A stretch of 64,000 nucleotides of DNA, taken from contig NZ_CP019070.1 in NCBI RefSeq assembly GCF_001956695.1, forward strand, positions 1 to 64,000. Reading direction: 5' to 3'. The translations under genes were made by a program, and so were the position numbers. Under the pieces are notes generated by a model. That model was not told the DNA's origin. It ran no database searches and saw only the letters and a program-made list of their open reading frames with translations. This DNA comes from Poseidonibacter parvus (GTDB lineage: Bacteria > Campylobacterota > Campylobacteria > Campylobacterales > Arcobacteraceae). Positions 1 to 64,000 of the stretch are shown one piece after another (position 1 is the first letter of the stretch; each line of letters starts with the position of its first letter).

Positions 1-1317
1 ATGACAAACAAAGAGTTTTTATCAATTATTCAAAAAGAAGCTACTACTGTTGATTTCGACAGATATTTAAAACAGCTTGTATATAAAAAAATATCATCTG
101 ACGATAATATTGCTATTTTTGAAGTTTCAAATAAATATATTGCATCATGGATTAAAAGTAAATACACTGATGTGATACAAAATTGTTTTACAATATTTGA
201 TGGAACTAAACCTACAATTGAAATAAAAATTGCAGGTGAAAAAAAATCTAAAAAAGAAATTATAAAAGAACAAATAGAAAATAAAACTGCCGAAAGTACA
301 ATACTAAACCCATCATATACATTTGATTCATTTATTGTTGGACCTTCAAATCAAATGGCTTATAACGCCTCTTTAGCAGTTTCAAATAAACCTGGAGTTC
401 AATATAATCCACTATTTATTTACGGTGGAACTGGTTTAGGTAAAACTCACCTTTTACAAGCAGTTGGAAACTCTGCTATTGAAAATGGTAAGACAGTAAT
501 TTATGTAACGATTGAACAGTTTATGAATGATTTTACATTCTCAATTAAAAATAAAAACATGGAACATTTTAGGTCTAAGTACCGTAAATGTGATGTTTTA
601 TTAATTGATGATATTCAATTTTTATCTGGAAAAGAACAAACTCAAGAAGAGTTTTTTCACACCTTTAATGAATTACATAATGCAAAAAAACAAATAGTAA
701 TGACATCAGATAGACTACCTTCACAAATAGCAGGATTAGTTGATAGATTAAAATCTAGATTTGAATGGGGCTTAACAGCTGATATTCAAATACCAGGATT
801 AGAAACTAAAATTGCAATTATTGAAAAAAAATCTGATTTAAATGGAATTGAATTAAGTAGAGAAATTATTAATTTTATTGCAACAAATTTAGATAATTCA
901 ATTAGAGAAATAGAAGGTGTATTAATTAGAATTAATGCATCTGCATCTTTATTAAACCAAGATATTACCCTAGAAATGGTACAAGGTTTACTAAAAGATC
1001 AAATAAAAGAAACAAAAGAAAATATTAAACTTCCAGATGTAATTAATATAGTTGCATCAGAACTTAATATAAAACCAAGTGATATTAAATCTAAAAAACG
1101 AACAGCAACAGTTGCAAATGCAAGACGTGTTGTTATATATCTTGCACGTGAGCTTACACATAACTCAATGCCAGATATTGCAAAGTTTGTTGGAATGAAA
1201 GATCACTCTTCAATTTCTCATAATATTAAAAAAGCAAATGAGTTAATTGAAAAAGACGAGAACTTTAAATTAATTATAGAAAATTTAAAGAATAAAATCA
1301 TAAATAAGGAGTGGTAA
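1..1317 (+). CDS. dnaA: Chromosomal replication initiator DnaA
   Basis: ATP-dependent initiator that binds DnaA boxes and opens the origin. The 438 residues show the usual order. A short N-terminal oligomerisation domain (about 1-75) is followed by a Lys-rich linker. The AAA+ domain has Walker A GGTGLGKT at residues 142-149 and Walker B LLIDDIQF near 200. The C-terminal DNA-binding domain carries the signature VANARRVVIYLARELT and the MKDHSSISH turn. Length is normal for Campylobacterota. The window begins at its ATG, so its promoter and any upstream origin half lie outside. It is followed by a spacer with DnaA boxes and then dnaN, the classical arrangement. Certain. Confidence 0.98.
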   Translation: MTNKEFLSIIQKEATTVDFDRYLKQLVYKKISSDDNIAIFEVSNKYIASWIKSKYTDVIQNCFTIFDGTKPTIEIKIAGEKKSKKEIIKEQIENKTAESTILNPSYTFDSFIVGPSNQMAYNASLAVSNKPGVQYNPLFIYGGTGLGKTHLLQAVGNSAIENGKTVIYVTIEQFMNDFTFSIKNKNMEHFRSKYRKCDVLLIDDIQFLSGKEQTQEEFFHTFNELHNAKKQIVMTSDRLPSQIAGLVDRLKSRFEWGLTADIQIPGLETKIAIIEKKSDLNGIELSREIINFIATNLDNSIREIEGVLIRINASASLLNQDITLEMVQGLLKDQIKETKENIKLPDVINIVASELNIKPSDIKSKKRTATVANARRVVIYLARELTHNSMPDIAKFVGMKDHSSISHNIKKANELIEKDENFKLIIENLKNKIINKEW

Positions 1318-1486
1318 AAGTACTAAACTTGAAAAAGTTTTAAGAGTTTGTGTGAAAAGGTGTGAATATTTCATTTCGTTTAATCACATGAAAGAGTTTC
1401 GATACAGACAACTCTAAAGATGTATTTTCATCTTTTCACATGCTCTACTACTGCCACTAATAAAATAAAAAGAAATAGGAGATAAA
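1318..1486. other. oriC: Candidate oriC (dnaA-dnaN spacer with DnaA boxes)
   Basis: This 169-bp non-coding spacer holds three close matches to a TTTTCACA-type DnaA box: minus strand 1351-1358 (TTTTCACA) and 1361-1368 (TATTCACA), and plus strand 1433-1440 (TTTTCACA). A weaker TCACA core lies at about 1384-1388. The last 30 bases before dnaN (about 1457-1486) are almost pure A/T and could be the unwinding element. Campylobacterota DnaA proteins are known to use TTCAC-core boxes, and origins in the phylum lie beside dnaA. That this spacer is the functional origin is inference. A second box cluster upstream of dnaA cannot be assessed here. Confidence 0.7.
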
Positions 1487-2557
1487 ATGAGGTTTGTAAT
1501 TACAAAAAATATCATTGAAAATGTAATATCATCAATGCAACCTTTTTTAGAAAAAAAAGATGCTAGTTCAATAACATCACATATATATCTAGAAACTAAT
1601 AATGGAAATTTAATTTTAAAAGCAACTGATTATGAAATCGGTTTAGAATCACATATAGATAATATAAGTGATAGTGTAGATGGAAAAGCTACAACTAATG
1701 GTTCTAATTTATTAGGTATTATTAAAAGATTAAAAAATGAAGATATTATATTTGAAGTAGTAAGCAACAATATAATTATCAAACAAAATAAATCTACATT
1801 TAAATTACCAATGTATGATGCTAATGAATATCCATCATTAACAAAATCACAAAATCTTAAAAATTTAGATATTTCAACATTAAATTTTATTAATTCTGTA
1901 AGAAAAATTACTCCAGCAATTGATAACAATAATCCTAAATTTGAATTAAATGGTGCATTAATAGATATTAAAAGTTCTAAGATTAATTTTGTATCAACTG
2001 ATACTAGAAGATTAGCAATATCACATTTACAAAATATTAACAATGAAGAATCACAATTTATCATTCCTAAAAAAGCAATTATAGAAATACAAAAACTATT
2101 TTTAGACGAAGCAACAATTACTTATGATGAAACTAATTTAGTAGTATCAAATGATAAAATGACTTTCTTTACAAAATTAATTAATGGAAAATATCCAGAT
2201 TATGAAAGAATTATTCCACAAAATTTAAAATACAATTTAAAACTACCAAAAAATGTTTTAGTTGAATCTATTAAATTAGTTACATCTTTATTTTCAAATA
2301 TTAAAGTTACATTTAACAAAGATGGAATTATATTTGAATCATTAGATGAAGATACAGAATCAAAAACACAAATTGATTTACCATTAAATATTGATAATGA
2401 ATTTTATTTAGCTGTAAATGCTAAATACTTATTAGATTTTTTATCTATGACAAATAATGAAAATATAGCTGTTGGATTTAATGAATCAAATTTACCATTT
2501 TATTTAGAAGATGATAAGTTTTATACAATTGTAATGCCAATTGTTTTAGAAAAATAG
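1487..2557 (+). CDS. dnaN: DNA polymerase III subunit beta (sliding clamp)
   Basis: Homodimeric ring that tethers the replicase to DNA. At 356 residues it has the length of three repeated clamp domains (about 1-120, 125-240, 245-356). Recognisable stretches include STDTRRLA near 170 and the C-terminal MPIVLEK end, typical of beta clamps. The start is supported by an AGGAG at about 1477-1482 before the ATG. It sits between the origin-like spacer and gyrB, as in most Campylobacterota. Only 20 bp separate it from gyrB, so the two are probably co-transcribed. Confidence 0.97.
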   Translation: MRFVITKNIIENVISSMQPFLEKKDASSITSHIYLETNNGNLILKATDYEIGLESHIDNISDSVDGKATTNGSNLLGIIKRLKNEDIIFEVVSNNIIIKQNKSTFKLPMYDANEYPSLTKSQNLKNLDISTLNFINSVRKITPAIDNNNPKFELNGALIDIKSSKINFVSTDTRRLAISHLQNINNEESQFIIPKKAIIEIQKLFLDEATITYDETNLVVSNDKMTFFTKLINGKYPDYERIIPQNLKYNLKLPKNVLVESIKLVTSLFSNIKVTFNKDGIIFESLDEDTESKTQIDLPLNIDNEFYLAVNAKYLLDFLSMTNNENIAVGFNESNLPFYLEDDKFYTIVMPIVLEK

Positions 2558-2577
2558 AAATAACAAGGAATACATAA

Positions 2578-4893
<2,316 letters not shown>

Positions 4894-4927
4894 TTTCTTT
4901 TTATAATAAATGAAAAGGGGTAAATTA

Positions 4928-5788
4928 ATGTTTTTTAAAATTTTAATATTATTAATTTTACCTCTTTTTTTATTCTCACAAGAAGAAAAACTTGAAAAAA
5001 TACTAGCTTTTAATACAAATCTTGGAAAAATGATGAAATATCAAAATTCAGGAAGTGCGCTAAAAACTTGGATTAAAAAAGTAACTTCTAATAATAACAC
5101 ATATATAAATTTAAAAATTTATGACAATAATGAAAATATGCTTAATGATTATTTTAATAAAAAAATTGATATTTTAGTTTTTACTCCTTACGATTATGTT
5201 AAAAATATAGAAAAATTTAAAAGTATTACAGATGAATACTGGTTTATGAAAAAAGATATGAAGTATGATTTTCATAAAAAATATTTAATTGTTAATAATA
5301 ATATAAATAGTCTTTTTGATTTAAAAGATAAAAAAATAGCAATAAATAGTGCAAATAAAATATCTAAATTCTTTCTAGAAAAAAAATATATAGAAAAAAC
5401 TAAAAAAAGTGCAAAAAAGATTCTTGATAATATTGACTTTTTAGCCAATAGTTCTATTTTATTAAAAACATATTTTGGGTCTTATGATGCTTCTGTTGTA
5501 GATTCTTATGAGTATGAAACAATGCTTGAACTTAACCCTAGTATAACAAAAAAGATTAAAATTTTGGAAGAAAGCCCAAGAATATTTAATAATATGATTA
5601 TAGCCTTTGGAAATAATAGTAATATGGAAAATAATAAATTAATTTTAAAAGATTTTCTTCTTAGTAAAGATAAAATTGAAGTATTTAATTTATTAAAAAT
5701 TAAAACTATAGTGCCAGATGGAAAGAATATGAATAAGTTAGATGAGTTTTATTTTGATTATGTAAGATTAAAAAAAACCATAGATTAA
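4928..5788 (+). CDS. PhnD-like periplasmic substrate-binding protein (orphan)
   Basis: Secreted protein of about 286 residues resembling phosphate/phosphonate-type ABC binding proteins (PhnD family). A hydrophobic signal peptide (FKILILLILPLFLF) is followed by a two-lobed solute-binding pattern, for example KKIDILVFTPYDYV and a segment around DLKDKKIAINSANKIS. An in-frame ATG at 4910 exists. However, the AAAGGGG at about 4913-4919 is well spaced only for the ATG at 4928, which also starts right before the signal peptide, so 4928 is chosen. No permease or ATPase gene is adjacent, so it may be an orphan sensor or binding protein. The ligand is unknown. Its 3' end lies inside a hairpin shared with the next, convergent gene. 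Confidence 0.75.
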   Translation: MFFKILILLILPLFLFSQEEKLEKILAFNTNLGKMMKYQNSGSALKTWIKKVTSNNNTYINLKIYDNNENMLNDYFNKKIDILVFTPYDYVKNIEKFKSITDEYWFMKKDMKYDFHKKYLIVNNNINSLFDLKDKKIAINSANKISKFFLEKKYIEKTKKSAKKILDNIDFLANSSILLKTYFGSYDASVVDSYEYETMLELNPSITKKIKILEESPRIFNNMIIAFGNNSNMENNKLILKDFLLSKDKIEVFNLLKIKTIVPDGKNMNKLDEFYFDYVRLKKTID

Positions 5789-5800
5789 AATCTATGGTTT
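5775..5800. terminator. Bidirectional terminator hairpin
   Basis: A perfect 12-bp stem (5775-5786 with 5789-5800, AAACCATAGATT / AATCTATGGTTT, 2-nt loop) sits between two convergent genes. It is preceded by an A run and followed by T residues. It contains the stop codon of the plus-strand gene and touches the stop codon of the minus-strand gene. Confidence 0.8.
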
Positions 5801-6806
5801 AATTATCTTCAATAGAGGCTACTATTTCTGTATGTGAAAATATTTGACCTCTTTTTCTAATTATATTATTTACAATATGGTAACCGTGATTTAAAGCAAT
5901 TGCAATTGAACCACCAGATTTCATAGCTATATCTCCTGCAACATAAACACATTTTGCTGTTGTTTCATGATGTTTATCAAAAATAGGTTTATCACTTTCA
6001 TCTACATCCACTCCACATGCTTTTAAGAAGTCAACAGGTGTAGTTCCTCCAATTGCATAGATAACTCTATCGTATAATACGCTAAAACCATCATTAAAAT
6101 TAACTTTTACTTTTCCTGCTTCATTTTCTAATGATTCAATATCAGTGTTCATTCTAAGTCTTAATTTTTCTTGACCATCATATTTTGTTAATATTTCTTC
6201 ATTTGTTTCATTTAGTCTCGAAAAAGTCTCTTTTCTATAAACCATAGTAACATTGTTATTTTGATCAGCTAAATCATAAGCATATTCAGCAGCAGAATTT
6301 CCACCACCAACTACTAATACTTTTTCATTTGAAGAACATTTATCTAAGTTAAAATTAACTTGAGATCTTATTGATGGTGGAATTTTATAAGAGGGTTTAT
6401 TTGGTTTACCCATTTTTCCAATAGTAATAGCTGCGTTTCGTGTTTTAATAATTCCATTTGAAGTATGAACTTCTAAAAAATCACCAACTCTTATCATTTT
6501 TTCAACTTCAGTATTAAATAATGAATCTATTTTATCACTATCTAATAAATTATCGAAGTAATCAAGTGTAGTTTCTTTAGTTCCATCAAAAAAATCAACA
6601 TTTCCTTGTAAAACAGAAACTTGACCTTTATAATCTTTGTCAACTCTTTTATTATCTTTATAAAATTTTCTAATAGTATTTGAGTGATTATCAGTCTTTT
6701 CAATTAACAAAATTTCACCTAGTTTATGTGAAGATGCTTCAATTGCACAGCCTATTCCACCAGGTCCTCCACCAATAATTACAATGTCATATATTTTATC
6801 TGTCAT
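5799..6806 (-). CDS. FAD/NAD(P)-dependent oxidoreductase, thioredoxin-reductase-like (YpdA-type)
   Basis: Flavoprotein of 335 residues with two Rossmann folds. The FAD-binding GGGPGGIGCAIEA lies near residue 12 and the NAD(P)-binding VVGGGNSAAEYA near residue 168. A C-terminal AIGGTTP/VAGDIA pair is typical of the pyridine nucleotide-disulfide reductase superfamily. No CxxC redox pair is visible, so it is not a classical TrxB. The overall shape resembles YpdA-type reductases and ferredoxin-NADP reductases. The electron acceptor is unknown. It is transcribed divergently from queF and ends in a shared convergent terminator. Confidence 0.8.
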   Translation of the reverse strand: MTDKIYDIVIIGGGPGGIGCAIEASSHKLGEILLIEKTDNHSNTIRKFYKDNKRVDKDYKGQVSVLQGNVDFFDGTKETTLDYFDNLLDSDKIDSLFNTEVEKMIRVGDFLEVHTSNGIIKTRNAAITIGKMGKPNKPSYKIPPSIRSQVNFNLDKCSSNEKVLVVGGGNSAAEYAYDLADQNNNVTMVYRKETFSRLNETNEEILTKYDGQEKLRLRMNTDIESLENEAGKVKVNFNDGFSVLYDRVIYAIGGTTPVDFLKACGVDVDESDKPIFDKHHETTAKCVYVAGDIAMKSGGSIAIALNHGYHIVNNIIRKRGQIFSHTEIVASIEDN

Positions 6807-6843
6807 AATACTCTCTTATTTTTATATTTATTAAATTTATCGG

Positions 6844-6849
6844 ATTATA
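6844..6849 (-). promoter_or_regulatory. -10 box for the flavoprotein gene
   Basis: TATAAT on the minus strand, about 38 bp upstream of the ATG at 6806, in an A/T-rich divergent spacer. No -35 box is evident. Confidence 0.45.
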
Positions 6850-6939
6850 CTAAAATTTTTGTTTTTTTTTACTTAGTAATAATTGTAAGTAACATTTAGA
6901 TAAAATTGCATAAATAATATTAGTAAAGGTTATATACAA

Positions 6940-7323
6940 ATGGAAATGAAATATGGTGAAAAAGAAATAAGAGAATTTGATATTAATAATGCAGAAAATT
7001 TTTGGCCAAATAAAAATAAAAAGAATTATATTATAGATATTGAATTACCTGAATTTATGGCAAAATGTCCAAGAAGTGGATATCCTGATTTTGCAGAAAT
7101 TAAAATTCAATATACTCCTGATGAAAAAGTAATTGAGTTAAAAGCTTTAAAAATTTATATTAATACTTTTATGTTTAGAGAAGTATCACATGAAAACTCA
7201 GCAAATGAAATTTTTGATACATTGTATGAAAATTTAAATCCAAAATGGTTAAAAGTTATTGCAGACTTCAAGCCAAGAGGTAATGTTCATACTGTAATTG
7301 AAATTGACTCTGCGAAGATGTAG
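6940..7323 (+). CDS. queF: NADPH-dependent 7-cyano-7-deazaguanine reductase QueF
   Basis: Reduces preQ0 to preQ1 in queuosine tRNA modification. At 127 residues it is the single-domain (unimodal) QueF. The catalytic cysteine is Cys43 in AKCPRSGYPD, with the conserved Asp50. The NADPH-binding QueF motif is read as ELKALKIY at residues 66-73. C-terminal FKPRGN is also family-typical. An AAAGG precedes the ATG. No preQ1 riboswitch aptamer was recognised upstream. Other queuosine genes are not in the window. Confidence 0.95.
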   Translation: MEMKYGEKEIREFDINNAENFWPNKNKKNYIIDIELPEFMAKCPRSGYPDFAEIKIQYTPDEKVIELKALKIYINTFMFREVSHENSANEIFDTLYENLNPKWLKVIADFKPRGNVHTVIEIDSAKM

Positions 7324-7332
7324 GTTAAAGCC

Positions 7333-7977
7333 TTGGAAAGATTAGTTACTACAAGTCAAGCAGCAGAAATACTTGGGCTTTCTTTACAAGGTATACATTA
7401 TAGAATAAAAAAGAATCGATTAAAATCTATTAAAGAAGGTGGACGACTTTTCGTTTATATAACTTCAGATATGGAAAAAATATCAAAAGCTAAATCAAAA
7501 AATGAAACAAATGATGTTATCGAAGAAATTACTCCTATCCCAAAAAATACTACTTCTAATAATAATGATGTTTCATCAATTATTGATGTAAAAAATGAAC
7601 AAATCACTTTATTAAAAAAATCTATGAAATGGATGAAAAGACAGTATATTTCAGAGATTAAAAGATTAGAAAAAAATCAAGAAAATATGATGAAGGTTTT
7701 AAACTCAGAAATTAAACTTCTTCAAAGTGCTTTTAATGAAATGCGTTCTATTTATAAACCTGAAATAGAAGAACTTAAAAAAACAAATACTACTAGTGAA
7801 ACTGAATTTATTTCTTTAAAAGACTTCTCTATATTGTTAAAAAGAAACAACAAATCACAAAATGATATAAAACTAATTATTTTAACAGCTATAAAAAATA
7901 ATGATAGAAGATTTATTTATAATAAATTAGAGAAAAAACTATTGATTTTAAATTCAGATTTTAAAGATTTAATATAA
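7333..7977 (+). CDS. HTH (MerR/excisionase-like) DNA-binding protein with coiled coil
   Basis: This 214-residue protein begins with a winged-helix excisionase/MerR-like module (SQAAEILGLSLQGIHYRIKK, about residues 8-27). A Lys/Asn-rich linker follows, then a long charged helix likely to form a coiled coil (about 80-150). The start codon is TTG at 7333, ten bases after the queF stop, suggesting co-transcription with queF. The TTG fits the HTH beginning directly after it. The target and biological role are unknown. The next downstream element is the SRP RNA on the opposite strand. Confidence 0.7.
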   Translation: MERLVTTSQAAEILGLSLQGIHYRIKKNRLKSIKEGGRLFVYITSDMEKISKAKSKNETNDVIEEITPIPKNTTSNNNDVSSIIDVKNEQITLLKKSMKWMKRQYISEIKRLEKNQENMMKVLNSEIKLLQSAFNEMRSIYKPEIEELKKTNTTSETEFISLKDFSILLKRNNKSQNDIKLIILTAIKNNDRRFIYNKLEKKLLILNSDFKDLI

Positions 7978-8012
7978 GTTAAGATTGTTTTACTAAAAAA
8001 AGTGCAAAAAAA

Positions 8013-8035
8013 AAGAGTACTTAAAAAGTACTCTT
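8013..8035 (-). terminator. Terminator of the SRP RNA gene
   Basis: On the minus strand, a 10-bp stem (8026-8035 with 8013-8022, loop 8023-8025) is followed by nine T residues (plus-strand A run 8006-8014). This is a textbook intrinsic terminator. Its upstream arm is also the 3' strand of the SRP RNA closing helix. Confidence 0.85.
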
Positions 8036-8137
8036 CTCCAGATACCCAAACACACCAATAAGAAAGGTGCCTTGCTATGTTCCCATCCTGGGGCGTTGTC
8101 TTTAATAATGATTGTAAGGGTCTAAAGAAGAGCACTC
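8024..8137 (-). ncRNA. ffs: Signal recognition particle RNA, small bacterial type (4.5S)
   Basis: Read on the minus strand, this stretch has the universal SRP helix-8 core: CAGG-ATG-GGAA-CAT-AGCA around plus positions 8062-8090. It carries the GGAA tetraloop and the CAGG/AGCA asymmetric loop that bind the Ffh M domain. The ends pair in an 11-bp helix (8126-8136 with 8027-8037), extended by AGA/TCT and CCC/GGG pairs. The result is a rod of about 110 nt, the size of 4.5S RNA. An intrinsic terminator follows immediately. Exact ends are estimated from the closing helix. The open frame crossing it on the minus strand is spurious. Confidence 0.92.
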
Positions 8138-8272
8138 AAAATATTTAAAATATTCTCAGTGTTCGTCTTTGGATTGGAATTATATCTAAAAAATCTTAAA
8201 CTTTTTATAAATTAATAAAATAAATAAAAATTTGATGTACAATACGGAATTATTTGAAAGTTGAGAACCTTT

Positions 8273-9181
8273 ATGAAAAAAGATTTTAGTGTTGTAGGAA
8301 TATTTGCATTAGTATTTGCCATGTTTATTTGGGCAAGTTCATTTATTGCTTTAAAAACTGCAATAAATGATTTAGAACCTTATACTGTAATATTTTTACG
8401 TATGTTTACAGCATCGTTATGCTTTTTGTATTTTATAAAAGGGTTTATGAAATACTCTTTTTCTAAAAATGATATTAAATATATAATTCTTCTAGCATTT
8501 TTTGAGCCTTGTTTATATTTTATCTTTGAAGCAAAAGCTATTGCACTTACAACAGCTTCACAAGTTGGAATGATTACTTCTTTAATGCCTGTAATTACTG
8601 CAATGGCCGCTGGGTATTTTTTAAAAGAAATTATTTCAAAACAACTAATTATTGGTTCATTAATAGCACTTTGTGGAGCTGTTTGGTTGAGTCTTCAAGC
8701 AGTTTCGAGTGTAAATGCTCCAAATCCAATGTTGGGAAATTTTTATGAATTACTTGCAATGGTTTGTGGCGCAGGTTATACAATAGTTGCTAGATATTTA
8801 TCTGATAAATATTCAGCTTTATTTATAACTGCAATTCAAGTTTTTATTGGTGCTATATTTTTCTTTCCTTTTTTTATATATGAATATAATACAAGTGATT
8901 TAAATTTTACTACAAATGCGATTTTGTGTGTTCTTTACTTAGGAGTTGTAGTTACACTTGGAGGATATGGTTTATATAATTATGCATTAACTAAAATCGA
9001 AGCTTCAAAAGCAGCTGTTTTTATATATTTAATTCCTGTATTTACTCTGATTTTGGCATATCTAATTCTAAATGAAAAATTAACTCTAGTAGAACTTATT
9101 GCCTCTTTTACTATTTTATTTGGTGTATTTATTTCTGAAGCACCTTTAAAAAAGATATATAAATATATTTTAAAAAAATAA
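8273..9181 (+). CDS. DMT-superfamily EamA transporter
   Basis: Inner-membrane protein of about 302 residues with ten predicted transmembrane helices arranged as two EamA repeats (about 8-145 and 160-295). Typical features are FIWASSFIALK in helix 1, and FLRMFTASLCF and ALTKIEASKAAVFIYLIPVF in the second repeat. It likely exports small metabolites; the substrate cannot be told. A TTG at 8261 is in frame but has no well-placed ribosome site, so the ATG at 8273, directly before KKDFS, is preferred. It is followed within 10 bp by a small YqaA-like membrane gene. Confidence 0.85.
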   Translation: MKKDFSVVGIFALVFAMFIWASSFIALKTAINDLEPYTVIFLRMFTASLCFLYFIKGFMKYSFSKNDIKYIILLAFFEPCLYFIFEAKAIALTTASQVGMITSLMPVITAMAAGYFLKEIISKQLIIGSLIALCGAVWLSLQAVSSVNAPNPMLGNFYELLAMVCGAGYTIVARYLSDKYSALFITAIQVFIGAIFFFPFFIYEYNTSDLNFTTNAILCVLYLGVVVTLGGYGLYNYALTKIEASKAAVFIYLIPVFTLILAYLILNEKLTLVELIASFTILFGVFISEAPLKKIYKYILKK

Positions 9182-9191
9182 AAGATATAAA

Positions 9192-9602
9192 TTGGTTTAT
9201 TTTATTCTTTTTTTATCAGCTTTTGTTTCTGCTACATTAATTCCTTTTGGAAGTGAAGCTTTATTAATTTATGATATCAAAGAGGGTTATAATATTTATT
9301 ATCTTCTATTTTTTGCAACATTAGGAAACTTTTTAGGTTCTCTTTTTAACTATTTCTTAGGATTAAAAGGGGAAGAATTTTTAATAAAAAAGAATTTAGT
9401 TAAAGAAAAGAGTATTTTAAAAACAAAAAACTATTTTGATAAATATGGAAGTATTTGTATTTTATTTTCGTGGTTACCTCTTATTGGCGATCCAATAACA
9501 TTTATTGCAGGAGTTTTAAAATATAATTTAAAACTATTTATTTTATTAGTTGTTATAGCAAAATTTTTAAGATACCTCTTTTTGGCACTTCTTATTTTGT
9601 AA
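9192..9602 (+). CDS. YqaA-family (DedA/SNARE-associated-like) small membrane protein
   Basis: A 136-residue integral membrane protein with four or five hydrophobic helices. It resembles YqaA and the DedA superfamily, with the proline/glycine-rich re-entrant segment LPLIGDPITFIAGVLKYNLK and an early FGSEALL. The start is TTG at 9192, ten bases after the preceding EamA gene, so the pair is probably an operon. Its 3' end overlaps the convergent pseudouridine synthase gene by 11 bp. The function of the family is unclear; DedA relatives flip lipids. Confidence 0.75.
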   Translation: MVYFILFLSAFVSATLIPFGSEALLIYDIKEGYNIYYLLFFATLGNFLGSLFNYFLGLKGEEFLIKKNLVKEKSILKTKNYFDKYGSICILFSWLPLIGDPITFIAGVLKYNLKLFILLVVIAKFLRYLFLALLIL

Positions 9603-10488
9603 AAAACTTATAAATATCATCATTTTTAGATTTTATTTTATAAGTAATATCTTTAAATGTAAATTCTAAATAGTTTGCATGTAACCATAATCTATGGCTT
9701 CCTGTTGCTTCTTCTCTTTTGTTTTTTTCTAATTCTTTATTTAAATATGCTTCAGCAATATTATCATCTATTCCATAAATTGGATCACCTACGATTCTAT
9801 GACCAATTGAGTATAAATGAACTCTAATTTGATGTTGTCTTCCTGTTAAGGGAAGTGCTTCAATTAATGTAATGTCTTTTTCTGGATTATATTTAATAGG
9901 TTTAATAATAGTACAAGATTCTTTTCCACTTTGCCCTGCTTTCATTCTAACACCAATATTTAAACCTTCTTTTTCAAGTTTAGAATCAATTGTAATTTCT
10001 TCTTTTATTTCTCCATCAACTAGGGCTAAATATGACTTATGATATTTCTTTTCTTCAAACATATCTTTTAAAGTTTTTTCACTTTTTTTGTTTTTTCCTA
10101 CTATTACAAGTCCTGAAGTTTCAGCATCAATTCTGTGAATTAAGTTGGCATTTTCTCCAAAATGAAAGCGTATTTCATCTAAAAGTGAGTATGGAGTACT
10201 CTTAGAAATGGGGTGAACCATTAGGTGCGTTGGTTTGTCGAATATCGCAAATTCTTCAAACTCAATTAAAGGCTTAAGTCCTCTAGAAATACCCTCAAAT
10301 ACAGCCATGTTTATATATTCAGTAGGGATTTTATCACTTGGTTTTAATGTGTTTAGATTTTCATCAAAAATTCTACCTCTAGACGCGTATCTTTGGGCAT
10401 TACGATGATTTACTTTTAAATCTTGAAGTAAAAAAAGGCTTAATTTTTTATCTTTTATAGCTTTAATTTTTTTTAAAATGAAGGGCAA
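9592..10488 (-). CDS. RluA-family 23S rRNA pseudouridine synthase
   Basis: Converts specific uridines to pseudouridine in rRNA or tRNA. The catalytic motif is HRIDAETSGLVIVGKNKKS, with the essential Asp in HRID. A short S4-like segment lies near the N terminus (NAQRYASRGRIF), and LTGRQHQIRVHL in the C-terminal half is also family-typical. The frame is open back to an ATG at 10575. That ATG has no ribosome site, whereas TTG at 10486-10488 has AGGA seven bases upstream and yields MPFILKKIK, so the 298-residue form is preferred. Target uridines cannot be assigned (RluC, RluD and TruC are alternatives). Confidence 0.88.
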   Translation of the reverse strand: MPFILKKIKAIKDKKLSLFLLQDLKVNHRNAQRYASRGRIFDENLNTLKPSDKIPTEYINMAVFEGISRGLKPLIEFEEFAIFDKPTHLMVHPISKSTPYSLLDEIRFHFGENANLIHRIDAETSGLVIVGKNKKSEKTLKDMFEEKKYHKSYLALVDGEIKEEITIDSKLEKEGLNIGVRMKAGQSGKESCTIIKPIKYNPEKDITLIEALPLTGRQHQIRVHLYSIGHRIVGDPIYGIDDNIAEAYLNKELEKNKREEATGSHRLWLHANYLEFTFKDITYKIKSKNDDIYKFFTK

Positions 10489-10636
10489 TATTAAATCCTG
10501 AAATAATTTTTGAAATAGGTAAAAATTTATCTTGTTTTTTATATGTTTTTTTAACTTATTTAGATAGTATATCATACTAAAATAAATACTAATTTTTTAT
10601 AAAATACTAAAACAATGATTACAAGGGACATAAAAC

Positions 10637-11965
10637 ATGGTTGAAAGATACGCAAGAGAAGAAATGAGTTCAAAGTGGACACAGCAAGCAAGATATGCAG
10701 CATGGTTAGAAGTAGAAAAAGCAGCTGTTAAAGCTTGGAATAAAATTGGATTAATTCCTGATGAAGATGCTAAAAAAATTGTAAAAAATGCAACATTTTC
10801 AGTTGAGCGAATAGAAGAAATCGAAGCTGTTACAAAACATGACTTAATTGCTTTTAACACATCTGTTTCTGAATCACTTGGCGAAGAGTCTAGATGGTTC
10901 CATTATGGTATGACTTCATCAGATGCAGTTGACACAGGTGTTGCACTTCAAATGAGAGATTCTTTAAAATTAATCATCAAAGATGTAAAAATGCTTATGA
11001 AATCTATTAAAAAAAGAGCAAAAGAGCATAAATATACTCTAATGGTAGGAAGATCTCATGGTATTCATGGTGAACCTATTACTTTTGGTCTTACACTTGC
11101 AGTATGGTATGACGAAATGAAAAGACACTTAGATAACTTAAAGCAAACTCTAAAAGTTATCTCTGTTGGTCAAATTTCTGGTGCAATGGGTAACTTTGCT
11201 CATGCTCCCTTAGAATTAGAAGAATATGCAATGAAAGAATTAGGTTTAAAACCAGAACCTTGTTCAAATCAAGTTGTACATAGAGATAGATATGCAAGAT
11301 TAGCAACGGCACTAGCTTCTATGGCTTCAACTATTGAAAAATTTGCTGTTCAAGTAAGACACTTACAAAGAACAGAAGTTTACGAATGTGAAGAGTTTTT
11401 TGCAAAAGGTCAAAAAGGTTCTTCTGCGATGCCTCATAAAAGAAATCCAATTTTAACTGAAAACATTACAGGACTTGCAAGATCAATTAGAGCACATGCA
11501 GTTCCCGCTATGGAAAATGTTGCTTTATGGCATGAAAGAGATATCTCTCACTCTTCAAGTGAAAGATTCTGGTTACCAGATGCATTTATTACATCTGATT
11601 TTATGCTTCACAGAATGAATAATGTAATTGCTAACTTAACAGTTATGCCTGAAAATATGATGAAAAACTTAAACTTAACTGGTGGATTAGTGTTCTCTCA
11701 AAGAGTATTATTAGAACTACCACTTCAAGGTGTAAGTAGAGAAGATGCTTATAGAATTGTTCAAAGAAATGCTATGAAAGTTTGGCAAGAAATTCAACAA
11801 GGAAAAGCTACAACAAATAAAAAAGGTGAGTCTTTATACTTACAATATCTATTAGGTGATGAAGAATTAAGAAATTCATTATCAGAAAAACAAATTAGAG
11901 AATGTTTCAACTTTGAATATTACACAAAAAATGTTAGTGCAATTTTCAAAAGAGTATTCAAATAA
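10637..11965 (+). CDS. purB: Adenylosuccinate lyase
   Basis: Cleaves SAICAR and adenylosuccinate, two steps of purine synthesis. The fumarase/aspartase superfamily signature GSSAMPHKRNPI (about residue 268) holds the catalytic serine loop. The conserved TSSDAVDTG near 93 and GRSHGIHGEPIT near 140 are also present. At 442 residues it is complete. The start is supported by AAGGGA about ten bases upstream of the ATG. It lies 13 bp before nrdA, placing nucleotide synthesis genes in one transcript. Confidence 0.97.
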   Translation: MVERYAREEMSSKWTQQARYAAWLEVEKAAVKAWNKIGLIPDEDAKKIVKNATFSVERIEEIEAVTKHDLIAFNTSVSESLGEESRWFHYGMTSSDAVDTGVALQMRDSLKLIIKDVKMLMKSIKKRAKEHKYTLMVGRSHGIHGEPITFGLTLAVWYDEMKRHLDNLKQTLKVISVGQISGAMGNFAHAPLELEEYAMKELGLKPEPCSNQVVHRDRYARLATALASMASTIEKFAVQVRHLQRTEVYECEEFFAKGQKGSSAMPHKRNPILTENITGLARSIRAHAVPAMENVALWHERDISHSSSERFWLPDAFITSDFMLHRMNNVIANLTVMPENMMKNLNLTGGLVFSQRVLLELPLQGVSREDAYRIVQRNAMKVWQEIQQGKATTNKKGESLYLQYLLGDEELRNSLSEKQIRECFNFEYYTKNVSAIFKRVFK

Positions 11966-11978
11966 AAGGTAATTAAAT

Positions 11979-14363
11979 ATGGCAATTATGATTCAAAAAA
12001 GAAATGGTCGTAAAGAAGTTTTAGATATTACTAAAATTCAAAAGATGACTATAGAAGCAACTGAAGGCTTAGATGGTGTATCTCAGAGTGAATTAGAACT
12101 TGATGCGCAAATCAAATTTATTGATGGAATGGGAAGTTCTGATATTCAAGATGCACTTATTAAAACTGCTGTTGAAAAAATTGATATTGATGTTCCAAAC
12201 TGGACATTTACAGCTGCTAGATTATTTATATTTGATTTATACCATAGAGTTGGAAAAGCAACACATGGTATAAAAGGTGAGCCATACTGCCACTTTAGAG
12301 AATATTTACAATATGGAAAAGATGCGGGAAGAATTCTTCCTAACTTAGGTGAAGGTTTTGATTTAGATGATTTAAATGATTATATTAAGCCTGAACGAGA
12401 TTATTTATTTAATTATCTTGGAATTAAAACTTTATACGATAGATATTTAATTAAAAATAATAAAGGTAATCCTATTGAATTACCACAGCAAATGTTTATG
12501 GCAATTGCTATTTTTCTTGCACAAGATGAAGAAAACAAACAACAAAGAGCAAAAGAGTTCTATGATGTAGTTTCTAAATTTGAAGTAATGCTTGCAACTC
12601 CAACATTGTCAAATGCAAGAACAAATAGACATCAATTATCTTCTTGTTATATTGGTTCAACACCTGATAATATTGAAGGTATTTTTGACTCTTACCATGA
12701 AATGGCATTATTGTCTAAATATGGTGGAGGAATTGGTTGGGATTGGAATCAAGTTAGAGCTTTAGGTGGTGTGATTGATGACCATAAAAGTGCTGCAGGA
12801 GGTACAGTTCCATTTCTTAAAATAGCAAATGATGTTGCATTAGCAGTTGACCAGTTAGGTACAAGAAAAGGTGCAATTGCAGTTTATATTGAGCCTTGGC
12901 ATATGGATATTGTTGACTTTATTGATTTAAAGAAAAACTCAGGTGAAGAGCGTAGACGTGCGCATGACTTATTCCCTTCTTTATGGATTACTGACCTTTT
13001 TATGGAAAGAGTTATTGCTGATTCTTACTGGACTTTATTTGATCCTTATGAAGTAAAAGACTTATCTGAACTTCATGGTGATGCATTTAAAGCAAGATAT
13101 GAAGCTTATGAAAATGATGAGAATATTACAAAAGATAGAATGAAAGCAAAAGATTTATGGAAAAAGATTTTAACATCTTATTTTGAATCTGGTTCACCAT
13201 TCCTTTGTTTTAAAGATAATGCAAATAGAGCAAATCCAAATAGTCATGTTGGACATATTAGAAGCTCAAACCTTTGTACTGAGATTTTTCAAAATACAAA
13301 CCCTAACCACTATAAAATCAAGTTAGAGTTTAATGATGGTTCAATTTCTACTTACGAAGAAGAAGATTTAGTAATAGTTGATGGTGGAATTGAAAAGAAA
13401 GCAAATAAAGTTACTGCACTTGATAGTATTAATGGTAAAAAAGTATTTATTGTTGAGAAACAAAAAATTGATGGAGATACAGCTGTATGTAACTTGGCAT
13501 CTGTAAACCTTTCTAGAATTAATACTAAAGAAGATATTGAAAGAGTAGTTCCAATTGCTGTTAGAATGCTTGATAATGTTATTGATTTAAACTTTTATCC
13601 ATTAAGAAAAGTAAAAGCAACTAACTTAAAATCTAGATCAATTGGTTTAGGTGTTATGGGTGAAGCTGAAATGTTAGCTGAACATAAGTTAGCATGGGGA
13701 TCACAAGAGCATTTTAAAAAGATTGATTCTATTATGGAAGCAATTTCTTATAATGCTATTTCTTCATCATCTAAACTAGGTGTTGAAAAAGGTGTTTACC
13801 CAACATTTGAAGGTTCAAAATGGTCTGCTGGAATTATGCCTCATGATCATGCTCCACAAGCTGTAAATGCATTAGTTGATAAAGATTTATTTGATGCAGC
13901 TTATGATTGGGATGTATTAAGAGAAGAAGTAAAAGCAAACGGTATGAGAAATGGTTACCTAATGGCAGTGGCACCTACATCTTCAATTTCAATTCTTGTA
14001 GGAACTACTCAAGCTATTGAACCTGTATATAAAAGAAAATGGTTTGAAGAGAACTTATCAGGATTAATTCCTGTTGTTGTTCCAAAATTAAGTCCTGAAA
14101 CATGGTCTTATTATACACCTGCTTTTGAAATTGACCAATTACAAGTAATTAAAGCAGCTGCAATTAGACAAAAATGGATAGATCAAGGTCAAAGTACAAA
14201 TATTTTTATGAGCTTAGATAGAGCAAGTGGAAAGTACTTACATGAAATTTATACATTAGCTTGGAAACTTGGATTAAAATCAACTTATTATCTAAGAAGC
14301 CAGTCTCCTGAAGCTAATAATGATGTAGAAGATAGAAGTATGGAATGTTCTGGTTGTCAATAA
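11979..14363 (+). CDS. nrdA: Ribonucleoside-diphosphate reductase subunit alpha (class Ia)
   Basis: Catalytic subunit reducing ribonucleotides to deoxyribonucleotides, partnered with NrdB. It has an N-terminal ATP-cone (about 5-95), the active-site cysteines Cys223 (SSCYIGS) and Cys433 (NLCTEIF), and the radical-path PTSSISILVGTTQAIEP segment. The C-terminal CSGCQ tail accepts reducing equivalents. The 794 residues include an insert of roughly 50-60 residues between Cys433 and the partner cysteine in AVCNLASVNLS; E. coli NrdA has about 20 there. It is in an operon with purB upstream and nrdB 57 bp downstream. Confidence 0.97.
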   Translation: MAIMIQKRNGRKEVLDITKIQKMTIEATEGLDGVSQSELELDAQIKFIDGMGSSDIQDALIKTAVEKIDIDVPNWTFTAARLFIFDLYHRVGKATHGIKGEPYCHFREYLQYGKDAGRILPNLGEGFDLDDLNDYIKPERDYLFNYLGIKTLYDRYLIKNNKGNPIELPQQMFMAIAIFLAQDEENKQQRAKEFYDVVSKFEVMLATPTLSNARTNRHQLSSCYIGSTPDNIEGIFDSYHEMALLSKYGGGIGWDWNQVRALGGVIDDHKSAAGGTVPFLKIANDVALAVDQLGTRKGAIAVYIEPWHMDIVDFIDLKKNSGEERRRAHDLFPSLWITDLFMERVIADSYWTLFDPYEVKDLSELHGDAFKARYEAYENDENITKDRMKAKDLWKKILTSYFESGSPFLCFKDNANRANPNSHVGHIRSSNLCTEIFQNTNPNHYKIKLEFNDGSISTYEEEDLVIVDGGIEKKANKVTALDSINGKKVFIVEKQKIDGDTAVCNLASVNLSRINTKEDIERVVPIAVRMLDNVIDLNFYPLRKVKATNLKSRSIGLGVMGEAEMLAEHKLAWGSQEHFKKIDSIMEAISYNAISSSSKLGVEKGVYPTFEGSKWSAGIMPHDHAPQAVNALVDKDLFDAAYDWDVLREEVKANGMRNGYLMAVAPTSSISILVGTTQAIEPVYKRKWFEENLSGLIPVVVPKLSPETWSYYTPAFEIDQLQVIKAAAIRQKWIDQGQSTNIFMSLDRASGKYLHEIYTLAWKLGLKSTYYLRSQSPEANNDVEDRSMECSGCQ

Positions 14364-14420
14364 GATAACTCCCATGAAAATAAATTAAATAAAATTGAAT
14401 AAAATATAAGAGAGAAACAC

Positions 14421-15440
14421 ATGGACAGAAAAGTAATATATAACCCAGACTCAAAAGAGAGTTTAAACGATAGAAGAATTTTTGGTGGTAATAGTGATGG
14501 TATGATTAACTTCACTAAAATGAAATACCAATGGGCACTTAACCTTTGGGATACTATGGAAGGTAATACTTGGTTTCCTAAAGAAGTACAAATGACAGGA
14601 GATGCTAAAGATTATAAGTATCTTACAGCTCCTGAAAAAAGAATGTATGATTTAGTATTATCACAGTTAATCTTTATGGATTCATTACAAACAAATAACT
14701 TAATGGACAATATTAATCCATATATTACTGCTCCTGAAGTAAATGCATGTCTATCAAGACAATCATACGAAGAAGCTAATCATTCAAAGTCATATGCTGT
14801 TATGGTTGAATCTATATCTGATAATACAGACGAGATTTATGATATGTGGAAAAATGATGCGCAATTAAGAGAGAAAAACAATTATATTGCAGATGTTTAT
14901 AAAAACCTTGCCGGTGAAATTACAGATGAAAAAATTGTTCTTGCACTTTTTGCAAATCAAATCTTAGAAGGTTTATATTTCTATGCTGGATTTGCAGCTA
15001 TGTATGCGCTTGGAAAATCAGGTAAAATGCTAGGTTCTTCACAAATGATTAGATTTATTCAAAGAGATGAAGTAACACACTTACTTTTATTTCAAAACAT
15101 GATTAACTCTGTTAGAAAAGAAAGACCAGAATTATTTACAGCAGAACTTGAAGAAAAAGTAAGAGCTATGTTTAGAAAAGCAGTTGAGCTTGAAGCTTCA
15201 TGGGGTTCATATATCACTCAAGGTCAAATCCTAGGATTTACAGATGCAATTATTAAACAATATATTCAATACCTAGCAGATAAAAGACTTGACGCAGTTG
15301 GATATAAACCAGAATATAATGTAAAACACCCTATTCCATGGGTTGATGGTTATGCAAGTTTTAATGATCAAAGAACAAACTTCTTTGAAGGGAATGTTGT
15401 TAATTATTCAAAAGGGTCAATTGATTTTGATGACTTTTAG
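14421..15440 (+). CDS. nrdB: Ribonucleoside-diphosphate reductase subunit beta (class Ia)
   Basis: Ferritin-like diiron subunit that generates the tyrosyl radical for NrdA. Metal ligands can be followed along the helices: Asp in [10 protein letters not shown], Glu/His in [15 protein letters not shown], Glu in [10 protein letters not shown], and Glu/His in [10 protein letters not shown]. The candidate radical Tyr is in HSKSY. The 339 residues are normal length. The C-terminal tail IDFDDF is the expected NrdA-docking acidic end. It is preceded by AGAGAGAAA and directly follows nrdA. Confidence 0.97.
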
Positions 15441-15458
15441 AAAGTATAGGAGTTTCCT

Positions 15459-15848
15459 ATGGGTTCTAAAAATAGAATATTTCTGGGTTTAATTAGTAAT
15501 CATATTTTACATAAAATTAGAAATACTTTTAAAAAAAGAGTTTGTATGACAGATTCTACGGTAAAGAAAATAGAGGAAAAACATCCTCCTTTAGATAAAG
15601 AGTTTATACATAGTAACAATTTTCAAATAGTAATTGATAATACATTAATGATTTATTATGATGATAAAGATAGAATATATAATTGTTTATCAAAAGTCGA
15701 TAATAAACTTCTTGTTTATGGTTTGGTTTCTAAAAATAAAAGAACTGAAGTTTCAACTTTATTTCAAACAAATCCAAGTCAAGTTAAGAAAAATTTTAAA
15801 GAAAATAAAAATATAATAGTACTTAAAGAAGAATTTACTACAAATTAA
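15459..15848 (+). CDS. Uncharacterised small protein downstream of nrdB
   Basis: A 129-residue basic protein that I do not recognise. No signal peptide or membrane segment is visible. The central part (about 50-95) looks like a small beta-rich fold (FQIVIDNTLMIYYDDKD, KLLVYGLVSKN). The N-terminal 29 residues are Lys/Arg-rich. The ATG at 15459 has a good AGGAG eight bases upstream; an internal ATG at 15546 is an alternative. It starts 18 bp after nrdB, so it probably shares that transcript. Its stop codon lies within the closing helix of the structured element that follows. Confidence 0.55.
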   Translation: MGSKNRIFLGLISNHILHKIRNTFKKRVCMTDSTVKKIEEKHPPLDKEFIHSNNFQIVIDNTLMIYYDDKDRIYNCLSKVDNKLLVYGLVSKNKRTEVSTLFQTNPSQVKKNFKENKNIIVLKEEFTTN

Positions 15849-15956
15849 GAGGCGGGAGAGAACCTCCCCGCATCTTTCCTGAACTAGTTACGCCCTGCTA
15901 TTAATAGCTAAAAGTTCAAGGCACATGGAATCCCTAATTTCCACCTCTCTTAATTT
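15842..15956. ncRNA. Unassigned structured RNA candidate
   Basis: A 115-nt block clearly richer in G+C than its surroundings, with no plausible reading frame. It can fold into a closed junction. The closing helix is 15842-15851 with 15947-15956 (10 bp). Hairpin A is 15852-15858 with 15864-15871 (one bulged C). Arm B is 15878-15884 with 15914-15921 (one bulge), containing an inner hairpin 15897-15908. Hairpin C is 15926-15930 with 15939-15943. In such an AT-rich genome a G+C island of this kind usually marks a stable RNA. It is not SRP RNA (found elsewhere) and lacks tmRNA or RNase P landmarks. 6S RNA is possible but would be unusually short. Strand is undecided; a TATAAT-rich region lies on its right side. 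Confidence 0.45.
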
Positions 15957-16035
15957 ATTACTGATATTATGACATAATTATAATAAAAATATTCTATTTA
16001 AACTCATAAACTAAATAATGATTTTAACAATGTCT

Positions 16036-16116
16036 TTACCTAATTAAAGTATAAACAAGTAGGATTAACAATAAAAAGCCTACTAAAATTCCTTTTTTTA
16101 TTAGTTCTTCTCTAAT
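16036..16116 (-). CDS. Possible 26-residue single-span membrane peptide (ATT start)
   Basis: A short frame lying 20 bp after the stop of the preceding minus-strand gene encodes a basic-charged head (REELIKK) followed by one hydrophobic span (GILVGFLLLILLVYTLI) and a terminal Arg. The only start available is ATT at 16114-16116. AAGGA lies six bases upstream, an ideal ribosome-site spacing. It could be the last gene of the cytochrome operon. ATT starts are rare, so this is a candidate only; hydrophobic frames arise easily in AT-rich DNA. Confidence 0.35.
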   Translation of the reverse strand: MREELIKKGILVGFLLLILLVYTLIR

Positions 16117-16136
16117 CTAAAATCCTTTTTAATTTT

Positions 16137-16493
16137 TTATTTAAACTCGTAAACAAAAACATCATCAGAATATCCATGAACTAAATCATGACCTTTTACA
16201 ATCACTTTATTTAAGCCTTTAGGTATTATAACCCCAGATAAACTTCTTGTAAAAGGTTGTTCATTTACATGTGGATGATATAAAGTCCTAGAAGCAAGTA
16301 GTTTTCCTTTAGGAGTGTATATCTCCCATTTATTTGCATAATGCTTCCAACCTGTGTCTTCATGCTCTAACGTTACGTTAAATGTACATACTTTGTTGGC
16401 ATTACAGTTTGCTTTTACATCTACTACTTTTACTTCATTTGCAAATAAACTTCCACTAATAGCTAATAAGCTTGTTAATAATATTTTTTTCAT
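16137..16493 (-). CDS. Small secreted (periplasmic) protein of unknown function
   Basis: A 118-residue protein with a clear signal peptide (MKKILLTSLLAISGSLFA, cleavage after FA). The rest looks beta-rich, with two cysteines (about 30 and 36) that could form a disulfide. It contains several histidines (WKHYANKW, LYHPHVNEQP, KGHDLVHGY). The family was not identified. It starts five bases after the cytochrome c gene, so the two are one operon. The His content could mean metal handling, but that is only a suggestion. Confidence 0.65.
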   Translation of the reverse strand: MKKILLTSLLAISGSLFANEVKVVDVKANCNANKVCTFNVTLEHEDTGWKHYANKWEIYTPKGKLLASRTLYHPHVNEQPFTRSLSGVIIPKGLNKVIVKGHDLVHGYSDDVFVYEFK

Positions 16494-16498
16494 GTAGT

Positions 16499-16981
16499 TT
16501 AGAACTCATCTTTTTCATAATATTCATTTATTCCATTCCAGCCTTCTAAAAAGTATAAGAAAAATGTAACATCTTCCATTTCTTCTTCTGTTACTTGTCC
16601 TTTCATTGAAGGCATAGTATCAAAGTGTTTTACAACACCTTCTAAACATACTGTCTTAGCTTTATCTGGATTGATTAGATAATCTTTAACAAAATCAGTT
16701 ACTTCATCTATTTGGAACTCTATATCATCTTTACTACCTATTTGGCTTTTTAATCTAAATGATATTTCATTTCCTGTTGGTGCTAAAAGATTTAAAACCT
16801 TATTATCATGTTCTATAAAATTACTCATTAGAACTTGTATATCCATTGATTTTACATGACATGAGGAACATTTATTATCAAAAACCTTTTCTCCTATTAA
16901 ATATTTTTCTTTATCAAACTCTTCTGGTGGTGAAGCGAAAACAAAAGACATCAAAACACATGCAGCAATAATAAGTTTCAT
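16499..16981 (-). CDS. Monohaem c-type cytochrome, periplasmic
   Basis: A 160-residue secreted protein with signal peptide (MKLIIAACVLMSFVFA) and one haem-attachment motif CSSCH at residues 38-42. A probable axial Met lies in DTMPSMKG near 130. This is the class I cytochrome c pattern. It likely carries electrons in the periplasm; its partner is not evident. It is first in a minus-strand operon with a small secreted protein and possibly a membrane peptide. Confidence 0.82.
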   Translation of the reverse strand: MKLIIAACVLMSFVFASPPEEFDKEKYLIGEKVFDNKCSSCHVKSMDIQVLMSNFIEHDNKVLNLLAPTGNEISFRLKSQIGSKDDIEFQIDEVTDFVKDYLINPDKAKTVCLEGVVKHFDTMPSMKGQVTEEEMEDVTFFLYFLEGWNGINEYYEKDEF

Positions 16982-17093
16982 AATTTTTCCTTTTATTAAA
17001 TTCTATCTAAAAAAAATCTATATTAAAAGAGTCAGTTTTAATTTAATATAATACAAATATAGTACAATATTGTCCAATTTGAAGGATAAGCTT

Positions 17094-17348
17094 ATGATAA
17101 AAGAAAAAATAGAAGAGTTTATAAAAATACAATTTGAAGAATTAGATGAATTTAAATATACATTTGATGTTGAAGATAGTTTTGCATACTTAGAGTTTAC
17201 TGAGATTTTTTCTAAAGCTTGTCAAAAAGAGATGACCTTTAGAATGATTGATAATAAACTGCAATATCATTCTTTAGAGTATGGATGGAAAGTTCTTGAT
17301 AGAGGTTCAAATATTAAATACTTTTGGATTGATTTACTAAACGATTAA
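17094..17348 (+). CDS. Small uncharacterised acidic protein
   Basis: An 84-residue protein rich in Glu, Lys and aromatic residues, without signal peptide or membrane helix. The family was not recognised. A TTG at 17070 is in frame, but GAAGG at about 17081-17085 is correctly spaced only for the ATG at 17094, giving MIKEKIEEFIK. It stands alone between the divergent cytochrome operon and the OmpA-like gene. Confidence 0.55.
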   Translation: MIKEKIEEFIKIQFEELDEFKYTFDVEDSFAYLEFTEIFSKACQKEMTFRMIDNKLQYHSLEYGWKVLDRGSNIKYFWIDLLND

Positions 17349-17442
17349 ATTCTTAACATCATTATCTTGTTTTATCCACCTAAAAAAGCTAAAATACGCT
17401 CTTACATCACATAATTTAATCAATAATTATTTAGAGATAAGA

Positions 17443-17448
17443 TATAAT
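17443..17448 (+). promoter_or_regulatory. -10 box for the BON/OmpA gene
   Basis: GATATAATC lies 31 bp upstream of the ATG at 17479, in an AT-rich spacer. No -35 hexamer is obvious, as is usual in Campylobacterota. Confidence 0.45.
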
Positions 17449-17478
17449 CTTAAAAATTATAAAACCATAGGAATAATA

Positions 17479-18597
17479 ATGTCAGTAGGAAAAAAAGTTT
17501 TCTTTTTATTAATAGCGTTAGTTATTTTAATAACTTACACAGTATCAACATTTAATTACAAAACAATACTAAATGATGGACAAACACAAAATACTAGTTT
17601 TAGTAGTGAAGATTCAATGTTTGGTGAATATGCAGATTCATTTGTTGCAAAAATAAATGAGTTAAAAAGCGGCATACTAGAAACACTTGGTTTGGAATCG
17701 AATGATACAATAAAAGAAAATAAAAAGCCTGTTAGATTAGAACTACAAAAAGAAAATGGAATAGTTCTAATGAATGGTACTTTTAAAGATGAAGAACAAG
17801 CTAAAAGCATTGTTGACTTATTAAATATTAATAGAAATGGTGAATATAAATTTGAAGAAAATAGAGTAAAAGATGTTGTTTTATTAAATAAGTTATCTAT
17901 GATTATGGATTCTTTTAAAGAGTTCTTCTTGGATGGCTCAAAGTTATTACTAGAAGATGGAGAGGTTTTATTAAATGGTGAATTAAAGGATTCAAACTTT
18001 AAACCATTATTAGATTCAATTATTGCAAAAAGTAATCTTAATATAAAAACTAATATAAAAGAACCTAGTAAGTCTAAAACAGAAGAGATTATCGATGGTA
18101 TTAAAACGGTTGGTACAAAATCAATTAAAACTGTTGCTAAAATTGAGTTAAGTAGTGAATCAGAAGATAAATTAAATGATTTAGAAAATACAGTAACTAA
18201 AGCTGTTGAAGTTAAATCTAGTTTAGTTCAAGAAGCACAAAGAGATATAAATAATTTAACTTCTAATAAAAAAATAACTTTTAAAAGAAGAAGTACAAAT
18301 ATTACAGAAGAATCAAAAGAAACAGTAAAAGATATTGCAAGTATTTTGTTAGAAAATAGTAAACTAACTGTAGAAATTGCAGGTCATACTGATTCAAGAG
18401 GTAGTGCCTCTTTAAATAAAAGAATCTCTCAAGATAGAGCAAATAGTGTTAAAGCAGCATTAGTTAACTTAGGAGTTGATTCTAAGAATATTAAAGCAAT
18501 AGGTTATGGGGAAGATTTTCCAATTGCCAAAGATGATGAACAAGGTTTATCTGAGATTAATAGAAGAGTAGAGTTTATAGTAGGAGAAATAAAATGA
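17479..18597 (+). CDS. BON-domain / OmpA-like peptidoglycan-binding envelope protein
   Basis: A 372-residue protein with an N-terminal membrane anchor or signal (VFFLLIALVILITYTV). The middle region has two repeats resembling BON modules (VRLELQKENGIVLMNGTF and LLLEDGEVLLNGELKD). A Lys/Glu helix linker leads to a C-terminal OmpA domain (about 265-372). That domain has the peptidoglycan-binding HTDSRGSASLNKRISQDRA and a GYGEDFPIA / NRRVEFIV end. It probably links inner membrane and cell wall. The layout resembles mycobacterial ArfA-type BON-OmpA proteins. Its last codons overlap the next gene by 4 bp (ATGA), so translation is coupled. Confidence 0.8.
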   Translation: MSVGKKVFFLLIALVILITYTVSTFNYKTILNDGQTQNTSFSSEDSMFGEYADSFVAKINELKSGILETLGLESNDTIKENKKPVRLELQKENGIVLMNGTFKDEEQAKSIVDLLNINRNGEYKFEENRVKDVVLLNKLSMIMDSFKEFFLDGSKLLLEDGEVLLNGELKDSNFKPLLDSIIAKSNLNIKTNIKEPSKSKTEEIIDGIKTVGTKSIKTVAKIELSSESEDKLNDLENTVTKAVEVKSSLVQEAQRDINNLTSNKKITFKRRSTNITEESKETVKDIASILLENSKLTVEIAGHTDSRGSASLNKRISQDRANSVKAALVNLGVDSKNIKAIGYGEDFPIAKDDEQGLSEINRRVEFIVGEIK

Positions 18598-19082
18598 TTG
18601 AAACGGCATCATTAATAGTTGTAAATTTATTAATTGCAGCTATTATTGGAATGGTTATTGGATATTTAATTGGAAAGAATTCAGGAAATACTTTTAAGCC
18701 TTCTAATAATGAAAAGCATGATAATAAAAATGATACTATGGATGTTAAGTCTAAAAGTAGTGTAAATCCTATCTTTAGGAAAAACTCAAATGTTGATAAT
18801 AAACCACTTATTCTAAGTTCACCTAGACCTTCAGGAAAAGATAATCTTATTAAGATTAAAGGTATAGATTCAAAAGTAGAAAAAGATTTAAATAAATTAG
18901 GTATTTTTCATTTTAATCAAATTGCTTCTTGGTCAAGTAAAAATTGTGATTGGATTGAAGAGTTTTTATTATTACCAGGATCTGCTAAAAAGCATCAATG
19001 GGTTGAACAAGCAAAAATATTAGAAACAGGTAAAGAGACTGTATATAGTCAGAAAGTTGAGAATGAAGAGATTAAGGTATAG
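18594..19082 (+). CDS. Membrane-anchored helix-hairpin-helix (flap-endonuclease-like HhH) protein
   Basis: A 162-residue protein with one N-terminal transmembrane segment (LIVVNLLIAAIIGMVIGYLI) and a polar linker. The C-terminal domain is of the 'predicted 5-prime DNA nuclease / helix-3-turn-helix' type, with IKGIDSKVEKDLNKLGIFHF, IASWSS and GSAKKHQWVEQA. Similar domains occur at the C terminus of some ribosomal L21 proteins. No nuclease residues are evident, so it may bind DNA or protein at the membrane. Its ATG overlaps the stop of the BON/OmpA gene. Confidence 0.65.
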   Translation: MIETASLIVVNLLIAAIIGMVIGYLIGKNSGNTFKPSNNEKHDNKNDTMDVKSKSSVNPIFRKNSNVDNKPLILSSPRPSGKDNLIKIKGIDSKVEKDLNKLGIFHFNQIASWSSKNCDWIEEFLLLPGSAKKHQWVEQAKILETGKETVYSQKVENEEIKV

Positions 19083-19088
19083 ATAAAA

Positions 19089-19586
19089 CTATACTTTAAC
19101 TCTTTTTAATCTTTTTATTATTGTTGCGATATCTCTTGAATAATTTCTAGCTCTTTTGCTATTATATTTCCAACCACCATTGTAAGAACCCCAAACTTTT
19201 TTCCAATCATTCTTGTGAATTTTTTTCCAATAAGTTAATTCAGCAATTGCATTTTTTGTAGCGAATTGAAAATCAGAAATTAATCTCATAGCATATTTAT
19301 TTCTATTCCATGAAGTATTTCTTGCTTTTTGTCTACTTAATACTGTTTTGATATTTGCTTGATATAATCCATAATCTTTACTATCTACATTTACAAGATA
19401 TTTTCCAATAGATGATTCTTTAATTGCAATTGCCATTAGTGAATAACTAAGACCATGCTTTTTACCTTGCATTTTTATTTGTTTTAATGTTTTAATTTCT
19501 GCAGGTGTTAATTTTGATGCGTTAAAGTTTGATGCAAAAATATTTGTAATAAATAACATTACTAATAATGTAATTTTTAAATTCAT
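19089..19586 (-). CDS. Secreted lysozyme-like (SLT-type) muramidase
   Basis: A 165-residue exported protein with signal peptide (about 1-18). The goose-lysozyme/SLT-like core includes MAIAIKESSIGKYLVNVDSK, with a candidate catalytic Glu in KESS, then DYGLYQANIKTV and WGSYNGG. These match the E, GL(F/M)Q and AYNxG motifs of lytic transglycosylases. It probably cleaves or remodels peptidoglycan. It is unusually small and basic at the C terminus (RLKRVKV). It is convergent with the neighbouring HhH gene, only 6 bp away. Confidence 0.75.
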   Translation of the reverse strand: MNLKITLLVMLFITNIFASNFNASKLTPAEIKTLKQIKMQGKKHGLSYSLMAIAIKESSIGKYLVNVDSKDYGLYQANIKTVLSRQKARNTSWNRNKYAMRLISDFQFATKNAIAELTYWKKIHKNDWKKVWGSYNGGWKYNSKRARNYSRDIATIIKRLKRVKV

Positions 19587-19623
19587 ACAGTTTTCCTTTA
19601 TTTACTCTTAAATTAAAGCGCGA

Positions 19624-19629
19624 ATTATA
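19624..19629 (-). promoter_or_regulatory. -10 box for the SLT-type gene
   Basis: TATAAT on the minus strand, about 38 bp upstream of the ATG at 19586. Confidence 0.4.
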
Positions 19630-19713
19630 TATTAAATATGCAAATTTGTCAAATTTTACCTATTATTTACTACTTTTATAGCTCATTTAATTTAGTATTT
19701 AGCTACTCCTGAT

Positions 19714-19719
19714 TATAAT
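19714..19719 (+). promoter_or_regulatory. -10 box for the mini-HTH gene
   Basis: GATTATAATTCC lies 31 bp before the GTG at 19750. Confidence 0.4.
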
Positions 19720-19749
19720 TCCGAAAATTTTTATTAAGACAAGTAGCTA

Positions 19750-19959
19750 GTGAAAAAACAAGAATTTAAAAAACTAATTAGAGAAATTGGCTTTACTTCG
19801 CAAAGAAGTTTTGCAGAAGAAATAGGTGTGAAAGCAACGACTTTTACAACATATAAATTTATACCAAATCATATTGTAAGAATCATAAACATGGCTTTAT
19901 TAGCCAAACACAGTGGTGTTCCTTTTGATGAAATAAAAGAGGCAATGAAAATAGATTAG
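19750..19959 (+). CDS. Mini helix-turn-helix protein
   Basis: A 69-residue, GTG-initiated protein. Its centre, SQRSFAEEIGVKATTFTTYK, has the shape of a helix-turn-helix (phage Cro/C1-like or XRE-like). The C-terminal helix ends ALLAKHSGVPFDEIKEAMK. It is probably a small DNA-binding regulator, but no target is known. It has its own -10 box upstream and an intrinsic terminator overlapping its end, so it is a single-gene unit. Confidence 0.6.
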   Translation: MKKQEFKKLIREIGFTSQRSFAEEIGVKATTFTTYKFIPNHIVRIINMALLAKHSGVPFDEIKEAMKID

Positions 19960-19976
19960 ATTTCTTAATCTATTTT
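19947..19976 (+). terminator. Intrinsic terminator of the mini-HTH gene
   Basis: An 11-bp stem (19947-19957 with 19966-19976, AAAATAGATTA / TAATCTATTTT, 8-nt loop) runs directly into a T run. It contains the stop codon. Confidence 0.75.
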
Positions 19977-20029
19977 TTATATATATTATTTTGTTTCCTC
20001 TTTAATTTTTAGTGTTAAATCATGTAAGA

Positions 20030-20081
20030 TTTTATTTTATAAAAATTATTAAAAATTACAATAATTTTTATAAAAATAAAA
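20030..20081. repeat. Long AT-only inverted repeat
   Basis: The left arm 20030-20050 and right arm 20060-20081 are inverted complements over 21 bp, with one extra A in the right arm and a 9-nt spacer. The arms contain only A and T. They lie in a gene-free stretch (19960-20176) that is nearly all A/T. The repeat could extrude as a cruciform or act as a weak terminator, but no function is shown. Confidence 0.6.
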
Positions 20082-20176
20082 TAAAAAAATAATTTTAAAA
20101 TATTTATAAATATTTTTTACAATTTTAAGTGACTTTTTTTACTTTTTTTTAGATTTTTTACAACTTTTGATAAATC

Positions 20177-20890
20177 TTATAAACCAATATTAATATATTT
20201 ACGTACTTTTTTTATCTCTTCATGAACATATTTTTCAATTATTATTTCTTTTTCATCATCTTTATTTACATTTCCAAAAGGTGAAATTATTGCACTTCCT
20301 TTTGCCATATTTGAATCGCTACTATTACAAGCAATTACAAAACATTGATTAACTAAGGCAAGAGATTTAGAAATTGTTTCATAATGGTCTTTTCTTTTTA
20401 TTCCCCACATAGAAGGATTTAAGATTATATCAGCACCTTTTATTTTTTCCCATAACTGTGGAAATCTTAACTCAAAGCAAATTAAAGTGGCAATTTTAAT
20501 TCCATTTATCTCAATAATTTTTATATCTTCTTCATTTCCTACTTCAAAATGCTCATGTTCAGAGCCTAGTGGAAATAGTTTTACTTTAGATTGTGTATGA
20601 ATTAACTCTTGATTATTGAAAATATGTAAGGTATTAAAAAACTTTCCATTTTTTTGAGTTATTAGTGTTAGAGCTATAGTTTTATTTACTGCTAATTGCA
20701 TTAGCTCTTTTATAGCAATAATAGAAAACTCTGAGGCTTCTTGCATTCTGTCATAACAAAATCCACTTAAAGCAATTTCAGGTGCTAAAATAATAGAGTT
20801 TTCTGGACTTTGTATAATTAATTCTTTTAAGTTTTCTAGGTTTTTTGAAAAATCTTCTTGGGTTTTAATTTGTAGTGCTATTAAATTCAT
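20177..20890 (-). CDS. Carbon-nitrogen hydrolase (nitrilase superfamily)
   Basis: Amidase of 237 residues with the three catalytic positions of the nitrilase superfamily: Glu in LAPEIALSGF, Lys in SKVKLFPLG and Cys in LICFELRFP. The substrate is unknown. It is shorter than most relatives, and the family includes omega-amidase and NAD synthetase glutaminase domains. The ATG at 20890 lies inside the 3' end of the upstream phosphomannomutase gene (26-bp overlap), so the two are translationally linked. The C terminus is basic. Confidence 0.85.
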   Translation of the reverse strand: MNLIALQIKTQEDFSKNLENLKELIIQSPENSIILAPEIALSGFCYDRMQEASEFSIIAIKELMQLAVNKTIALTLITQKNGKFFNTLHIFNNQELIHTQSKVKLFPLGSEHEHFEVGNEEDIKIIEINGIKIATLICFELRFPQLWEKIKGADIILNPSMWGIKRKDHYETISKSLALVNQCFVIACNSSDSNMAKGSAIISPFGNVNKDDEKEIIIEKYVHEEIKKVRKYINIGL

Positions 20891-22274
20891 TTATTTCCTT
20901 TTGTATTAATTTCTCTAGGGCATTTTGATATGTTTTTGCAGTTGCAAAGCTACTTGCTTCATATTTTGTAACTAAGATTGGATTTGTATTTGAAGCTCTT
21001 ACTAAGGCCCAACCATATTCAAAGTTTATTCTAAGACCATCAACTGTAATAATATTTTTAATTATAGGAAAGTCTCTATTTAGTCTCTTTAATGAAGTTT
21101 CTATTTTTTGCATTAATAAAAACTTTTTTTCTTCTTCTATTTGTATTTCAATATTTTCACTAGTATAAATTTTTGGTAGACTATCTATTTCTTTGTCAAT
21201 ATTCATATTTGAAGAAATTAACTCTAAAACTCTAAATGTTGCATAAATAGCATCATCAAAACCATAATATCTATCATTAAAAAATATATGCCCTGAAACC
21301 TCAGCTGCTAAATCAGCATTTAGCTCTTTGAGTTTAAGTCGTAAGTTTGAATAACCTGTTTTATTCATAATAGTTGTGCCATGTGTATTTATCTCATTAA
21401 ATACATTTTGTGAATATGTAACTTCACCAATAATTACAGGGTTTTTCATAGTTTTTGAAAACAAAAGTGCTAAGATATCACCCTTGATATTATACTTTTG
21501 AGTAAGAACTGCAATTCTATCGGCATCTCCATCATAAGCAAAACCATAATGACAATCATCTTTTAAATGACTTTTTAAATCAGATAGATTCTTTTCATTG
21601 CTAGGGTCTGGATGATGATTTGGAAAGTTACCATCAGGTTTTGTATATAAGGCTTTATAGTTTAAATTTAGTTTATCAAAGATAGAAGTAATAACAGTAT
21701 CAGCCATTCCATTTCCACAATCAATTATAAATTTTGTTGGTAAATCTTTCAAGTGTGAGAACTGTTTAATCATATAATCTATATATAAACTCTTAGCATC
21801 AACTTTAATAAAATCATGATTATCTTCAATCTTTATATTTTCATTTGATTTAATATCTTCGTAAAGCCTTATTAAATCATCTGCAAAATAAGGTTGGTTT
21901 TGTATTGTTGTTTTAAAGCCATTATATTTTTTTGCATTATGGCTACCAGTTATCATTATAGATGCATCTGGCTTTATTGTTTTATTATCAATATTAAACT
22001 CTTGGTATGAAGCAAAGTAATTAACTCCAGTTGCTACAAGACCTATATTTAATACTTTACATCCAGATTGATTAAGTCCACTAATTAGTGAGTTAAAAAG
22101 CATTGTTGAATGTTTTCTAATATCATATCCAATTATTACGTAAGCTTTTTTTTCTGTCCTTTTTTGTATTTCAAGTCCTAGGTAATATCCAATAAGTTTT
22201 GTATTATCACTATTTAATTCATTTGGAAATATACCTCTAATATCGTACTGTCTAAATATAGCTTTGTTTATCAC
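20865..22274 (-). CDS. Phosphomannomutase / phosphoglucomutase
   Basis: Interconverts hexose 1- and 6-phosphates for surface polysaccharide or nucleotide-sugar synthesis. The 469-residue alpha-D-phosphohexomutase has the phosphoserine loop MITGSHNAKKYNGFK (about residue 108), the metal-binding loop YDGDADRIAV (about 245), the sugar-specificity loop AAEVSGH (about 315), and a C-terminal RASNTNPILVTKYEA phosphate-binding region. It is a ManB/AlgC-type enzyme; sugar preference cannot be read from sequence. The middle gene of the ogt - mutase - hydrolase operon. Confidence 0.92.
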   Translation of the reverse strand: MINKAIFRQYDIRGIFPNELNSDNTKLIGYYLGLEIQKRTEKKAYVIIGYDIRKHSTMLFNSLISGLNQSGCKVLNIGLVATGVNYFASYQEFNIDNKTIKPDASIMITGSHNAKKYNGFKTTIQNQPYFADDLIRLYEDIKSNENIKIEDNHDFIKVDAKSLYIDYMIKQFSHLKDLPTKFIIDCGNGMADTVITSIFDKLNLNYKALYTKPDGNFPNHHPDPSNEKNLSDLKSHLKDDCHYGFAYDGDADRIAVLTQKYNIKGDILALLFSKTMKNPVIIGEVTYSQNVFNEINTHGTTIMNKTGYSNLRLKLKELNADLAAEVSGHIFFNDRYYGFDDAIYATFRVLELISSNMNIDKEIDSLPKIYTSENIEIQIEEEKKFLLMQKIETSLKRLNRDFPIIKNIITVDGLRINFEYGWALVRASNTNPILVTKYEASSFATAKTYQNALEKLIQKEINEFNSTTN

Positions 22275-22279
22275 TTATT

Positions 22280-22825
22280 CTACGCTCTTTTGCTTTCTAA
22301 ATTTAATAAAAACTCTTTTGCTTCATTTCCACCTGCATATATATTAGAACTTCCATCATCTTTTTGTATTCTATGGCAAGGTACGATTATATTTAGCATA
22401 TTTTGAGCAAGAGGACTCTCAATTGCTTTTTGTGTTGCTCTATTTGTATTTAAAGTATCAATTTTTGATGCAAAAGAAGAAAAGCTTTGAATACTTCCAT
22501 AAGGAATATTTAGTAACTCTTTCCATACTTGTATTTGAAATGTAGAACCAATAAGTTGCATTGGTAATTCAAATGTAGTTCTTTGATTATTAAAATACTC
22601 TTCAAGTTGAATTCTTAACATATCAAAATATTCACACTCAGATGGAATAATATCAGTGTCAAAACTCTTTTTTAAAATATCAATTCTAGCTTCTATATTA
22701 AAAGGTGTGAAATAGCAAAGCATTACTATTCCTTTTTTTGAAGCAGCTGCAAACATTTGGCCAAGTGGAGTATCAATTGTAGTTGTTAGTATTATTTCTT
22801 TATTAGGTGTTTTGTATTCTCTCAT
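22280..22825 (-). CDS. ogt: Methylated-DNA--protein-cysteine methyltransferase
   Basis: Suicide repair enzyme that removes alkyl groups from O6-alkylguanine. The acceptor cysteine is in IVPCHRIQ, preceded by the recognition-helix region (ATQKAIESPLAQNMLN). The N-terminal ribonuclease-like domain is present; total 181 residues. In NIPYGSIQSFSSFA the usual helix leading to DNA binding can be read. It lies 5 bp upstream of the phosphomannomutase gene in the same direction. A second alkyltransferase, fused to an AraC domain, lies at 30.1-31.0 kb. Confidence 0.93.
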   Translation of the reverse strand: MREYKTPNKEIILTTTIDTPLGQMFAAASKKGIVMLCYFTPFNIEARIDILKKSFDTDIIPSECEYFDMLRIQLEEYFNNQRTTFELPMQLIGSTFQIQVWKELLNIPYGSIQSFSSFASKIDTLNTNRATQKAIESPLAQNMLNIIVPCHRIQKDDGSSNIYAGGNEAKEFLLNLESKRA

Positions 22826-22887
22826 AATTGAATTTTAACATAAAGAAAATAAGTTATAATGTTTTATCAAAAAAATAGGAATATATT

Positions 22888-23964
22888 ATGAGTAATAAAA
22901 CAGATATAAAATTAGATAAAAACAAATTAAAAGGTGCCTTTTTTGGCGCTATTGTAGGAGATGCTTTATGTTTAGGTTCTCACTATGAATATGATGCAAA
23001 AAAGATTTATGAAGCTTATGGACAAAAGCCAATTGAAAAGTTTATGAGTCCTGGTGAAAAAATGGGTGGAGAAACTCACGGTATTGGATGGGGTCAAAGA
23101 AATTACCATCCAGGAAAAAGTGCAGGAGGAACAACTGATTATGGAGATTATAATATCTTAGTTTTAGAACATCTTGCAAGTATATCAAATCCTCCTAGAG
23201 CTTTTGAAGTTGCACCAATGCTTCCTCATTGGATGAATAGGTTAGAGCATTCATGGGGTTCATGGATTTGTACTATGACTAAAGAGACATATTCACAAGT
23301 TAAAAATGGAACACCTGTACAGTATCTTGGTGGTATTTCAAATGCAACTGCTATAAGACATATAGCAGCTCACTCTTATTATGAAACAGAAGAAGAAATA
23401 GTTGATGTTGCAAGAAAAACTATGTTTACACACAAAGATGTTCACGCACTTGGTGGTGGTGAGTTTTTTGCTCGTGTAACACATAGAGTTTTAAGAGGTG
23501 AGCATCCAAGATCTGCTATTGAAGATGTTGCTATTTTAATGGGTGGTTTTTTTGAAGAAAAAACAAAACAAGCAATTTCAAAATATGAAGAAGCTATAAA
23601 TCCAGAGTCTGATCTTTCAAAAGAGTTATTCTGTGATGATTTAGCAATTACATCAATGGCAAGATTATGGGATGTTGGAAGAAGTGAACCAATTAAAGTA
23701 GGGAAAGCAAGTCCTACTGAAGGTACTATGCCTGGAAGTATTTACTTTATACTAAAATATGCAGATGAAAAAGATGGTCTTAAAAAAGCCCTTCAAGCAA
23801 ATGCAATGGTAGGTGGAGATAATGCTTCAAGATCAATTGCAATTGGTATGGTTTTAGGTGCATATTTTGGAGTTGATGCAATTCCACAGCAATGGAAGGA
23901 AACTTTAGAACAATGGGACTATTGTGAGAAGTTATTAGATAAGTTGCCACTTTTAAAAGACTAA
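22888..23964 (+). CDS. ADP-ribosylglycohydrolase-family protein with altered metal-ligand motif
   Basis: All-helical 358-residue protein of the DraG/ARH superfamily. The N-terminal GAFFGAIVGDALCLGSHYEY matches the family opening. However, the usual TDDT motif reads TTDYGDYN here, and the C-terminal GGDTDT-type motif reads GGDNASRS. At least one canonical Mg-coordinating Asp is therefore not in place. A divergent J1-crystallin-like branch is a possible relative. The substrate may not be ADP-ribosyl-protein. It is followed after 2 bp by a response regulator and then a histidine kinase, forming a three-gene unit. Confidence 0.75.
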   Translation: MSNKTDIKLDKNKLKGAFFGAIVGDALCLGSHYEYDAKKIYEAYGQKPIEKFMSPGEKMGGETHGIGWGQRNYHPGKSAGGTTDYGDYNILVLEHLASISNPPRAFEVAPMLPHWMNRLEHSWGSWICTMTKETYSQVKNGTPVQYLGGISNATAIRHIAAHSYYETEEEIVDVARKTMFTHKDVHALGGGEFFARVTHRVLRGEHPRSAIEDVAILMGGFFEEKTKQAISKYEEAINPESDLSKELFCDDLAITSMARLWDVGRSEPIKVGKASPTEGTMPGSIYFILKYADEKDGLKKALQANAMVGGDNASRSIAIGMVLGAYFGVDAIPQQWKETLEQWDYCEKLLDKLPLLKD

Positions 23965-23966
23965 GA

Positions 23967-24635
23967 TTGAATAATAAAATAAAAGTACTTTATGTTGAAG
24001 ATGATGACATAGCAAGAGAAAATGGCATAGAGTACTTAGAAAACTATTTTGAATATATCTATGAATCTAGTGATGCTCTTAGTGCTTTAAAGCTTTATGA
24101 GAAGCATCAGCCTCATTTAATTATTACAGATATTCAAATGCCAAAGTTAAATGGTTTAGAGTTTATTCAAAGAATAAGAGAAAAAGATAAAAAAGTACAA
24201 GTAATAGTAATATCAGCATTTTCAAATAAGGAATATTTATTTAAAGCAATTGAACTGCAACTTGTAAAGTACTTGATTAAACCTCTTAAAGAACAGGAAT
24301 TTCAAGAGGCTTTGTCTTTGTGTATAGAAAGTATTAATAATGATTCTTCTAATATATATAAGTTAAATAGTGATTACACTTTTGATATCTTTAATAGCAC
24401 TCTAGTTTGTAAAGATGAGATTGTAAAACTGCGAACAAAAGAAATAGACTTTTTAACATTACTACTTAAAAATAAAAATAGATATGTTACATATACTGAA
24501 ATAGAAAACTATGTATGGAATGAAAATGCTATGAGTAAAGATGCATTAAAAACCTTAGTTAAAAATATAAAAACAAAAATACCAAAAGAATTAATCCTAA
24601 ATCTTTCAGGAACTGGATATAAAATTGATTTATGA
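23967..24635 (+). CDS. OmpR-family response regulator
   Basis: A 222-residue regulator. The receiver domain (1-120) has the acidic pair YVEDDD, phosphoacceptor Asp in IITDIQMPK, Ser in VISAFS and Lys in YLIKPL. The C-terminal winged-helix effector (about 135-222) has LRTKEIDFLTLLLKNKNR and a GTGYKIDL end. The start is TTG two bases after the stop of the ADP-ribosylglycohydrolase-like gene. Its stop overlaps the kinase start by 11 bp. It presumably receives phosphate from the downstream kinase; target genes are unknown. Confidence 0.88.
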   Translation: MNNKIKVLYVEDDDIARENGIEYLENYFEYIYESSDALSALKLYEKHQPHLIITDIQMPKLNGLEFIQRIREKDKKVQVIVISAFSNKEYLFKAIELQLVKYLIKPLKEQEFQEALSLCIESINNDSSNIYKLNSDYTFDIFNSTLVCKDEIVKLRTKEIDFLTLLLKNKNRYVTYTEIENYVWNENAMSKDALKTLVKNIKTKIPKELILNLSGTGYKIDL

Positions 24636-25947
24636 TTTAAATACAGTTTTAGTATATGGAGTTACTTTTGGTATTTTAATTATGACTATTGTTTATACTT
24701 TTATTAGGTATATATATTCAAAAGAGATATTTTATGTAAGTTATTGTTTTATGCAGATATTCTCTCTTGTATATATATTATCTTATAGTAAACTTTTTTC
24801 TATAAATTCTTTGTTTGAAGACTTAGCCTTGCTTTTTGCTAGTTTAAGCTCACTTGTCTTTGCAGTATCCTTCTATGAAGGTAAGTTTTTTCCAAAAATG
24901 AAAAATTTAAATGAGTTACTTTTTAATACCTTTTTACTTAATGTTGTAATTCTTAGTTCCTTTTATCATTATATGCTTTTTGAGTATTTACCTTATACAA
25001 TTATTTATGCAATCTTATTTGTATCAATAATCTTTAATTTAAAGCAAGAGTTTAAAGCAACAGTTATATATGTTCTTGGTTGGTCGGTTTTATGTTTTAT
25101 TTTATTTGTAATGGATTTTAAAAGCATTTATGAACAAAGTGGATATATGGATTTAGTTTTATTAGTTTTTGCAATAGAGGCTATTTTATTTACTATCTCA
25201 GTAGCATATAAATACAATAACTTACAAATACAAAGTAATTCTTATGAAGATATGTTATTACAACAATCAAAGTTAGCAAAATCAGGTGAAATGATAGGAA
25301 ATATTACTCATCAGTTTAGACAGCCTTTGAATAACTTATCATATATTCTAATGAACTTAAAAAAACGTTTTTCAAAAAATGAACTTGATGAGGTATATTT
25401 TGAAAAGAAGATTACTCAAGCAAATAGTCAGTTACAGTTTTTATCTAAAACAATAGATGATTTTAAAGAGTTTTATACACCTTCAAAACAAAAAGAAAAC
25501 TTTAGTGTTAAAGAAGCAATACTAAACTGTATTACTATTTTAGATGCAAATTTAAAGAAATATAATATTAACTTAGAAGTTAATGTAAATACAGATGAGA
25601 ATATTCAAATCTTTGGTGTTAAAAATGAGTTGTCACAAGTAATCCTAGCCCTTGTCTCAAATGCAATAGATGCTTTAAAAAGTACTCAAAACCCAATGAT
25701 AAATATTGATATTAATTCTAATAATGCTGAGGTTATAATTGCAATAAAAGATAATGCAGGAGGAATAAATAAAAAGAACTTAACAAAAATCTTTGAGCCA
25801 TATTTTACTACAAAAGAAGATGGTTCAGGGATTGGTCTTTATTTAGTAAAGTTAATCATTGAAGAGAGTTTTGAAGGGAAAATTGATGTTTTAAATGAAA
25901 AAGAGGGTGCTGTATTTACCCTCTTTTTTGAAAAGTCATTTGATTAG
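24625..25947 (+). CDS. Sensor histidine kinase with seven-helix membrane domain
   Basis: A 440-residue kinase. Residues 1-200 form about seven transmembrane helices (7TMR-DISM-like) without a sizeable periplasmic loop. The dimerisation domain has the phosphorylated His in GNITHQFRQPLNNLS (about 228). The HATPase has the N box LVSNAIDALK, G1 DNAGGINKKN and G2 DGSGIGLYLVK. The start is TTG inside the response regulator gene (translational coupling). It is convergent with ccoG, overlapping by 4 bp. The sensed signal may be membrane-derived. Confidence 0.87.
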   Translation: MIYDLNTVLVYGVTFGILIMTIVYTFIRYIYSKEIFYVSYCFMQIFSLVYILSYSKLFSINSLFEDLALLFASLSSLVFAVSFYEGKFFPKMKNLNELLFNTFLLNVVILSSFYHYMLFEYLPYTIIYAILFVSIIFNLKQEFKATVIYVLGWSVLCFILFVMDFKSIYEQSGYMDLVLLVFAIEAILFTISVAYKYNNLQIQSNSYEDMLLQQSKLAKSGEMIGNITHQFRQPLNNLSYILMNLKKRFSKNELDEVYFEKKITQANSQLQFLSKTIDDFKEFYTPSKQKENFSVKEAILNCITILDANLKKYNINLEVNVNTDENIQIFGVKNELSQVILALVSNAIDALKSTQNPMINIDINSNNAEVIIAIKDNAGGINKKNLTKIFEPYFTTKEDGSGIGLYLVKLIIEESFEGKIDVLNEKEGAVFTLFFEKSFD

Positions 25948-27290
25948 TTTTTTAACAAATCATTTCTTGGATAAATAAAAGCTAGTTCTTTTTCAAGTTT
26001 TATTTTTTTGTCTTCTTTTGCATAAGCTATAAGTTTTATTTTTAAAGGAGTGTCTTTTTTATCTGATAAATAAAGTCTCTTTTTAGTCTCTATAATTAAA
26101 ACTTTTTTAGCTCTTTTTCCTGGATTTAATTTAAAAGCTTTAAATCTTTTTATTTTAAAATTTTTACTATCTTCTAAAGCTAAATTATATGTATATACTC
26201 TTTTTTGAGTATTGTGAAAAGTTAATATATAGTTGTTGGAAACTTTTGCATTTTCTTTTATATTATAAAGTTTTGTAGTTTTGTTAACATTTAATAAAAA
26301 GTACTCTTTTTTTGAAGCAAATACTCCAGTTAAAACAAGACATAATATTAAGGAAGTAAAATAAGTTATATTTCTTTTTGTAAATATCTTTGATACTTTT
26401 TTATTGATAATTGTATTTGTACTTCCCCAATTAATTAAAGACTTCTTCCCAAGTTTTCCCATTACAGTAGTGCATGCATCAGAACACTCTAAACAGTTAA
26501 TACATTCAACTTGTAAACCTTTTCTAATATCAATATTTGTAGGGCAGATTTTTACACATGCCTCACAAGTTGTACACTCTTCATTTGCTTTCCATTCTTT
26601 CATTTTAAAGATAGATTTTTCATTATTTACAAAAACATTTCCACCTCTTGAAGTATCGTAAACAATTTGCTTTGTATCATTATCATATAAAGAAGATTGA
26701 ATTCTTGAATAAGGACATATATAAACACAAGAATTCTCTTTCATAAATATAATATCAAAAACTAAAAACATAGCAGTTGATATTATAAATATAATCATAA
26801 ATGAGTGATTTAATGGATCTAAAATATACATAAAAAAATCTTCAGGTGGAACAAAATACCACATAAAATTTGTAGCAATCATTAGTGAAATAATAATCCA
26901 AAGAAAAATTGATATATACTTTTTTAACTTGTTAGAATTTTTAGAATAATCAATATCTTTTTGTTTATTTTTTACTCTTCGTAAGTCTAAAATATTACCT
27001 TCAATTAAGTCTCTATATATAGTTCTAAAAATTGTTTGAGGACAGGCCCATCCACACCAAATTCTTCCTAATATACTTGTAATTGTAAAAATCCCAATAA
27101 ATAAGAACATTAGTAAAAATGGCATAAGATAAAGTTCACTTACATTGTAAACAAAGCCTAATATATGAAACTGCAATTTATCAAAAGATAAAAGTAAGAT
27201 GTGATTACCATTGATTGTAATGAAAGGTATTAGCAATGTAAATATTGTAATAAATAGATATGTAAAATATCTTTTCTTTGTGTAAGACAT
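25944..27290 (-). CDS. ccoG: Cytochrome c oxidase accessory protein CcoG
   Basis: Membrane iron-sulfur protein that reduces copper during cbb3 oxidase assembly. The 448 residues show an N-terminal helix bundle with GWACPQTIFR and CPYSRIQ motifs, and a ferredoxin-like double cluster domain (CTTCEACVKICP and CINCLECSDAC). One more helix precedes a C-terminal periplasmic Ig-like domain. No ccoNOPQ genes are nearby, so it is detached from the oxidase operon. A low-potential electron transfer role (RdxA/FixG) is the older name. Confidence 0.92.
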   Translation of the reverse strand: MSYTKKRYFTYLFITIFTLLIPFITINGNHILLLSFDKLQFHILGFVYNVSELYLMPFLLMFLFIGIFTITSILGRIWCGWACPQTIFRTIYRDLIEGNILDLRRVKNKQKDIDYSKNSNKLKKYISIFLWIIISLMIATNFMWYFVPPEDFFMYILDPLNHSFMIIFIISTAMFLVFDIIFMKENSCVYICPYSRIQSSLYDNDTKQIVYDTSRGGNVFVNNEKSIFKMKEWKANEECTTCEACVKICPTNIDIRKGLQVECINCLECSDACTTVMGKLGKKSLINWGSTNTIINKKVSKIFTKRNITYFTSLILCLVLTGVFASKKEYFLLNVNKTTKLYNIKENAKVSNNYILTFHNTQKRVYTYNLALEDSKNFKIKRFKAFKLNPGKRAKKVLIIETKKRLYLSDKKDTPLKIKLIAYAKEDKKIKLEKELAFIYPRNDLLKN

Positions 27291-27363
27291 ATAAACTCCT
27301 TTGTTTACAGAAGTTTATATTTTTTTGGTGTTCATTTAGTGGTTTTTAGAATTAATTTGATAA

Positions 27364-28794
27364 CTAATAAATGATTTTATTTCTACCTTCTTTTTTTGCT
27401 TGATATAGATTCTTATCAACTCTAGAGAATAATTCTTCAGCACTAGTTTCAGTAGTTTTTGTAGCAATACCCATACTAACAGTGATTTGTCTATCTAATA
27501 ACTCTTTTAAGCCTTTATCCTCTTCTACTTTGATTCTAAGTCTTTGAGCAAGGTTATAAGCAGTTTGCTTATCTAGATTAGGAAGTAGTGCAACAAACTC
27601 ATCTCCTCCCCATCGAGCAATTAAGTCATGCTCTCTAAAAGTTCTTTTAAATAATTCTGAAACTCTAATTAAAACTTTTTCTCCTATTATATGTCCGTAC
27701 TTATCGTTTATCGTTTTAAATTTATCAACATCAAATATAAGCAGAGTTAAGTTTTTAGTTTTTGTATTAAACATACTTTTAAAAGCTTTATCAAAACTAT
27801 TTCTATTATTTAATGAAGTTAGTTTATCAGTATTTGCAAACTTTTGAAGTGATTTATGAGTATTATTTATATAATATATAATTAATATCATAATGATTAT
27901 TACAATAATTAAAAACATAAGAATATTAAAATATAAAGCATTTTCAATTTCTTTTTTGTATGTATTCTCTTGGGCTTCAACACATAAATATAAGTCTAAT
28001 TCATCTATAAATCTAATATTTACAATATAATCTTTACCATTTTTTGTATATTCTTGAGTTGTTTTATTTTTATTATTGAAATTATTAATGAGTGTATTTA
28101 TGTAAGTTATATCTTTTTTATTTAGTTCTTCAATATTATTTGATGAAATCAAGACTTTATTTTCTTTATTTATAAAAGAAATATCATGATTATACTTTTC
28201 TTTATAATCTTTTAAAAGTTTACTCACATGTTGTGTTTGTAGCCCTACTCCTACAGCTGCTAAAAAATTACCTTTATCATCTTCAACTCTGTAATTTGTA
28301 AATATTGTCATAGAGTTTTCTGCTGCTAAATCTAAGTCAATATTACTCTCATAAACATCAACAACATTTTTTACTCTATAGAACCAATTATCTCTTTTAT
28401 CACTTGGACTAATTGTTTTTAAAATACCTTCTGAATAGTAGTAATTCTTTGTAATATCAGATACTAGAAAGCTACTTGAAGTATTATATTTCTTTTTTAT
28501 TGCAGCTAAATACGAGGAAATTTGATTTACATCTTTTTCTCCATTTTTAATCCAATTAATCATAAAAGTATCTTGAGCCATTAAAGAAGAGATTAAATTT
28601 GGTTTTAATAAATCTCTTTGGATTTCAGAATAAATATTATCACTGCTTAATGGCAAAGATTTATATTTTAATTGATCTTTTGTTAAATCTACAGCAATTT
28701 TATAGCTAAAAAATGAAGCTATAATAAAACCTGCAGATAGAAGAAATGTTACTATTATTAAAAGCTTGTATTTTTGGAAGACATAATTTAGCAT
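27364..28794 (-). CDS. Diguanylate cyclase with extracytoplasmic Cache sensor
   Basis: Makes cyclic di-GMP. The 476 residues comprise a first membrane helix (10-32), a periplasmic dCache-like domain (about 35-280), a second helix (about 285-310) and a GGDEF domain with the intact signature RWGGDEFVALLP near 400. The feedback-inhibition I-site is present as REHD five residues before it. The N-terminal sensor probably binds a small molecule. It stands between ccoG and the LRR-kinase, all on the minus strand, but the gaps are long enough for separate promoters. Confidence 0.88.
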   Translation of the reverse strand: MLNYVFQKYKLLIIVTFLLSAGFIIASFFSYKIAVDLTKDQLKYKSLPLSSDNIYSEIQRDLLKPNLISSLMAQDTFMINWIKNGEKDVNQISSYLAAIKKKYNTSSSFLVSDITKNYYYSEGILKTISPSDKRDNWFYRVKNVVDVYESNIDLDLAAENSMTIFTNYRVEDDKGNFLAAVGVGLQTQHVSKLLKDYKEKYNHDISFINKENKVLISSNNIEELNKKDITYINTLINNFNNKNKTTQEYTKNGKDYIVNIRFIDELDLYLCVEAQENTYKKEIENALYFNILMFLIIVIIIMILIIYYINNTHKSLQKFANTDKLTSLNNRNSFDKAFKSMFNTKTKNLTLLIFDVDKFKTINDKYGHIIGEKVLIRVSELFKRTFREHDLIARWGGDEFVALLPNLDKQTAYNLAQRLRIKVEEDKGLKELLDRQITVSMGIATKTTETSAEELFSRVDKNLYQAKKEGRNKIIY

Positions 28795-28843
28795 TTATAT
28801 TACCTTTATATAATAATTATAACAAAAATAATATTAATCTGTT

Positions 28844-30127
28844 TTATAATAAATTATTTAATATCTTTAGTATTTCTTTAAATAAAGGTCTTTTTTCTAT
28901 TACTTCATTTTTACACTTATTCTGTAACTTGATTAAATAATCTCTTATTTCTTTATTGGATAAGTTTTCTTTACATAGAGATAACAACTCTTGAATTAAG
29001 CATCCAAAAGCTCTTACTTCTATTTTTTCTAAAGCATTTTTAATTTCTATTTCTTCTAATTCATAATAAGAAGCTGCTCCAAAATCACCTAAAATACTAT
29101 TATAGTTTTTATCAATCATAATATTATGAGCATAAAAATCTCCATGCATAATACCTCTTTCATGCATATGAAAAGAAGCATTTGCTATCTCTTGTAGTAT
29201 TTTTAAACTATCTTTTATAGAGAGTTTAAAGTCACTTGGATAAGTATCTCTTGTGCAACTTTCTAAACTAGGAGGTAGACCTAAGTTTTTAAAACTTGAT
29301 GGAATTAATTCAAGCATTAAGACATCTTTATTTTCAGGATGATTAGAAACTTGGGCTAATACATCAATAAGGTTTTTATGTACTCCCATTGAAATATTGA
29401 TATCCATTTCTTCTTGTGGTAAACCATCTGATGTCATTTCACCTTTAAATATTTTTATAGCAACTTCTTCTTTTTTAAAAATTGCTTTATAAATATTTCC
29501 AGAAGCTCCTTCTCCTAAAAGCTGTTTAATTTCTAACTCTTCCCATGAAACAACTTTTAACTTATCTTTTATTTTAGGATGTTTTTTACAAAAAGGATTT
29601 GCACTATATGCAAGCCATGAAAGTTTAGGTAAAGATAGTAATAAAGTGGGAAATACTTCTAGTTTATTTGCTGAAATTCTTAATAACTCTAAATTGGTAC
29701 AATTAGTAAAAGTTTCAGGAAGGAAACTTAGTTTATTACCTGATAACATACATTTTTGAAGAAATTTTAAACTTCCTATTGAATTGGGAAGTGCTGTAAG
29801 TTCATTATCTGTTAGAATTAACCATCTAGTATTAAGAGGTAATGAGTTTTCTTCAAATATTTTAATTTGGTTGTTTCTTATTCCTATCATTGATAACTTT
29901 GAGAGCTTAGCTAATACTTTTGGGACATGATTAAATTGATTATTTGAAAGGAACAGTCTTTTTAGTTTTTTAAATCTATAAAAATCATCTGGTAAAGAGG
30001 ATAAGTTATTATCTGTTAAATCCAAAACTTCTAAGCTATTTTCTAAACTATATAGTTCTTTTGGAAAATCTCTTAATCCTTGTGCAATTTTAACTGAAGT
30101 AGCACCTTTTTCTAATTGTATTGACAT
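28844..30127 (-). CDS. Leucine-rich-repeat Ser/Thr protein kinase
   Basis: Eukaryotic-like architecture in one 427-residue soluble protein. Residues 15-190 carry about seven leucine-rich repeats (LEVLDLTDNNLSSLPDDFY, LKRLFLSNNQFNHVP and others). Residues 200-427 are a protein kinase with Gly loop LGEGASGNIYKA, VAIK lysine, catalytic MHGDFYAHNIM (HGD in place of HRD) and DFG in LGDFGAAS. All catalytic positions (Lys, Asp, Asn, Asp) are present, so it should be active. There is no membrane segment. The substrate is unknown. The downstream neighbour is a diguanylate cyclase; the upstream neighbour is the Ada-like gene 13 bp away. Confidence 0.88.
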   Translation of the reverse strand: MSIQLEKGATSVKIAQGLRDFPKELYSLENSLEVLDLTDNNLSSLPDDFYRFKKLKRLFLSNNQFNHVPKVLAKLSKLSMIGIRNNQIKIFEENSLPLNTRWLILTDNELTALPNSIGSLKFLQKCMLSGNKLSFLPETFTNCTNLELLRISANKLEVFPTLLLSLPKLSWLAYSANPFCKKHPKIKDKLKVVSWEELEIKQLLGEGASGNIYKAIFKKEEVAIKIFKGEMTSDGLPQEEMDINISMGVHKNLIDVLAQVSNHPENKDVLMLELIPSSFKNLGLPPSLESCTRDTYPSDFKLSIKDSLKILQEIANASFHMHERGIMHGDFYAHNIMIDKNYNSILGDFGAASYYELEEIEIKNALEKIEVRAFGCLIQELLSLCKENLSNKEIRDYLIKLQNKCKNEVIEKRPLFKEILKILNNLL

Positions 30128-30140
30128 TCTTTTCCTAAAA

Positions 30141-30974
30141 TTAGTTTTTTAATGCCTCATAAGCAATAAGTATTTTTTTTCGTTCAATTCCCCAACGGTA
30201 ACCACTCATGGCACCTGATTTTGCAAGAACTCTATGACAAGGTACTAAGTATCCTATATGATTTGAACCAATTGCACTAGCGACTGCACGTACTGCTTTT
30301 GGTTTATTAATACTATTTGCAATATCTTGGTAGGTTGTGATTGTTCCATTTGGAATATTTAATAAGGCTTTCCAAATATTTATTTGAAAGTTTGTTCCTT
30401 TTACATATAAATCAAACTTCTTCTTTTCAATAAATATATTATCAAGATAATCTTGTGCTTTTTTATCATCTTCTATTAGTGTTGCTTTTTCCCAAAGTTC
30501 TTTAAATCTTGCGAAAATTGCTTCTTTATTATTATCAACAAAACCAAGATAGCTAACACCTCTTTTTGTAAAGGCAATTAAAGCCTCTCCAAAAGGAGTA
30601 AATCCATAACCATAAGTAATCTCTACGTTTTGCCCAGATTCTTTATATTCTTTAGGAGTTACACCAATAATATTTACAAATAAATCATGCAATCTGCTAG
30701 GACTTGATAAACCCATATCAAGTGAGCTATCAAGTATGCTTTTTGATTCTTTTAAATGCTCTTTTGCATAATTTAAAGTAACAGATTGTAAAAATTGAAT
30801 AGGAGTCACACCAACATATTCTTTGAATACTCTAATTAAGTGGAATTTACTCATTCCTATATATTCTGATATTGTGTCTATTGAGGGTTGTTCTTTGAAA
30901 TTATCATCGATGTATCTTATTACTTTTTCTATTTTTTTATAGTTTTCATTTTCAAGTAATAGCTTATCATCCAT
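30141..30974 (-). CDS. AraC-type HTH / methylated-DNA-cysteine methyltransferase fusion (Ada-like)
   Basis: A 277-residue fusion. An AraC-family HTH (about 12-110, FHLIRVFKEYVGVTPIQFL and a second HTH ending GVTPKEYK) is joined to an O6-alkylguanine-DNA alkyltransferase. The acceptor Cys is in LVPCHRVLAKSGAMSGYRWG. It lacks the N-terminal zinc-cysteine phosphotriester domain of E. coli Ada, so the HTH must sense damage another way or be constitutive. Its own start lies just beside a 13-bp inverted repeat (30994-31024). It repairs alkylated DNA and may regulate neighbouring genes. Confidence 0.88.
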   Translation of the reverse strand: MDDKLLLENENYKKIEKVIRYIDDNFKEQPSIDTISEYIGMSKFHLIRVFKEYVGVTPIQFLQSVTLNYAKEHLKESKSILDSSLDMGLSSPSRLHDLFVNIIGVTPKEYKESGQNVEITYGYGFTPFGEALIAFTKRGVSYLGFVDNNKEAIFARFKELWEKATLIEDDKKAQDYLDNIFIEKKKFDLYVKGTNFQINIWKALLNIPNGTITTYQDIANSINKPKAVRAVASAIGSNHIGYLVPCHRVLAKSGAMSGYRWGIERKKILIAYEALKN

Positions 30975-30993
30975 GAGATTTCCTATAAGGTTT

Positions 30994-31024
30994 AGTATAA
31001 GTGGTATTCTATACCACTTATACT
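30994..31024. terminator. Strong inverted repeat between glyA and the Ada-like gene
   Basis: A perfect 13-bp stem (30994-31006 with 31012-31024, AGTATAAGTGGTA / TACCACTTATACT, 5-nt loop). It lies 24 bp after the glyA stop and 20 bp before the ATG of the Ada-like gene. It most likely terminates glyA transcripts. No T run follows on the glyA strand, so an operator role for the downstream gene is an alternative. Confidence 0.55.
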
Positions 31025-31047
31025 TTTAATTAGTTAATAAATACTCA

Positions 31048-32310
31048 CTAGTAAGTAGATTGATTGTAAATCACAAAATTAGATGCAAGTTCTTTTAATT
31101 CTTGTGCAATTGTTTCTTGTAATTTAGTGTTTTCAATATCATCTAATACATCACACATTTTATTTGCAATGATTTCAAACTCTTTTTCTTTCATTCCTCG
31201 TGCAGTTAATGCAGGTGATCCTACTCTAATCCCTGATGTTACAAATGGAGATCTTGTTTCACCTGGTACTGTATTTTTATTTACAGTAATTCCAGCATTT
31301 CCTAGTGCAGCATCTGCATCTTTTCCTGAGAATTCTTTATTTAAGAATGATACTAATACTAAGTGATTATCAGTTCCACCAGATACGATATCATATCCTC
31401 TTGAAACTAGAACTTCTCCTAATACTTTTGCATTTGCTTTTACTTGTTTTGCATAGTCTTTCCAAGCAGGACTTAGAATTTCTTTAAATGCAACTGCTTT
31501 ACCAGCAATTACATGTACTAATGGTCCACCTTGTAATCCTGGGAAAATAGCTGAGTTTAATTTTTTAGCAATATCTTCATCATTACACATTATCATTCCA
31601 CCTCTAGGTCCTCGAAGTGTTTTATGTGTTGTAGTTGTTACTACATCTGCATAAGGGAATGGAGACATATGCTCGTTTGCTGCTACAAGTCCAGCAATAT
31701 GTGCAATATCAGCAAATAATATAGCTCCAACTGCATCAGCTATTTCTCTAAACTTAGCAAAATCAATTTCTCTTGCATATGCAGAAGCACCACAAACAAT
31801 AATTTTTGGTTGAACAATTTTAGCAATATCCATTACTCTTTCATAATTAATTCTACCATCTAATTCAACACCATAATAAAAAGGAGTATAGTTCTTACCA
31901 GAAAATGATGGTTTAGAACCATGAGTTAAATGTCCACCATGAGATAAATCCATACCAAGAATTTTATCACCAGCTTTTAATAATGCTGCATATACTGCAC
32001 CATTAGCTTGGCTTCCTGAATGTGGTTGTACATTTGCATAATTACATCCAAAGATTTCACAAGCTCTGTCAATTGCTAGTTGTTCTACTTTATCAGCTTG
32101 TTCACAACCACCATAATATCTTTTATAAGGGTAACCTTCTGCATATTTATTAGTAAAAACTGAACCCATTGCTTGCATAACAGCTGGAGATGTAAAGTTT
32201 TCACTTGCAATCATTTCTAAATGATCTGTTTGTCTTTCTAATTCATTTTCACAAATTTCAAATACTTCTGAATCTGCTTCTTTTAGGTTTGCGTTTGATA
32301 TATAATTCAT
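31048..32310 (-). CDS. glyA: Serine hydroxymethyltransferase
   Basis: PLP enzyme converting serine and tetrahydrofolate to glycine and methylene-THF. The 420-residue sequence has N-terminal [27 protein letters not shown], the PLP-lysine motif [16 protein letters not shown] (about residue 230) and [14 protein letters not shown] near the C terminus. Complete. Its own promoter (-10 at 32351-32356) is in the divergent spacer. Confidence 0.97.
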
Positions 32311-32350
32311 TTTATATTCCTTATTTTAAGTGATATTTTTAATTGTAGAA

Positions 32351-32356
32351 ATTATA
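32351..32356 (-). promoter_or_regulatory. Extended -10 promoter of glyA
   Basis: Minus-strand TGTTATAAT (TGN extended -10), about 41 bp upstream of the glyA ATG. Confidence 0.5.
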
Positions 32357-32447
32357 ACAAAAATCAAAAATCAAAACAATCCAGATATTGCTATAATCTT
32401 TAAAAGTGAAGAATAGTATATTTATATTTTATTTACACTTCATATGA

Positions 32448-32453
32448 TATAAT
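32448..32453 (+). promoter_or_regulatory. -10 box for the response-regulator diguanylate cyclase
   Basis: TATAAT lies 32 bp before the TTG start at 32486, followed by a T run. No -35 box is evident. Confidence 0.4.
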
Positions 32454-32485
32454 TTTTTTAAAATTGATACTAGAAGAGGAATAAC

Positions 32486-34114
32486 TTGAAAAAACTACTA
32501 ATTATAGATGATTCTATACATGTTATTACCTCTTTTATAAAATTGTTTGCTGAAAAAAATAACTTCTCAATATATACTACAAATAATACAAAAGAAGCAA
32601 AAAAGTTAATAAAAAAGAATAACTTTTTTACTATAATATTAAGTATTAAATACCTTGCTAAATCAGATAATAAACTAACAAATATATTAAAATCTGATTA
32701 TATTCCTATAATCATTCTTAGCTCAAAAATTAATAATGAATTACAAGTAGAATATAAAAAGAATTTTAATGTAATTGATTATGTTTTAAAAGATACTACT
32801 TATGGTTTAAAACATGCTTATAATCTTGTGGAACTTTTTGCACACATAAAAGATTACAAGGTATTACTTATTAGTGAATCAATAGATTCGAAAGTAAAAA
32901 TAAAACATGTATTAAAGAGTTTTTCTTTAGATATAAAACAAGCAAATTGTAATTCAGAGATTATTGATATAGTAAAAAATGATTATGATATTTCATTTAT
33001 AATTTTTGATTATGAAACTTTACTTGAGGATATAATAAGTATTACTAAAATGTTAAGAGAAAATGAGAAATATACTAATGTACCTATATTAATTATTAAT
33101 AATGAAATTAATAAGGATTTAAAAACAAATTTATATAAAATTGGTGTCGATGATTTTATTCAAAAACCAATCATTGAAGAGGAATTAAAGACAAAAATTT
33201 TTAATCTTTTTACAAATATTGAACAACGTGAAGAATTAGATACTTTTAATAAAATTTTTGATGATAATATTATTTCATCTTCAACAAATACTAAAGGTAT
33301 AATAACTTCTGTTTCTTCTGCTTTTAGTAAAATATCTGGTTATAAGAAAAGTGAATTAGTTGGAAAAAGTCATAGTATTGTAAGGCATCCTGATATGCCA
33401 AGTTCGGTTTATAAAGATTTATGGGGAACAATAAATCTAAACAATACTTGGAAAGGTGAAATAAAAAATCTTCGTAAAGATGGTTCTTCTTATTGGGTTA
33501 GTGCGGTTATTGAACCAATTTTTGATAAGCAGAAAAATAAAATAGGTTACTATGCTGTAAGACAGGATATTACAGATAAGAAAAGAATTTATGAGTTATC
33601 AATTACTGATGGATTAACTTCTTTGTATAATAGAAGATATTTTAATGATATAGCAAAAGCAATATTCGATAAGACGGTAAGAAGTAATAAAGTTTTTGGC
33701 TTTATGATTTTAGATATTGATTATTTTAAAAAATATAATGACACTTATGGTCATCAAGAAGGAGATAATGTTCTTATTTCCTTCTCTAAGTCTTTAAAAG
33801 ACACATTTAAACGAAGCGATGATTTGATTTTCAGATTAGGTGGAGAAGAGTTTGGAGTGTTAATAAATGCAAAAACACAAGAGGATATTCTAGAACTTGC
33901 GAATCTTGCAAAAAGCAATATCGAAGAACTTGAAATAAAACATAAGGAAAATCCTCCTTTAAGTATTGTTACAGCATCTTTTGGATTAATCATTATTGAA
34001 AGTAAAGATATAGATTTAGATCATAAATTAGACTTTATTTATAAAGAAGCTGATACTAAATTATATGAAGCAAAAGATAATGGACGAAATAATATAAAAT
34101 ATAAAATAATATAA
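32486..34114 (+). CDS. Response-regulator diguanylate cyclase (REC-REC-PAS-GGDEF)
   Basis: A 542-residue cytosolic protein. The first receiver (1-115) has the acidic pair IIDDS, but Ser replaces the phosphoacceptor Asp (TIILSIKYL). The second receiver (about 120-240) keeps Asp in FIIFDYET and Lys in IQKPI. An Aer-like PAS domain follows (SGYKKSELVGKSHSIVRHPD, about 285). The GGDEF domain has GGEEF in RLGGEEFGVL, with an I-site RSDD, and should be catalytic. The start is TTG with AGAGGA six or so bases upstream. It makes cyclic di-GMP in response to an unknown kinase and possibly a PAS ligand. It is 12 bp before the LysE gene. Confidence 0.88.
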   Translation: MKKLLIIDDSIHVITSFIKLFAEKNNFSIYTTNNTKEAKKLIKKNNFFTIILSIKYLAKSDNKLTNILKSDYIPIIILSSKINNELQVEYKKNFNVIDYVLKDTTYGLKHAYNLVELFAHIKDYKVLLISESIDSKVKIKHVLKSFSLDIKQANCNSEIIDIVKNDYDISFIIFDYETLLEDIISITKMLRENEKYTNVPILIINNEINKDLKTNLYKIGVDDFIQKPIIEEELKTKIFNLFTNIEQREELDTFNKIFDDNIISSSTNTKGIITSVSSAFSKISGYKKSELVGKSHSIVRHPDMPSSVYKDLWGTINLNNTWKGEIKNLRKDGSSYWVSAVIEPIFDKQKNKIGYYAVRQDITDKKRIYELSITDGLTSLYNRRYFNDIAKAIFDKTVRSNKVFGFMILDIDYFKKYNDTYGHQEGDNVLISFSKSLKDTFKRSDDLIFRLGGEEFGVLINAKTQEDILELANLAKSNIEELEIKHKENPPLSIVTASFGLIIIESKDIDLDHKLDFIYKEADTKLYEAKDNGRNNIKYKII

Positions 34115-34126
34115 AAAGGGAAAATA

Positions 34127-34756
34127 ATGATTGAAGCAACACAATTACTGCTTTTTATAGCAGCTTCATTTTTACTATGTTTAGCACCAGGACCTGATAA
34201 TATTTATGTATTAACCCAAGGAATGACAAAAAGTAAGAAAGCTGCAATCATCACAACCTTTGGGCTTTGTAGTGGTTTAATCATTCATACAAGTGCTGCT
34301 GCACTTGGTATTTCTGTAATATTCCAAACTTCACAAATGGCTTTTGATATTGTAAAGTATGCAGGAGCTGCTTATTTACTTTATATTGCGTATCAAGCTT
34401 TTAAATATAGAAATAAGCCTTTAGATTTAAGTGTACAAAATTCTAGCTCTGAGCTTAAAAAGCTATTTTTTAAAGGATTTATTATGAATATTTTAAATCC
34501 GAAAGTCTCAATATTTTTTCTAGCTTTTTTACCACAATTTGTAAATACACAAGCTGGAAATGTGCCACTTCAAATGATTACTTTAGGAATTATATTTATG
34601 ATTATGACAGTTGTTGTATTTTCAAGTATAGGAATTGCAGCAAATCTTTTAAGTTCAAAACTTCAAAAGAATCCAGGTATTGTAAAAGTTATGAATATAT
34701 TGACTTCTACTGTTTTAGTAGCACTTGGAATAAAACTAGCTCTCTCTCAACGCTAA
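34127..34756 (+). CDS. LysE/RhtB-family amino-acid exporter
   Basis: A 209-residue inner-membrane protein with about six helices. The family signature APGPDNIYVLTQGMTKSKKA is at the N terminus and a conserved GFIMNILNPKVSIFFLAFLP is at the centre. It probably exports amino acids such as threonine, homoserine or leucine; the exact cargo is unknown. It starts 12 bp after the diguanylate cyclase, so it may be co-transcribed with it. Confidence 0.88.
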   Translation: MIEATQLLLFIAASFLLCLAPGPDNIYVLTQGMTKSKKAAIITTFGLCSGLIIHTSAAALGISVIFQTSQMAFDIVKYAGAAYLLYIAYQAFKYRNKPLDLSVQNSSSELKKLFFKGFIMNILNPKVSIFFLAFLPQFVNTQAGNVPLQMITLGIIFMIMTVVVFSSIGIAANLLSSKLQKNPGIVKVMNILTSTVLVALGIKLALSQR

Positions 34757-34805
34757 AAGAAGAATAAAGAATTATAATAATTTATTTTTTGAATATTAGA
34801 TATGT

Positions 34806-34811
34806 TATAAT
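34806..34811 (+). promoter_or_regulatory. Extended -10 promoter for the EAL gene
   Basis: TGTTATAAT, 35 bp upstream of the ATG at 34847. A second TATAAT at 34822-34827 is too close to be the main box. Confidence 0.4.
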
Positions 34812-34846
34812 AATAAAAAAATATAATAGCTTCTGAAAGGTATAGT

Positions 34847-37732
34847 ATGAAAACTAAACTGTCAAAACTTATTTCAAGTATTACAACACGCATATCACTT
34901 TTTCTTATATTAATATTTGGAATAGTATGGATTAGTACAATATATATACACTATAAAAAAAATGTTGAAGAGCTAAGAAGTATTTCTTACAAGCAAAAGA
35001 CAGAGTATATATCATCTGAAATTAATAGAACAATATCTTTACTTGATTACAATTATTCTTTAAAAATGAAAAGAATTAAAAAACAAGTAAAACAAAGAAT
35101 TTATGAAGCATATACAATTAGTCAAAAAATTTATGATAAACATAAAGATAGTAAGAATAAAGATGAAATAATTTTATTGATTAAAGAATCTTTACGAAAT
35201 ATAAGATTTTTTGGTGGAACTGGATATTTTTTTATTTATGATTTAACGGGAAAGTCAATTCTTCATCCTTTAAAACCTGAAATTGAGAATACTTATAAGT
35301 TTAAGAACTTTACTGATTTAAATGGAAAAATGGTTATTAAGGATTGGATTAAGAATCTAAAAACAAAATCAGAGGATTATGATACTTGGACATTTTATAA
35401 AGTTGATGATAAGGAAAAACAAGCTTTAAAAGTAGGGTTTTATAAGTTATTTGAACCTTATGGTTTTATTATTTCAACGGCTGATTATTTGTATAGAGTT
35501 GAAGCTGAGTTAAAAAAAGAAACAATTGAACGAATTAGATATATAACTGAAGATAGTGGATTAAACTTTTTTATTATAAATGGTGATGGTATCACTGTAT
35601 TAAATAAAGATTATCCTTCTTTTGAAAATAAGCACTATGATGACTTTAACAATGAAAAAGCAAAAAATATTGTAAAAAAATTAATTGATAGAAGAAATAA
35701 AAATGGTGTTTATATACCTTATAATTGGAAAAAAGTGAATAGTAATATTTATCAGAAGAAACTTTCTTATGTAAAAGATTATGAGAAATGGGATTGGATA
35801 ATTGGTACGGGAGTATTTTTTGATGATATTGAGGAAATAATAAAGCTTAAATATGAAGAATTAAAATCAGAAATAATTAGAGATATAATTCTTATAGTAT
35901 TGTTTATGTTATCAACATTACTAATTGTATATTTAATTACAAAAAGAATAAATTTAAGAATTTATAATAGTTTAAAAATCTTTTTAAATTTCTTTAAAGA
36001 GATCGATTCTAGTAATCAAAAAATTAATCTTGATCTTCTTGAATATGATGAATTCTCAAAAATTGGACAATATGCAAATAAAATGATTGAGACAAGAATA
36101 AAGAATGAGAAAGAAATTGATTTTAAAAATCAAGAAGTCTTAATAAATGTTTCTTTATTAGGTGAATATAAAAAAGCTGTAGATGCAGCAGCTGTAGTTT
36201 CTAAAACTGATATTGATGGGAAAATCATTTATGTTAATGAGCAGTTTTGTAGTATTTCAGGATATTCAGAGCTTGAATTGATAAATAAAAATCATAATTT
36301 AGTTAGACATCCAGATGCACCTGTTTCATTATATAAGAAGTTATGGAAAACGATTTTAAGTAAGAAGATTTGGAAAGGTGTTTTAAAAAATTTAGCAAAA
36401 GATGGTTCAACTTATTATGTTAAATCTACAATTATCCCAATATTAGACATAAAAGGTGAGATAAAAGAATTTATTGCAATTAGATATGATGTAACAGATT
36501 TAATCAAGCAGTCTAAGCAAATTAAATTCCAAACAACAGATTTATTGACAAAACTGCCTAATAGACAGAAGTTATTAGAAGATATTAATGCAAAAGATAA
36601 TTTAAAGCTATTGATTATTAATATTGAGAGATTTAAAGAAATAAATGAATATTATGGATATGAAACAGGTGATAAAACCCTAATTGCAGTATCAGAATTA
36701 TTCTCTGAACTAATTAGTGATAAGAATTTGAAACTATTTAAATTACAAGGTGATGTTTTTGCAATTTTAGGAAATGAATACATTTCAGAACAAGAATTTA
36801 AAGATATGAGTATTAAATTTGTTAAAGAGATAAAATCAATTCATTTAACAATTGATGAAAATAATTTGGATATTCACTTTATTTCAGGTGCATCATTTAT
36901 AAGAAATTACTTTATAAATGCAGAAATGGCAAGAGATCATGCTAAACAAGAAAATAAAAGATTGGTTTTCTTTGATGAAAATAAAGACATTAAAGATAAT
37001 TTGATTAATAATGTATCTTGGACTAAGAAACTTAAAAAAACAATAAGAGAAGATAAGATTGTTGTTGTTGCACAACCTATTATCTCTAACAAAGATAGAA
37101 ATGTAATTAATAAGTATGAGTGTTTAGTAAGAATTGAAGATGATGATGGTAGTTTAATATCTCCAATGCATTTTTTAAATATTGCTAAAAAATCTAAACT
37201 TTACACAAGTATAACACAAACTGTTATAGAAAAAGCATTTCAACATTTTTCTAAAACTACGGATACTTTTTCTATTAATTTAACTATTGAGGATATTATT
37301 GATAACAAAACAGTTGAATTTATAAAAGAAAAAATCAATCAATACGAAGGTATTTCTAATAGATTGATTTTTGAAATTGTTGAAGATGAAGGAATCGAAA
37401 ATTATAATGAAGTTATTAACTTTATTGAAACAATGAAATATTTAGGTTGTTCTATTGCTATTGATGACTTTGGTACAGGATATTCGAATTTTGATTATTT
37501 AATGAAATTAAATGTTGACTACGTAAAAATTGATGGTTCAATGATTAGATATTTAGATCATGATGAAAATGCAAAAGTAGTTACAGAATTAGTAGTTAAA
37601 TTTGCAGAGAAACTAAATATTAAAACAATTGCTGAGTTTGTACATTCTGAAGAAATTCATGATATTGTAACTAAAATGGGAATAGATTATTCTCAAGGGT
37701 TCTATTTAGGAGAACCTAAAAGAATTAGTTAA
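34847..37732 (+). CDS. Cyclic-di-GMP phosphodiesterase with Cache and PAS sensors and degenerate GGDEF
   Basis: A 961-residue membrane protein. A helix at 14-30 leads to an extracytoplasmic double Cache region (about 35-330, with FFGGTGYFFIYDLTGKSILH) and a second helix (about 345-365). A PAS domain follows (about 440-550, SGYSELELINKNHNLVRHPD). The GGDEF-like domain has signature QGDVF in place of GGDEF and no I-site, so it is inactive as a cyclase. The C-terminal EAL domain appears intact: ECLVR, SINLTIED, EIVEDEG, IDDFGTGYS, VKIDGS, AEFVHSEE and SQGFYLGEP. It should degrade cyclic di-GMP. It is convergent with the arginine kinase operon. Confidence 0.88.
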   Translation: MKTKLSKLISSITTRISLFLILIFGIVWISTIYIHYKKNVEELRSISYKQKTEYISSEINRTISLLDYNYSLKMKRIKKQVKQRIYEAYTISQKIYDKHKDSKNKDEIILLIKESLRNIRFFGGTGYFFIYDLTGKSILHPLKPEIENTYKFKNFTDLNGKMVIKDWIKNLKTKSEDYDTWTFYKVDDKEKQALKVGFYKLFEPYGFIISTADYLYRVEAELKKETIERIRYITEDSGLNFFIINGDGITVLNKDYPSFENKHYDDFNNEKAKNIVKKLIDRRNKNGVYIPYNWKKVNSNIYQKKLSYVKDYEKWDWIIGTGVFFDDIEEIIKLKYEELKSEIIRDIILIVLFMLSTLLIVYLITKRINLRIYNSLKIFLNFFKEIDSSNQKINLDLLEYDEFSKIGQYANKMIETRIKNEKEIDFKNQEVLINVSLLGEYKKAVDAAAVVSKTDIDGKIIYVNEQFCSISGYSELELINKNHNLVRHPDAPVSLYKKLWKTILSKKIWKGVLKNLAKDGSTYYVKSTIIPILDIKGEIKEFIAIRYDVTDLIKQSKQIKFQTTDLLTKLPNRQKLLEDINAKDNLKLLIINIERFKEINEYYGYETGDKTLIAVSELFSELISDKNLKLFKLQGDVFAILGNEYISEQEFKDMSIKFVKEIKSIHLTIDENNLDIHFISGASFIRNYFINAEMARDHAKQENKRLVFFDENKDIKDNLINNVSWTKKLKKTIREDKIVVVAQPIISNKDRNVINKYECLVRIEDDDGSLISPMHFLNIAKKSKLYTSITQTVIEKAFQHFSKTTDTFSINLTIEDIIDNKTVEFIKEKINQYEGISNRLIFEIVEDEGIENYNEVINFIETMKYLGCSIAIDDFGTGYSNFDYLMKLNVDYVKIDGSMIRYLDHDENAKVVTELVVKFAEKLNIKTIAEFVHSEEIHDIVTKMGIDYSQGFYLGEPKRIS

Positions 37733-37761
37733 GAGTTGGGGCTATTTAGCTTCTAACTCTT
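37731..37761. terminator. Convergent terminator-like hairpin
   Basis: Outer stem AAGAGTT / AACTCTT (37731-37737 with 37755-37761) plus an inner GCT/AGC (37741-37743 with 37748-37750), followed by T residues on the plus side. It spans the end of the EAL gene and the end of the arginine kinase gene. Imperfect. Confidence 0.4.
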
Positions 37762-38791
37762 TTTCTCTTTTAATTAGTTGAACAACACCATCGTACATGT
37801 CTTGAACACATTGTACTTCTGTTACTCCTAATCTTCTTTTATTACTTATATCGTAAATTCCACCAACACTTTGAGAGTGTTCACCGTTTATTCCTCTAAT
37901 TTGTAAGTGATATTTATTTGTAATTTCTTCAAATCTTGTATAGTCTTTACTTAAATTTGGTACTTTTATATGAACACTAGCTCTCATTGCCGTTCCAAGA
38001 TTTGTAGGACAAGATGTAATATATCCTAAGTGCTCACTATATGAGAATTCAATTTTTTCTTCAATTTTTGAAATAGCATCTGTTAGTCTTTGGAATACTT
38101 CTTTAATATCTCCACCTTTTTGCATAGAGATTATTCTTAATTGGTCTTCTTCATTAACCCATACTAAAAAAGTTTTTTCATCATTATGGTAAATACCTCT
38201 ACCTTTTGGCCAATTTCTATTAAGTCCTGCTGCTTCTAAAAATCTATCCCCTGCTTTAAATAAAAAATGGTCACTAATTAGCTTTTGTGATATTTCTTCA
38301 CTCATTCCATCTAGTGGATAGTATTTTCCTTTTAAACTACCTTCTAATGCATTTAAAGCTTGTGATACTTGGTTTTCTACATTATCTCTTTGCTCATTTG
38401 AAATAGCAGGTCCTAAAGGAAGGTTTGCAATATTCCTTCCTACTCTAATTCTTGTAGAAACAATATATTTATTTTCTGGATCTGGATTTGGTGCTTTTAA
38501 ATCATTTGGGTTTAAATTACTAATATGAGAATCAGTTTTAGAAAAACCATGATATTCTTCTATAATTGGGTCAAAAAGTGCTGAAAAAGTTGTGTAAGAT
38601 TCAATATCTCCTGCATAAACACCAATTCCACTATCACTATTTTGAACTCCTGAAGCAATTGCTTCATCAAGAGTAAAACCTGAAGGTGTAGTTTTATCTT
38701 TTAGTTGTGTATAAACTTCTTTTGTAAGGTACTTTGATAATAAAGATTTACAATCACTTGGAAAGTGTGGATATTCATTTGTATCAGACAT
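37742..38791 (-). CDS. Arginine kinase (ATP:guanido phosphotransferase)
   Basis: Reversibly transfers phosphate from ATP to a guanidino substrate, making a phosphagen such as phosphoarginine. It is a complete animal-like enzyme of 349 residues. The N-terminal helical domain has the substrate loop GIGVYAGDIESYTTFSALFD. Nucleotide-binding STRIRVGRNIAN and NEEDQLRIISMQKGGD (catalytic Glu) follow, then the signature CPTNLGTAMRASVHIK with the reactive Cys, and the flexible loop NGEHSQSVGGIYDISNKRR with the second catalytic Glu. All active-site residues are present. Phosphagen kinases are uncommon in bacteria. It is the last gene of a coupled operon after proA and a monooxygenase-like gene. Arginine is the likely substrate but not proven. 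Confidence 0.92.
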   Translation of the reverse strand: MSDTNEYPHFPSDCKSLLSKYLTKEVYTQLKDKTTPSGFTLDEAIASGVQNSDSGIGVYAGDIESYTTFSALFDPIIEEYHGFSKTDSHISNLNPNDLKAPNPDPENKYIVSTRIRVGRNIANLPLGPAISNEQRDNVENQVSQALNALEGSLKGKYYPLDGMSEEISQKLISDHFLFKAGDRFLEAAGLNRNWPKGRGIYHNDEKTFLVWVNEEDQLRIISMQKGGDIKEVFQRLTDAISKIEEKIEFSYSEHLGYITSCPTNLGTAMRASVHIKVPNLSKDYTRFEEITNKYHLQIRGINGEHSQSVGGIYDISNKRRLGVTEVQCVQDMYDGVVQLIKREKELEAK

Positions 38792-38792
38792 A

Positions 38793-39119
38793 TTAGTTTA
38801 CCTCATCACTATAAACAGTTACGTTAAAATCTTTTACAAAACCAGACTCTTCTACACAGTGAGTTTGGAAAAATTCTGTAATATAACTTTTATTACAATG
38901 CTCTTCAAAAGCCTCTTTTGATTCCCAAATTTCATTAAATACAATAGGAAAAGATTTACCCATTGCATTTGGATGTGAAATATGTTTTGTCACAATATAT
39001 TGTATACAACCATCTTCTCTAGTTGTTTTAGGCTCTAAAGCTTGAAGTACTTCTATTAACTGCTTTTCTTTTCCTTGCTTTGCTTCAAAAGAAGCTATAC
39101 AATATATTTTTTTTGACAT
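38793..39119 (-). CDS. Antibiotic-biosynthesis-monooxygenase (YgiN-like) domain protein
   Basis: A 108-residue cytosolic protein of the dimeric alpha-beta-barrel ABM superfamily. It starts IYCIASFEAKQGKEKQLIEVL and contains EDGCIQYIVTK, NEIWESKEAFEEHC and THCVEESGFVKDF. Such proteins are cofactor-free oxygenases (for example YgiN on quinols) or stress proteins; the substrate is unknown. Its ATG overlaps the proA stop (TAATG) and its stop is one base from the arginine kinase ATG, so all three are translated together. Confidence 0.8.
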   Translation of the reverse strand: MSKKIYCIASFEAKQGKEKQLIEVLQALEPKTTREDGCIQYIVTKHISHPNAMGKSFPIVFNEIWESKEAFEEHCNKSYITEFFQTHCVEESGFVKDFNVTVYSDEVN

Positions 39120-40351
39120 TATCTTACCTGACCTTTTCCATAAATTTTGTATTTAAATGTAGTTAAATCATTTATTCCCATAGGACCACGTGAATGAAGT
39201 TTATTAGTTGATATTCCAACCTCAGCTCCTAATCCAAAAGCTCCACCGTCTGTAAATCTTGTACTTGCATTTGCATAAACACAAGCAGCATCTACTTGAT
39301 CTAAGAATTTATTTACAACAGTATAGTTTTCACTTAATATTGATTCTGAATGTCCAGAGCCATATGTTGCAATGTGTTCAATTGCTTCATCAACATTTTT
39401 AACAACTTTTATATTTAAAATATTTGCTAAATATTCAGTACTATAATCTTCTTGTGTGGCAATTGTTACATCAATATATTTAGCTGTTTCATCACAACCT
39501 TTTAGTTGCGTTCCATGTTCCATAAACTCATCATATAATCCAGGAAGTAAATAAGCTGCAATATCTTCATGTACTAATAAAGTTTCCATAGAGTTACAAA
39601 CTCCTGGTCTTTGACATTTTGCATTTATTGCAATATCAATGATTTTATTATGAGCAGCATCTTTATCTACAAAAATATGACAAAGCCCTTTATCGTGCTT
39701 TATAACAGGAACAGAAGAGTTCTCACTTACATATCTAATTAAGGCTTCTCCACCACGAGGTACAATTAAATCAACATATTTATCTTGCTTTATTAGTTTT
39801 GCTACGCCTTTTCTACTAGAATCTGGCAGTAATGAAATAGCTTGTGTTGGTAGTTTATTATCTTCTAATACTTGCTTTAAAACATTTGCAATTGCCTGAT
39901 TAGAACGCTCAGCTTCTTTTCCACCTTTTAAAACACAAACATTACCACTTTTAAAACATAGCGCTGCTGTATCACTTGTAACATTTGGACGGCTTTCGTA
40001 GATTATTCCAATAACACCAATTGGCACTGAAATTTTTTTTATATCTAAACCATCTTCTGTTATCCAGCCTTCTAGTGTTCTTCCAACTGGTTCTTTTTGA
40101 TCTGCTATTTGTTTAATTGCTAAAGCCATAGCTTCAACTCTATCTTTTGTTAGTAATAATCTATCTAATAAGGCACTACTTAAATTATTTAAAGTTCCTT
40201 CACTCATATCTTTACTATTATGCTCTATTATATAATCACTATGAGCAACAAGTGCATTAGCCATTTGTCTTAGAACATTGTTTTTAGTATGAGCATCAAG
40301 GTTTGCAATAGTTCGGCTTGTTTTTTTAGCCTCTTCTAAAAATTTCTGCAT
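39119..40351 (-). CDS. proA: Gamma-glutamyl phosphate reductase
   Basis: Second step of proline biosynthesis, reducing gamma-glutamyl phosphate with NADPH. The 410-residue aldehyde-dehydrogenase-fold enzyme has IGVIYESRPNVTSDTAALCF, GNVCVLKGGKEAERS, the catalytic Cys region NAKCQRPGVCNSMETLLVH (about 250) and the family C-terminal GAEVGISTNKLHSRGPMG. The partner proB is not in the window. It leads an operon with a YgiN-like gene and arginine kinase. Confidence 0.96.
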   Translation of the reverse strand: MQKFLEEAKKTSRTIANLDAHTKNNVLRQMANALVAHSDYIIEHNSKDMSEGTLNNLSSALLDRLLLTKDRVEAMALAIKQIADQKEPVGRTLEGWITEDGLDIKKISVPIGVIGIIYESRPNVTSDTAALCFKSGNVCVLKGGKEAERSNQAIANVLKQVLEDNKLPTQAISLLPDSSRKGVAKLIKQDKYVDLIVPRGGEALIRYVSENSSVPVIKHDKGLCHIFVDKDAAHNKIIDIAINAKCQRPGVCNSMETLLVHEDIAAYLLPGLYDEFMEHGTQLKGCDETAKYIDVTIATQEDYSTEYLANILNIKVVKNVDEAIEHIATYGSGHSESILSENYTVVNKFLDQVDAACVYANASTRFTDGGAFGLGAEVGISTNKLHSRGPMGINDLTTFKYKIYGKGQVR

Positions 40352-40470
40352 AATATTTCCTATAATTTTTCTTTTTATTTTTGGTATTATAACAAATTAT
40401 AGGATATGTTTGTATTTACTAACTAGAATGTTTTATAAAAGTCTATATTTTTTATTAGATAGGAGAGTTC

Positions 40471-41454
40471 CTATCCAATTTTTACTACATATCTTCCTAC
40501 TGCTTTTCCATCTAATAATAGTTCATAAGCATTTTTAATTTCTTCTAATGAAATCTCATTTGTTATATTATCTAAGTTATCGATTTTCCATTTACTTGCT
40601 ATTTTTTTCCATGCTGCTTGTTTTTTCTCTAATTTACATTCAACAGAATCAATACCAATTAATCTAACACCTCTTAAGATAAACGGAAATACATTTGTAT
40701 TTAATTCATGTGATGATGTAAGTCCACAACAAGTAGCAACTCCATCATATTTTATATATTTTAGTGCATTTGCTAAAACTTCACCACCTACTGTATCAAC
40801 TACACCAGCATATTTTTCACCCATCATTGGTTTTTTTGACTCTTCATTAAAAGTATCTCTTAATATTACTTCACTAGCACCTATTCTTTTTAAGTAATCA
40901 ATTTTTTCTGCTTTTCCTGAGATTGCAACTACAGAAAAACCAATTTTACTTAAGATTGAAACAGCAATTGAACCAACACCACCAGTTGCTCCTGTTACTA
41001 AAACTTCACCATCTTCAGGTTTAACTCCATTTTCTATAAGTTCGTTTATACTTAAAGCCGCTGTTAATCCAGCTGTTCCAAATGTCATAATCTCTTTATC
41101 ACTTATTGCATCAGGCATTCTAGCTACCCATGAAGCTGGAACCTTTACAAATTGTGCATGACCACCATGAGTATTCATTCCCATATCATAACCAGTTACA
41201 AGTACTCTCTCACCTGCTTTAAATATTGTAGAGTTTGATTCATATATAACACCTGCTACATCAATTCCTGTAATATGTGGAAATTTTCTTGTAACTCCTG
41301 GGTTACCTACTGAACTTAATGCGTCTTTATAGTTTAATGATGAATAAGAAACTTTAATAATTACTTCATCATTTTCACATTTTGGCATTGATACTTCTTG
41401 TATGTCTGCTTTAAATTCTCTATCAGCTATTTTTTCTACTACAAATGCTTTCAT
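40471..41454 (-). CDS. YhdH/AcuI-type quinone or acrylyl-CoA reductase (MDR family)
   Basis: NADPH-dependent medium-chain reductase of 327 residues. It has the substrate-domain opening VIIKVSYSSLNYKDALSSVG, zinc-free like YhdH, and the Rossmann motif TGATGGVGSIAVSIL (about 152). In the family, AcuI reduces acryloyl-CoA and YhfP/YhdH act on quinones or enones. It is divergently transcribed from a HxlR regulator, a common arrangement for electrophile- or quinone-responsive reductases. A short hairpin (40458-40475) overlaps its stop. Confidence 0.88.
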   Translation of the reverse strand: MKAFVVEKIADREFKADIQEVSMPKCENDEVIIKVSYSSLNYKDALSSVGNPGVTRKFPHITGIDVAGVIYESNSTIFKAGERVLVTGYDMGMNTHGGHAQFVKVPASWVARMPDAISDKEIMTFGTAGLTAALSINELIENGVKPEDGEVLVTGATGGVGSIAVSILSKIGFSVVAISGKAEKIDYLKRIGASEVILRDTFNEESKKPMMGEKYAGVVDTVGGEVLANALKYIKYDGVATCCGLTSSHELNTNVFPFILRGVRLIGIDSVECKLEKKQAAWKKIASKWKIDNLDNITNEISLEEIKNAYELLLDGKAVGRYVVKIG

Positions 41455-41490
41455 ATTTATTCCTTGTTTATTTTAATTTATTTACTTATG

Positions 41491-41516
41491 TTGAAACTTT
41501 AGCTAAAATATTTCAA
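41491..41516. promoter_or_regulatory. Nested dyad in the reductase/HxlR divergent spacer
   Basis: The perfect palindrome TTTAGCTAAA (41498-41507) lies inside an outer inverted repeat TTGAAA (41491-41496) / TTTCAA (41511-41516). It sits 37-62 bp upstream of the reductase ATG and 62-87 bp upstream of the regulator ATG, a natural place for a HxlR operator. Function is inferred from position only. Confidence 0.4.
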
Positions 41517-41577
41517 AAGCACAAGAACTTACTTTTAAGAAATGTACTAACCAAAAAGATACTATGGAGTATTTATT

Positions 41578-41910
41578 ATGACAAAAAAATTAGATATTAA
41601 AATTGACAAGTGTCCAGTTGAGACAGCAATTGATGCCCTTGCAGGAAAATGGAAGATATTAATTCTTTGGTATTTAAAAGATGAAAAAAAAAGATTTAAT
41701 GAACTTCAAAAATTACTTCCAAGAACAACTCAAAAAATGTTAATACAAAAACTAAGAGAATTAGAAACAGATGGTTTAGTTCATAGAGAAGTTTATCCTG
41801 TTGTTCCTCCAAAAGTTGAGTATTCAATTACAGAATATGGGAAAAGTTTAAAACCAATTTTAAAACAACTTTATATATGGGGTGATGTACATAAAAAATT
41901 AATTAATTAG
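41578..41910 (+). CDS. HxlR-family transcriptional regulator
   Basis: A 110-residue winged-helix regulator. It has the family cysteine in KCPVETAIDALAGKWK (about residue 12), which in relatives such as YodB senses quinones or electrophiles. The DNA-binding RFNELQKLLPRTTQKMLIQK and wing (PPKVEYSITEYGKSL) are intact. It likely controls the divergent reductase gene and itself. It has an ATG with GGAG upstream. Confidence 0.9.
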   Translation: MTKKLDIKIDKCPVETAIDALAGKWKILILWYLKDEKKRFNELQKLLPRTTQKMLIQKLRELETDGLVHREVYPVVPPKVEYSITEYGKSLKPILKQLYIWGDVHKKLIN

Positions 41911-42000
41911 TAATTTATTTTTAAGTATTAATTAAAATTATATGTATTTAGAAAGCTTAATATATAATACTTTTAATGAGAAAAATCAGTAAGTTGTTAT

Positions 42001-42032
42001 TTTTTAATACATACTAGAGTATGTATTAAAAA
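42001..42032. terminator. Bidirectional terminator between hxlR-type gene and gpsA
   Basis: A perfect 14-bp stem (42001-42014 with 42019-42032; TTTTTAATACATAC / GTATGTATTAAAAA, loop TAGA). The stem is T-rich on one end and A-rich on the other, so it can serve both converging genes. Confidence 0.75.
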
Positions 42033-42042
42033 TTGTATTCTA

Positions 42043-42942
42043 TTATGAATTAAGTAAATCTTTTAAACTGTCTTTTGGATTCTTTCCATCAAGTACAAGT
42101 TTTACTTCATTTGCAATAGGAGTATAAATATTATACTCTTTTGAAAGTTTATATATTGCTTCTGATGTTTTAACACCTTCAGCAACTTCTCCTAGTTCTT
42201 CGAGTATTTCCTCAAGACTTTTATTCTGTGCAAGTCCTAAGCCAACTCTGTAGTTTCTACTCATGTTTGAGCTTGCTGTTAGAAATAAATCCCCTGCTCC
42301 ACTTAATCCAATAAATGAAGATTTTTTAGCTCCAAAGTTTTTACCAAACCTTTGCATTTCAACTAATCCTCTTGATATTAAAGAAGCTTGTGCATTTTTT
42401 CCTAAGTGTAAACCTTCACAAATACCACTTGCAATTGCAAGAACATTTTTATATGCACCTGCAACTTCTGCACCTATTACATCAGCACTATAATAAGTCT
42501 TTATAAAATCAGGAAAAAAGGGTTTAAATTCTTGATATAATTTCTTAGATGTAGAGTTTAAAACTAAAGCACAAGGAAGTCCTTGTATTACTTCAGCTGC
42601 AAAAGAAGGTCCTGAAATAAAACCAATATTTTTTTCAGGAACATGCTCAGCATAAATTTCATTTAAAAATTCTCCTGTATTTGCTTCTATACCTTTTGAT
42701 GCAACTAGGACTTTTTGATTCTTAAATACAAAATTTTCCTTTAACCATTGTTTTATTTGTTGAGCTGGTATTGCTATTATTAAATACTCACAATTTAAAG
42801 CTGTATTTAAATCTGTAAAGTTCTTTATATCTCTTGGTGTTCTTGATGTAATATATGTTTCTTGTTTAAAACTAAGTGCAAAATGAAGCGCTTGTCCCCA
42901 TTTCCCTGCACCAATAACAGCTATTTTAGGTTTATTACTCAT
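42043..42942 (-). CDS. gpsA: NAD(P)-dependent glycerol-3-phosphate dehydrogenase
   Basis: Makes sn-glycerol-3-phosphate for phospholipids from dihydroxyacetone phosphate. The 299-residue enzyme has the Rossmann motif IAVIGAGKWGQALHFAL, GFISGPSFAAEV (about 108), the catalytic Lys in AGAYKNVLAIASGIC (about 164), and the substrate-binding GLSGAGDLFLTASSNMSRN. Complete but slightly short, as in other Campylobacterota. It is downstream of gatB with a hairpin between. Confidence 0.95.
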   Translation of the reverse strand: MSNKPKIAVIGAGKWGQALHFALSFKQETYITSRTPRDIKNFTDLNTALNCEYLIIAIPAQQIKQWLKENFVFKNQKVLVASKGIEANTGEFLNEIYAEHVPEKNIGFISGPSFAAEVIQGLPCALVLNSTSKKLYQEFKPFFPDFIKTYYSADVIGAEVAGAYKNVLAIASGICEGLHLGKNAQASLISRGLVEMQRFGKNFGAKKSSFIGLSGAGDLFLTASSNMSRNYRVGLGLAQNKSLEEILEELGEVAEGVKTSEAIYKLSKEYNIYTPIANEVKLVLDGKNPKDSLKDLLNS

Positions 42943-42977
42943 ATTTGTAATCCTCCTGTTTTTTATATGTGGAATAT

Positions 42978-43002
42978 AAATAGAATCAAGATGATTCTAT
43001 TT
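42978..43002 (-). terminator. Hairpin between gatB and gpsA
   Basis: A 10-bp stem (42978-42987 with 42993-43002; AAATAGAATC / GATTCTATTT, 5-nt loop) directly after the gatB stop. There is only a short T-rich tail on the minus strand, so it may be an attenuator rather than a full stop. Confidence 0.5.
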
Positions 43003-43008
43003 ATTGTT

Positions 43009-44436
43009 TTATGAAAGTCTTTGTTTTAGTAATTCGTTTACTTTAGCTGGATTTGCAGTACCTTTAGAAGCTTTCATAGTTTGACCTACAAAGAATCCAA
43101 ATAGCTTATCTTTTCCAGCTTTATATTGTTCTACTTTATCTTCATTTGCTGCAATGATACTATCAATGATTTCTAAAATTGCACCATCATCTGATACTTG
43201 TTTAAGTCCTAGTTTTTCAATTACAGTATCAATTTCTTCATCTGGATTTTCAATTAAGAAATCAAGTACTTCTTTTGCTGCTTTTCCTGAAATTGTTCCA
43301 TCTTCAATAGCTTTAATCATTGTTGCTAATTTTTTTGCACCAACTGGAGAGTTTTCAATTGAAACACCTTCTGTAAATCTTGATGGTAATTCAACTGTTA
43401 GCCATGTAGTTGCATTTTTACCACTAATTCCTTCTTTCATCATTTCATCAAAGAAGTTTGCAGTTTCAAGTGATGCTGTTATAACTGATGCATCGTATTC
43501 TTTTATTCCAAAATCTTTTACGAATCTTTCTTTCTTTTCATCTGGAAGCTCAGGAATTTGTGAATATTTATCAAACATTTCATCTGTAATAATTACAGGT
43601 AAAAGATCTGGATCTGGAAAGTATCTGTAATCAGCAGCATCTTCTTTACCTCTCATTGATCTAGTTTCACCAGTATCAGCATTAAATAGTCTTGTTTCTT
43701 GAACAATTTCAGTATCATGAATACCGTCTTCCCAAGCTTCAATATGTCTATTTACTTCATAATGAATTGCTTTTTCAATAAACTTAAATGAGTTCATATT
43801 TTTAATTTCACATCTAGTATTTAAGTTTGTATCGCCCTTTGGTCTAATAGAAACGTTTACATCACATCTAAAAGAACCTTCTTGCATATTAGCGTCACTT
43901 ATTCCTAGGTATCTTACAATTGAATGAAGTTTTTTAAGGTATAAAATAGCCTCTTCAGCTGTTCTCATATCTGGTTCTGAAACAATTTCAAGTAGTGGAG
44001 TTCCTGCTCTATTTAAATCCACTAATGAACCATCAGCTGCATGCTTACTCTTACCTGCATCATTTTCTAAGTGAGCACGAGTAACTCCAATAGTTTTTTG
44101 ACTTCCATCTGGGAAATCAATTACTAATTCACCTAATCCAACAACAGGAACTTCAAATTGAGAAATTTGATAACCATTTGGTAAATCTGGATAGAAATAG
44201 TTTTTTCTATTAAAAATCGACTTTCGATTAACTTGTGATTTTAAAGCAGTTCCAAGCATAATTGCTTTGTGTACTGCTTCTTTATTTAATACAGGAAGTG
44301 CACCTGGTAGTCCTAAACAAGTTGGACATACATTTGTATTTGGTTCTTCTCCAAAACTTGTTGCACAAGAACAAAATAGTTTAGAGTTAGTATTTAACTG
44401 TACGTGTACTTCTAAACCTAAAATTACTTCAAACAT
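43009..44436 (-). CDS. gatB: Aspartyl/glutamyl-tRNA(Asn/Gln) amidotransferase subunit B
   Basis: tRNA-binding and kinase subunit of GatCAB, which amidates misacylated Glu-tRNA(Gln) and Asp-tRNA(Asn). The 475 residues have [14 protein letters not shown] at the N terminus, [18 protein letters not shown], the [19 protein letters not shown] stretch and a C-terminal YqeY-like tail with [19 protein letters not shown]. Complete. gatA and gatC are not nearby. It lies 15 bp after the SurA-like gene. Confidence 0.97.
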
Positions 44437-44451
44437 CTATTTCCTTTTTTA

Positions 44452-45276
44452 TTATCTTAATATTTTTATATCAGCTGTTAATTTTTGTTTTTCAAAAAAA
44501 TCTTTTAAATATTTTTTTTCTCTTAATGACATTACTTCATTAAATACTTTGTTTTTTACTACTTCAAAATCTAAGGTATCTGTACCTTCTTTTTTAATAA
44601 TAAAAAGAGTGTTATACATTTTATTTGCAGTAAAAATTGGAGTAAAACTATTTTGTGCAGTATTATTTAAAAGATATTGCATTTGTGGATCTAATTGTTT
44701 TACTTCTAAAACTAAAGGATTTCTTTGTACATCATTTGGAACTAATAATGGGCTTTTAACAGTTGCAATTAATGATGCTTTTTTATTCGATAAATATTGT
44801 ACTACTTCTACTGTTTTTGCTGTAGTATATTTATTTTGATTGTTTTCATAATATAGTTTAATATCTTCTTCTGAAGCAATCTTTAAATTACCTTGAACTA
44901 ATTTCTTAATTAATTTTTGTCTAGTAACAATAGTTTTAGCTTCATCTTCAAATACTGAATAATCAGGGTATTTTTGTCTTACAATTGATTTGAATGCGAA
45001 AAGATCCATGTTATTTGAAGCTGCAAGTTTCTCAATATAAGCGTTTACGTCAAATATATCTGCTTGGATATTATATTTTTGAATTAACTGATCATATAAT
45101 ATTTTATCAACTAATAAACTAACTGCTTGGTTTTTATCAACTTTTTTTGTAAGCATAGTTTTATCAATATCATAAAGTGTTATTGGATCATCATTTACTG
45201 TTAGAGCAATTGCATTTACAACGCCTGCAAAACCAAGTGTTGAGCTTAGTAAAAATGCTATTATTAGTTTGTACAT
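44452..45276 (-). CDS. SurA-like periplasmic chaperone / peptidyl-prolyl isomerase
   Basis: A 274-residue exported protein with a signal peptide (about 1-17). It has a SurA N-like helical chaperone domain (INAIALTVNDDPIT-type start after the signal, about 22-150) and a C-terminal region corresponding to a parvulin domain (about 155-255). Conserved parvulin residues are hard to place, so isomerase activity is doubtful. It probably helps outer-membrane protein folding. It starts downstream of a strong hairpin that closes the lactate dehydrogenase gene and is followed by gatB. Confidence 0.75.
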   Translation of the reverse strand: MYKLIIAFLLSSTLGFAGVVNAIALTVNDDPITLYDIDKTMLTKKVDKNQAVSLLVDKILYDQLIQKYNIQADIFDVNAYIEKLAASNNMDLFAFKSIVRQKYPDYSVFEDEAKTIVTRQKLIKKLVQGNLKIASEEDIKLYYENNQNKYTTAKTVEVVQYLSNKKASLIATVKSPLLVPNDVQRNPLVLEVKQLDPQMQYLLNNTAQNSFTPIFTANKMYNTLFIIKKEGTDTLDFEVVKNKVFNEVMSLREKKYLKDFFEKQKLTADIKILR

Positions 45277-45294
45277 TATAATTCCTTATTTGTT

Positions 45295-45335
45295 AAAACA
45301 GATATTTTACCTAAATAATGGTAAATATCTGTTTT
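45295..45335 (-). terminator. Terminator of the D-lactate dehydrogenase gene
   Basis: A 16-bp stem with one bulged T (45295-45311 with 45320-45335, 8-nt loop), ending in TTTT on the minus strand. It lies 14 bp after the dehydrogenase stop codon. Confidence 0.75.
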
Positions 45336-45348
45336 GGCTAAAAGAGAA

Positions 45349-48189
45349 TTAAATATTTTTAGCTTTTGTACACTTGTTTATAAGATAGAATATCGAATTA
45401 TAGTCTAGTCCAGAGTGTTCTGATAGACCTATTTCACATGTTTTTGAAGTTGAAAATGCATATTTTGCATTTTTAATACTTTTTGGTAAATCTCTTAATG
45501 CTGACTCATTTAATTCAGGATAATTAAACCCTCTATCTCCAGCAAATCCACAACATTTTACATCTGCAGGAATTATAACTTCTGTAGAACACATTTGTGC
45601 TAAAGTTTTAAATTTACCTTCTAATCCCATTTTAGCTGAACTACAAGTTGTATGAATTGTAATTGGTTCTGCAATTGGTGTAAAGTCTAAATCATTACTT
45701 AAAAAGTCAAGCGCAAATTCAATTGGTTCATAAAGTTTTAAATCACTTTTAAACTTTTCAATCATTGTTTTTGTACAAGGACTTGTATCACATAATACAG
45801 GATACTCACCATTATTTGTAGCTTTTACTAAGGCCTTTTCAAGCTGTGTAGATTTAGTAGCTCCTGCTTCATTGAATCCTTTTGATGAAAATGGCATTCC
45901 ACAACAAAGATTTGGTAAATTCTCAGGGAAAATAATTTGGTAACCAGCTTTTTGTAATAATTCAACAGTTACATCAAATAATTGTTTTTCTTCAACGCTT
46001 ACATCACTTAATCCCATTGTTCTATTAATACAAGAAGGGAAATAAACCACTTTTTTACTTGAAACTTTTTGCTCAAAGTTTGTATTTATACTAATTGGTT
46101 TTGGTAAAGTTGCATTCCATTTAGCTATTTTTCCTTTTGAAAAATCTCTCATAGTTGATGTTACAGTTTCCATACTAGCAGTTCCAAGTAATTTATGAAC
46201 TGCATTTGCACTACCTAATCCAAACTTCATTCCCTTTAAAGTCATTGAGAAATTATTTGCAATAAAGTTAGCTGTTTTTTTAGCACGAGGACTTAATTGT
46301 TCTGCTCTTAAATGCTTAGTCAAACTTCCTGTATCAATATTTACAGGACAAGCAGATGAACAAAGTGAACATGTTGCACATGTTTCAATTCCATCATATT
46401 GGTATAAATCTCTGTACTCTTTTGCTTCTTCCTCTTTCCCTAATCTCTCTAATCTTGAAATCTCTCTATTGATTACAATTCTTTGTCTTGGTGTTAAAGA
46501 AAGGTCATTTGATGGACATGAAGGTTCACAGAATCCACATTCAATACACTTATCAACTATTTCATTAGTTGCAGGCATTCCTTTTAAGTTTTTAAGATGC
46601 GCTTCTTGGTCATCATTTATAATTACACCTGGATTTAATAAGCCTTTTGGATCAAATAAGCATTTGATTTTTTTCATCATTACATATGCGTCATTACCCC
46701 ATTCAACTTCGATAAATGCAGCCATATTTCTACCAGTTCCATGTTCTGCTTTTAAGCTTCCTTGATATTTTACAGCAACAGAGTGAACAACATCATTCAT
46801 AAAGGCATCATATCTTTTTATCTCTTTTTCATCTGCAAAATCTTGAGTGAATACAAAGTGGAAGTTTCCTTCAAGTGCATGTCCAAAGATTAAAGCTTCA
46901 CTATATTCATGTTTTTTAAATAAATCTTGAAGTTCAAGTGTAGCTTCTGCTAAACACTCAATTGGATATGCAACATCTTCAATAATAACTGTAGTTCCTG
47001 TTTCTCTTACTGCTCCAACTGCTGGAAATAAACCTTTTCTAATTTTCCAATAAAGTGTATATTCTTCTACATCTTTTGTAAAATAAATATCTCTTACAAC
47101 TTTAAAGTCTTCGAGTAAGTTTTGAATTTGTACAGTTTGAATATCAAGGTCTTCATCTGATTTTGCTCTAGTTTCAATTAATAATGCTGTTACATTTTCA
47201 TCAAAATCTTTTATAAATTCAGGCATTGCTGGATCTTCTTCAATACTTCGTAGCCCTGCTCTATCCATTAGCTCAACTGCATCAACAGTAATACTTTTAT
47301 CATCACGTGCAAGTTTTAATTTTGTAACAGCAGAACATGCTTCTTTAATATCTTTAAAATAAATAAGAGCAGATGCTTTATCTTTTAAATCTTCAACTGT
47401 ATAGTAAGTAATTTCTTCAATAAATGCTAATGTTCCTTCAGAACCAATTATTAAATGCTCTAAAATTTCAAACTCATCATCAAAATCAATCAGTGCGTTT
47501 AACGAGTAACCACATGTATTTTTAATTTTGAATTTTCTTTCAATTTTTGCCCGTAATTCTTCATTGTTTTTAGTGTCTTGTGAAAATTGCTTTAAGTCTT
47601 TTAAAAACTCTCCATGAGTTACTCTAAAAGCATTTCTACTTGTCTCACATGATGTATCAAGTTTTGTACCATCAGCGAAAATCAACTTCATTGATTTTAA
47701 CGTTTTATATGAGTTTTGTGAAATACCACAACACATACCAGATGCGTTATTAGCTGCAATTCCACCAATCATTGCTGCATTAATAGATGCTGGATCTGGT
47801 CCAATTTTCTTTGAATATGGAGATAATAAATTATTAACTTGTGCACCTGTAAGTGCTGGTTGTAATGAGATATAACTTTTATCATCTGAAATTTTAAAGT
47901 CTGTAAATTTTCTTGAAGTTACTATTAAAATAGAATCACTAATAGCTTGTCCAGATAGGGAAGTTCCAGCTGCTCTAAATGTAATACTTAACTCTAATTC
48001 ATTTGATAATTCAATGATATCTTGAACCTCTTTTGCATTATCAGTTTTAATTACTATTTTTGGAATTAATCTATAAAAAGAAGCATCTGTTCCATATGCT
48101 AATGTATGTAGCTTATCTGTAAAGATATTTGTTTTTTCAATCTTTTTTGAAATTTGATTATAAAAGTTTAAATATTTACCTTCTAACAT
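45349..48189 (-). CDS. D-lactate dehydrogenase, FAD and Fe-S type (Dld-II)
   Basis: A 946-residue membrane-associated flavo-iron-sulfur enzyme, probably oxidising D-lactate or another 2-hydroxy acid to feed the quinone pool. The FAD-binding-4 domain has FRAAGTSLSGQAIS (about 75) and GPDPASINAAMIGGIAANNA. An FAD-oxidase C domain follows. Two 4Fe-4S motifs (CIECGFCEPSCP and CATCSLCSSACP) come next, then two CCG domains (CCGMPFSSKGF and CCGFAGDRGF). This single-chain layout fits GlcD-type Dld-II. Glycolate oxidase is an alternative. It is the last gene of the lactate locus, after the TRAP genes and a small ORF. Confidence 0.88.
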   Translation of the reverse strand: MLEGKYLNFYNQISKKIEKTNIFTDKLHTLAYGTDASFYRLIPKIVIKTDNAKEVQDIIELSNELELSITFRAAGTSLSGQAISDSILIVTSRKFTDFKISDDKSYISLQPALTGAQVNNLLSPYSKKIGPDPASINAAMIGGIAANNASGMCCGISQNSYKTLKSMKLIFADGTKLDTSCETSRNAFRVTHGEFLKDLKQFSQDTKNNEELRAKIERKFKIKNTCGYSLNALIDFDDEFEILEHLIIGSEGTLAFIEEITYYTVEDLKDKASALIYFKDIKEACSAVTKLKLARDDKSITVDAVELMDRAGLRSIEEDPAMPEFIKDFDENVTALLIETRAKSDEDLDIQTVQIQNLLEDFKVVRDIYFTKDVEEYTLYWKIRKGLFPAVGAVRETGTTVIIEDVAYPIECLAEATLELQDLFKKHEYSEALIFGHALEGNFHFVFTQDFADEKEIKRYDAFMNDVVHSVAVKYQGSLKAEHGTGRNMAAFIEVEWGNDAYVMMKKIKCLFDPKGLLNPGVIINDDQEAHLKNLKGMPATNEIVDKCIECGFCEPSCPSNDLSLTPRQRIVINREISRLERLGKEEEAKEYRDLYQYDGIETCATCSLCSSACPVNIDTGSLTKHLRAEQLSPRAKKTANFIANNFSMTLKGMKFGLGSANAVHKLLGTASMETVTSTMRDFSKGKIAKWNATLPKPISINTNFEQKVSSKKVVYFPSCINRTMGLSDVSVEEKQLFDVTVELLQKAGYQIIFPENLPNLCCGMPFSSKGFNEAGATKSTQLEKALVKATNNGEYPVLCDTSPCTKTMIEKFKSDLKLYEPIEFALDFLSNDLDFTPIAEPITIHTTCSSAKMGLEGKFKTLAQMCSTEVIIPADVKCCGFAGDRGFNYPELNESALRDLPKSIKNAKYAFSTSKTCEIGLSEHSGLDYNSIFYLINKCTKAKNI

Positions 48190-48250
48190 GTTTTATCCTT
48201 TAGTTTTTAATTATATTTAGTTTTGATTAAAATTGTTTAAAAATAAAGTA

Positions 48251-48367
48251 TTATTCTAGTCTTGGTACTGTATATATTCTTTGTTGTGGATCGTATATAA
48301 AAGCAAACATTCTATCTTTGCTTTTATATATGATGTTTGAAAGTAGTTTTTGAATTAATAAATTCAT
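48251..48367 (-). CDS. Small 38-residue protein between dctM and dld
   Basis: A short frame beginning at ATG 48365-48367 (MNLLIQKLLSNIIYKSKDRM). AGGAG lies eight bases upstream; an ATG six bases earlier is too close to it. The product is basic and amphipathic, with a C-terminal FIYDPQQRIYTVPRLE. The family was not recognised. It sits directly after the dctM terminator hairpin and 62 bp before the dehydrogenase ATG. Its good ribosome site and location argue that it is a real small gene, possibly reached by readthrough. Confidence 0.55.
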   Translation of the reverse strand: MNLLIQKLLSNIIYKSKDRMFAFIYDPQQRIYTVPRLE

Positions 48368-48385
48368 AGGCATATCTCCTATTAT

Positions 48386-48414
48386 AAAAACAAAAGGTCT
48401 AGCCTTTTGTTTTT
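48386..48414 (-). terminator. Terminator / attenuator after dctM
   Basis: A perfect 12-bp stem (48386-48397 with 48403-48414; AAAAACAAAAGG / CCTTTTGTTTTT, loop TCTAG) with a T run on the minus strand. It lies just after the dctM stop and immediately before the ribosome site of the 38-residue ORF. Confidence 0.8.
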
Positions 48415-48419
48415 AATTT

Positions 48420-49787
48420 TTATCCAGCTGTACTTGGATTAATTCCGAAGAACTCTGGGTAGAAAGCAATTAACATCAATACTATAACTTGAATTATAAT
48501 AAATGGTATTACTCCTTTATAAATCTGTATAGTTCTAACAGTTGCTGGAACTACTCCTTTTAAATAGAATAAGGAGAATCCAAACGGTGGCGTTAAGAAC
48601 GATGTTTGTAAGTTCATAGCAATTAAAATAGCAAACCAAACAGGGTTAATATCTAAATTCATTGCAATTGGAACTAATATAGGAACAATAATATACGAAA
48701 TCTCAACGAAGTCAATAAAGAACCCTAATACTAAAATAGCTAACATTGTAAAGATAATGAATCCCCATTTCTCATCACCAGGTAAGCTCATCATAAAGTG
48801 TTCAACTATTTCATCTCCACCTGTATATGTAAATACCATTGAGAATGCTGTTGCACCAATTAGAATACCAAATACCATTGAAGTAATTTTAACTGATTCT
48901 AAAGATGCTTCTTTTACCATTTGAAGTGAGAATGTTTTATAAACAAGTGCAAGACCAACTGCTCCTAAACATCCTACTGCAGATGATTCAGTTGGTGTTG
49001 CAACACCTGCAAAAATTGAACCAAGTACTAATAAAATTAGTGTTAAAGATGGAATAATATCAATTAAAGCTCTTATTACTTGTTTACTTTTAGACCCACG
49101 ACTAGGATCTGCTGGAATTGCAGGAGCCATATCTTTATTAAAAAATGATACTACAACAATATATAAGATATATGCACCAACAAGTGCAAGTCCTGGACCA
49201 ATTGCTGCTTTAAATAAATCTCCAACAGGTACTTGGAATACATCTCCTAAAATAATTAAAACAATTGAAGGAGGAATAATTTGTCCTAATGTCCCAGAAG
49301 CACAAATAGTACCACAAGCAAGAGGAGTATTATATTTATACTTCATCATTACAGGAAGTGAAATAACACCCATAGCAACAACAGAAGCACCAACAACACC
49401 AGTAGATGCTGCAAGTAATGCACCAACTAATACAGTAGAAATTGCAACTCCACCTCTAATTTCTCCAAATAAGAATCCCATAGATTCTAAAAGTCTCTCT
49501 GCAAGTCCAGTTTTTTGTAAAACAATACCCATGAATATAAACATTGGAACTGCCATTAAAATTGTATTTTGCATAATTGACATAATTCTAAATGGCATAA
49601 AGTCAAACATTAATAGACCTTCTTCAAAACCGTCTATTAAAGCTACGTCTAAACCATCATCAAAACCAATTTCAATAATACCAGCAATTATTCCAAATAA
49701 TACAGAAACAGCTGCAAATGTAAATGCTACAGGGAAACCAAATAGTAGCATTATAAGTGCAGCAAAAAACATTATAATTCCTACCAT
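48420..49787 (-). CDS. dctM: TRAP transporter large permease DctM
   Basis: Ion-coupled membrane subunit of a TRAP importer, 455 residues with 12 or more helices. Conserved stretches include FGFPVAFTFAAVSVLFGI, VPMFIFMGIVLQKTGLAE, GTLGQIIPPSIVLIILGD and LGFFIDFVEISYIIVPILVP. It carries an acidic extra loop near residue 40 (FDDGLDVALIDGFEEGL), seen in TakP-associated permeases. The gene begins at the last base of dctQ (1-bp overlap). With the TakP-like binding protein it should import 2-oxoacids, lactate or related acids. Confidence 0.92.
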   Translation of the reverse strand: MVGIIMFFAALIMLLFGFPVAFTFAAVSVLFGIIAGIIEIGFDDGLDVALIDGFEEGLLMFDFMPFRIMSIMQNTILMAVPMFIFMGIVLQKTGLAERLLESMGFLFGEIRGGVAISTVLVGALLAASTGVVGASVVAMGVISLPVMMKYKYNTPLACGTICASGTLGQIIPPSIVLIILGDVFQVPVGDLFKAAIGPGLALVGAYILYIVVVSFFNKDMAPAIPADPSRGSKSKQVIRALIDIIPSLTLILLVLGSIFAGVATPTESSAVGCLGAVGLALVYKTFSLQMVKEASLESVKITSMVFGILIGATAFSMVFTYTGGDEIVEHFMMSLPGDEKWGFIIFTMLAILVLGFFIDFVEISYIIVPILVPIAMNLDINPVWFAILIAMNLQTSFLTPPFGFSLFYLKGVVPATVRTIQIYKGVIPFIIIQVIVLMLIAFYPEFFGINPSTAG

Positions 49788-50383
49788 TATTTATCTCCTT
49801 TGTGGTGTAAGTCATCATCTAATTTGTGAACTTCATCAACCATGTGTTCAATATCTCCATTTACCATATGAGGTGCAACTGGATGTAAACCTTTGTATAC
49901 ATTTAGATTTTTTATAAAAAATCCAATTGATGTAATAATTAGTAAGAAAAATGATATTGGAATTAATGATTTAACTAACCATCTATTCGTAAGCCCACCT
50001 GGATCACCACTTTGCTCTCCTGATTGGTAAGCTTCAATAACATAATCAATTGAACCAAAACCAATTAATACTGAAATTGGTAATATGAATAATACAACAC
50101 CAACCATGTTAATTATTGCTTTTTTCTTATCTTTTAATGTATCGTAGATTAAATCCACTCTTACATGACCATCTTCTTTTAGCGTATATGAAATACCTAA
50201 AAGTATAATTACTGAAAATAGATGCCATTCCATTTCTTGCATAGCAATACTTCCTGATCTAAAAAAGTATCTCATAACTACATCATAAAATACGTTTAGT
50301 ATCATAAGTACCATTACTATTGCAGTAATATACCCTATAATATTGGCAAATTTATCAAAACCTTTTTCTAGTTTTAACAGCAT
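49787..50383 (-). CDS. dctQ: TRAP transporter small permease DctQ
   Basis: A 198-residue four-helix membrane subunit. It has the family core RSGSIAMQEMEWHLF (conserved Trp/Glu) and GHVRVDLIYD. A histidine- and acid-rich tail (VDEVHKLDDDLHHKGDK) extends beyond the usual end. It overlaps dctM by one base. A hairpin separates it from dctP, so the permease mRNA may be less abundant than that for the binding protein. Confidence 0.9.
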   Translation of the reverse strand: MLLKLEKGFDKFANIIGYITAIVMVLMILNVFYDVVMRYFFRSGSIAMQEMEWHLFSVIILLGISYTLKEDGHVRVDLIYDTLKDKKKAIINMVGVVLFILPISVLIGFGSIDYVIEAYQSGEQSGDPGGLTNRWLVKSLIPISFFLLIITSIGFFIKNLNVYKGLHPVAPHMVNGDIEHMVDEVHKLDDDLHHKGDK

Positions 50384-50470
50384 AAAAATCCTTTTGAGTG
50401 TTCTTAATAAGTCGAATAAATATAAATATATTGTATATATTTATAACACTTATTCTTTTCTAAGATGAGT

Positions 50471-50500
50471 ATTTTAACCCTCTTTTATGAGGGTTAAAAT
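50471..50500 (-). terminator. Intercistronic hairpin between dctP and dctQ
   Basis: A perfect 12-bp stem (50471-50482 with 50489-50500; ATTTTAACCCTC / GAGGGTTAAAAT, 6-nt loop) 18 bp after the dctP stop. The minus-strand tail has only a partial T run, suggesting partial termination or 3'-end protection of the dctP message. Confidence 0.7.
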
Positions 50501-50518
50501 TTCGACAGCGTATTATAT

Positions 50519-51589
50519 CTATTTTAAGTTGTCTTTTAAATATAAGTAATCAGACATTTTAGTCCATTCTCTAGCTTTCTTTTGGTAAGCAGCTTGTGAA
50601 TCTAATACTTCTTTTAATAATGGTTGACCTTTAGTTTTTTCAACTAATAACTCAGCATTTGCTTTTTTCATAGCATCCATAACTTCTTTAGGGAAAGTTT
50701 TGATTTTAATATTTGGATAGTCTTTTTCAATTTTAGACCATGCTTCAGAACTCATGTGGTAGTTTTGAATATACATATCATATGCAGATAATTTCATTGC
50801 TGTTACTAAAATAGTTTGTAAATGTTTTGGTAACTTGTTGAATTTTCTTTCATTAACTAAAAATTGTAATTCAGTTGCTGGCTCATGCCATCCTGTATAG
50901 TAGTAAGGAGCAATTTTATTGAATCCCATTTTAATATCCATACCAGGTCCAACCCATTCAAGAGCGTCAATAGTACCTCTTTCTAGTGATGTATATAACT
51001 CACCAGATGCGATATTAGTAACTGTAAGACCTAATTTTGCCATGATTTCACCAGCAAATCCAGGAATTCTCATTTTAAGACCTTTTAAATCATCAACAGT
51101 CTTAATTTCTTTTCTGAACCATCCACCCATTTGGTTTCCAGTGTTTCCACCAGGGAATGATAATACTTTATGTTTTTTATAAGCTTTTTTCATTAAGTCC
51201 ATACCACCACCGTGATAGAACCATGCATATTGCTCAGGTGTAGTCATACCAAATGGCATAGTTGTAAATGGTAAAGTATTAATATCTTTACCTTTCCAGT
51301 AATATGATGCAGAGTGACCCATATCATACTGACCACCTTTAACCATATCTAAAATTCCAAGTGCTGCTTTATGTTTATTTGAAGCGTCAACTCTAATTTT
51401 TAATTGTCCTTGAGACATTTCTTCAACCATTTTAGCCATATTAGTTGGTGTATCATAGAATGGGCTTAATGTAGATCCCCATGTAGTAGCAAGCTTCCAC
51501 TTGTATACTTTATCTTTAGCAACTGCTGCTGTACTTAATCCCGCAACTAGTGCAGAAGTAAGAAGTAATTTAGTTGTAGTTTTTAACAT
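50519..51589 (-). CDS. dctP: TRAP transporter periplasmic substrate-binding protein DctP (TakP-like)
   Basis: Binds the solute and delivers it to DctQM. The 356-residue protein has a signal peptide (KTTTKLLLTSALVAGLSTAA). Its motifs follow the 2-oxoacid/lactate-binding TakP type: FPGGNTGNQMGGWFRKEI, KGLKMRIPG (ligand-anchoring Arg) and LERGTIDALEWVGPG. An ATG at 51595 is only three bases from AAGGAG, so the next ATG at 51589 (MLKTTTK) is preferred. The upstream region holds the motif shared with lutA. The first gene of dctPQM. Confidence 0.93.
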   Translation of the reverse strand: MLKTTTKLLLTSALVAGLSTAAVAKDKVYKWKLATTWGSTLSPFYDTPTNMAKMVEEMSQGQLKIRVDASNKHKAALGILDMVKGGQYDMGHSASYYWKGKDINTLPFTTMPFGMTTPEQYAWFYHGGGMDLMKKAYKKHKVLSFPGGNTGNQMGGWFRKEIKTVDDLKGLKMRIPGFAGEIMAKLGLTVTNIASGELYTSLERGTIDALEWVGPGMDIKMGFNKIAPYYYTGWHEPATELQFLVNERKFNKLPKHLQTILVTAMKLSAYDMYIQNYHMSSEAWSKIEKDYPNIKIKTFPKEVMDAMKKANAELLVEKTKGQPLLKEVLDSQAAYQKKAREWTKMSDYLYLKDNLK

Positions 51590-51637
51590 GATCATTTTCT
51601 CCTTAGATTTGTTATGCGTAAAGTTTAACTACAAGAA

Positions 51638-51660
51638 ATGAAAATGATATGATATTTTAT
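51638..51660 (-). promoter_or_regulatory. Candidate operator upstream of dctP, shared with lutA
   Basis: A 23-bp element 49-71 bp upstream of dctP that matches the lutA element at 21 of 23 positions. On the minus strand it reads ATAAAA then TATCAT, five bases, TTTCAT. The two half sites start 11 bp apart, as for OmpR-family regulators. No other copy was seen in the window by eye. The binding protein is inferred to be the adjacent response regulator. Confidence 0.6.
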
Positions 51661-51687
51661 GTGATAAATGTAAAATTTATGTAGAAA

Positions 51688-52332
51688 TTAGCTAGTTTTG
51701 AAAATATATCCAGTATCTACTACTGTTTCAATATAATCATTAGAAAGAATTTTTCTTAATCTTCGAATTAAAGATCGTATAGATTCTAAAGATGCAAAAC
51801 TTCCTTCCCAAACATAATTTTCAATTGCTTCGTAAGATAAAACTTGATTTCTTTTAGTTAAAAAGAGATTTAGAAGTAGCCTTTCTTTTTTTGTTAATCT
51901 TTGCTCTTTATCATTTATAAATATCAAAGATGATTTATAATCAAAATAACAATTCTCATCAAAATAGATTAAGTCATCTTGTATTTTACAAAACTTTTCT
52001 ATTTTTATTTCAAGTTCATCTATAAAAAATGGTTTTTTTAAATAGTCATTACATCCAAAGTCATAAGATTGTTTGATATCATTAAGTTCAACACTAGCAG
52101 AAATTATAATTACAGGTATATCTTTGTAGAACTCTCTAATTTTCTTTAATATTTTAATCCCATCAATATTTGGAACATTTATATCTAAAATAAAGCAACT
52201 ATATCCATCAGCTATTTTTTCTATTGCATCTGCTCCATCCACACAAGATTGAACTTTATAGCCTTTTAGTTTTAACCTTTTAGTAATAGTGTCATTTAAC
52301 TTTTTATTATCTTCTAGTAGTAAGATTTTCAT
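51688..52332 (-). CDS. OmpR-family response regulator of the lactate locus
   Basis: A 214-residue regulator. The receiver has LLEDNK, phosphoacceptor Asp in FILDINVPN, Ser in IIISAS and Lys in YLKKPF. The C-terminal winged helix has LTKKERLLLNLFLTKRNQ and a TVVDTGYIFKTS end. The gene is 1 bp from the sensor kinase and lies upstream of dctP. It is the obvious candidate to bind the element shared by the dctP and lutA promoters. Confidence 0.9.
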   Translation of the reverse strand: MKILLLEDNKKLNDTITKRLKLKGYKVQSCVDGADAIEKIADGYSCFILDINVPNIDGIKILKKIREFYKDIPVIIISASVELNDIKQSYDFGCNDYLKKPFFIDELEIKIEKFCKIQDDLIYFDENCYFDYKSSLIFINDKEQRLTKKERLLLNLFLTKRNQVLSYEAIENYVWEGSFASLESIRSLIRRLRKILSNDYIETVVDTGYIFKTS

Positions 52333-52333
52333 T

Positions 52334-54526
52334 TTAAACCTTTTTATGAGGTAGTCTAATTGTAAAAATTACATTATCATCTTCATTTCTAACTGTAATT
52401 GTTCCCCTCATTTTATCTTCAATAATTACTTTTGCCATATAAAGACCAAGGCCTGTTCCATCTGCTTTTGTAGTAAAGTATGGTTGAAAGATAGAGTGTA
52501 TTATTGTTTCATCAATTTTACCTGCATCATCAATAATTTCTATGCTATTATAATTAATACATCTTTCAATATTAATTTGAATATTACCTTTTTTATTTTC
52601 ATCTTGCTGCTTATCTATAATTTTATTTTTTGCATTATTTACAAGGTTTAGTAAAACTTGTTTAAACTCGTTCTCATAACCGTAGATTAAAAGTTCTTCA
52701 TCTTTATTTTTATAATTAAAACTCATTTCTATATTAGAATAGAATATTTGTTTTCCAATAATTTCGTTTATTTCGTTTAAAGATTTAGAAATTGAGAAGA
52801 GTTTCTTTTTTGTTGAGGGTTTTAAGAAGTTTCTAAAATCATTTAAAGTTCTAGACATATATTTAATTTGAACCATTGAGTCTTTTACAAAATCATTTAC
52901 TTCTATATCTTTTAATTCATTTAATAAATATGATGTTTGTATATCTTGAACTAATGCTGATAGCTCTACAAGTGGTTCATTCCATTGATGTGCAATTGCC
53001 GCAATCATATCACCCATTTCAGCTAATTTACTTTGTTGTATTAAGAACTGTTTTTGTTGAACACTTTCAGTTATATCATCCATAATACAAACTATTCCAC
53101 CAACACTTTGATCTATGTTTTTATAAACAGCTTTATTCAAAATGATATGTTTCATTTGATTTGACGCTGTGTAAAATGTAAATTCTGAAGTAGAAGTTGA
53201 GAATGTATTTAACAACTCTTTATCAATTATTGTGTTTTTTGATGCAACTTCATTTGTAAAAAAATCAAAGGCAGTTTTACCTATGATTTGATCTCTATGT
53301 TCATTTACTAAGTTTGCAAAAGCTAAGTTACAACCTAAAAACTTTCCATGAATATTTTTATAATAAATTGGATTAGGAATAGTATCTAATAATACTTTAT
53401 CAAATTCTAACCTATTAGATAGCGCTCTTTCTACTTTTAATCTTCTTTGAATATTAGCACGAAGAGTGACAACAATAATACTTAATACCAAAATAATCAA
53501 AATTGCTAAAATAAAAAACTGTGTAACTTTTTTATATTCTGAACTTGGCTGATTTGTTAATATATAATCATCTACATGTTTTGTTATATCTATATTAAAC
53601 CTATTTAATTCATTATAATCAAACATATATTCGTTAGGTGATTTTTCTAAAATTGGTATTTGGGAAATCTTTTTTCCATTTAATATTTCAAGTGCCATTT
53701 TTGATACAGCTTCTCCTTGACCAATTGCAGAAGTTAAAAGTCCACCTACAATTCCATAATTCAAATAAAAATCCCAAAGACCATAAATTGGAACATGGCT
53801 GGCTTCTCTGATTTTGGTAAAGCTTTGTTTATATGTAAAATATTTACCTGTTGTATCTTTAAACAATAAAACAAATAAAACAGCAGTATCTTCCCCTAAT
53901 TTTGAAACTTTTTTTGCAATTCCCTCGATTTCTAAATTATCAATATATTCAATTTCAAAATCTTTTTTGTATTTTTGAATAATAGGTCTTAAATCTCTTT
54001 TTACTGCATAACCTGTTTTAGAATTATCATTTATTATTACTAGTTTTTTTAAATTTGGGTGTAAGTCTTTTATTAACTCAAAGTTTTTTTCTAAGTCTAC
54101 TTGCTCAACTACACCTGTCATATATTTTTTCATATAGTTTTGTTCTAAAAATGCTTTATCAAAATTGTTTATTCCACAAAAAAGAACAGGCAAGTTCTCA
54201 AAGAGATAAGTATGATAGTTAATTACAAAATCAAAAGCATTATTATCACTTGCAATTATTAAATCAAAGCTTCTTTTTTGAAATTGTTGTTTGTAAAGTT
54301 TTGCAAGTTGGTCTAAATATATTGGATCAGCAACTCTTTTTGTATCCATATATACAGTTGTAAGTTCTATATTTTCGTGCGATTTAAACTCTTTTTCAAT
54401 GGTTTTAGAAATATCATCACTCCAAACATATCCTTTATGATATGAATGAAGTAATAAAACCTCTTTTGGTTCTTGTCCTAAAACAAATGTAATAAAAATT
54501 AAGCTAAATAGTATTATTTTTTTCAT
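52334..54526 (-). CDS. Hybrid-input sensor histidine kinase (ABC-substrate-binding-like sensor, PAS)
   Basis: A 730-residue kinase. It has a signal peptide (1-17) and a periplasmic domain (about 18-325) of the ABC_sub_bind type (VLLLHSYHKGYVWSDDI, FDLIIASDNNAFDFVI). A membrane helix (about 333-355), a PAS domain (about 375-480) and a HisKA-like segment with AAIAHQWNEPLVELSALVQD follow. The HATPase has NNAKNKII, IDDAGKIDE and DGTGLGLYMAKV. The sensor probably binds a small organic acid in the periplasm. It lies between lutC and its response regulator, all in one direction. The ligand, perhaps lactate, is inference. Confidence 0.87.
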   Translation of the reverse strand: MKKIILFSLIFITFVLGQEPKEVLLLHSYHKGYVWSDDISKTIEKEFKSHENIELTTVYMDTKRVADPIYLDQLAKLYKQQFQKRSFDLIIASDNNAFDFVINYHTYLFENLPVLFCGINNFDKAFLEQNYMKKYMTGVVEQVDLEKNFELIKDLHPNLKKLVIINDNSKTGYAVKRDLRPIIQKYKKDFEIEYIDNLEIEGIAKKVSKLGEDTAVLFVLLFKDTTGKYFTYKQSFTKIREASHVPIYGLWDFYLNYGIVGGLLTSAIGQGEAVSKMALEILNGKKISQIPILEKSPNEYMFDYNELNRFNIDITKHVDDYILTNQPSSEYKKVTQFFILAILIILVLSIIVVTLRANIQRRLKVERALSNRLEFDKVLLDTIPNPIYYKNIHGKFLGCNLAFANLVNEHRDQIIGKTAFDFFTNEVASKNTIIDKELLNTFSTSTSEFTFYTASNQMKHIILNKAVYKNIDQSVGGIVCIMDDITESVQQKQFLIQQSKLAEMGDMIAAIAHQWNEPLVELSALVQDIQTSYLLNELKDIEVNDFVKDSMVQIKYMSRTLNDFRNFLKPSTKKKLFSISKSLNEINEIIGKQIFYSNIEMSFNYKNKDEELLIYGYENEFKQVLLNLVNNAKNKIIDKQQDENKKGNIQINIERCINYNSIEIIDDAGKIDETIIHSIFQPYFTTKADGTGLGLYMAKVIIEDKMRGTITVRNEDDNVIFTIRLPHKKV

Positions 54527-54551
54527 TTATACCTTCTATTTAGCTATTATA

Positions 54552-55139
54552 TCAAGATTTTGTAAAAATTACATAACCAGATTTTGGACCATGAGCACCG
54601 ATAACTAGTGACTGCTCTATATCTGCTGTTTTAGAAGGTCCTGAAATGAATACACCATAGCCAGTATTTTCAAAATTTATTTTTTCATATGCTTCATGCA
54701 TATTTGAAACAATTTCTTTTTCATCTATTACAATTACAATATTTTGTGCAATAAAATATAAAGACCTATGTCTATTATCTTCATTTTTCATCCAAATAGC
54801 ACCATTTTCAGCAACTGCAAAATTTCCTTTTACTACTGCTAAATCTATATTTTTTAAATTATGAGCATCATCTTCTTCATTTGCATTAAAATTGCTTAGA
54901 GTAAAACCATCAACATTTGAAGCAATTTGTTTTTCATCTTTATATAATTCTTTAATAGTTTTATCTAAATCTTTTTTATCAATTACTAAAGCTTTTCCTC
55001 CAACACTTTCAATCATTGTAGAAAATTTCTCATGTTTTTTTTCAAAAGTTATTCCAAAGTTTTCATAAGAAGGAAGTTCTACATCAACAGCTACATTATT
55101 CTTTTTAATGTTTTGTAGTATTTTTTCTTTACTAGTCAT
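54552..55139 (-). CDS. lutC: Lactate utilisation protein C (LUD domain)
   Basis: A 195-residue cytosolic LUD-domain protein, third subunit of the LutABC L-lactate oxidation complex. It shows KGNFAVAENGAIWMKNED, IVIVIDEKEIV and the C-terminal GVFISGPSKTADIEQSLVIG, all typical. The ATG overlaps the lutB stop by 8 bp. Its activity depends on LutA and LutB, encoded immediately upstream. Confidence 0.9.
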   Translation of the reverse strand: MTSKEKILQNIKKNNVAVDVELPSYENFGITFEKKHEKFSTMIESVGGKALVIDKKDLDKTIKELYKDEKQIASNVDGFTLSNFNANEEDDAHNLKNIDLAVVKGNFAVAENGAIWMKNEDNRHRSLYFIAQNIVIVIDEKEIVSNMHEAYEKINFENTGYGVFISGPSKTADIEQSLVIGAHGPKSGYVIFTKS

Positions 55140-56505
55140 CTAAATCTCCTTGCTCAAACATTTCTTTAAAACTCTTTTCTGCCATTTTAGGCATATCTCT
55201 TTGTTTTCCCCATGCATTTGCTTTGTTGTAAACAATTGAATCAGGAAGTTTTGGAACAATTTTACGAGCCATTTTTCCTGCAAAATCAAATAACTTTGGT
55301 TTTGTCATAAGCCATGCTGTAATTTTCATAGCCATTTTTTTCTTAGGATCAATTAGTTTCATTTCACTTAAATCTTGACGTCTTGCATAAAGTTGTGAAT
55401 CTAAATCAATTTTTACAGGACAAACATTTGTACATGAACCACATAAAGTACAAGCAAAAGGCAATGTGTTATGCTTTTCGGGCTCTTTAACTGCACCTAA
55501 AATAGAACCAATTGGTCCTGGAATTACATATTCATAAGAGTGACCACCTGATCTTCTGTATACTGGACATGTATTCATACATGCACCACATCTAATACAA
55601 TTTAATGCTTTTTTATACTTTTCAGAAGATAAAAATTCACTTCTTTTATTATCAACAATAATAATATGCATTTCTCCACCTTCAATTGGCCCATGAAAAT
55701 GTGAAGTATATGATGTAATTGGTTGACCTGTTGCACTTCTTGCTAGTAATCTTGTAAATACTGATAAGTCTTCAAGTCTTGGAATTACTTTTTCAATTCC
55801 CATTGAAGCAATATGAAGTTTTGGAACTGATGCACCCATATCAGCATTTCCTTCATTTGTACATACAACAACTCCACCTGTTTGTGCAATTGCAAAGTTT
55901 ACACCTGTCATTCCAGCTTCTGCGTTCAAGAAATCTTCTCTTAATGAAGCTCTTGCTGCTCTTGTTAAATATGTAGGATCATCATTTCCTTTTTCTGTTC
56001 CTAAATGTTCAACAAAAGTATCAGATACATCCATCTTTTTTAAGTGAATTGCTGGCAGTACAATATGTGAAGGAGGTTCGTTTCTTAATTGAACAATTCT
56101 CTCTCCTAGGTCGGTATCAATAACTTCTATACCACGCTCTTCTAAAAAAGGATTTAAATGACACTCTTCTGTTAACATCGATTTTGATTTAACAAGTTTT
56201 TTTACATTTTTTTCATTTAGAAGTTTATATGCAATTTCATTATGCTCTTTTGCATCTGCTGCAAAGTGAACTTTGATGCCTTTTGCATTAGCATTTTTTT
56301 CAAATTCTAAAAGATAAGTATCTAAATTTGCCATTGTATGAGATTTGATTCTACTTGCAAACTCACGTAAATTTTCCCATTCAGGAATAGTTTTTGTTGC
56401 TATATCTCTTTTTTCTCTTACAAACCATAAAGCTTGGTCATGCCAATGCATTCTTTCATCATTTGCAACAAACTCTTTTGCATTTTGTGGATGATTAGTA
56501 CTCAT
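55132..56505 (-). CDS. lutB: Lactate utilisation protein B (LUD and 4Fe-4S)
   Basis: A 457-residue iron-sulfur subunit of LutABC. The N-terminal LUD-like domain is followed by two ferredoxin-type clusters, CIRCGACMNTCPVYR (about 308) and CTLCGSCTNVCPVKID (about 354), with SYEYVIPGPIGSILG between them. The C-terminal domain is helical. Complete. It overlaps lutA by 4 bp and lutC by 8 bp, so the three are translationally coupled. It is predicted to oxidise L-lactate to pyruvate with its partners. Confidence 0.93.
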   Translation of the reverse strand: MSTNHPQNAKEFVANDERMHWHDQALWFVREKRDIATKTIPEWENLREFASRIKSHTMANLDTYLLEFEKNANAKGIKVHFAADAKEHNEIAYKLLNEKNVKKLVKSKSMLTEECHLNPFLEERGIEVIDTDLGERIVQLRNEPPSHIVLPAIHLKKMDVSDTFVEHLGTEKGNDDPTYLTRAARASLREDFLNAEAGMTGVNFAIAQTGGVVVCTNEGNADMGASVPKLHIASMGIEKVIPRLEDLSVFTRLLARSATGQPITSYTSHFHGPIEGGEMHIIIVDNKRSEFLSSEKYKKALNCIRCGACMNTCPVYRRSGGHSYEYVIPGPIGSILGAVKEPEKHNTLPFACTLCGSCTNVCPVKIDLDSQLYARRQDLSEMKLIDPKKKMAMKITAWLMTKPKLFDFAGKMARKIVPKLPDSIVYNKANAWGKQRDMPKMAEKSFKEMFEQGDLDD

Positions 56506-57251
56506 AGTTCTTCTCCTAGTAAGATTTGAACAATATGTTTTACTTTTATTGGATGGTTATTTCTATTTATGATTCCATCCATGTGCATTAAACAGGACAT
56601 ATCAGCACCTGTCATTACTTGAGCATTTGAGTCTAAGTGATCTTTAATTCTATCTTTCCCCATAGCAATTGATAAATCTTCTTCTTGCACAGAGAATGTT
56701 CCACCAAAACCACAGCATTCATCTTCTCTTTTTAATGTAACAAGTTCAATTCCTTCAACTTTTTGAAGTAAGTTTTTTAGCTTAGAATTATATGGAATAT
56801 TTAATTCACTTGCAGTTGCTAATTTTAAAACTCTATGTCCATGACAAGAGTTATGAAGACCAACTTTATAAGGAAAACTTGTGTTAAAGTTTAGGTTTTC
56901 TAACTTAACTACGTCATGTAAAAATTCACATACTTCATAAATTGAAGCTTTAACTTTATTATAATCTTCATCATTATTGAAAAAAGGTGCATAATGTTCT
57001 TTAACCATTGAAACACATGAACCACTAGGTGCTACAATATAGTCATAATCTTTAAATGTTTTAACAAATTGCTTTGCTAAAGTTTCAACGTCTTTAGAAC
57101 AGCCTGAGTTTGCCATAGGTTGTCCACAGCATGTCTGGTTTAGTGGATAATCTATATCCAAGCCTTGTTGTTTTAATATCTTATAAGTAGATTTACAAAT
57201 ATCTGGATATAGTTCGTTCATAAAACAGGGAATAAATAGACCTATTTTCAT
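56502..57251 (-). CDS. lutA: Lactate utilisation protein A (CCG-type Fe-S protein)
   Basis: A 249-residue protein with two CCG domains: CCGQPMANSGCSKD (about 42) and CCGFGGTFSV (about 180). A HNSCHGHRVLKLA motif lies between them. This is the LutA/YkgE pattern. It is first of the lutABC operon, with AAAGGAG before its ATG. The 61-bp upstream spacer holds the 23-bp element shared with the dctP promoter. Expected role: electron-transfer and cluster subunit in L-lactate oxidation. Confidence 0.93.
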   Translation of the reverse strand: MKIGLFIPCFMNELYPDICKSTYKILKQQGLDIDYPLNQTCCGQPMANSGCSKDVETLAKQFVKTFKDYDYIVAPSGSCVSMVKEHYAPFFNNDEDYNKVKASIYEVCEFLHDVVKLENLNFNTSFPYKVGLHNSCHGHRVLKLATASELNIPYNSKLKNLLQKVEGIELVTLKREDECCGFGGTFSVQEEDLSIAMGKDRIKDHLDSNAQVMTGADMSCLMHMDGIINRNNHPIKVKHIVQILLGEEL

Positions 57252-57293
57252 ATAAACTCCTTTTAAATTATCTTGTAATTCTATATTTAATAT

Positions 57294-57316
57294 ATGAAAT
57301 TGGTATGATATTTTAT
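57294..57316 (-). promoter_or_regulatory. Candidate operator upstream of lutA, shared with dctP
   Basis: The twin of the element at 51638-51660, differing at 2 of 23 positions. It lies 43-65 bp upstream of the lutA ATG. On the minus strand ATAAAA, then TATCAT and TTTCAT spaced 11 bp start to start. It partly overlaps the stop codon of the upstream methyltransferase gene. Confidence 0.6.
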
Positions 57317-57891
57317 TTTTTTAAATAAATGGAAATGTCGTTTTCTAAATAATCATCTTTTATTTTTATTTGTGAGCAGATGCTTTTACAAAATTTTAGC
57401 ACCGTATTTATAGAAATATCACTTAATGGATCATCTTTTAAGAAATTAAAAACAAAACCTTTTTTTGAAGCTTTATATGAACGTTTTATAAAAGTTAAAA
57501 CTTCATCTTCATTTAGAGTATTCATAGCTCCACTACAGATGTAATAATCAGCACTAGGGAGCTTATCTTCAAGTATATTTTTTAAAACGAATTTTGTATT
57601 TAAAAATCTTTTTGATGCCGCGTTTATCATTTCTTCTTCGCAATCAATACCAATATACTTTTCTGGTTTAAAATCATTATCAAATAAATAGTTGTAATAT
57701 TCACCAAAGCCACAACCTGCATCAACAATTACACATTCTTTTACTTCGTCTTGAATAAATTGTGTTAATACTTTAAAACGTATATACTGTGACTCTTCGC
57801 AGCTCCAGTGAACTCCTCTAGCACTAATCCCATATTTTTTTATGACTCTTTTATAAAATTGAGTATTATTTTTATATCCAATATTTGCCAT
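57313..57891 (-). CDS. SAM-dependent class I methyltransferase
   Basis: A 192-residue methyltransferase-like protein. The SAM-binding motif I reads VIVDAGCGFGEYYNYLF (about 68), followed by the acidic motif II IGIDCEEEMINAA and a YYICSGAMNTLN strand-4 region. The substrate is unknown. It starts 3 bp after the dCMP deaminase gene on the same strand, so the two are one operon separate from lutABC. Its stop codon lies at the shared regulatory element. Confidence 0.75.
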   Translation of the reverse strand: MANIGYKNNTQFYKRVIKKYGISARGVHWSCEESQYIRFKVLTQFIQDEVKECVIVDAGCGFGEYYNYLFDNDFKPEKYIGIDCEEEMINAASKRFLNTKFVLKNILEDKLPSADYYICSGAMNTLNEDEVLTFIKRSYKASKKGFVFNFLKDDPLSDISINTVLKFCKSICSQIKIKDDYLENDISIYLKK

Positions 57892-57894
57892 GAT

Positions 57895-58335
57895 TTAGCA
57901 GTTATCTATTTGTTCAATTATTACATTGTTATCTTTAATAAATTTAGAGATAAGTTCTGAGTTTGTATGTTCATAGGCTTTATCGTAAACAATTCTTTTT
58001 ATTCCACTTGCTATTAAATTTTTTGAACATTCACTACAAGGTTCTAGAGTTACATAAATTGTTGCATCTTCTATACTAATTCCTTTTCTTGCTGCCCAAA
58101 TTATTGCATTCATTTCAGCATGAATTTCGTAAGTTTTAGACCAGTCATGATGGTCTTTTGTATATTCTCCATTCCAATGGTCACTACAATTTGTATATCC
58201 AGCAGGAGTTCCATTATAACCCGTTGAGAGTATTCTTCCATCTTTTACAATTACAGCGCCTACTTGTTTTGATACACATTTTGAAGCACTTGCTATTTCT
58301 TTTGCAATATTTATAAATGTTTGGTCTTTTAACAT
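57895..58335 (-). CDS. dCMP deaminase (ComEB-like)
   Basis: A 146-residue zinc cytidine/deoxycytidylate deaminase. Zinc ligands are in HAEMNAIIWAARKG (His and catalytic Glu) and TLEPCSECSKNLI (two Cys). An additional CVSKQVGAVIVKDGRILSTG fits the dCMP-deaminase family. It likely supplies dUMP for thymidylate synthesis. It is followed directly by the methyltransferase gene. Confidence 0.9.
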   Translation of the reverse strand: MLKDQTFINIAKEIASASKCVSKQVGAVIVKDGRILSTGYNGTPAGYTNCSDHWNGEYTKDHHDWSKTYEIHAEMNAIIWAARKGISIEDATIYVTLEPCSECSKNLIASGIKRIVYDKAYEHTNSELISKFIKDNNVIIEQIDNC

Positions 58336-58495
58336 TTTTGTACCTTGTGGTTATTTATAGAAGTATAGCAAATAAAAGAATAAAAATCATTGCTATAAAC
58401 TTAAATTATGCTTATTTGTTTTAACAAAAATAAAATTATAATTAAAATTGTGATAACATGTTGAAAATTTGACAAGATTAATAAAAAGGCTAACT

Positions 58496-58957
58496 ATGGA
58501 TTTTAAAGAAATCAAAGAATTAATAAGAGTATTTGACAAGAGTGCATTAAACAAATTAAAAGTTAAAGATGGAGAATTTGAAATCTCTATGCAAACTGGA
58601 TTTGAAGGTGGTACGGTTGTAACTACTGCTGCTGCACCTGTTGCTGCACCAATTGCTCCTGTTGCAGCACCTGTTGCTGTTGCTAGTTCTGAAGCTGCAG
58701 TAAGCACTGCTGTTACTGGTGATACAATTGATTCGCCAATGGTAGGAACATACTATGCTTCTCCATCACCTGAAGCTCCTGCATTTGTAAAAGCTGGAGA
58801 TACAGTTAAAAAAGGTCAAACTTTATGTATCTTAGAAGCTATGAAAATTATGAATGAAGTTGAAGCTGAATTTGATTGTAAGATTATTGACATCTTAGTT
58901 AAAGATGGTGACCCAGTTGAATATGATATGCCTATATTTACTGTAGAAAAAATATAA
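58496..58957 (+). CDS. accB: Acetyl-CoA carboxylase biotin carboxyl carrier protein
   Basis: A 153-residue carrier subunit. The N-terminal segment MDFKEIKELIRVFDKSALNK is followed by an Ala/Pro-rich linker (about 50-75). The biotinyl domain has the modified Lys in EAMKIMNEVEAEF (about 121). Upstream in-frame codons back to 58469 exist, but the ATG at 58496 has AAAGG six bases before it and begins the known family N terminus. It is followed after 9 bp by accC; the two form the biotin module of fatty-acid synthesis. Confidence 0.95.
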   Translation: MDFKEIKELIRVFDKSALNKLKVKDGEFEISMQTGFEGGTVVTTAAAPVAAPIAPVAAPVAVASSEAAVSTAVTGDTIDSPMVGTYYASPSPEAPAFVKAGDTVKKGQTLCILEAMKIMNEVEAEFDCKIIDILVKDGDPVEYDMPIFTVEKI

Positions 58958-58966
58958 AGATTTCAT

Positions 58967-60319
58967 ATGGCTGAAATTAAAAAAATATTAATTGCTAATA
59001 GAGGAGAAATAGTTCAAAGAGCTATACGAACTATTAGAGAAATGGGTAAGAAATCAGTTGCAGTTTATTCTGCAGGTGATAAAAATGCATCATATTTAAA
59101 ACATGCAGATGAAGCTGTTTGTATTGGTGATGTTAAGTCTGCTGATTCATACTTAAATATTCCTGCACTAATTACTGCTGCAGAAATGACAGGATGTGAT
59201 GCAATTTTCCCAGGTTATGGTTTCCTTTCTGAAAACCAAGATTTTGTAGAAATTTGTAGATTACATAATATTAAATTTATTGGTCCTTCTGTTGAAGTAA
59301 TGGAAAAAATGGCTGATAAATCAAAAGCAAAAGATGAAATGATTAAAGCTGGTGTTCCAGTTGTACCTGGTTCAGATGGTGCTGTTCATTCACTTGAAGA
59401 AGGTAGAAAAGTAGCACTTGAAATTGGTTATCCAATTATGGCTAAAGCATCTGCTGGTGGTGGTGGAAGAGGAATGAGACTTATTAATGATGAGTCTGAT
59501 TTTGATCAGCTATTCATGGCTGCTTCTTCTGAAGCTTTAGCTGCATTTGGTGATGGTACTATGTACCTTGAGAGATTTATTAATAACCCAAGACATATTG
59601 AAGTTCAAGTTATTGGAGATTCTCATGGAAATGCAATTCATGTAGGTGAAAGAGATTGTTCTTTACAAAGAAGACATCAAAAAGTTATTGAAGAATCACC
59701 TGCAATTTTATTAAATGATGAGACTAGAGCTCATTTACATGATGTTGCTGTTAAAGCTACAAAATTCCTTAAGTATGAAGGTGCTGGTACATTTGAATTC
59801 TTAGCAGATGATAAGCAAAATATTTACTTTATGGAAATGAATACAAGACTTCAAGTTGAGCATCCTGTTTCTGAAATGGTTTCTGGGCTTGATATTGTTG
59901 AATGGATGATTAAAGTTGCACAAGGTGAGAAATTACCAGCACAAGAAAAAATCAAATTTAGAGGTCATGCAATTGAAGTAAGAATTACAGCTGAAGATCC
60001 TAATTCGTTCTTACCAAGTCCTGGAAAAGTTACACAATGGATGGTTCCTGGTGGAAGAAATGTAAGAGTTGATTCACATTTATACGCAGGATACGTTGTA
60101 CCTCCTTATTATGATTCAATGGTTGGAAAACTAATTGTTTGGGGAAGAGATAGAAATAAAGCTATTAATATTATGAAAAGAGCTTTAAATGAGTTTGAAG
60201 TAGAAGGAATTAGAACTACAATTCCATTCCATAAAAAAATGATGGAAAATGAAGATTTTATTTCAAATGAATATGATACAAAATACCTAGAAAACTACAA
60301 ATCACTTGATGATATTTAA
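58967..60319 (+). CDS. accC: Acetyl-CoA carboxylase biotin carboxylase subunit
   Basis: ATP-dependent carboxylation of biotin on AccB. The 450-residue ATP-grasp enzyme has IANRGEIVQRAIRTIREMGK, the PGYGFLSEN motif, the Gly-rich ATP loop AKASAGGGGRGMRL (about 164), ERDCSLQRRHQKVIEESPA, MEMNTRLQVEHPVSE (about 288) and GHAIEVRITAEDP. Complete. It is followed by a hairpin that includes its stop codon. Confidence 0.97.
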   Translation: MAEIKKILIANRGEIVQRAIRTIREMGKKSVAVYSAGDKNASYLKHADEAVCIGDVKSADSYLNIPALITAAEMTGCDAIFPGYGFLSENQDFVEICRLHNIKFIGPSVEVMEKMADKSKAKDEMIKAGVPVVPGSDGAVHSLEEGRKVALEIGYPIMAKASAGGGGRGMRLINDESDFDQLFMAASSEALAAFGDGTMYLERFINNPRHIEVQVIGDSHGNAIHVGERDCSLQRRHQKVIEESPAILLNDETRAHLHDVAVKATKFLKYEGAGTFEFLADDKQNIYFMEMNTRLQVEHPVSEMVSGLDIVEWMIKVAQGEKLPAQEKIKFRGHAIEVRITAEDPNSFLPSPGKVTQWMVPGGRNVRVDSHLYAGYVVPPYYDSMVGKLIVWGRDRNKAINIMKRALNEFEVEGIRTTIPFHKKMMENEDFISNEYDTKYLENYKSLDDI

Positions 60320-60349
60320 GAAATAAGGGATTAACCCCTATTTCTTAAA
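60315..60349 (+). terminator. Terminator-like hairpin after accC
   Basis: A 15-bp stem with one A-C mismatch (60315-60329 with 60335-60349, loop ATTAA). The stem contains the accC stop codon and ends without a clear T run. It is probably a terminator or mRNA 3' stabiliser. Confidence 0.6.
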
Positions 60350-60372
60350 GCTTAAATTTATCTAAAATTAGA

Positions 60373-60378
60373 TATAAT
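60373..60378 (+). promoter_or_regulatory. Likely -10 box of the DEAD-box helicase gene
   Basis: GATATAATCCGCC is the best -10 box in the 254-bp spacer. It predicts a start near 60385 and a 5' untranslated leader of about 190 nt. Confidence 0.4.
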
Positions 60379-60413
60379 CCGCCAAATTATACACATTTAT
60401 ATACCCCATTCTA

Positions 60414-60446
60414 CTTTGATAATATGTTTACATATTCATATCAAAG
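60414..60446 (+). promoter_or_regulatory. Hairpin in the helicase leader
   Basis: Stem 60414-60421 (CTTTGATA) with 60439-60446 (TATCAAAG). It is extended by ATATG / CATAT (60422-60426 with 60431-60435), with a 3-nt bulge on the right. It would lie in the proposed long leader and could modulate helicase translation. Confidence 0.4.
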
Positions 60447-60573
60447 ATTCATTTTTGATAAAATAACTCAACTTTGACATAACTGAAATTACGCTTTAAT
60501 CGTACATTAATGGGAAGATAAGATCTACTTATATAACCGTGTATCATTTAATAAAAATATACTAAGGTAAAAA

Positions 60574-62103
60574 ATGACTTTTAACGATTTCAATTTTAAA
60601 GAACAGTTACAAAAAGCAATAGATTTTGCAGGATTTAAAGAACCATCACCAATACAAGCTGAAGCAATTCCTATTGTTTTAGAAGGAAAAGATATGGTTG
60701 GTCAAGCTCATACAGGTACAGGTAAAACTGCTGCTTTTGGACTTCCTGTAATTAATATGATGAAGGGACAACAAGGCGTTGAAGCTGTTGTTATTGTTCC
60801 TACAAGAGAACTTGCAATGCAAGTATCAGATGAATTATTTAGATTTGGTAAAAATTTAAACTTTAATACAGCAACTGTATATGGTGGGCAATCTTACTCT
60901 ATGCAATTAAGAAATATTGATAGGTCTTCAATCATTGTTGCAACTCCAGGAAGATTTTTAGATTTATTAAGAGGTGGAAAAATTAATATTAAACCTTCTT
61001 ACGTAATTTTAGATGAAGCAGATGAAATGCTTGATATGGGATTCTTAGATGATATTAAAGAAATTTTCACATTTATGCCAGCTGAAAGACAAACTTTATT
61101 ATTCTCTGCAACTATGCCTCAAGCTATTAAAAATCTTGCAAAAACAATTTTAAAAGACCCAGCATTTGTTACATTAACTAAAAAAGATGTTACAAACTCT
61201 AAAATTACACAAACATATTATGTTGTTGATGAAAGAGAAAGAGATGATGCATTAATTAGATTATACGACTTTAAAAACCCTACAAAATCAATAATTTTTT
61301 GTAGAACAAAAAAAGAAGTTGATAGATTATCTACTTTCTTAGTTTCTCAAGGATTTATGGCAAAAGGTCTTCATGGTGATATGGAGCAAAGACAAAGAGA
61401 AGAAGCAATTAGAGCTTTTAAATCATCTAAATTAGAAATCTTAATTGCAACAGATGTTGCTGCAAGAGGATTAGATGTAAATGATGTATCTCACGTATTT
61501 AACTACCACTTACCATTTGATTCTGAATCATATGTACATAGAATTGGTAGAACAGGACGTGCAGGTAAAGAAGGTGTTGCTGTTTCAATTGTAACTCCGC
61601 ATGAATTCAGAATGCTTCAAAAAATTGAAAAAAATATTGGTACAAAACTTGAAAGTAAAATTGTTCCAAATATTGATTCTGTTAAAGTAAAAAAAGTTGC
61701 AGATTTAAAAGACAAAATTACTGAACAAGATATTAAAGATTACGCTTTACAATTAGTTGAAGAATTAAAAGAAGAATTTGATATTTCAACAATTGCATTT
61801 AAATTAGCTTCTATGGTTGCTTCTTCTACTTATGTAAAAGGTAACGATAAAATCGGTAAATCTGAAAGTGATATTAAAAGACTTATTGAAAATGCTCCAA
61901 GAGGAGATGACAGAGGTGGTCGAGGCCGAGGTAGAGGTGGTTACCGAGGTGGAAACAGAGGCGGAAGATCTGGTGGTGGAAGATCTGATGGTCGTTCTGG
62001 TGGAAGATCAGGCGGTGATAGAGATAGAGGCGGAAGATCTGGTGGTAGATCTGACGGACGGTCTGGTGGAAGATCAGGCGATAGAAATAGAAGAAGAGAT
62101 TAA
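60574..62103 (+). CDS. DEAD-box ATP-dependent RNA helicase (DeaD/CsdA-like)
   Basis: A 509-residue RNA helicase. The Q motif, Walker A in AHTGTGKTAAFGLP (about 47), PTRELA, TPGRFLDLL, DEADEMLD (about 149), SATMP, ATDVAARGLDV and HRIGRTGRAGKEG cover both RecA domains. The C-terminal extension ends in an Arg/Gly/Ser/Asp-rich tail (about 445-509; GGRGRGRGGYRGGNRGG) encoded by imperfect tandem repeats. It likely remodels structured RNA in ribosome assembly or cold adaptation. A long leader with a hairpin precedes it. AAGG lies before the ATG. Confidence 0.93.
   Translation: MTFNDFNFKEQLQKAIDFAGFKEPSPIQAEAIPIVLEGKDMVGQAHTGTGKTAAFGLPVINMMKGQQGVEAVVIVPTRELAMQVSDELFRFGKNLNFNTATVYGGQSYSMQLRNIDRSSIIVATPGRFLDLLRGGKINIKPSYVILDEADEMLDMGFLDDIKEIFTFMPAERQTLLFSATMPQAIKNLAKTILKDPAFVTLTKKDVTNSKITQTYYVVDERERDDALIRLYDFKNPTKSIIFCRTKKEVDRLSTFLVSQGFMAKGLHGDMEQRQREEAIRAFKSSKLEILIATDVAARGLDVNDVSHVFNYHLPFDSESYVHRIGRTGRAGKEGVAVSIVTPHEFRMLQKIEKNIGTKLESKIVPNIDSVKVKKVADLKDKITEQDIKDYALQLVEELKEEFDISTIAFKLASMVASSTYVKGNDKIGKSESDIKRLIENAPRGDDRGGRGRGRGGYRGGNRGGRSGGGRSDGRSGGRSGGDRDRGGRSGGRSDGRSGGRSGDRNRRRD
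61957..62094 (+). repeat. Imperfect tandem repeat encoding the RG-rich tail
   Basis: Two units of about 69 bp (61957-62025 and 62026-62094), each opening with AGAGGCGGAAGATCTGGTGG. Both encode Gly-Arg-Ser-rich sequence. This is the most G+C-rich coding stretch in the helicase and a likely site of slippage length variation between strains. Confidence 0.7.
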
Positions 62104-62112
62104 TCTCTTTTT
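62094..62112 (+). terminator. Short terminator-like palindrome after the helicase gene
   Basis: AAGAGAT / ATCTCTT (62094-62100 with 62103-62109) followed by a short T run, including the stop codon. The two-base loop is too tight for the full 7-bp stem, so it is weak. Confidence 0.4.
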
Positions 62113-62221
62113 CTACACCCAATAAACTTCAAAAACTACTTATAGTATATAATACAAAATAATAATCCTAAATCTCTTTTTATCTTTTCTAATATTGTAA
62201 AATTTACAAATTTTTCAGGTA

Positions 62222-62227
62222 TATAAT
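62222..62227 (+). promoter_or_regulatory. -10 box for the phosphate transporter gene
   Basis: TATAAT 116 bp upstream of the TTG start, giving a leader of about 110 nt. No obvious Pho box was recognised. Confidence 0.35.
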
Positions 62228-62343
62228 ATAGTCTTTTATCATAAATTAACTACTTTAGCTATAAATAAATTAAGCTTATTTAAAGGTTTAGCAAGTAATT
62301 TTCCACTAAAATAATATCCATTTAAAATTACAAAAGGGTTACA

Positions 62344-63924
62344 TTGGATATTAAAACTTTCGATTCTATAGATAAAGCTACTGAGAAAACAGTTTCAAGC
62401 TTTGCTAAACTTTCACTTGCATTACTTTTTATGGTAGTAGTTTTTCTTTGGTCTTATACTTCACATGGTGATGTTCCAAATAACACATTTTTAGTTATTG
62501 GTGCAGTATTTGGTGCATATATGGCTATGAATATTGGTGCTAATGATGTTGCAAACAACGTAGGACCTGCTGTTGGTTCAAAAGCAATGACATTAATGTG
62601 GGCAATTATAATTGCAGCTACATTTGAAGCTCTTGGTGCTTTTGTTGCAGGTGGTGATGTTGTTAAGACTATTAAAAAAGGTATTATTGATCCTGCTTTA
62701 ATTTCTGACCCTCAAATCTTTATTTGGGCTATGACAGCTGCTTTATTATCAGCTGCACTTTGGCTTAACTTTGCAACATCTGTTGGAGCTCCAGTTTCAA
62801 CTACTCACTCAATTGTTGGTGGTGTTATGGGTGCAGGTATTGCAGCAGCAGGTTTTTCTATTGTAGATTGGGGAACAATGGGTAAAATTGCTGCTTCTTG
62901 GGTTATATCTCCTGTTTTAGGTGGAATTATTGCTGCAGCTTTTCTTTATCTTATTAAAACTAAGATTGTTTATAAAAAAGATATGGTTAGTTCCGCAAAA
63001 ATAATTGTTCCTTATTTAATAGCTGTTATGACTTGGGCATTTTCTACTTATTTAATTTTAAAAGGTATTAAAAGATTAATAAAATTAGACTTCTTTACTG
63101 CTGCTGGAATTGCTTTAATAATTGCAGTAATAGCATATATATTAGTAAAACCATTAATTGCAAAAGCTGCAGATAAGCTTGAAAATACAAGAGTTAGTGT
63201 TAATACACTATTTACAGTTCCTTTAATTTTTGCAGCTGCACTTTTATCATTTGCTCATGGTGCTAATGATGTTGCAAATGCAATTGGACCATTAGCTGCT
63301 ATTAATGATGCTGTTATGAACTCTGAAATTCATTCAAAAGTTGATATTCCATTTTGGGTAATGGCAGTTGGTGCTTTAGGTATTGCCGTTGGACTTGCAT
63401 TATATGGACCAAAGCTTATTAAAACAGTTGGTTCTGAAATTACTGAATTAGACCAAATGAGAGCTTATTCAATTGCTATGGCTGCATCTATTACTGTTAT
63501 TATTGCATCTCAACTTGGACTCCCTGTTTCTTCAACTCATATTGCAGTTGGTGGTGTATTTGGGGTAGGTTTTTTACGAGAATATTTAGATTCTAATGAA
63601 AGTAGATTTTTACAAGGTTTAAGAAAAAAGTTTAAAAAGCATAAAAAAGAATTAGACTCAATGACTAAAGAGCTTGATGAATTAGAAAAACTTGAATCAA
63701 AGTCTAAAACTAATTATGTAAGAATTGTTGAATTATACAAAAGTATTGAAGAAAAACAAGAGATTGTAAAACAAGAGAAAAAAGACGTTAAAGAAGCTAA
63801 AAGTGTTAAGTATGTAAAAAGAGATGCAGTTAAAAAGATTATTGCTGCATGGGTTATTACTGTACCTGCTGCTGCTATTCTATCAGCTGCAGTATTCTTT
63901 ATGATAAAAGGAATTATGGCTTAA
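62344..63924 (+). CDS. PiT-family inorganic phosphate transporter
   Basis: A 526-residue membrane protein with about 11 helices. It carries both family repeats: MAMNIGANDVANNVGPAVGS near residue 60 with APVSTTHSIVGGVMGAG, and FAHGANDVANAIGPLAA (about 306) with LPVSSTHIAVGGVFGVG. A long charged cytosolic segment (about 420-500, Lys/Glu-rich, probably coiled coil) lies before the last helix. It imports phosphate with H+ or Na+. The start is TTG with AAAGGG upstream. The coiled-coil insert is larger than in E. coli PitA. Confidence 0.92.
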   Translation: MDIKTFDSIDKATEKTVSSFAKLSLALLFMVVVFLWSYTSHGDVPNNTFLVIGAVFGAYMAMNIGANDVANNVGPAVGSKAMTLMWAIIIAATFEALGAFVAGGDVVKTIKKGIIDPALISDPQIFIWAMTAALLSAALWLNFATSVGAPVSTTHSIVGGVMGAGIAAAGFSIVDWGTMGKIAASWVISPVLGGIIAAAFLYLIKTKIVYKKDMVSSAKIIVPYLIAVMTWAFSTYLILKGIKRLIKLDFFTAAGIALIIAVIAYILVKPLIAKAADKLENTRVSVNTLFTVPLIFAAALLSFAHGANDVANAIGPLAAINDAVMNSEIHSKVDIPFWVMAVGALGIAVGLALYGPKLIKTVGSEITELDQMRAYSIAMAASITVIIASQLGLPVSSTHIAVGGVFGVGFLREYLDSNESRFLQGLRKKFKKHKKELDSMTKELDELEKLESKSKTNYVRIVELYKSIEEKQEIVKQEKKDVKEAKSVKYVKRDAVKKIIAAWVITVPAAAILSAAVFFMIKGIMA

Positions 63925-63946
63925 GTAGAATTATCTACTTAAAGCC
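63918..63946 (+). terminator. Hairpin after the phosphate transporter gene
   Basis: A 12-bp stem with one bulged A (63918-63929 with 63934-63946; GGCTTAAGTAGA / TCTACTTAAAGCC, loop ATTA). It includes the stop codon and is not followed by a T run. Confidence 0.55.
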
Positions 63947-64000
63947 TAAGATCTTACTTTTTATTCTATTTGAAAGATTTTATAACTTTATGTTAAAATC

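Follow-up and report, generated by a model that had tools for sequence, protein, structure and literature searches.

Skipping-rope RNA convergent with a predicted BECR-fold ribonuclease gene in Poseidonibacter parvus suggests an RNA-protein toxin-antitoxin module

Analysis of the first 64,000 nt of the Poseidonibacter parvus contig NZ_CP019070.1 (hereafter, the window) revealed that a GC-rich island encodes, on the minus strand, an RNA of the Rfam skipping-rope family (RF02924) that is convergent with a small gene whose product is predicted to adopt a ribonuclease fold (Table 1). Because RNAs of this family lie constantly beside toxin-like RNase genes on phages, plasmids, and chromosomes, we suggest that the RNA acts as antidote in a toxin-antitoxin system that has been overlooked. 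In our view, the RNA and the gene preceding it probably constitute a toxin-antitoxin module of two genes, with the RNA neutralizing the nuclease by direct binding. Specifically, the gene product would be a small, toxic BECR-fold endoribonuclease, while the RNA, transcribed from its own promoter on the strand opposite the gene, would fold into a compact three-arm structure, with helix P1 closing it and kissing between the loops of hairpins 1 and 3 locking it. The RNA would block the nuclease through direct contact, probably as a substrate mimic, and the module might serve element maintenance or phage defense. The RNA family is already known; what is new is its protein partner.

Table 1. Positions of the skipping-rope RNA, its structural parts, candidate promoter elements, and the partner gene in the window
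Feature	Position	Strand	Details
Skipping-rope RNA (RF02924), 111 nt	15844..15954	-	38.5 bits, gathering score 36.7, E 6.6e-8
P1 closing helix, 5′ arm	15947..15954	-	8 bp, 3 pairs changed on both sides
P1 closing helix, 3′ arm; contains complement of the ORF stop codon	15844..15851	-	
Hairpin 1 (GUGGA / UCCAU); loop GGGA at 15934-15931	15925..15944	-	
Middle arm P2, inner part variable	15878..15920	-	7 of 8 pairs changed on both sides
Hairpin 3 (GCGGG / CCCGC); loop UCUC at 15861-15858, able to kiss GGGA of hairpin 1	15852..15871	-	
Possible -10 box CATAAT	15966..15971	-	11 nt before P1; predicted for the window
Alternative -10 box TATAAT	15982-15977	-	
Partner gene, predicted BECR-fold ribonuclease (candidate toxin)	15459..15848	+	129 aa; His42 invariant, S/T in strand 4

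The island at 15844-15954 has a G+C content of 44%, versus 27.8% for the whole window, and ~0.5% of the 111-nt windows in this DNA equal it in G+C, the matches listed including the island itself and a region near 58.6 kb. In the latter region, positions 58560-58583 form another stretch matching the skipping-rope RNA in G+C richness. Folding of the island gave -32.1 kcal/mol (z, -3.8) for the plus strand and -36.9 kcal/mol (z, -2.8) for the minus strand, and the computed fold comprised a closing helix with three arms. A preliminary description of this DNA, made from the letters alone, had proposed a GC-rich, non-coding structured RNA with a closing helix and three arms, in which the closing helix overlaps the preceding gene's stop codon. 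The island is indeed a real and conserved structured RNA, the helix and its arms are seen in both the fold and the covariation (see below), and the TAA stop codon (15846-15848) lies inside P1. The description left the strand unfixed; we assign the RNA to the minus strand because both the Rfam match and the G-U pairs kept across relatives belong to that strand. Specifically, alignment pairs 12-31 (GC 5, GU 4) and 37-113 (UG 8) are of standard type when read as the minus strand and would be C-A on the plus strand.

The same description called the RNA unassigned and advised a search of Rfam. That label no longer holds, since a permissive Infernal search of the short stretch matched RF02924 on the minus strand above the gathering score, placing the RNA in a known family; the default fast Infernal/Rfam filters returned no match in the whole window, and the permissive short-stretch search was needed. 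The other Rfam matches at the island (rli48, SIB, and sraA) fell far under the gathering score and were rejected, and no tRNA or tmRNA was found. A genome-wide search identified a single RF02924 copy, and the RF02924 cutoff was passed in none of 14 control genomes and in few members of the window's bacterial family. A DNA search found no copy of the RNA in congeners, and blastn of phages and plasmids with the window RNA gave no matches. The skipping-rope motif is said to have been first described by Weinberg in 2017, and our literature search found no function for RF02924.

Covariation, a check that had also been advised, strongly supported the structure. In an alignment of nine RNAs from the same bacterial family (A4, window included), 97.8% of the cells were paired, versus 48-52% in slid-partner controls, and 15 of the 30 pairs had changes on both sides. 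A canonical alignment with the same layout, consisting of 26 distinct rows from phages and plasmids (one row being a window-family RNA), was 96.7% paired, versus 36-48% in the controls, and both partners had changed in 22 of its 26 pairs. The kissing loop of four pairs that joins hairpins 1 and 3 showed 97.1% standard pairs in the nine relatives and 100% in the canonical RNAs, in which changes on both sides occurred in 9; the third kissing pair among the latter was CG in 11, UA in 9, and UG in 5, with 0 mismatches. This kissing loop probably corresponds to the pseudoknot of the Rfam family, which is depicted for RF02924 in the Rfam 14 paper (PMC7779021). The window RNA resembles RF02924 in its three-arm layout, its hairpin 1-hairpin 3 pseudoknot, and a score above the gathering score; however, its middle arm is longer (111 nt in total versus 80 model positions), its kissing sequence is GGGA/UCUC rather than GGU/ACC or GGC/GCC, and it is convergent with its gene. 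Our own covariance model (R1) scored the window RNA at 117 bits, the window RNA being itself a member of R1.

Five relatives (L003, L011, L013, L014, and L015) have promoter-like hexamer pairs in which 10-12 nt separate the -10 box from P1, and in four of these (L003, L013, L014, and L015) the -35/-10 pairs ahead of P1 are near perfect. The window itself has two candidate -10 boxes (Table 1), with no clear -35 ahead of CATAAT. Hexamers of this kind, present ahead of the RNA in many loci, argue against the RNA being a 3′-end processing, stability, or terminator element of the neighboring mRNA, as do the kissing loop, the existence of solo copies, and the fact that the structured strand is the opposite one in convergent loci. 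Although the RNA is located at the 3′ end of the gene and T-rich stretches follow P1 in some loci, we regard such a 3′-end element as very unlikely.

The partner gene follows nrdB and terminates in P1 of the RNA. Pfam and PHROGs searches gave nothing significant for the window protein; among 104 genomes of the bacterial family, we found seven full-length homologs in seven genomes. In all seven, the RNA is convergent at the 3′ end of the gene, and the stop codon lies within the P1 3′ arm in most of them and slightly past P1 in the others. His42 and a C-terminal Ser/Thr are likewise retained in 7/7 homologs. An eighth, weak homolog match (L016) was rejected as not a member. The AlphaFold model (AF2) of the window protein, with a modest pLDDT of 69, consists of N-terminal helices followed by a four-strand sheet. 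Its best match among solved structures was BrnT (PDB 3u97; Z 8.3, rmsd 2.2, 75 residues, 5% identity), which came from VIA re-ranking, with Foldseek against the PDB giving nothing below E 0.1; MqsR, RelE, HigB, and colicin-type and CDI toxins followed BrnT among the matches listed. On the question of a ToxN-like fold, the matches listed are mostly BECR toxins, in a listing that may miss families. The best viral structure matches include phage minor-capsid and uncharacterized proteins. Taken as a model-based prediction, the window protein has a BECR/RelE ribonuclease fold.

Homology of the window family to the PBECR proteins of Bacillota is a weaker link. The window protein gave no match to PBECR3 (PF18812) in a Pfam test that required >30 bits, and its relative L003 scored 13 bits (E 0.096). 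A weak hhalign match joined the window family to Bacillota PBECRs (E 0.0012, probability 19%), and the window family profile matched a Macrococcus PBECR at E 0.007. A viral-contig protein search with A2 gave no matches. Along with the fold and the active-site pattern, the sub-threshold Pfam score, the hhalign result, and the profile match point to a diverged relative of PBECR (PF18812/PF18810) under the Pfam cutoff. PBECR domains have been described as predicted RNases with an invariant His and C-terminal Ser/Thr active-site pair, of which solo versions were noted; the passages found mention no noncoding RNA partner (PMC5512222).

The pairing of RNA and nuclease gene extends to phages and plasmids. 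When the canonical-RNA pattern was scanned over viral contigs, four contigs found via the RNA carried a PBECR3 gene (Pfam E 3e-17 to 5e-26) located 42-70 nt upstream on the same strand. The first viral pattern matches (L025 and L026) were chance matches within coding DNA, and L007, L022, L024, and L027 were rejected as chance or partial matches. A model of the viral-contig PBECR had no solved match above Z 5. This protein was also queried, without the RNA, against annotated phages and plasmids, and a distant member was queried again. RF02924 scored 50-70 bits at 6-136 nt after the stop codon in 14/14 retrieved, protein-selected loci that have downstream sequence, from a query protein picked for its adjoining RNA and with homologs reaching down to ~22% identity. 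The 14 loci represent about eight lineages of Bacillota and a Treponema (Streptococcus suis phages, Treponema, Brevibacillus, Macrococcus/Macrococcoides, Sporosarcina, Priestia, Enterococcus/S. thermophilus, and Bacillus pTA1060-type plasmids); a fifteenth locus (Javan254), whose record stops at the gene, is outside the count. The presence of both partners in phages and plasmids, where some RNAs stand alone or by other toxins, could also be read as independent cargo meeting in mobile elements. We consider mere passengers very unlikely, given that the RNA was found in 14/14 protein-selected loci and with 7/7 homologs, in two distant groups, and always on the 3′ side of the gene. The other toxins are a PemK upstream of the RNA in L038 and a Gp49/HigB-type gene downstream of it in L048.

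Several of these loci have features of their own. In one (L053, 1939-2125), a tandem pair of skipping-rope RNAs follows a single PBECR3 gene. In the Streptococcus phages L054-L057, the PBECR ("spbA") gene is the immediate downstream neighbor of the lysin gene and, in records with an annotated attachment site, lies close to that site, which is the usual position of prophage cargo. In pTA1060 (L074, 1879-2117) and L075, a PBECR2 gene and a convergent skipping-rope RNA adjoin RF01691, the Bacillus-plasmid RNA.

The gene-RNA layout is tandem in most loci and convergent in B. subtilis pTA1060 (L074), a B. velezensis plasmid (L075), and the window family. This varied orientation favors RNA-protein contact over antisense pairing. 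A type I-like mechanism, in which the RNA would repress the toxin mRNA by base pairing to its 3′ UTR, fits the convergent layout, as gene and RNA transcripts overlap at the stop codon in both the window and its relatives. However, most PBECR loci are tandem on the same strand, so that antisense pairing is impossible there, and the fold and kissing loop are conserved nonetheless. The coexistence of tandem and convergent layouts with a conserved fold makes antisense improbable as the common mechanism, and we assign it little likelihood. Direct RNA-protein binding that blocks the BECR ribonuclease is the most likely mode of action.

Loss of the two partners proved one-sided. In L004 (G093, after nrdB), an internal deletion has reduced the gene to MGSKN and its final codons, yet the RNA is intact (120 bits); L005 and L020 have the RNA and lack the gene, and solo RNAs occur in several phage lineages for which a profile search of the surrounding DNA found no PBECR ORF. 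No intact gene of these subfamilies was found without the RNA, and the sole RNA-less homolog (L017) is a truncated gene near a contig end in a Sulfurimonas MAG. Such a pattern is what an antidote predicts, but an obligate cofactor would also explain the absence of gene-only loci. The RNA could thus be a cofactor, guide, or activator that forms a ribonucleoprotein effector with the nuclease, consistent with the constant pairing in either orientation and the conserved loops. Against this stand the conserved solo RNAs without a visible gene (L004, L005, L020, and several phage lineages), since a cofactor by itself would serve no purpose if the cell did not supply the protein from another locus; we therefore judge a cofactor role unlikely, though less so than the other alternatives, and favor neutralization of the nuclease by the RNA. 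The gene-less RNA of L020 (887-1500, oriented) comes right after a nucleotidyltransferase (MNT-like) gene and a HEPN-like gene that is broken, an arrangement that looks like the remnant of a toxin-antitoxin locus. The solo phage or satellite RNAs in L036, L042, and L048 lie beside tRNA-like sequences, as judged by eye.

The module is accessory. It is absent from 9/9 nrdB 3′ flanks of useful length in relatives, and in G004 window-like sequence resumes directly after nrdB without the module. In three genomes, each from a different genus (G000, G019, and G093), it follows nrdB, and it lies elsewhere in the others, with integrase or recombinase genes adjoining it in L003, L013, and L014. The RNA, which the preliminary description placed after the nrd operon, is unrelated to that operon and travels with the preceding orphan gene, two points absent from that description.

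The pairing is limited to some subfamilies, since three solo PBECR3 genes of the same family (L067-L069) lack skipping-rope. Another conserved stretch is present at the 3′ end of these genes (L067, 1349-1510; L068, 1790-2000; L069, downstream of 1507). Its opposite-strand reading closes with a terminator hairpin that shows covariation, has GGTC in its loop, and is accompanied by a T-run; 67 nt of the stretch are 94% identical between two genomes. This stretch is possibly a second, undescribed partner RNA.

On a broader view, RF02924 may be the antitoxin of a widespread RNA-protein class with BECR/PBECR toxins in either orientation, ranging from Campylobacterota to Bacillota and Treponema plasmids and including the laboratory plasmid pTA1060, with the solo phage copies, some near tRNA-like sequences, acting as decoys; we find this generalization about evenly balanced. 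Among the papers covered by the literature search, none links RF02924 or PBECR to toxin-antitoxin systems, and priority is accordingly uncertain. The constant protein partner gives RF02924 a candidate function that is readily testable in Bacillus subtilis or E. coli. If the proposal is true, RNA antitoxins reach the large BECR superfamily (RelE, colicin E5/D, and CDI toxins), which is otherwise controlled by proteins. It would also give meaning to genes annotated as "spbA," "plasmid-related protein," or "PBECR2 nuclease fold" on plasmids and prophages, and the solo phage RNAs might have a counter-defense role.

Among known systems, BrnTA offers the closest solved fold to the window protein in BrnT, whose antitoxin is a protein and differs in this from the RNA proposed here. 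On phages and plasmids, the partner genes are similar to the PBECR families PF18812/PF18810. Type III systems (ToxIN, CptIN, TenpIN, and AbiQ) are likewise mobile-element pairs of a small ribonuclease-like protein and a compact structured RNA; however, their toxins have the ToxN fold, whereas a BECR fold is predicted here, and their RNA is an upstream repeat array, whereas the present RNA occurs as one unit (two in L053 only) located downstream or convergent. Because no upstream array of short repeats is found here, we say that the module would work like type III and do not file it as type III. The work that established the AbiF RNA motif (RF03085) as an RNA antitoxin also states that the other known type III toxins are homologous to ToxIN (PMC12373285). 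The AbiF system resembles ours in being phage-borne and in having a conserved RNA motif that began as an orphan, but AbiF is an Abi_2 protein with the RNA upstream in two motif copies, whereas the present partner is a putative BECR nuclease and the RNA belongs to another family. By analogy, AbiF with RF03085 provides the best precedent for RF02924 as a candidate antitoxin.
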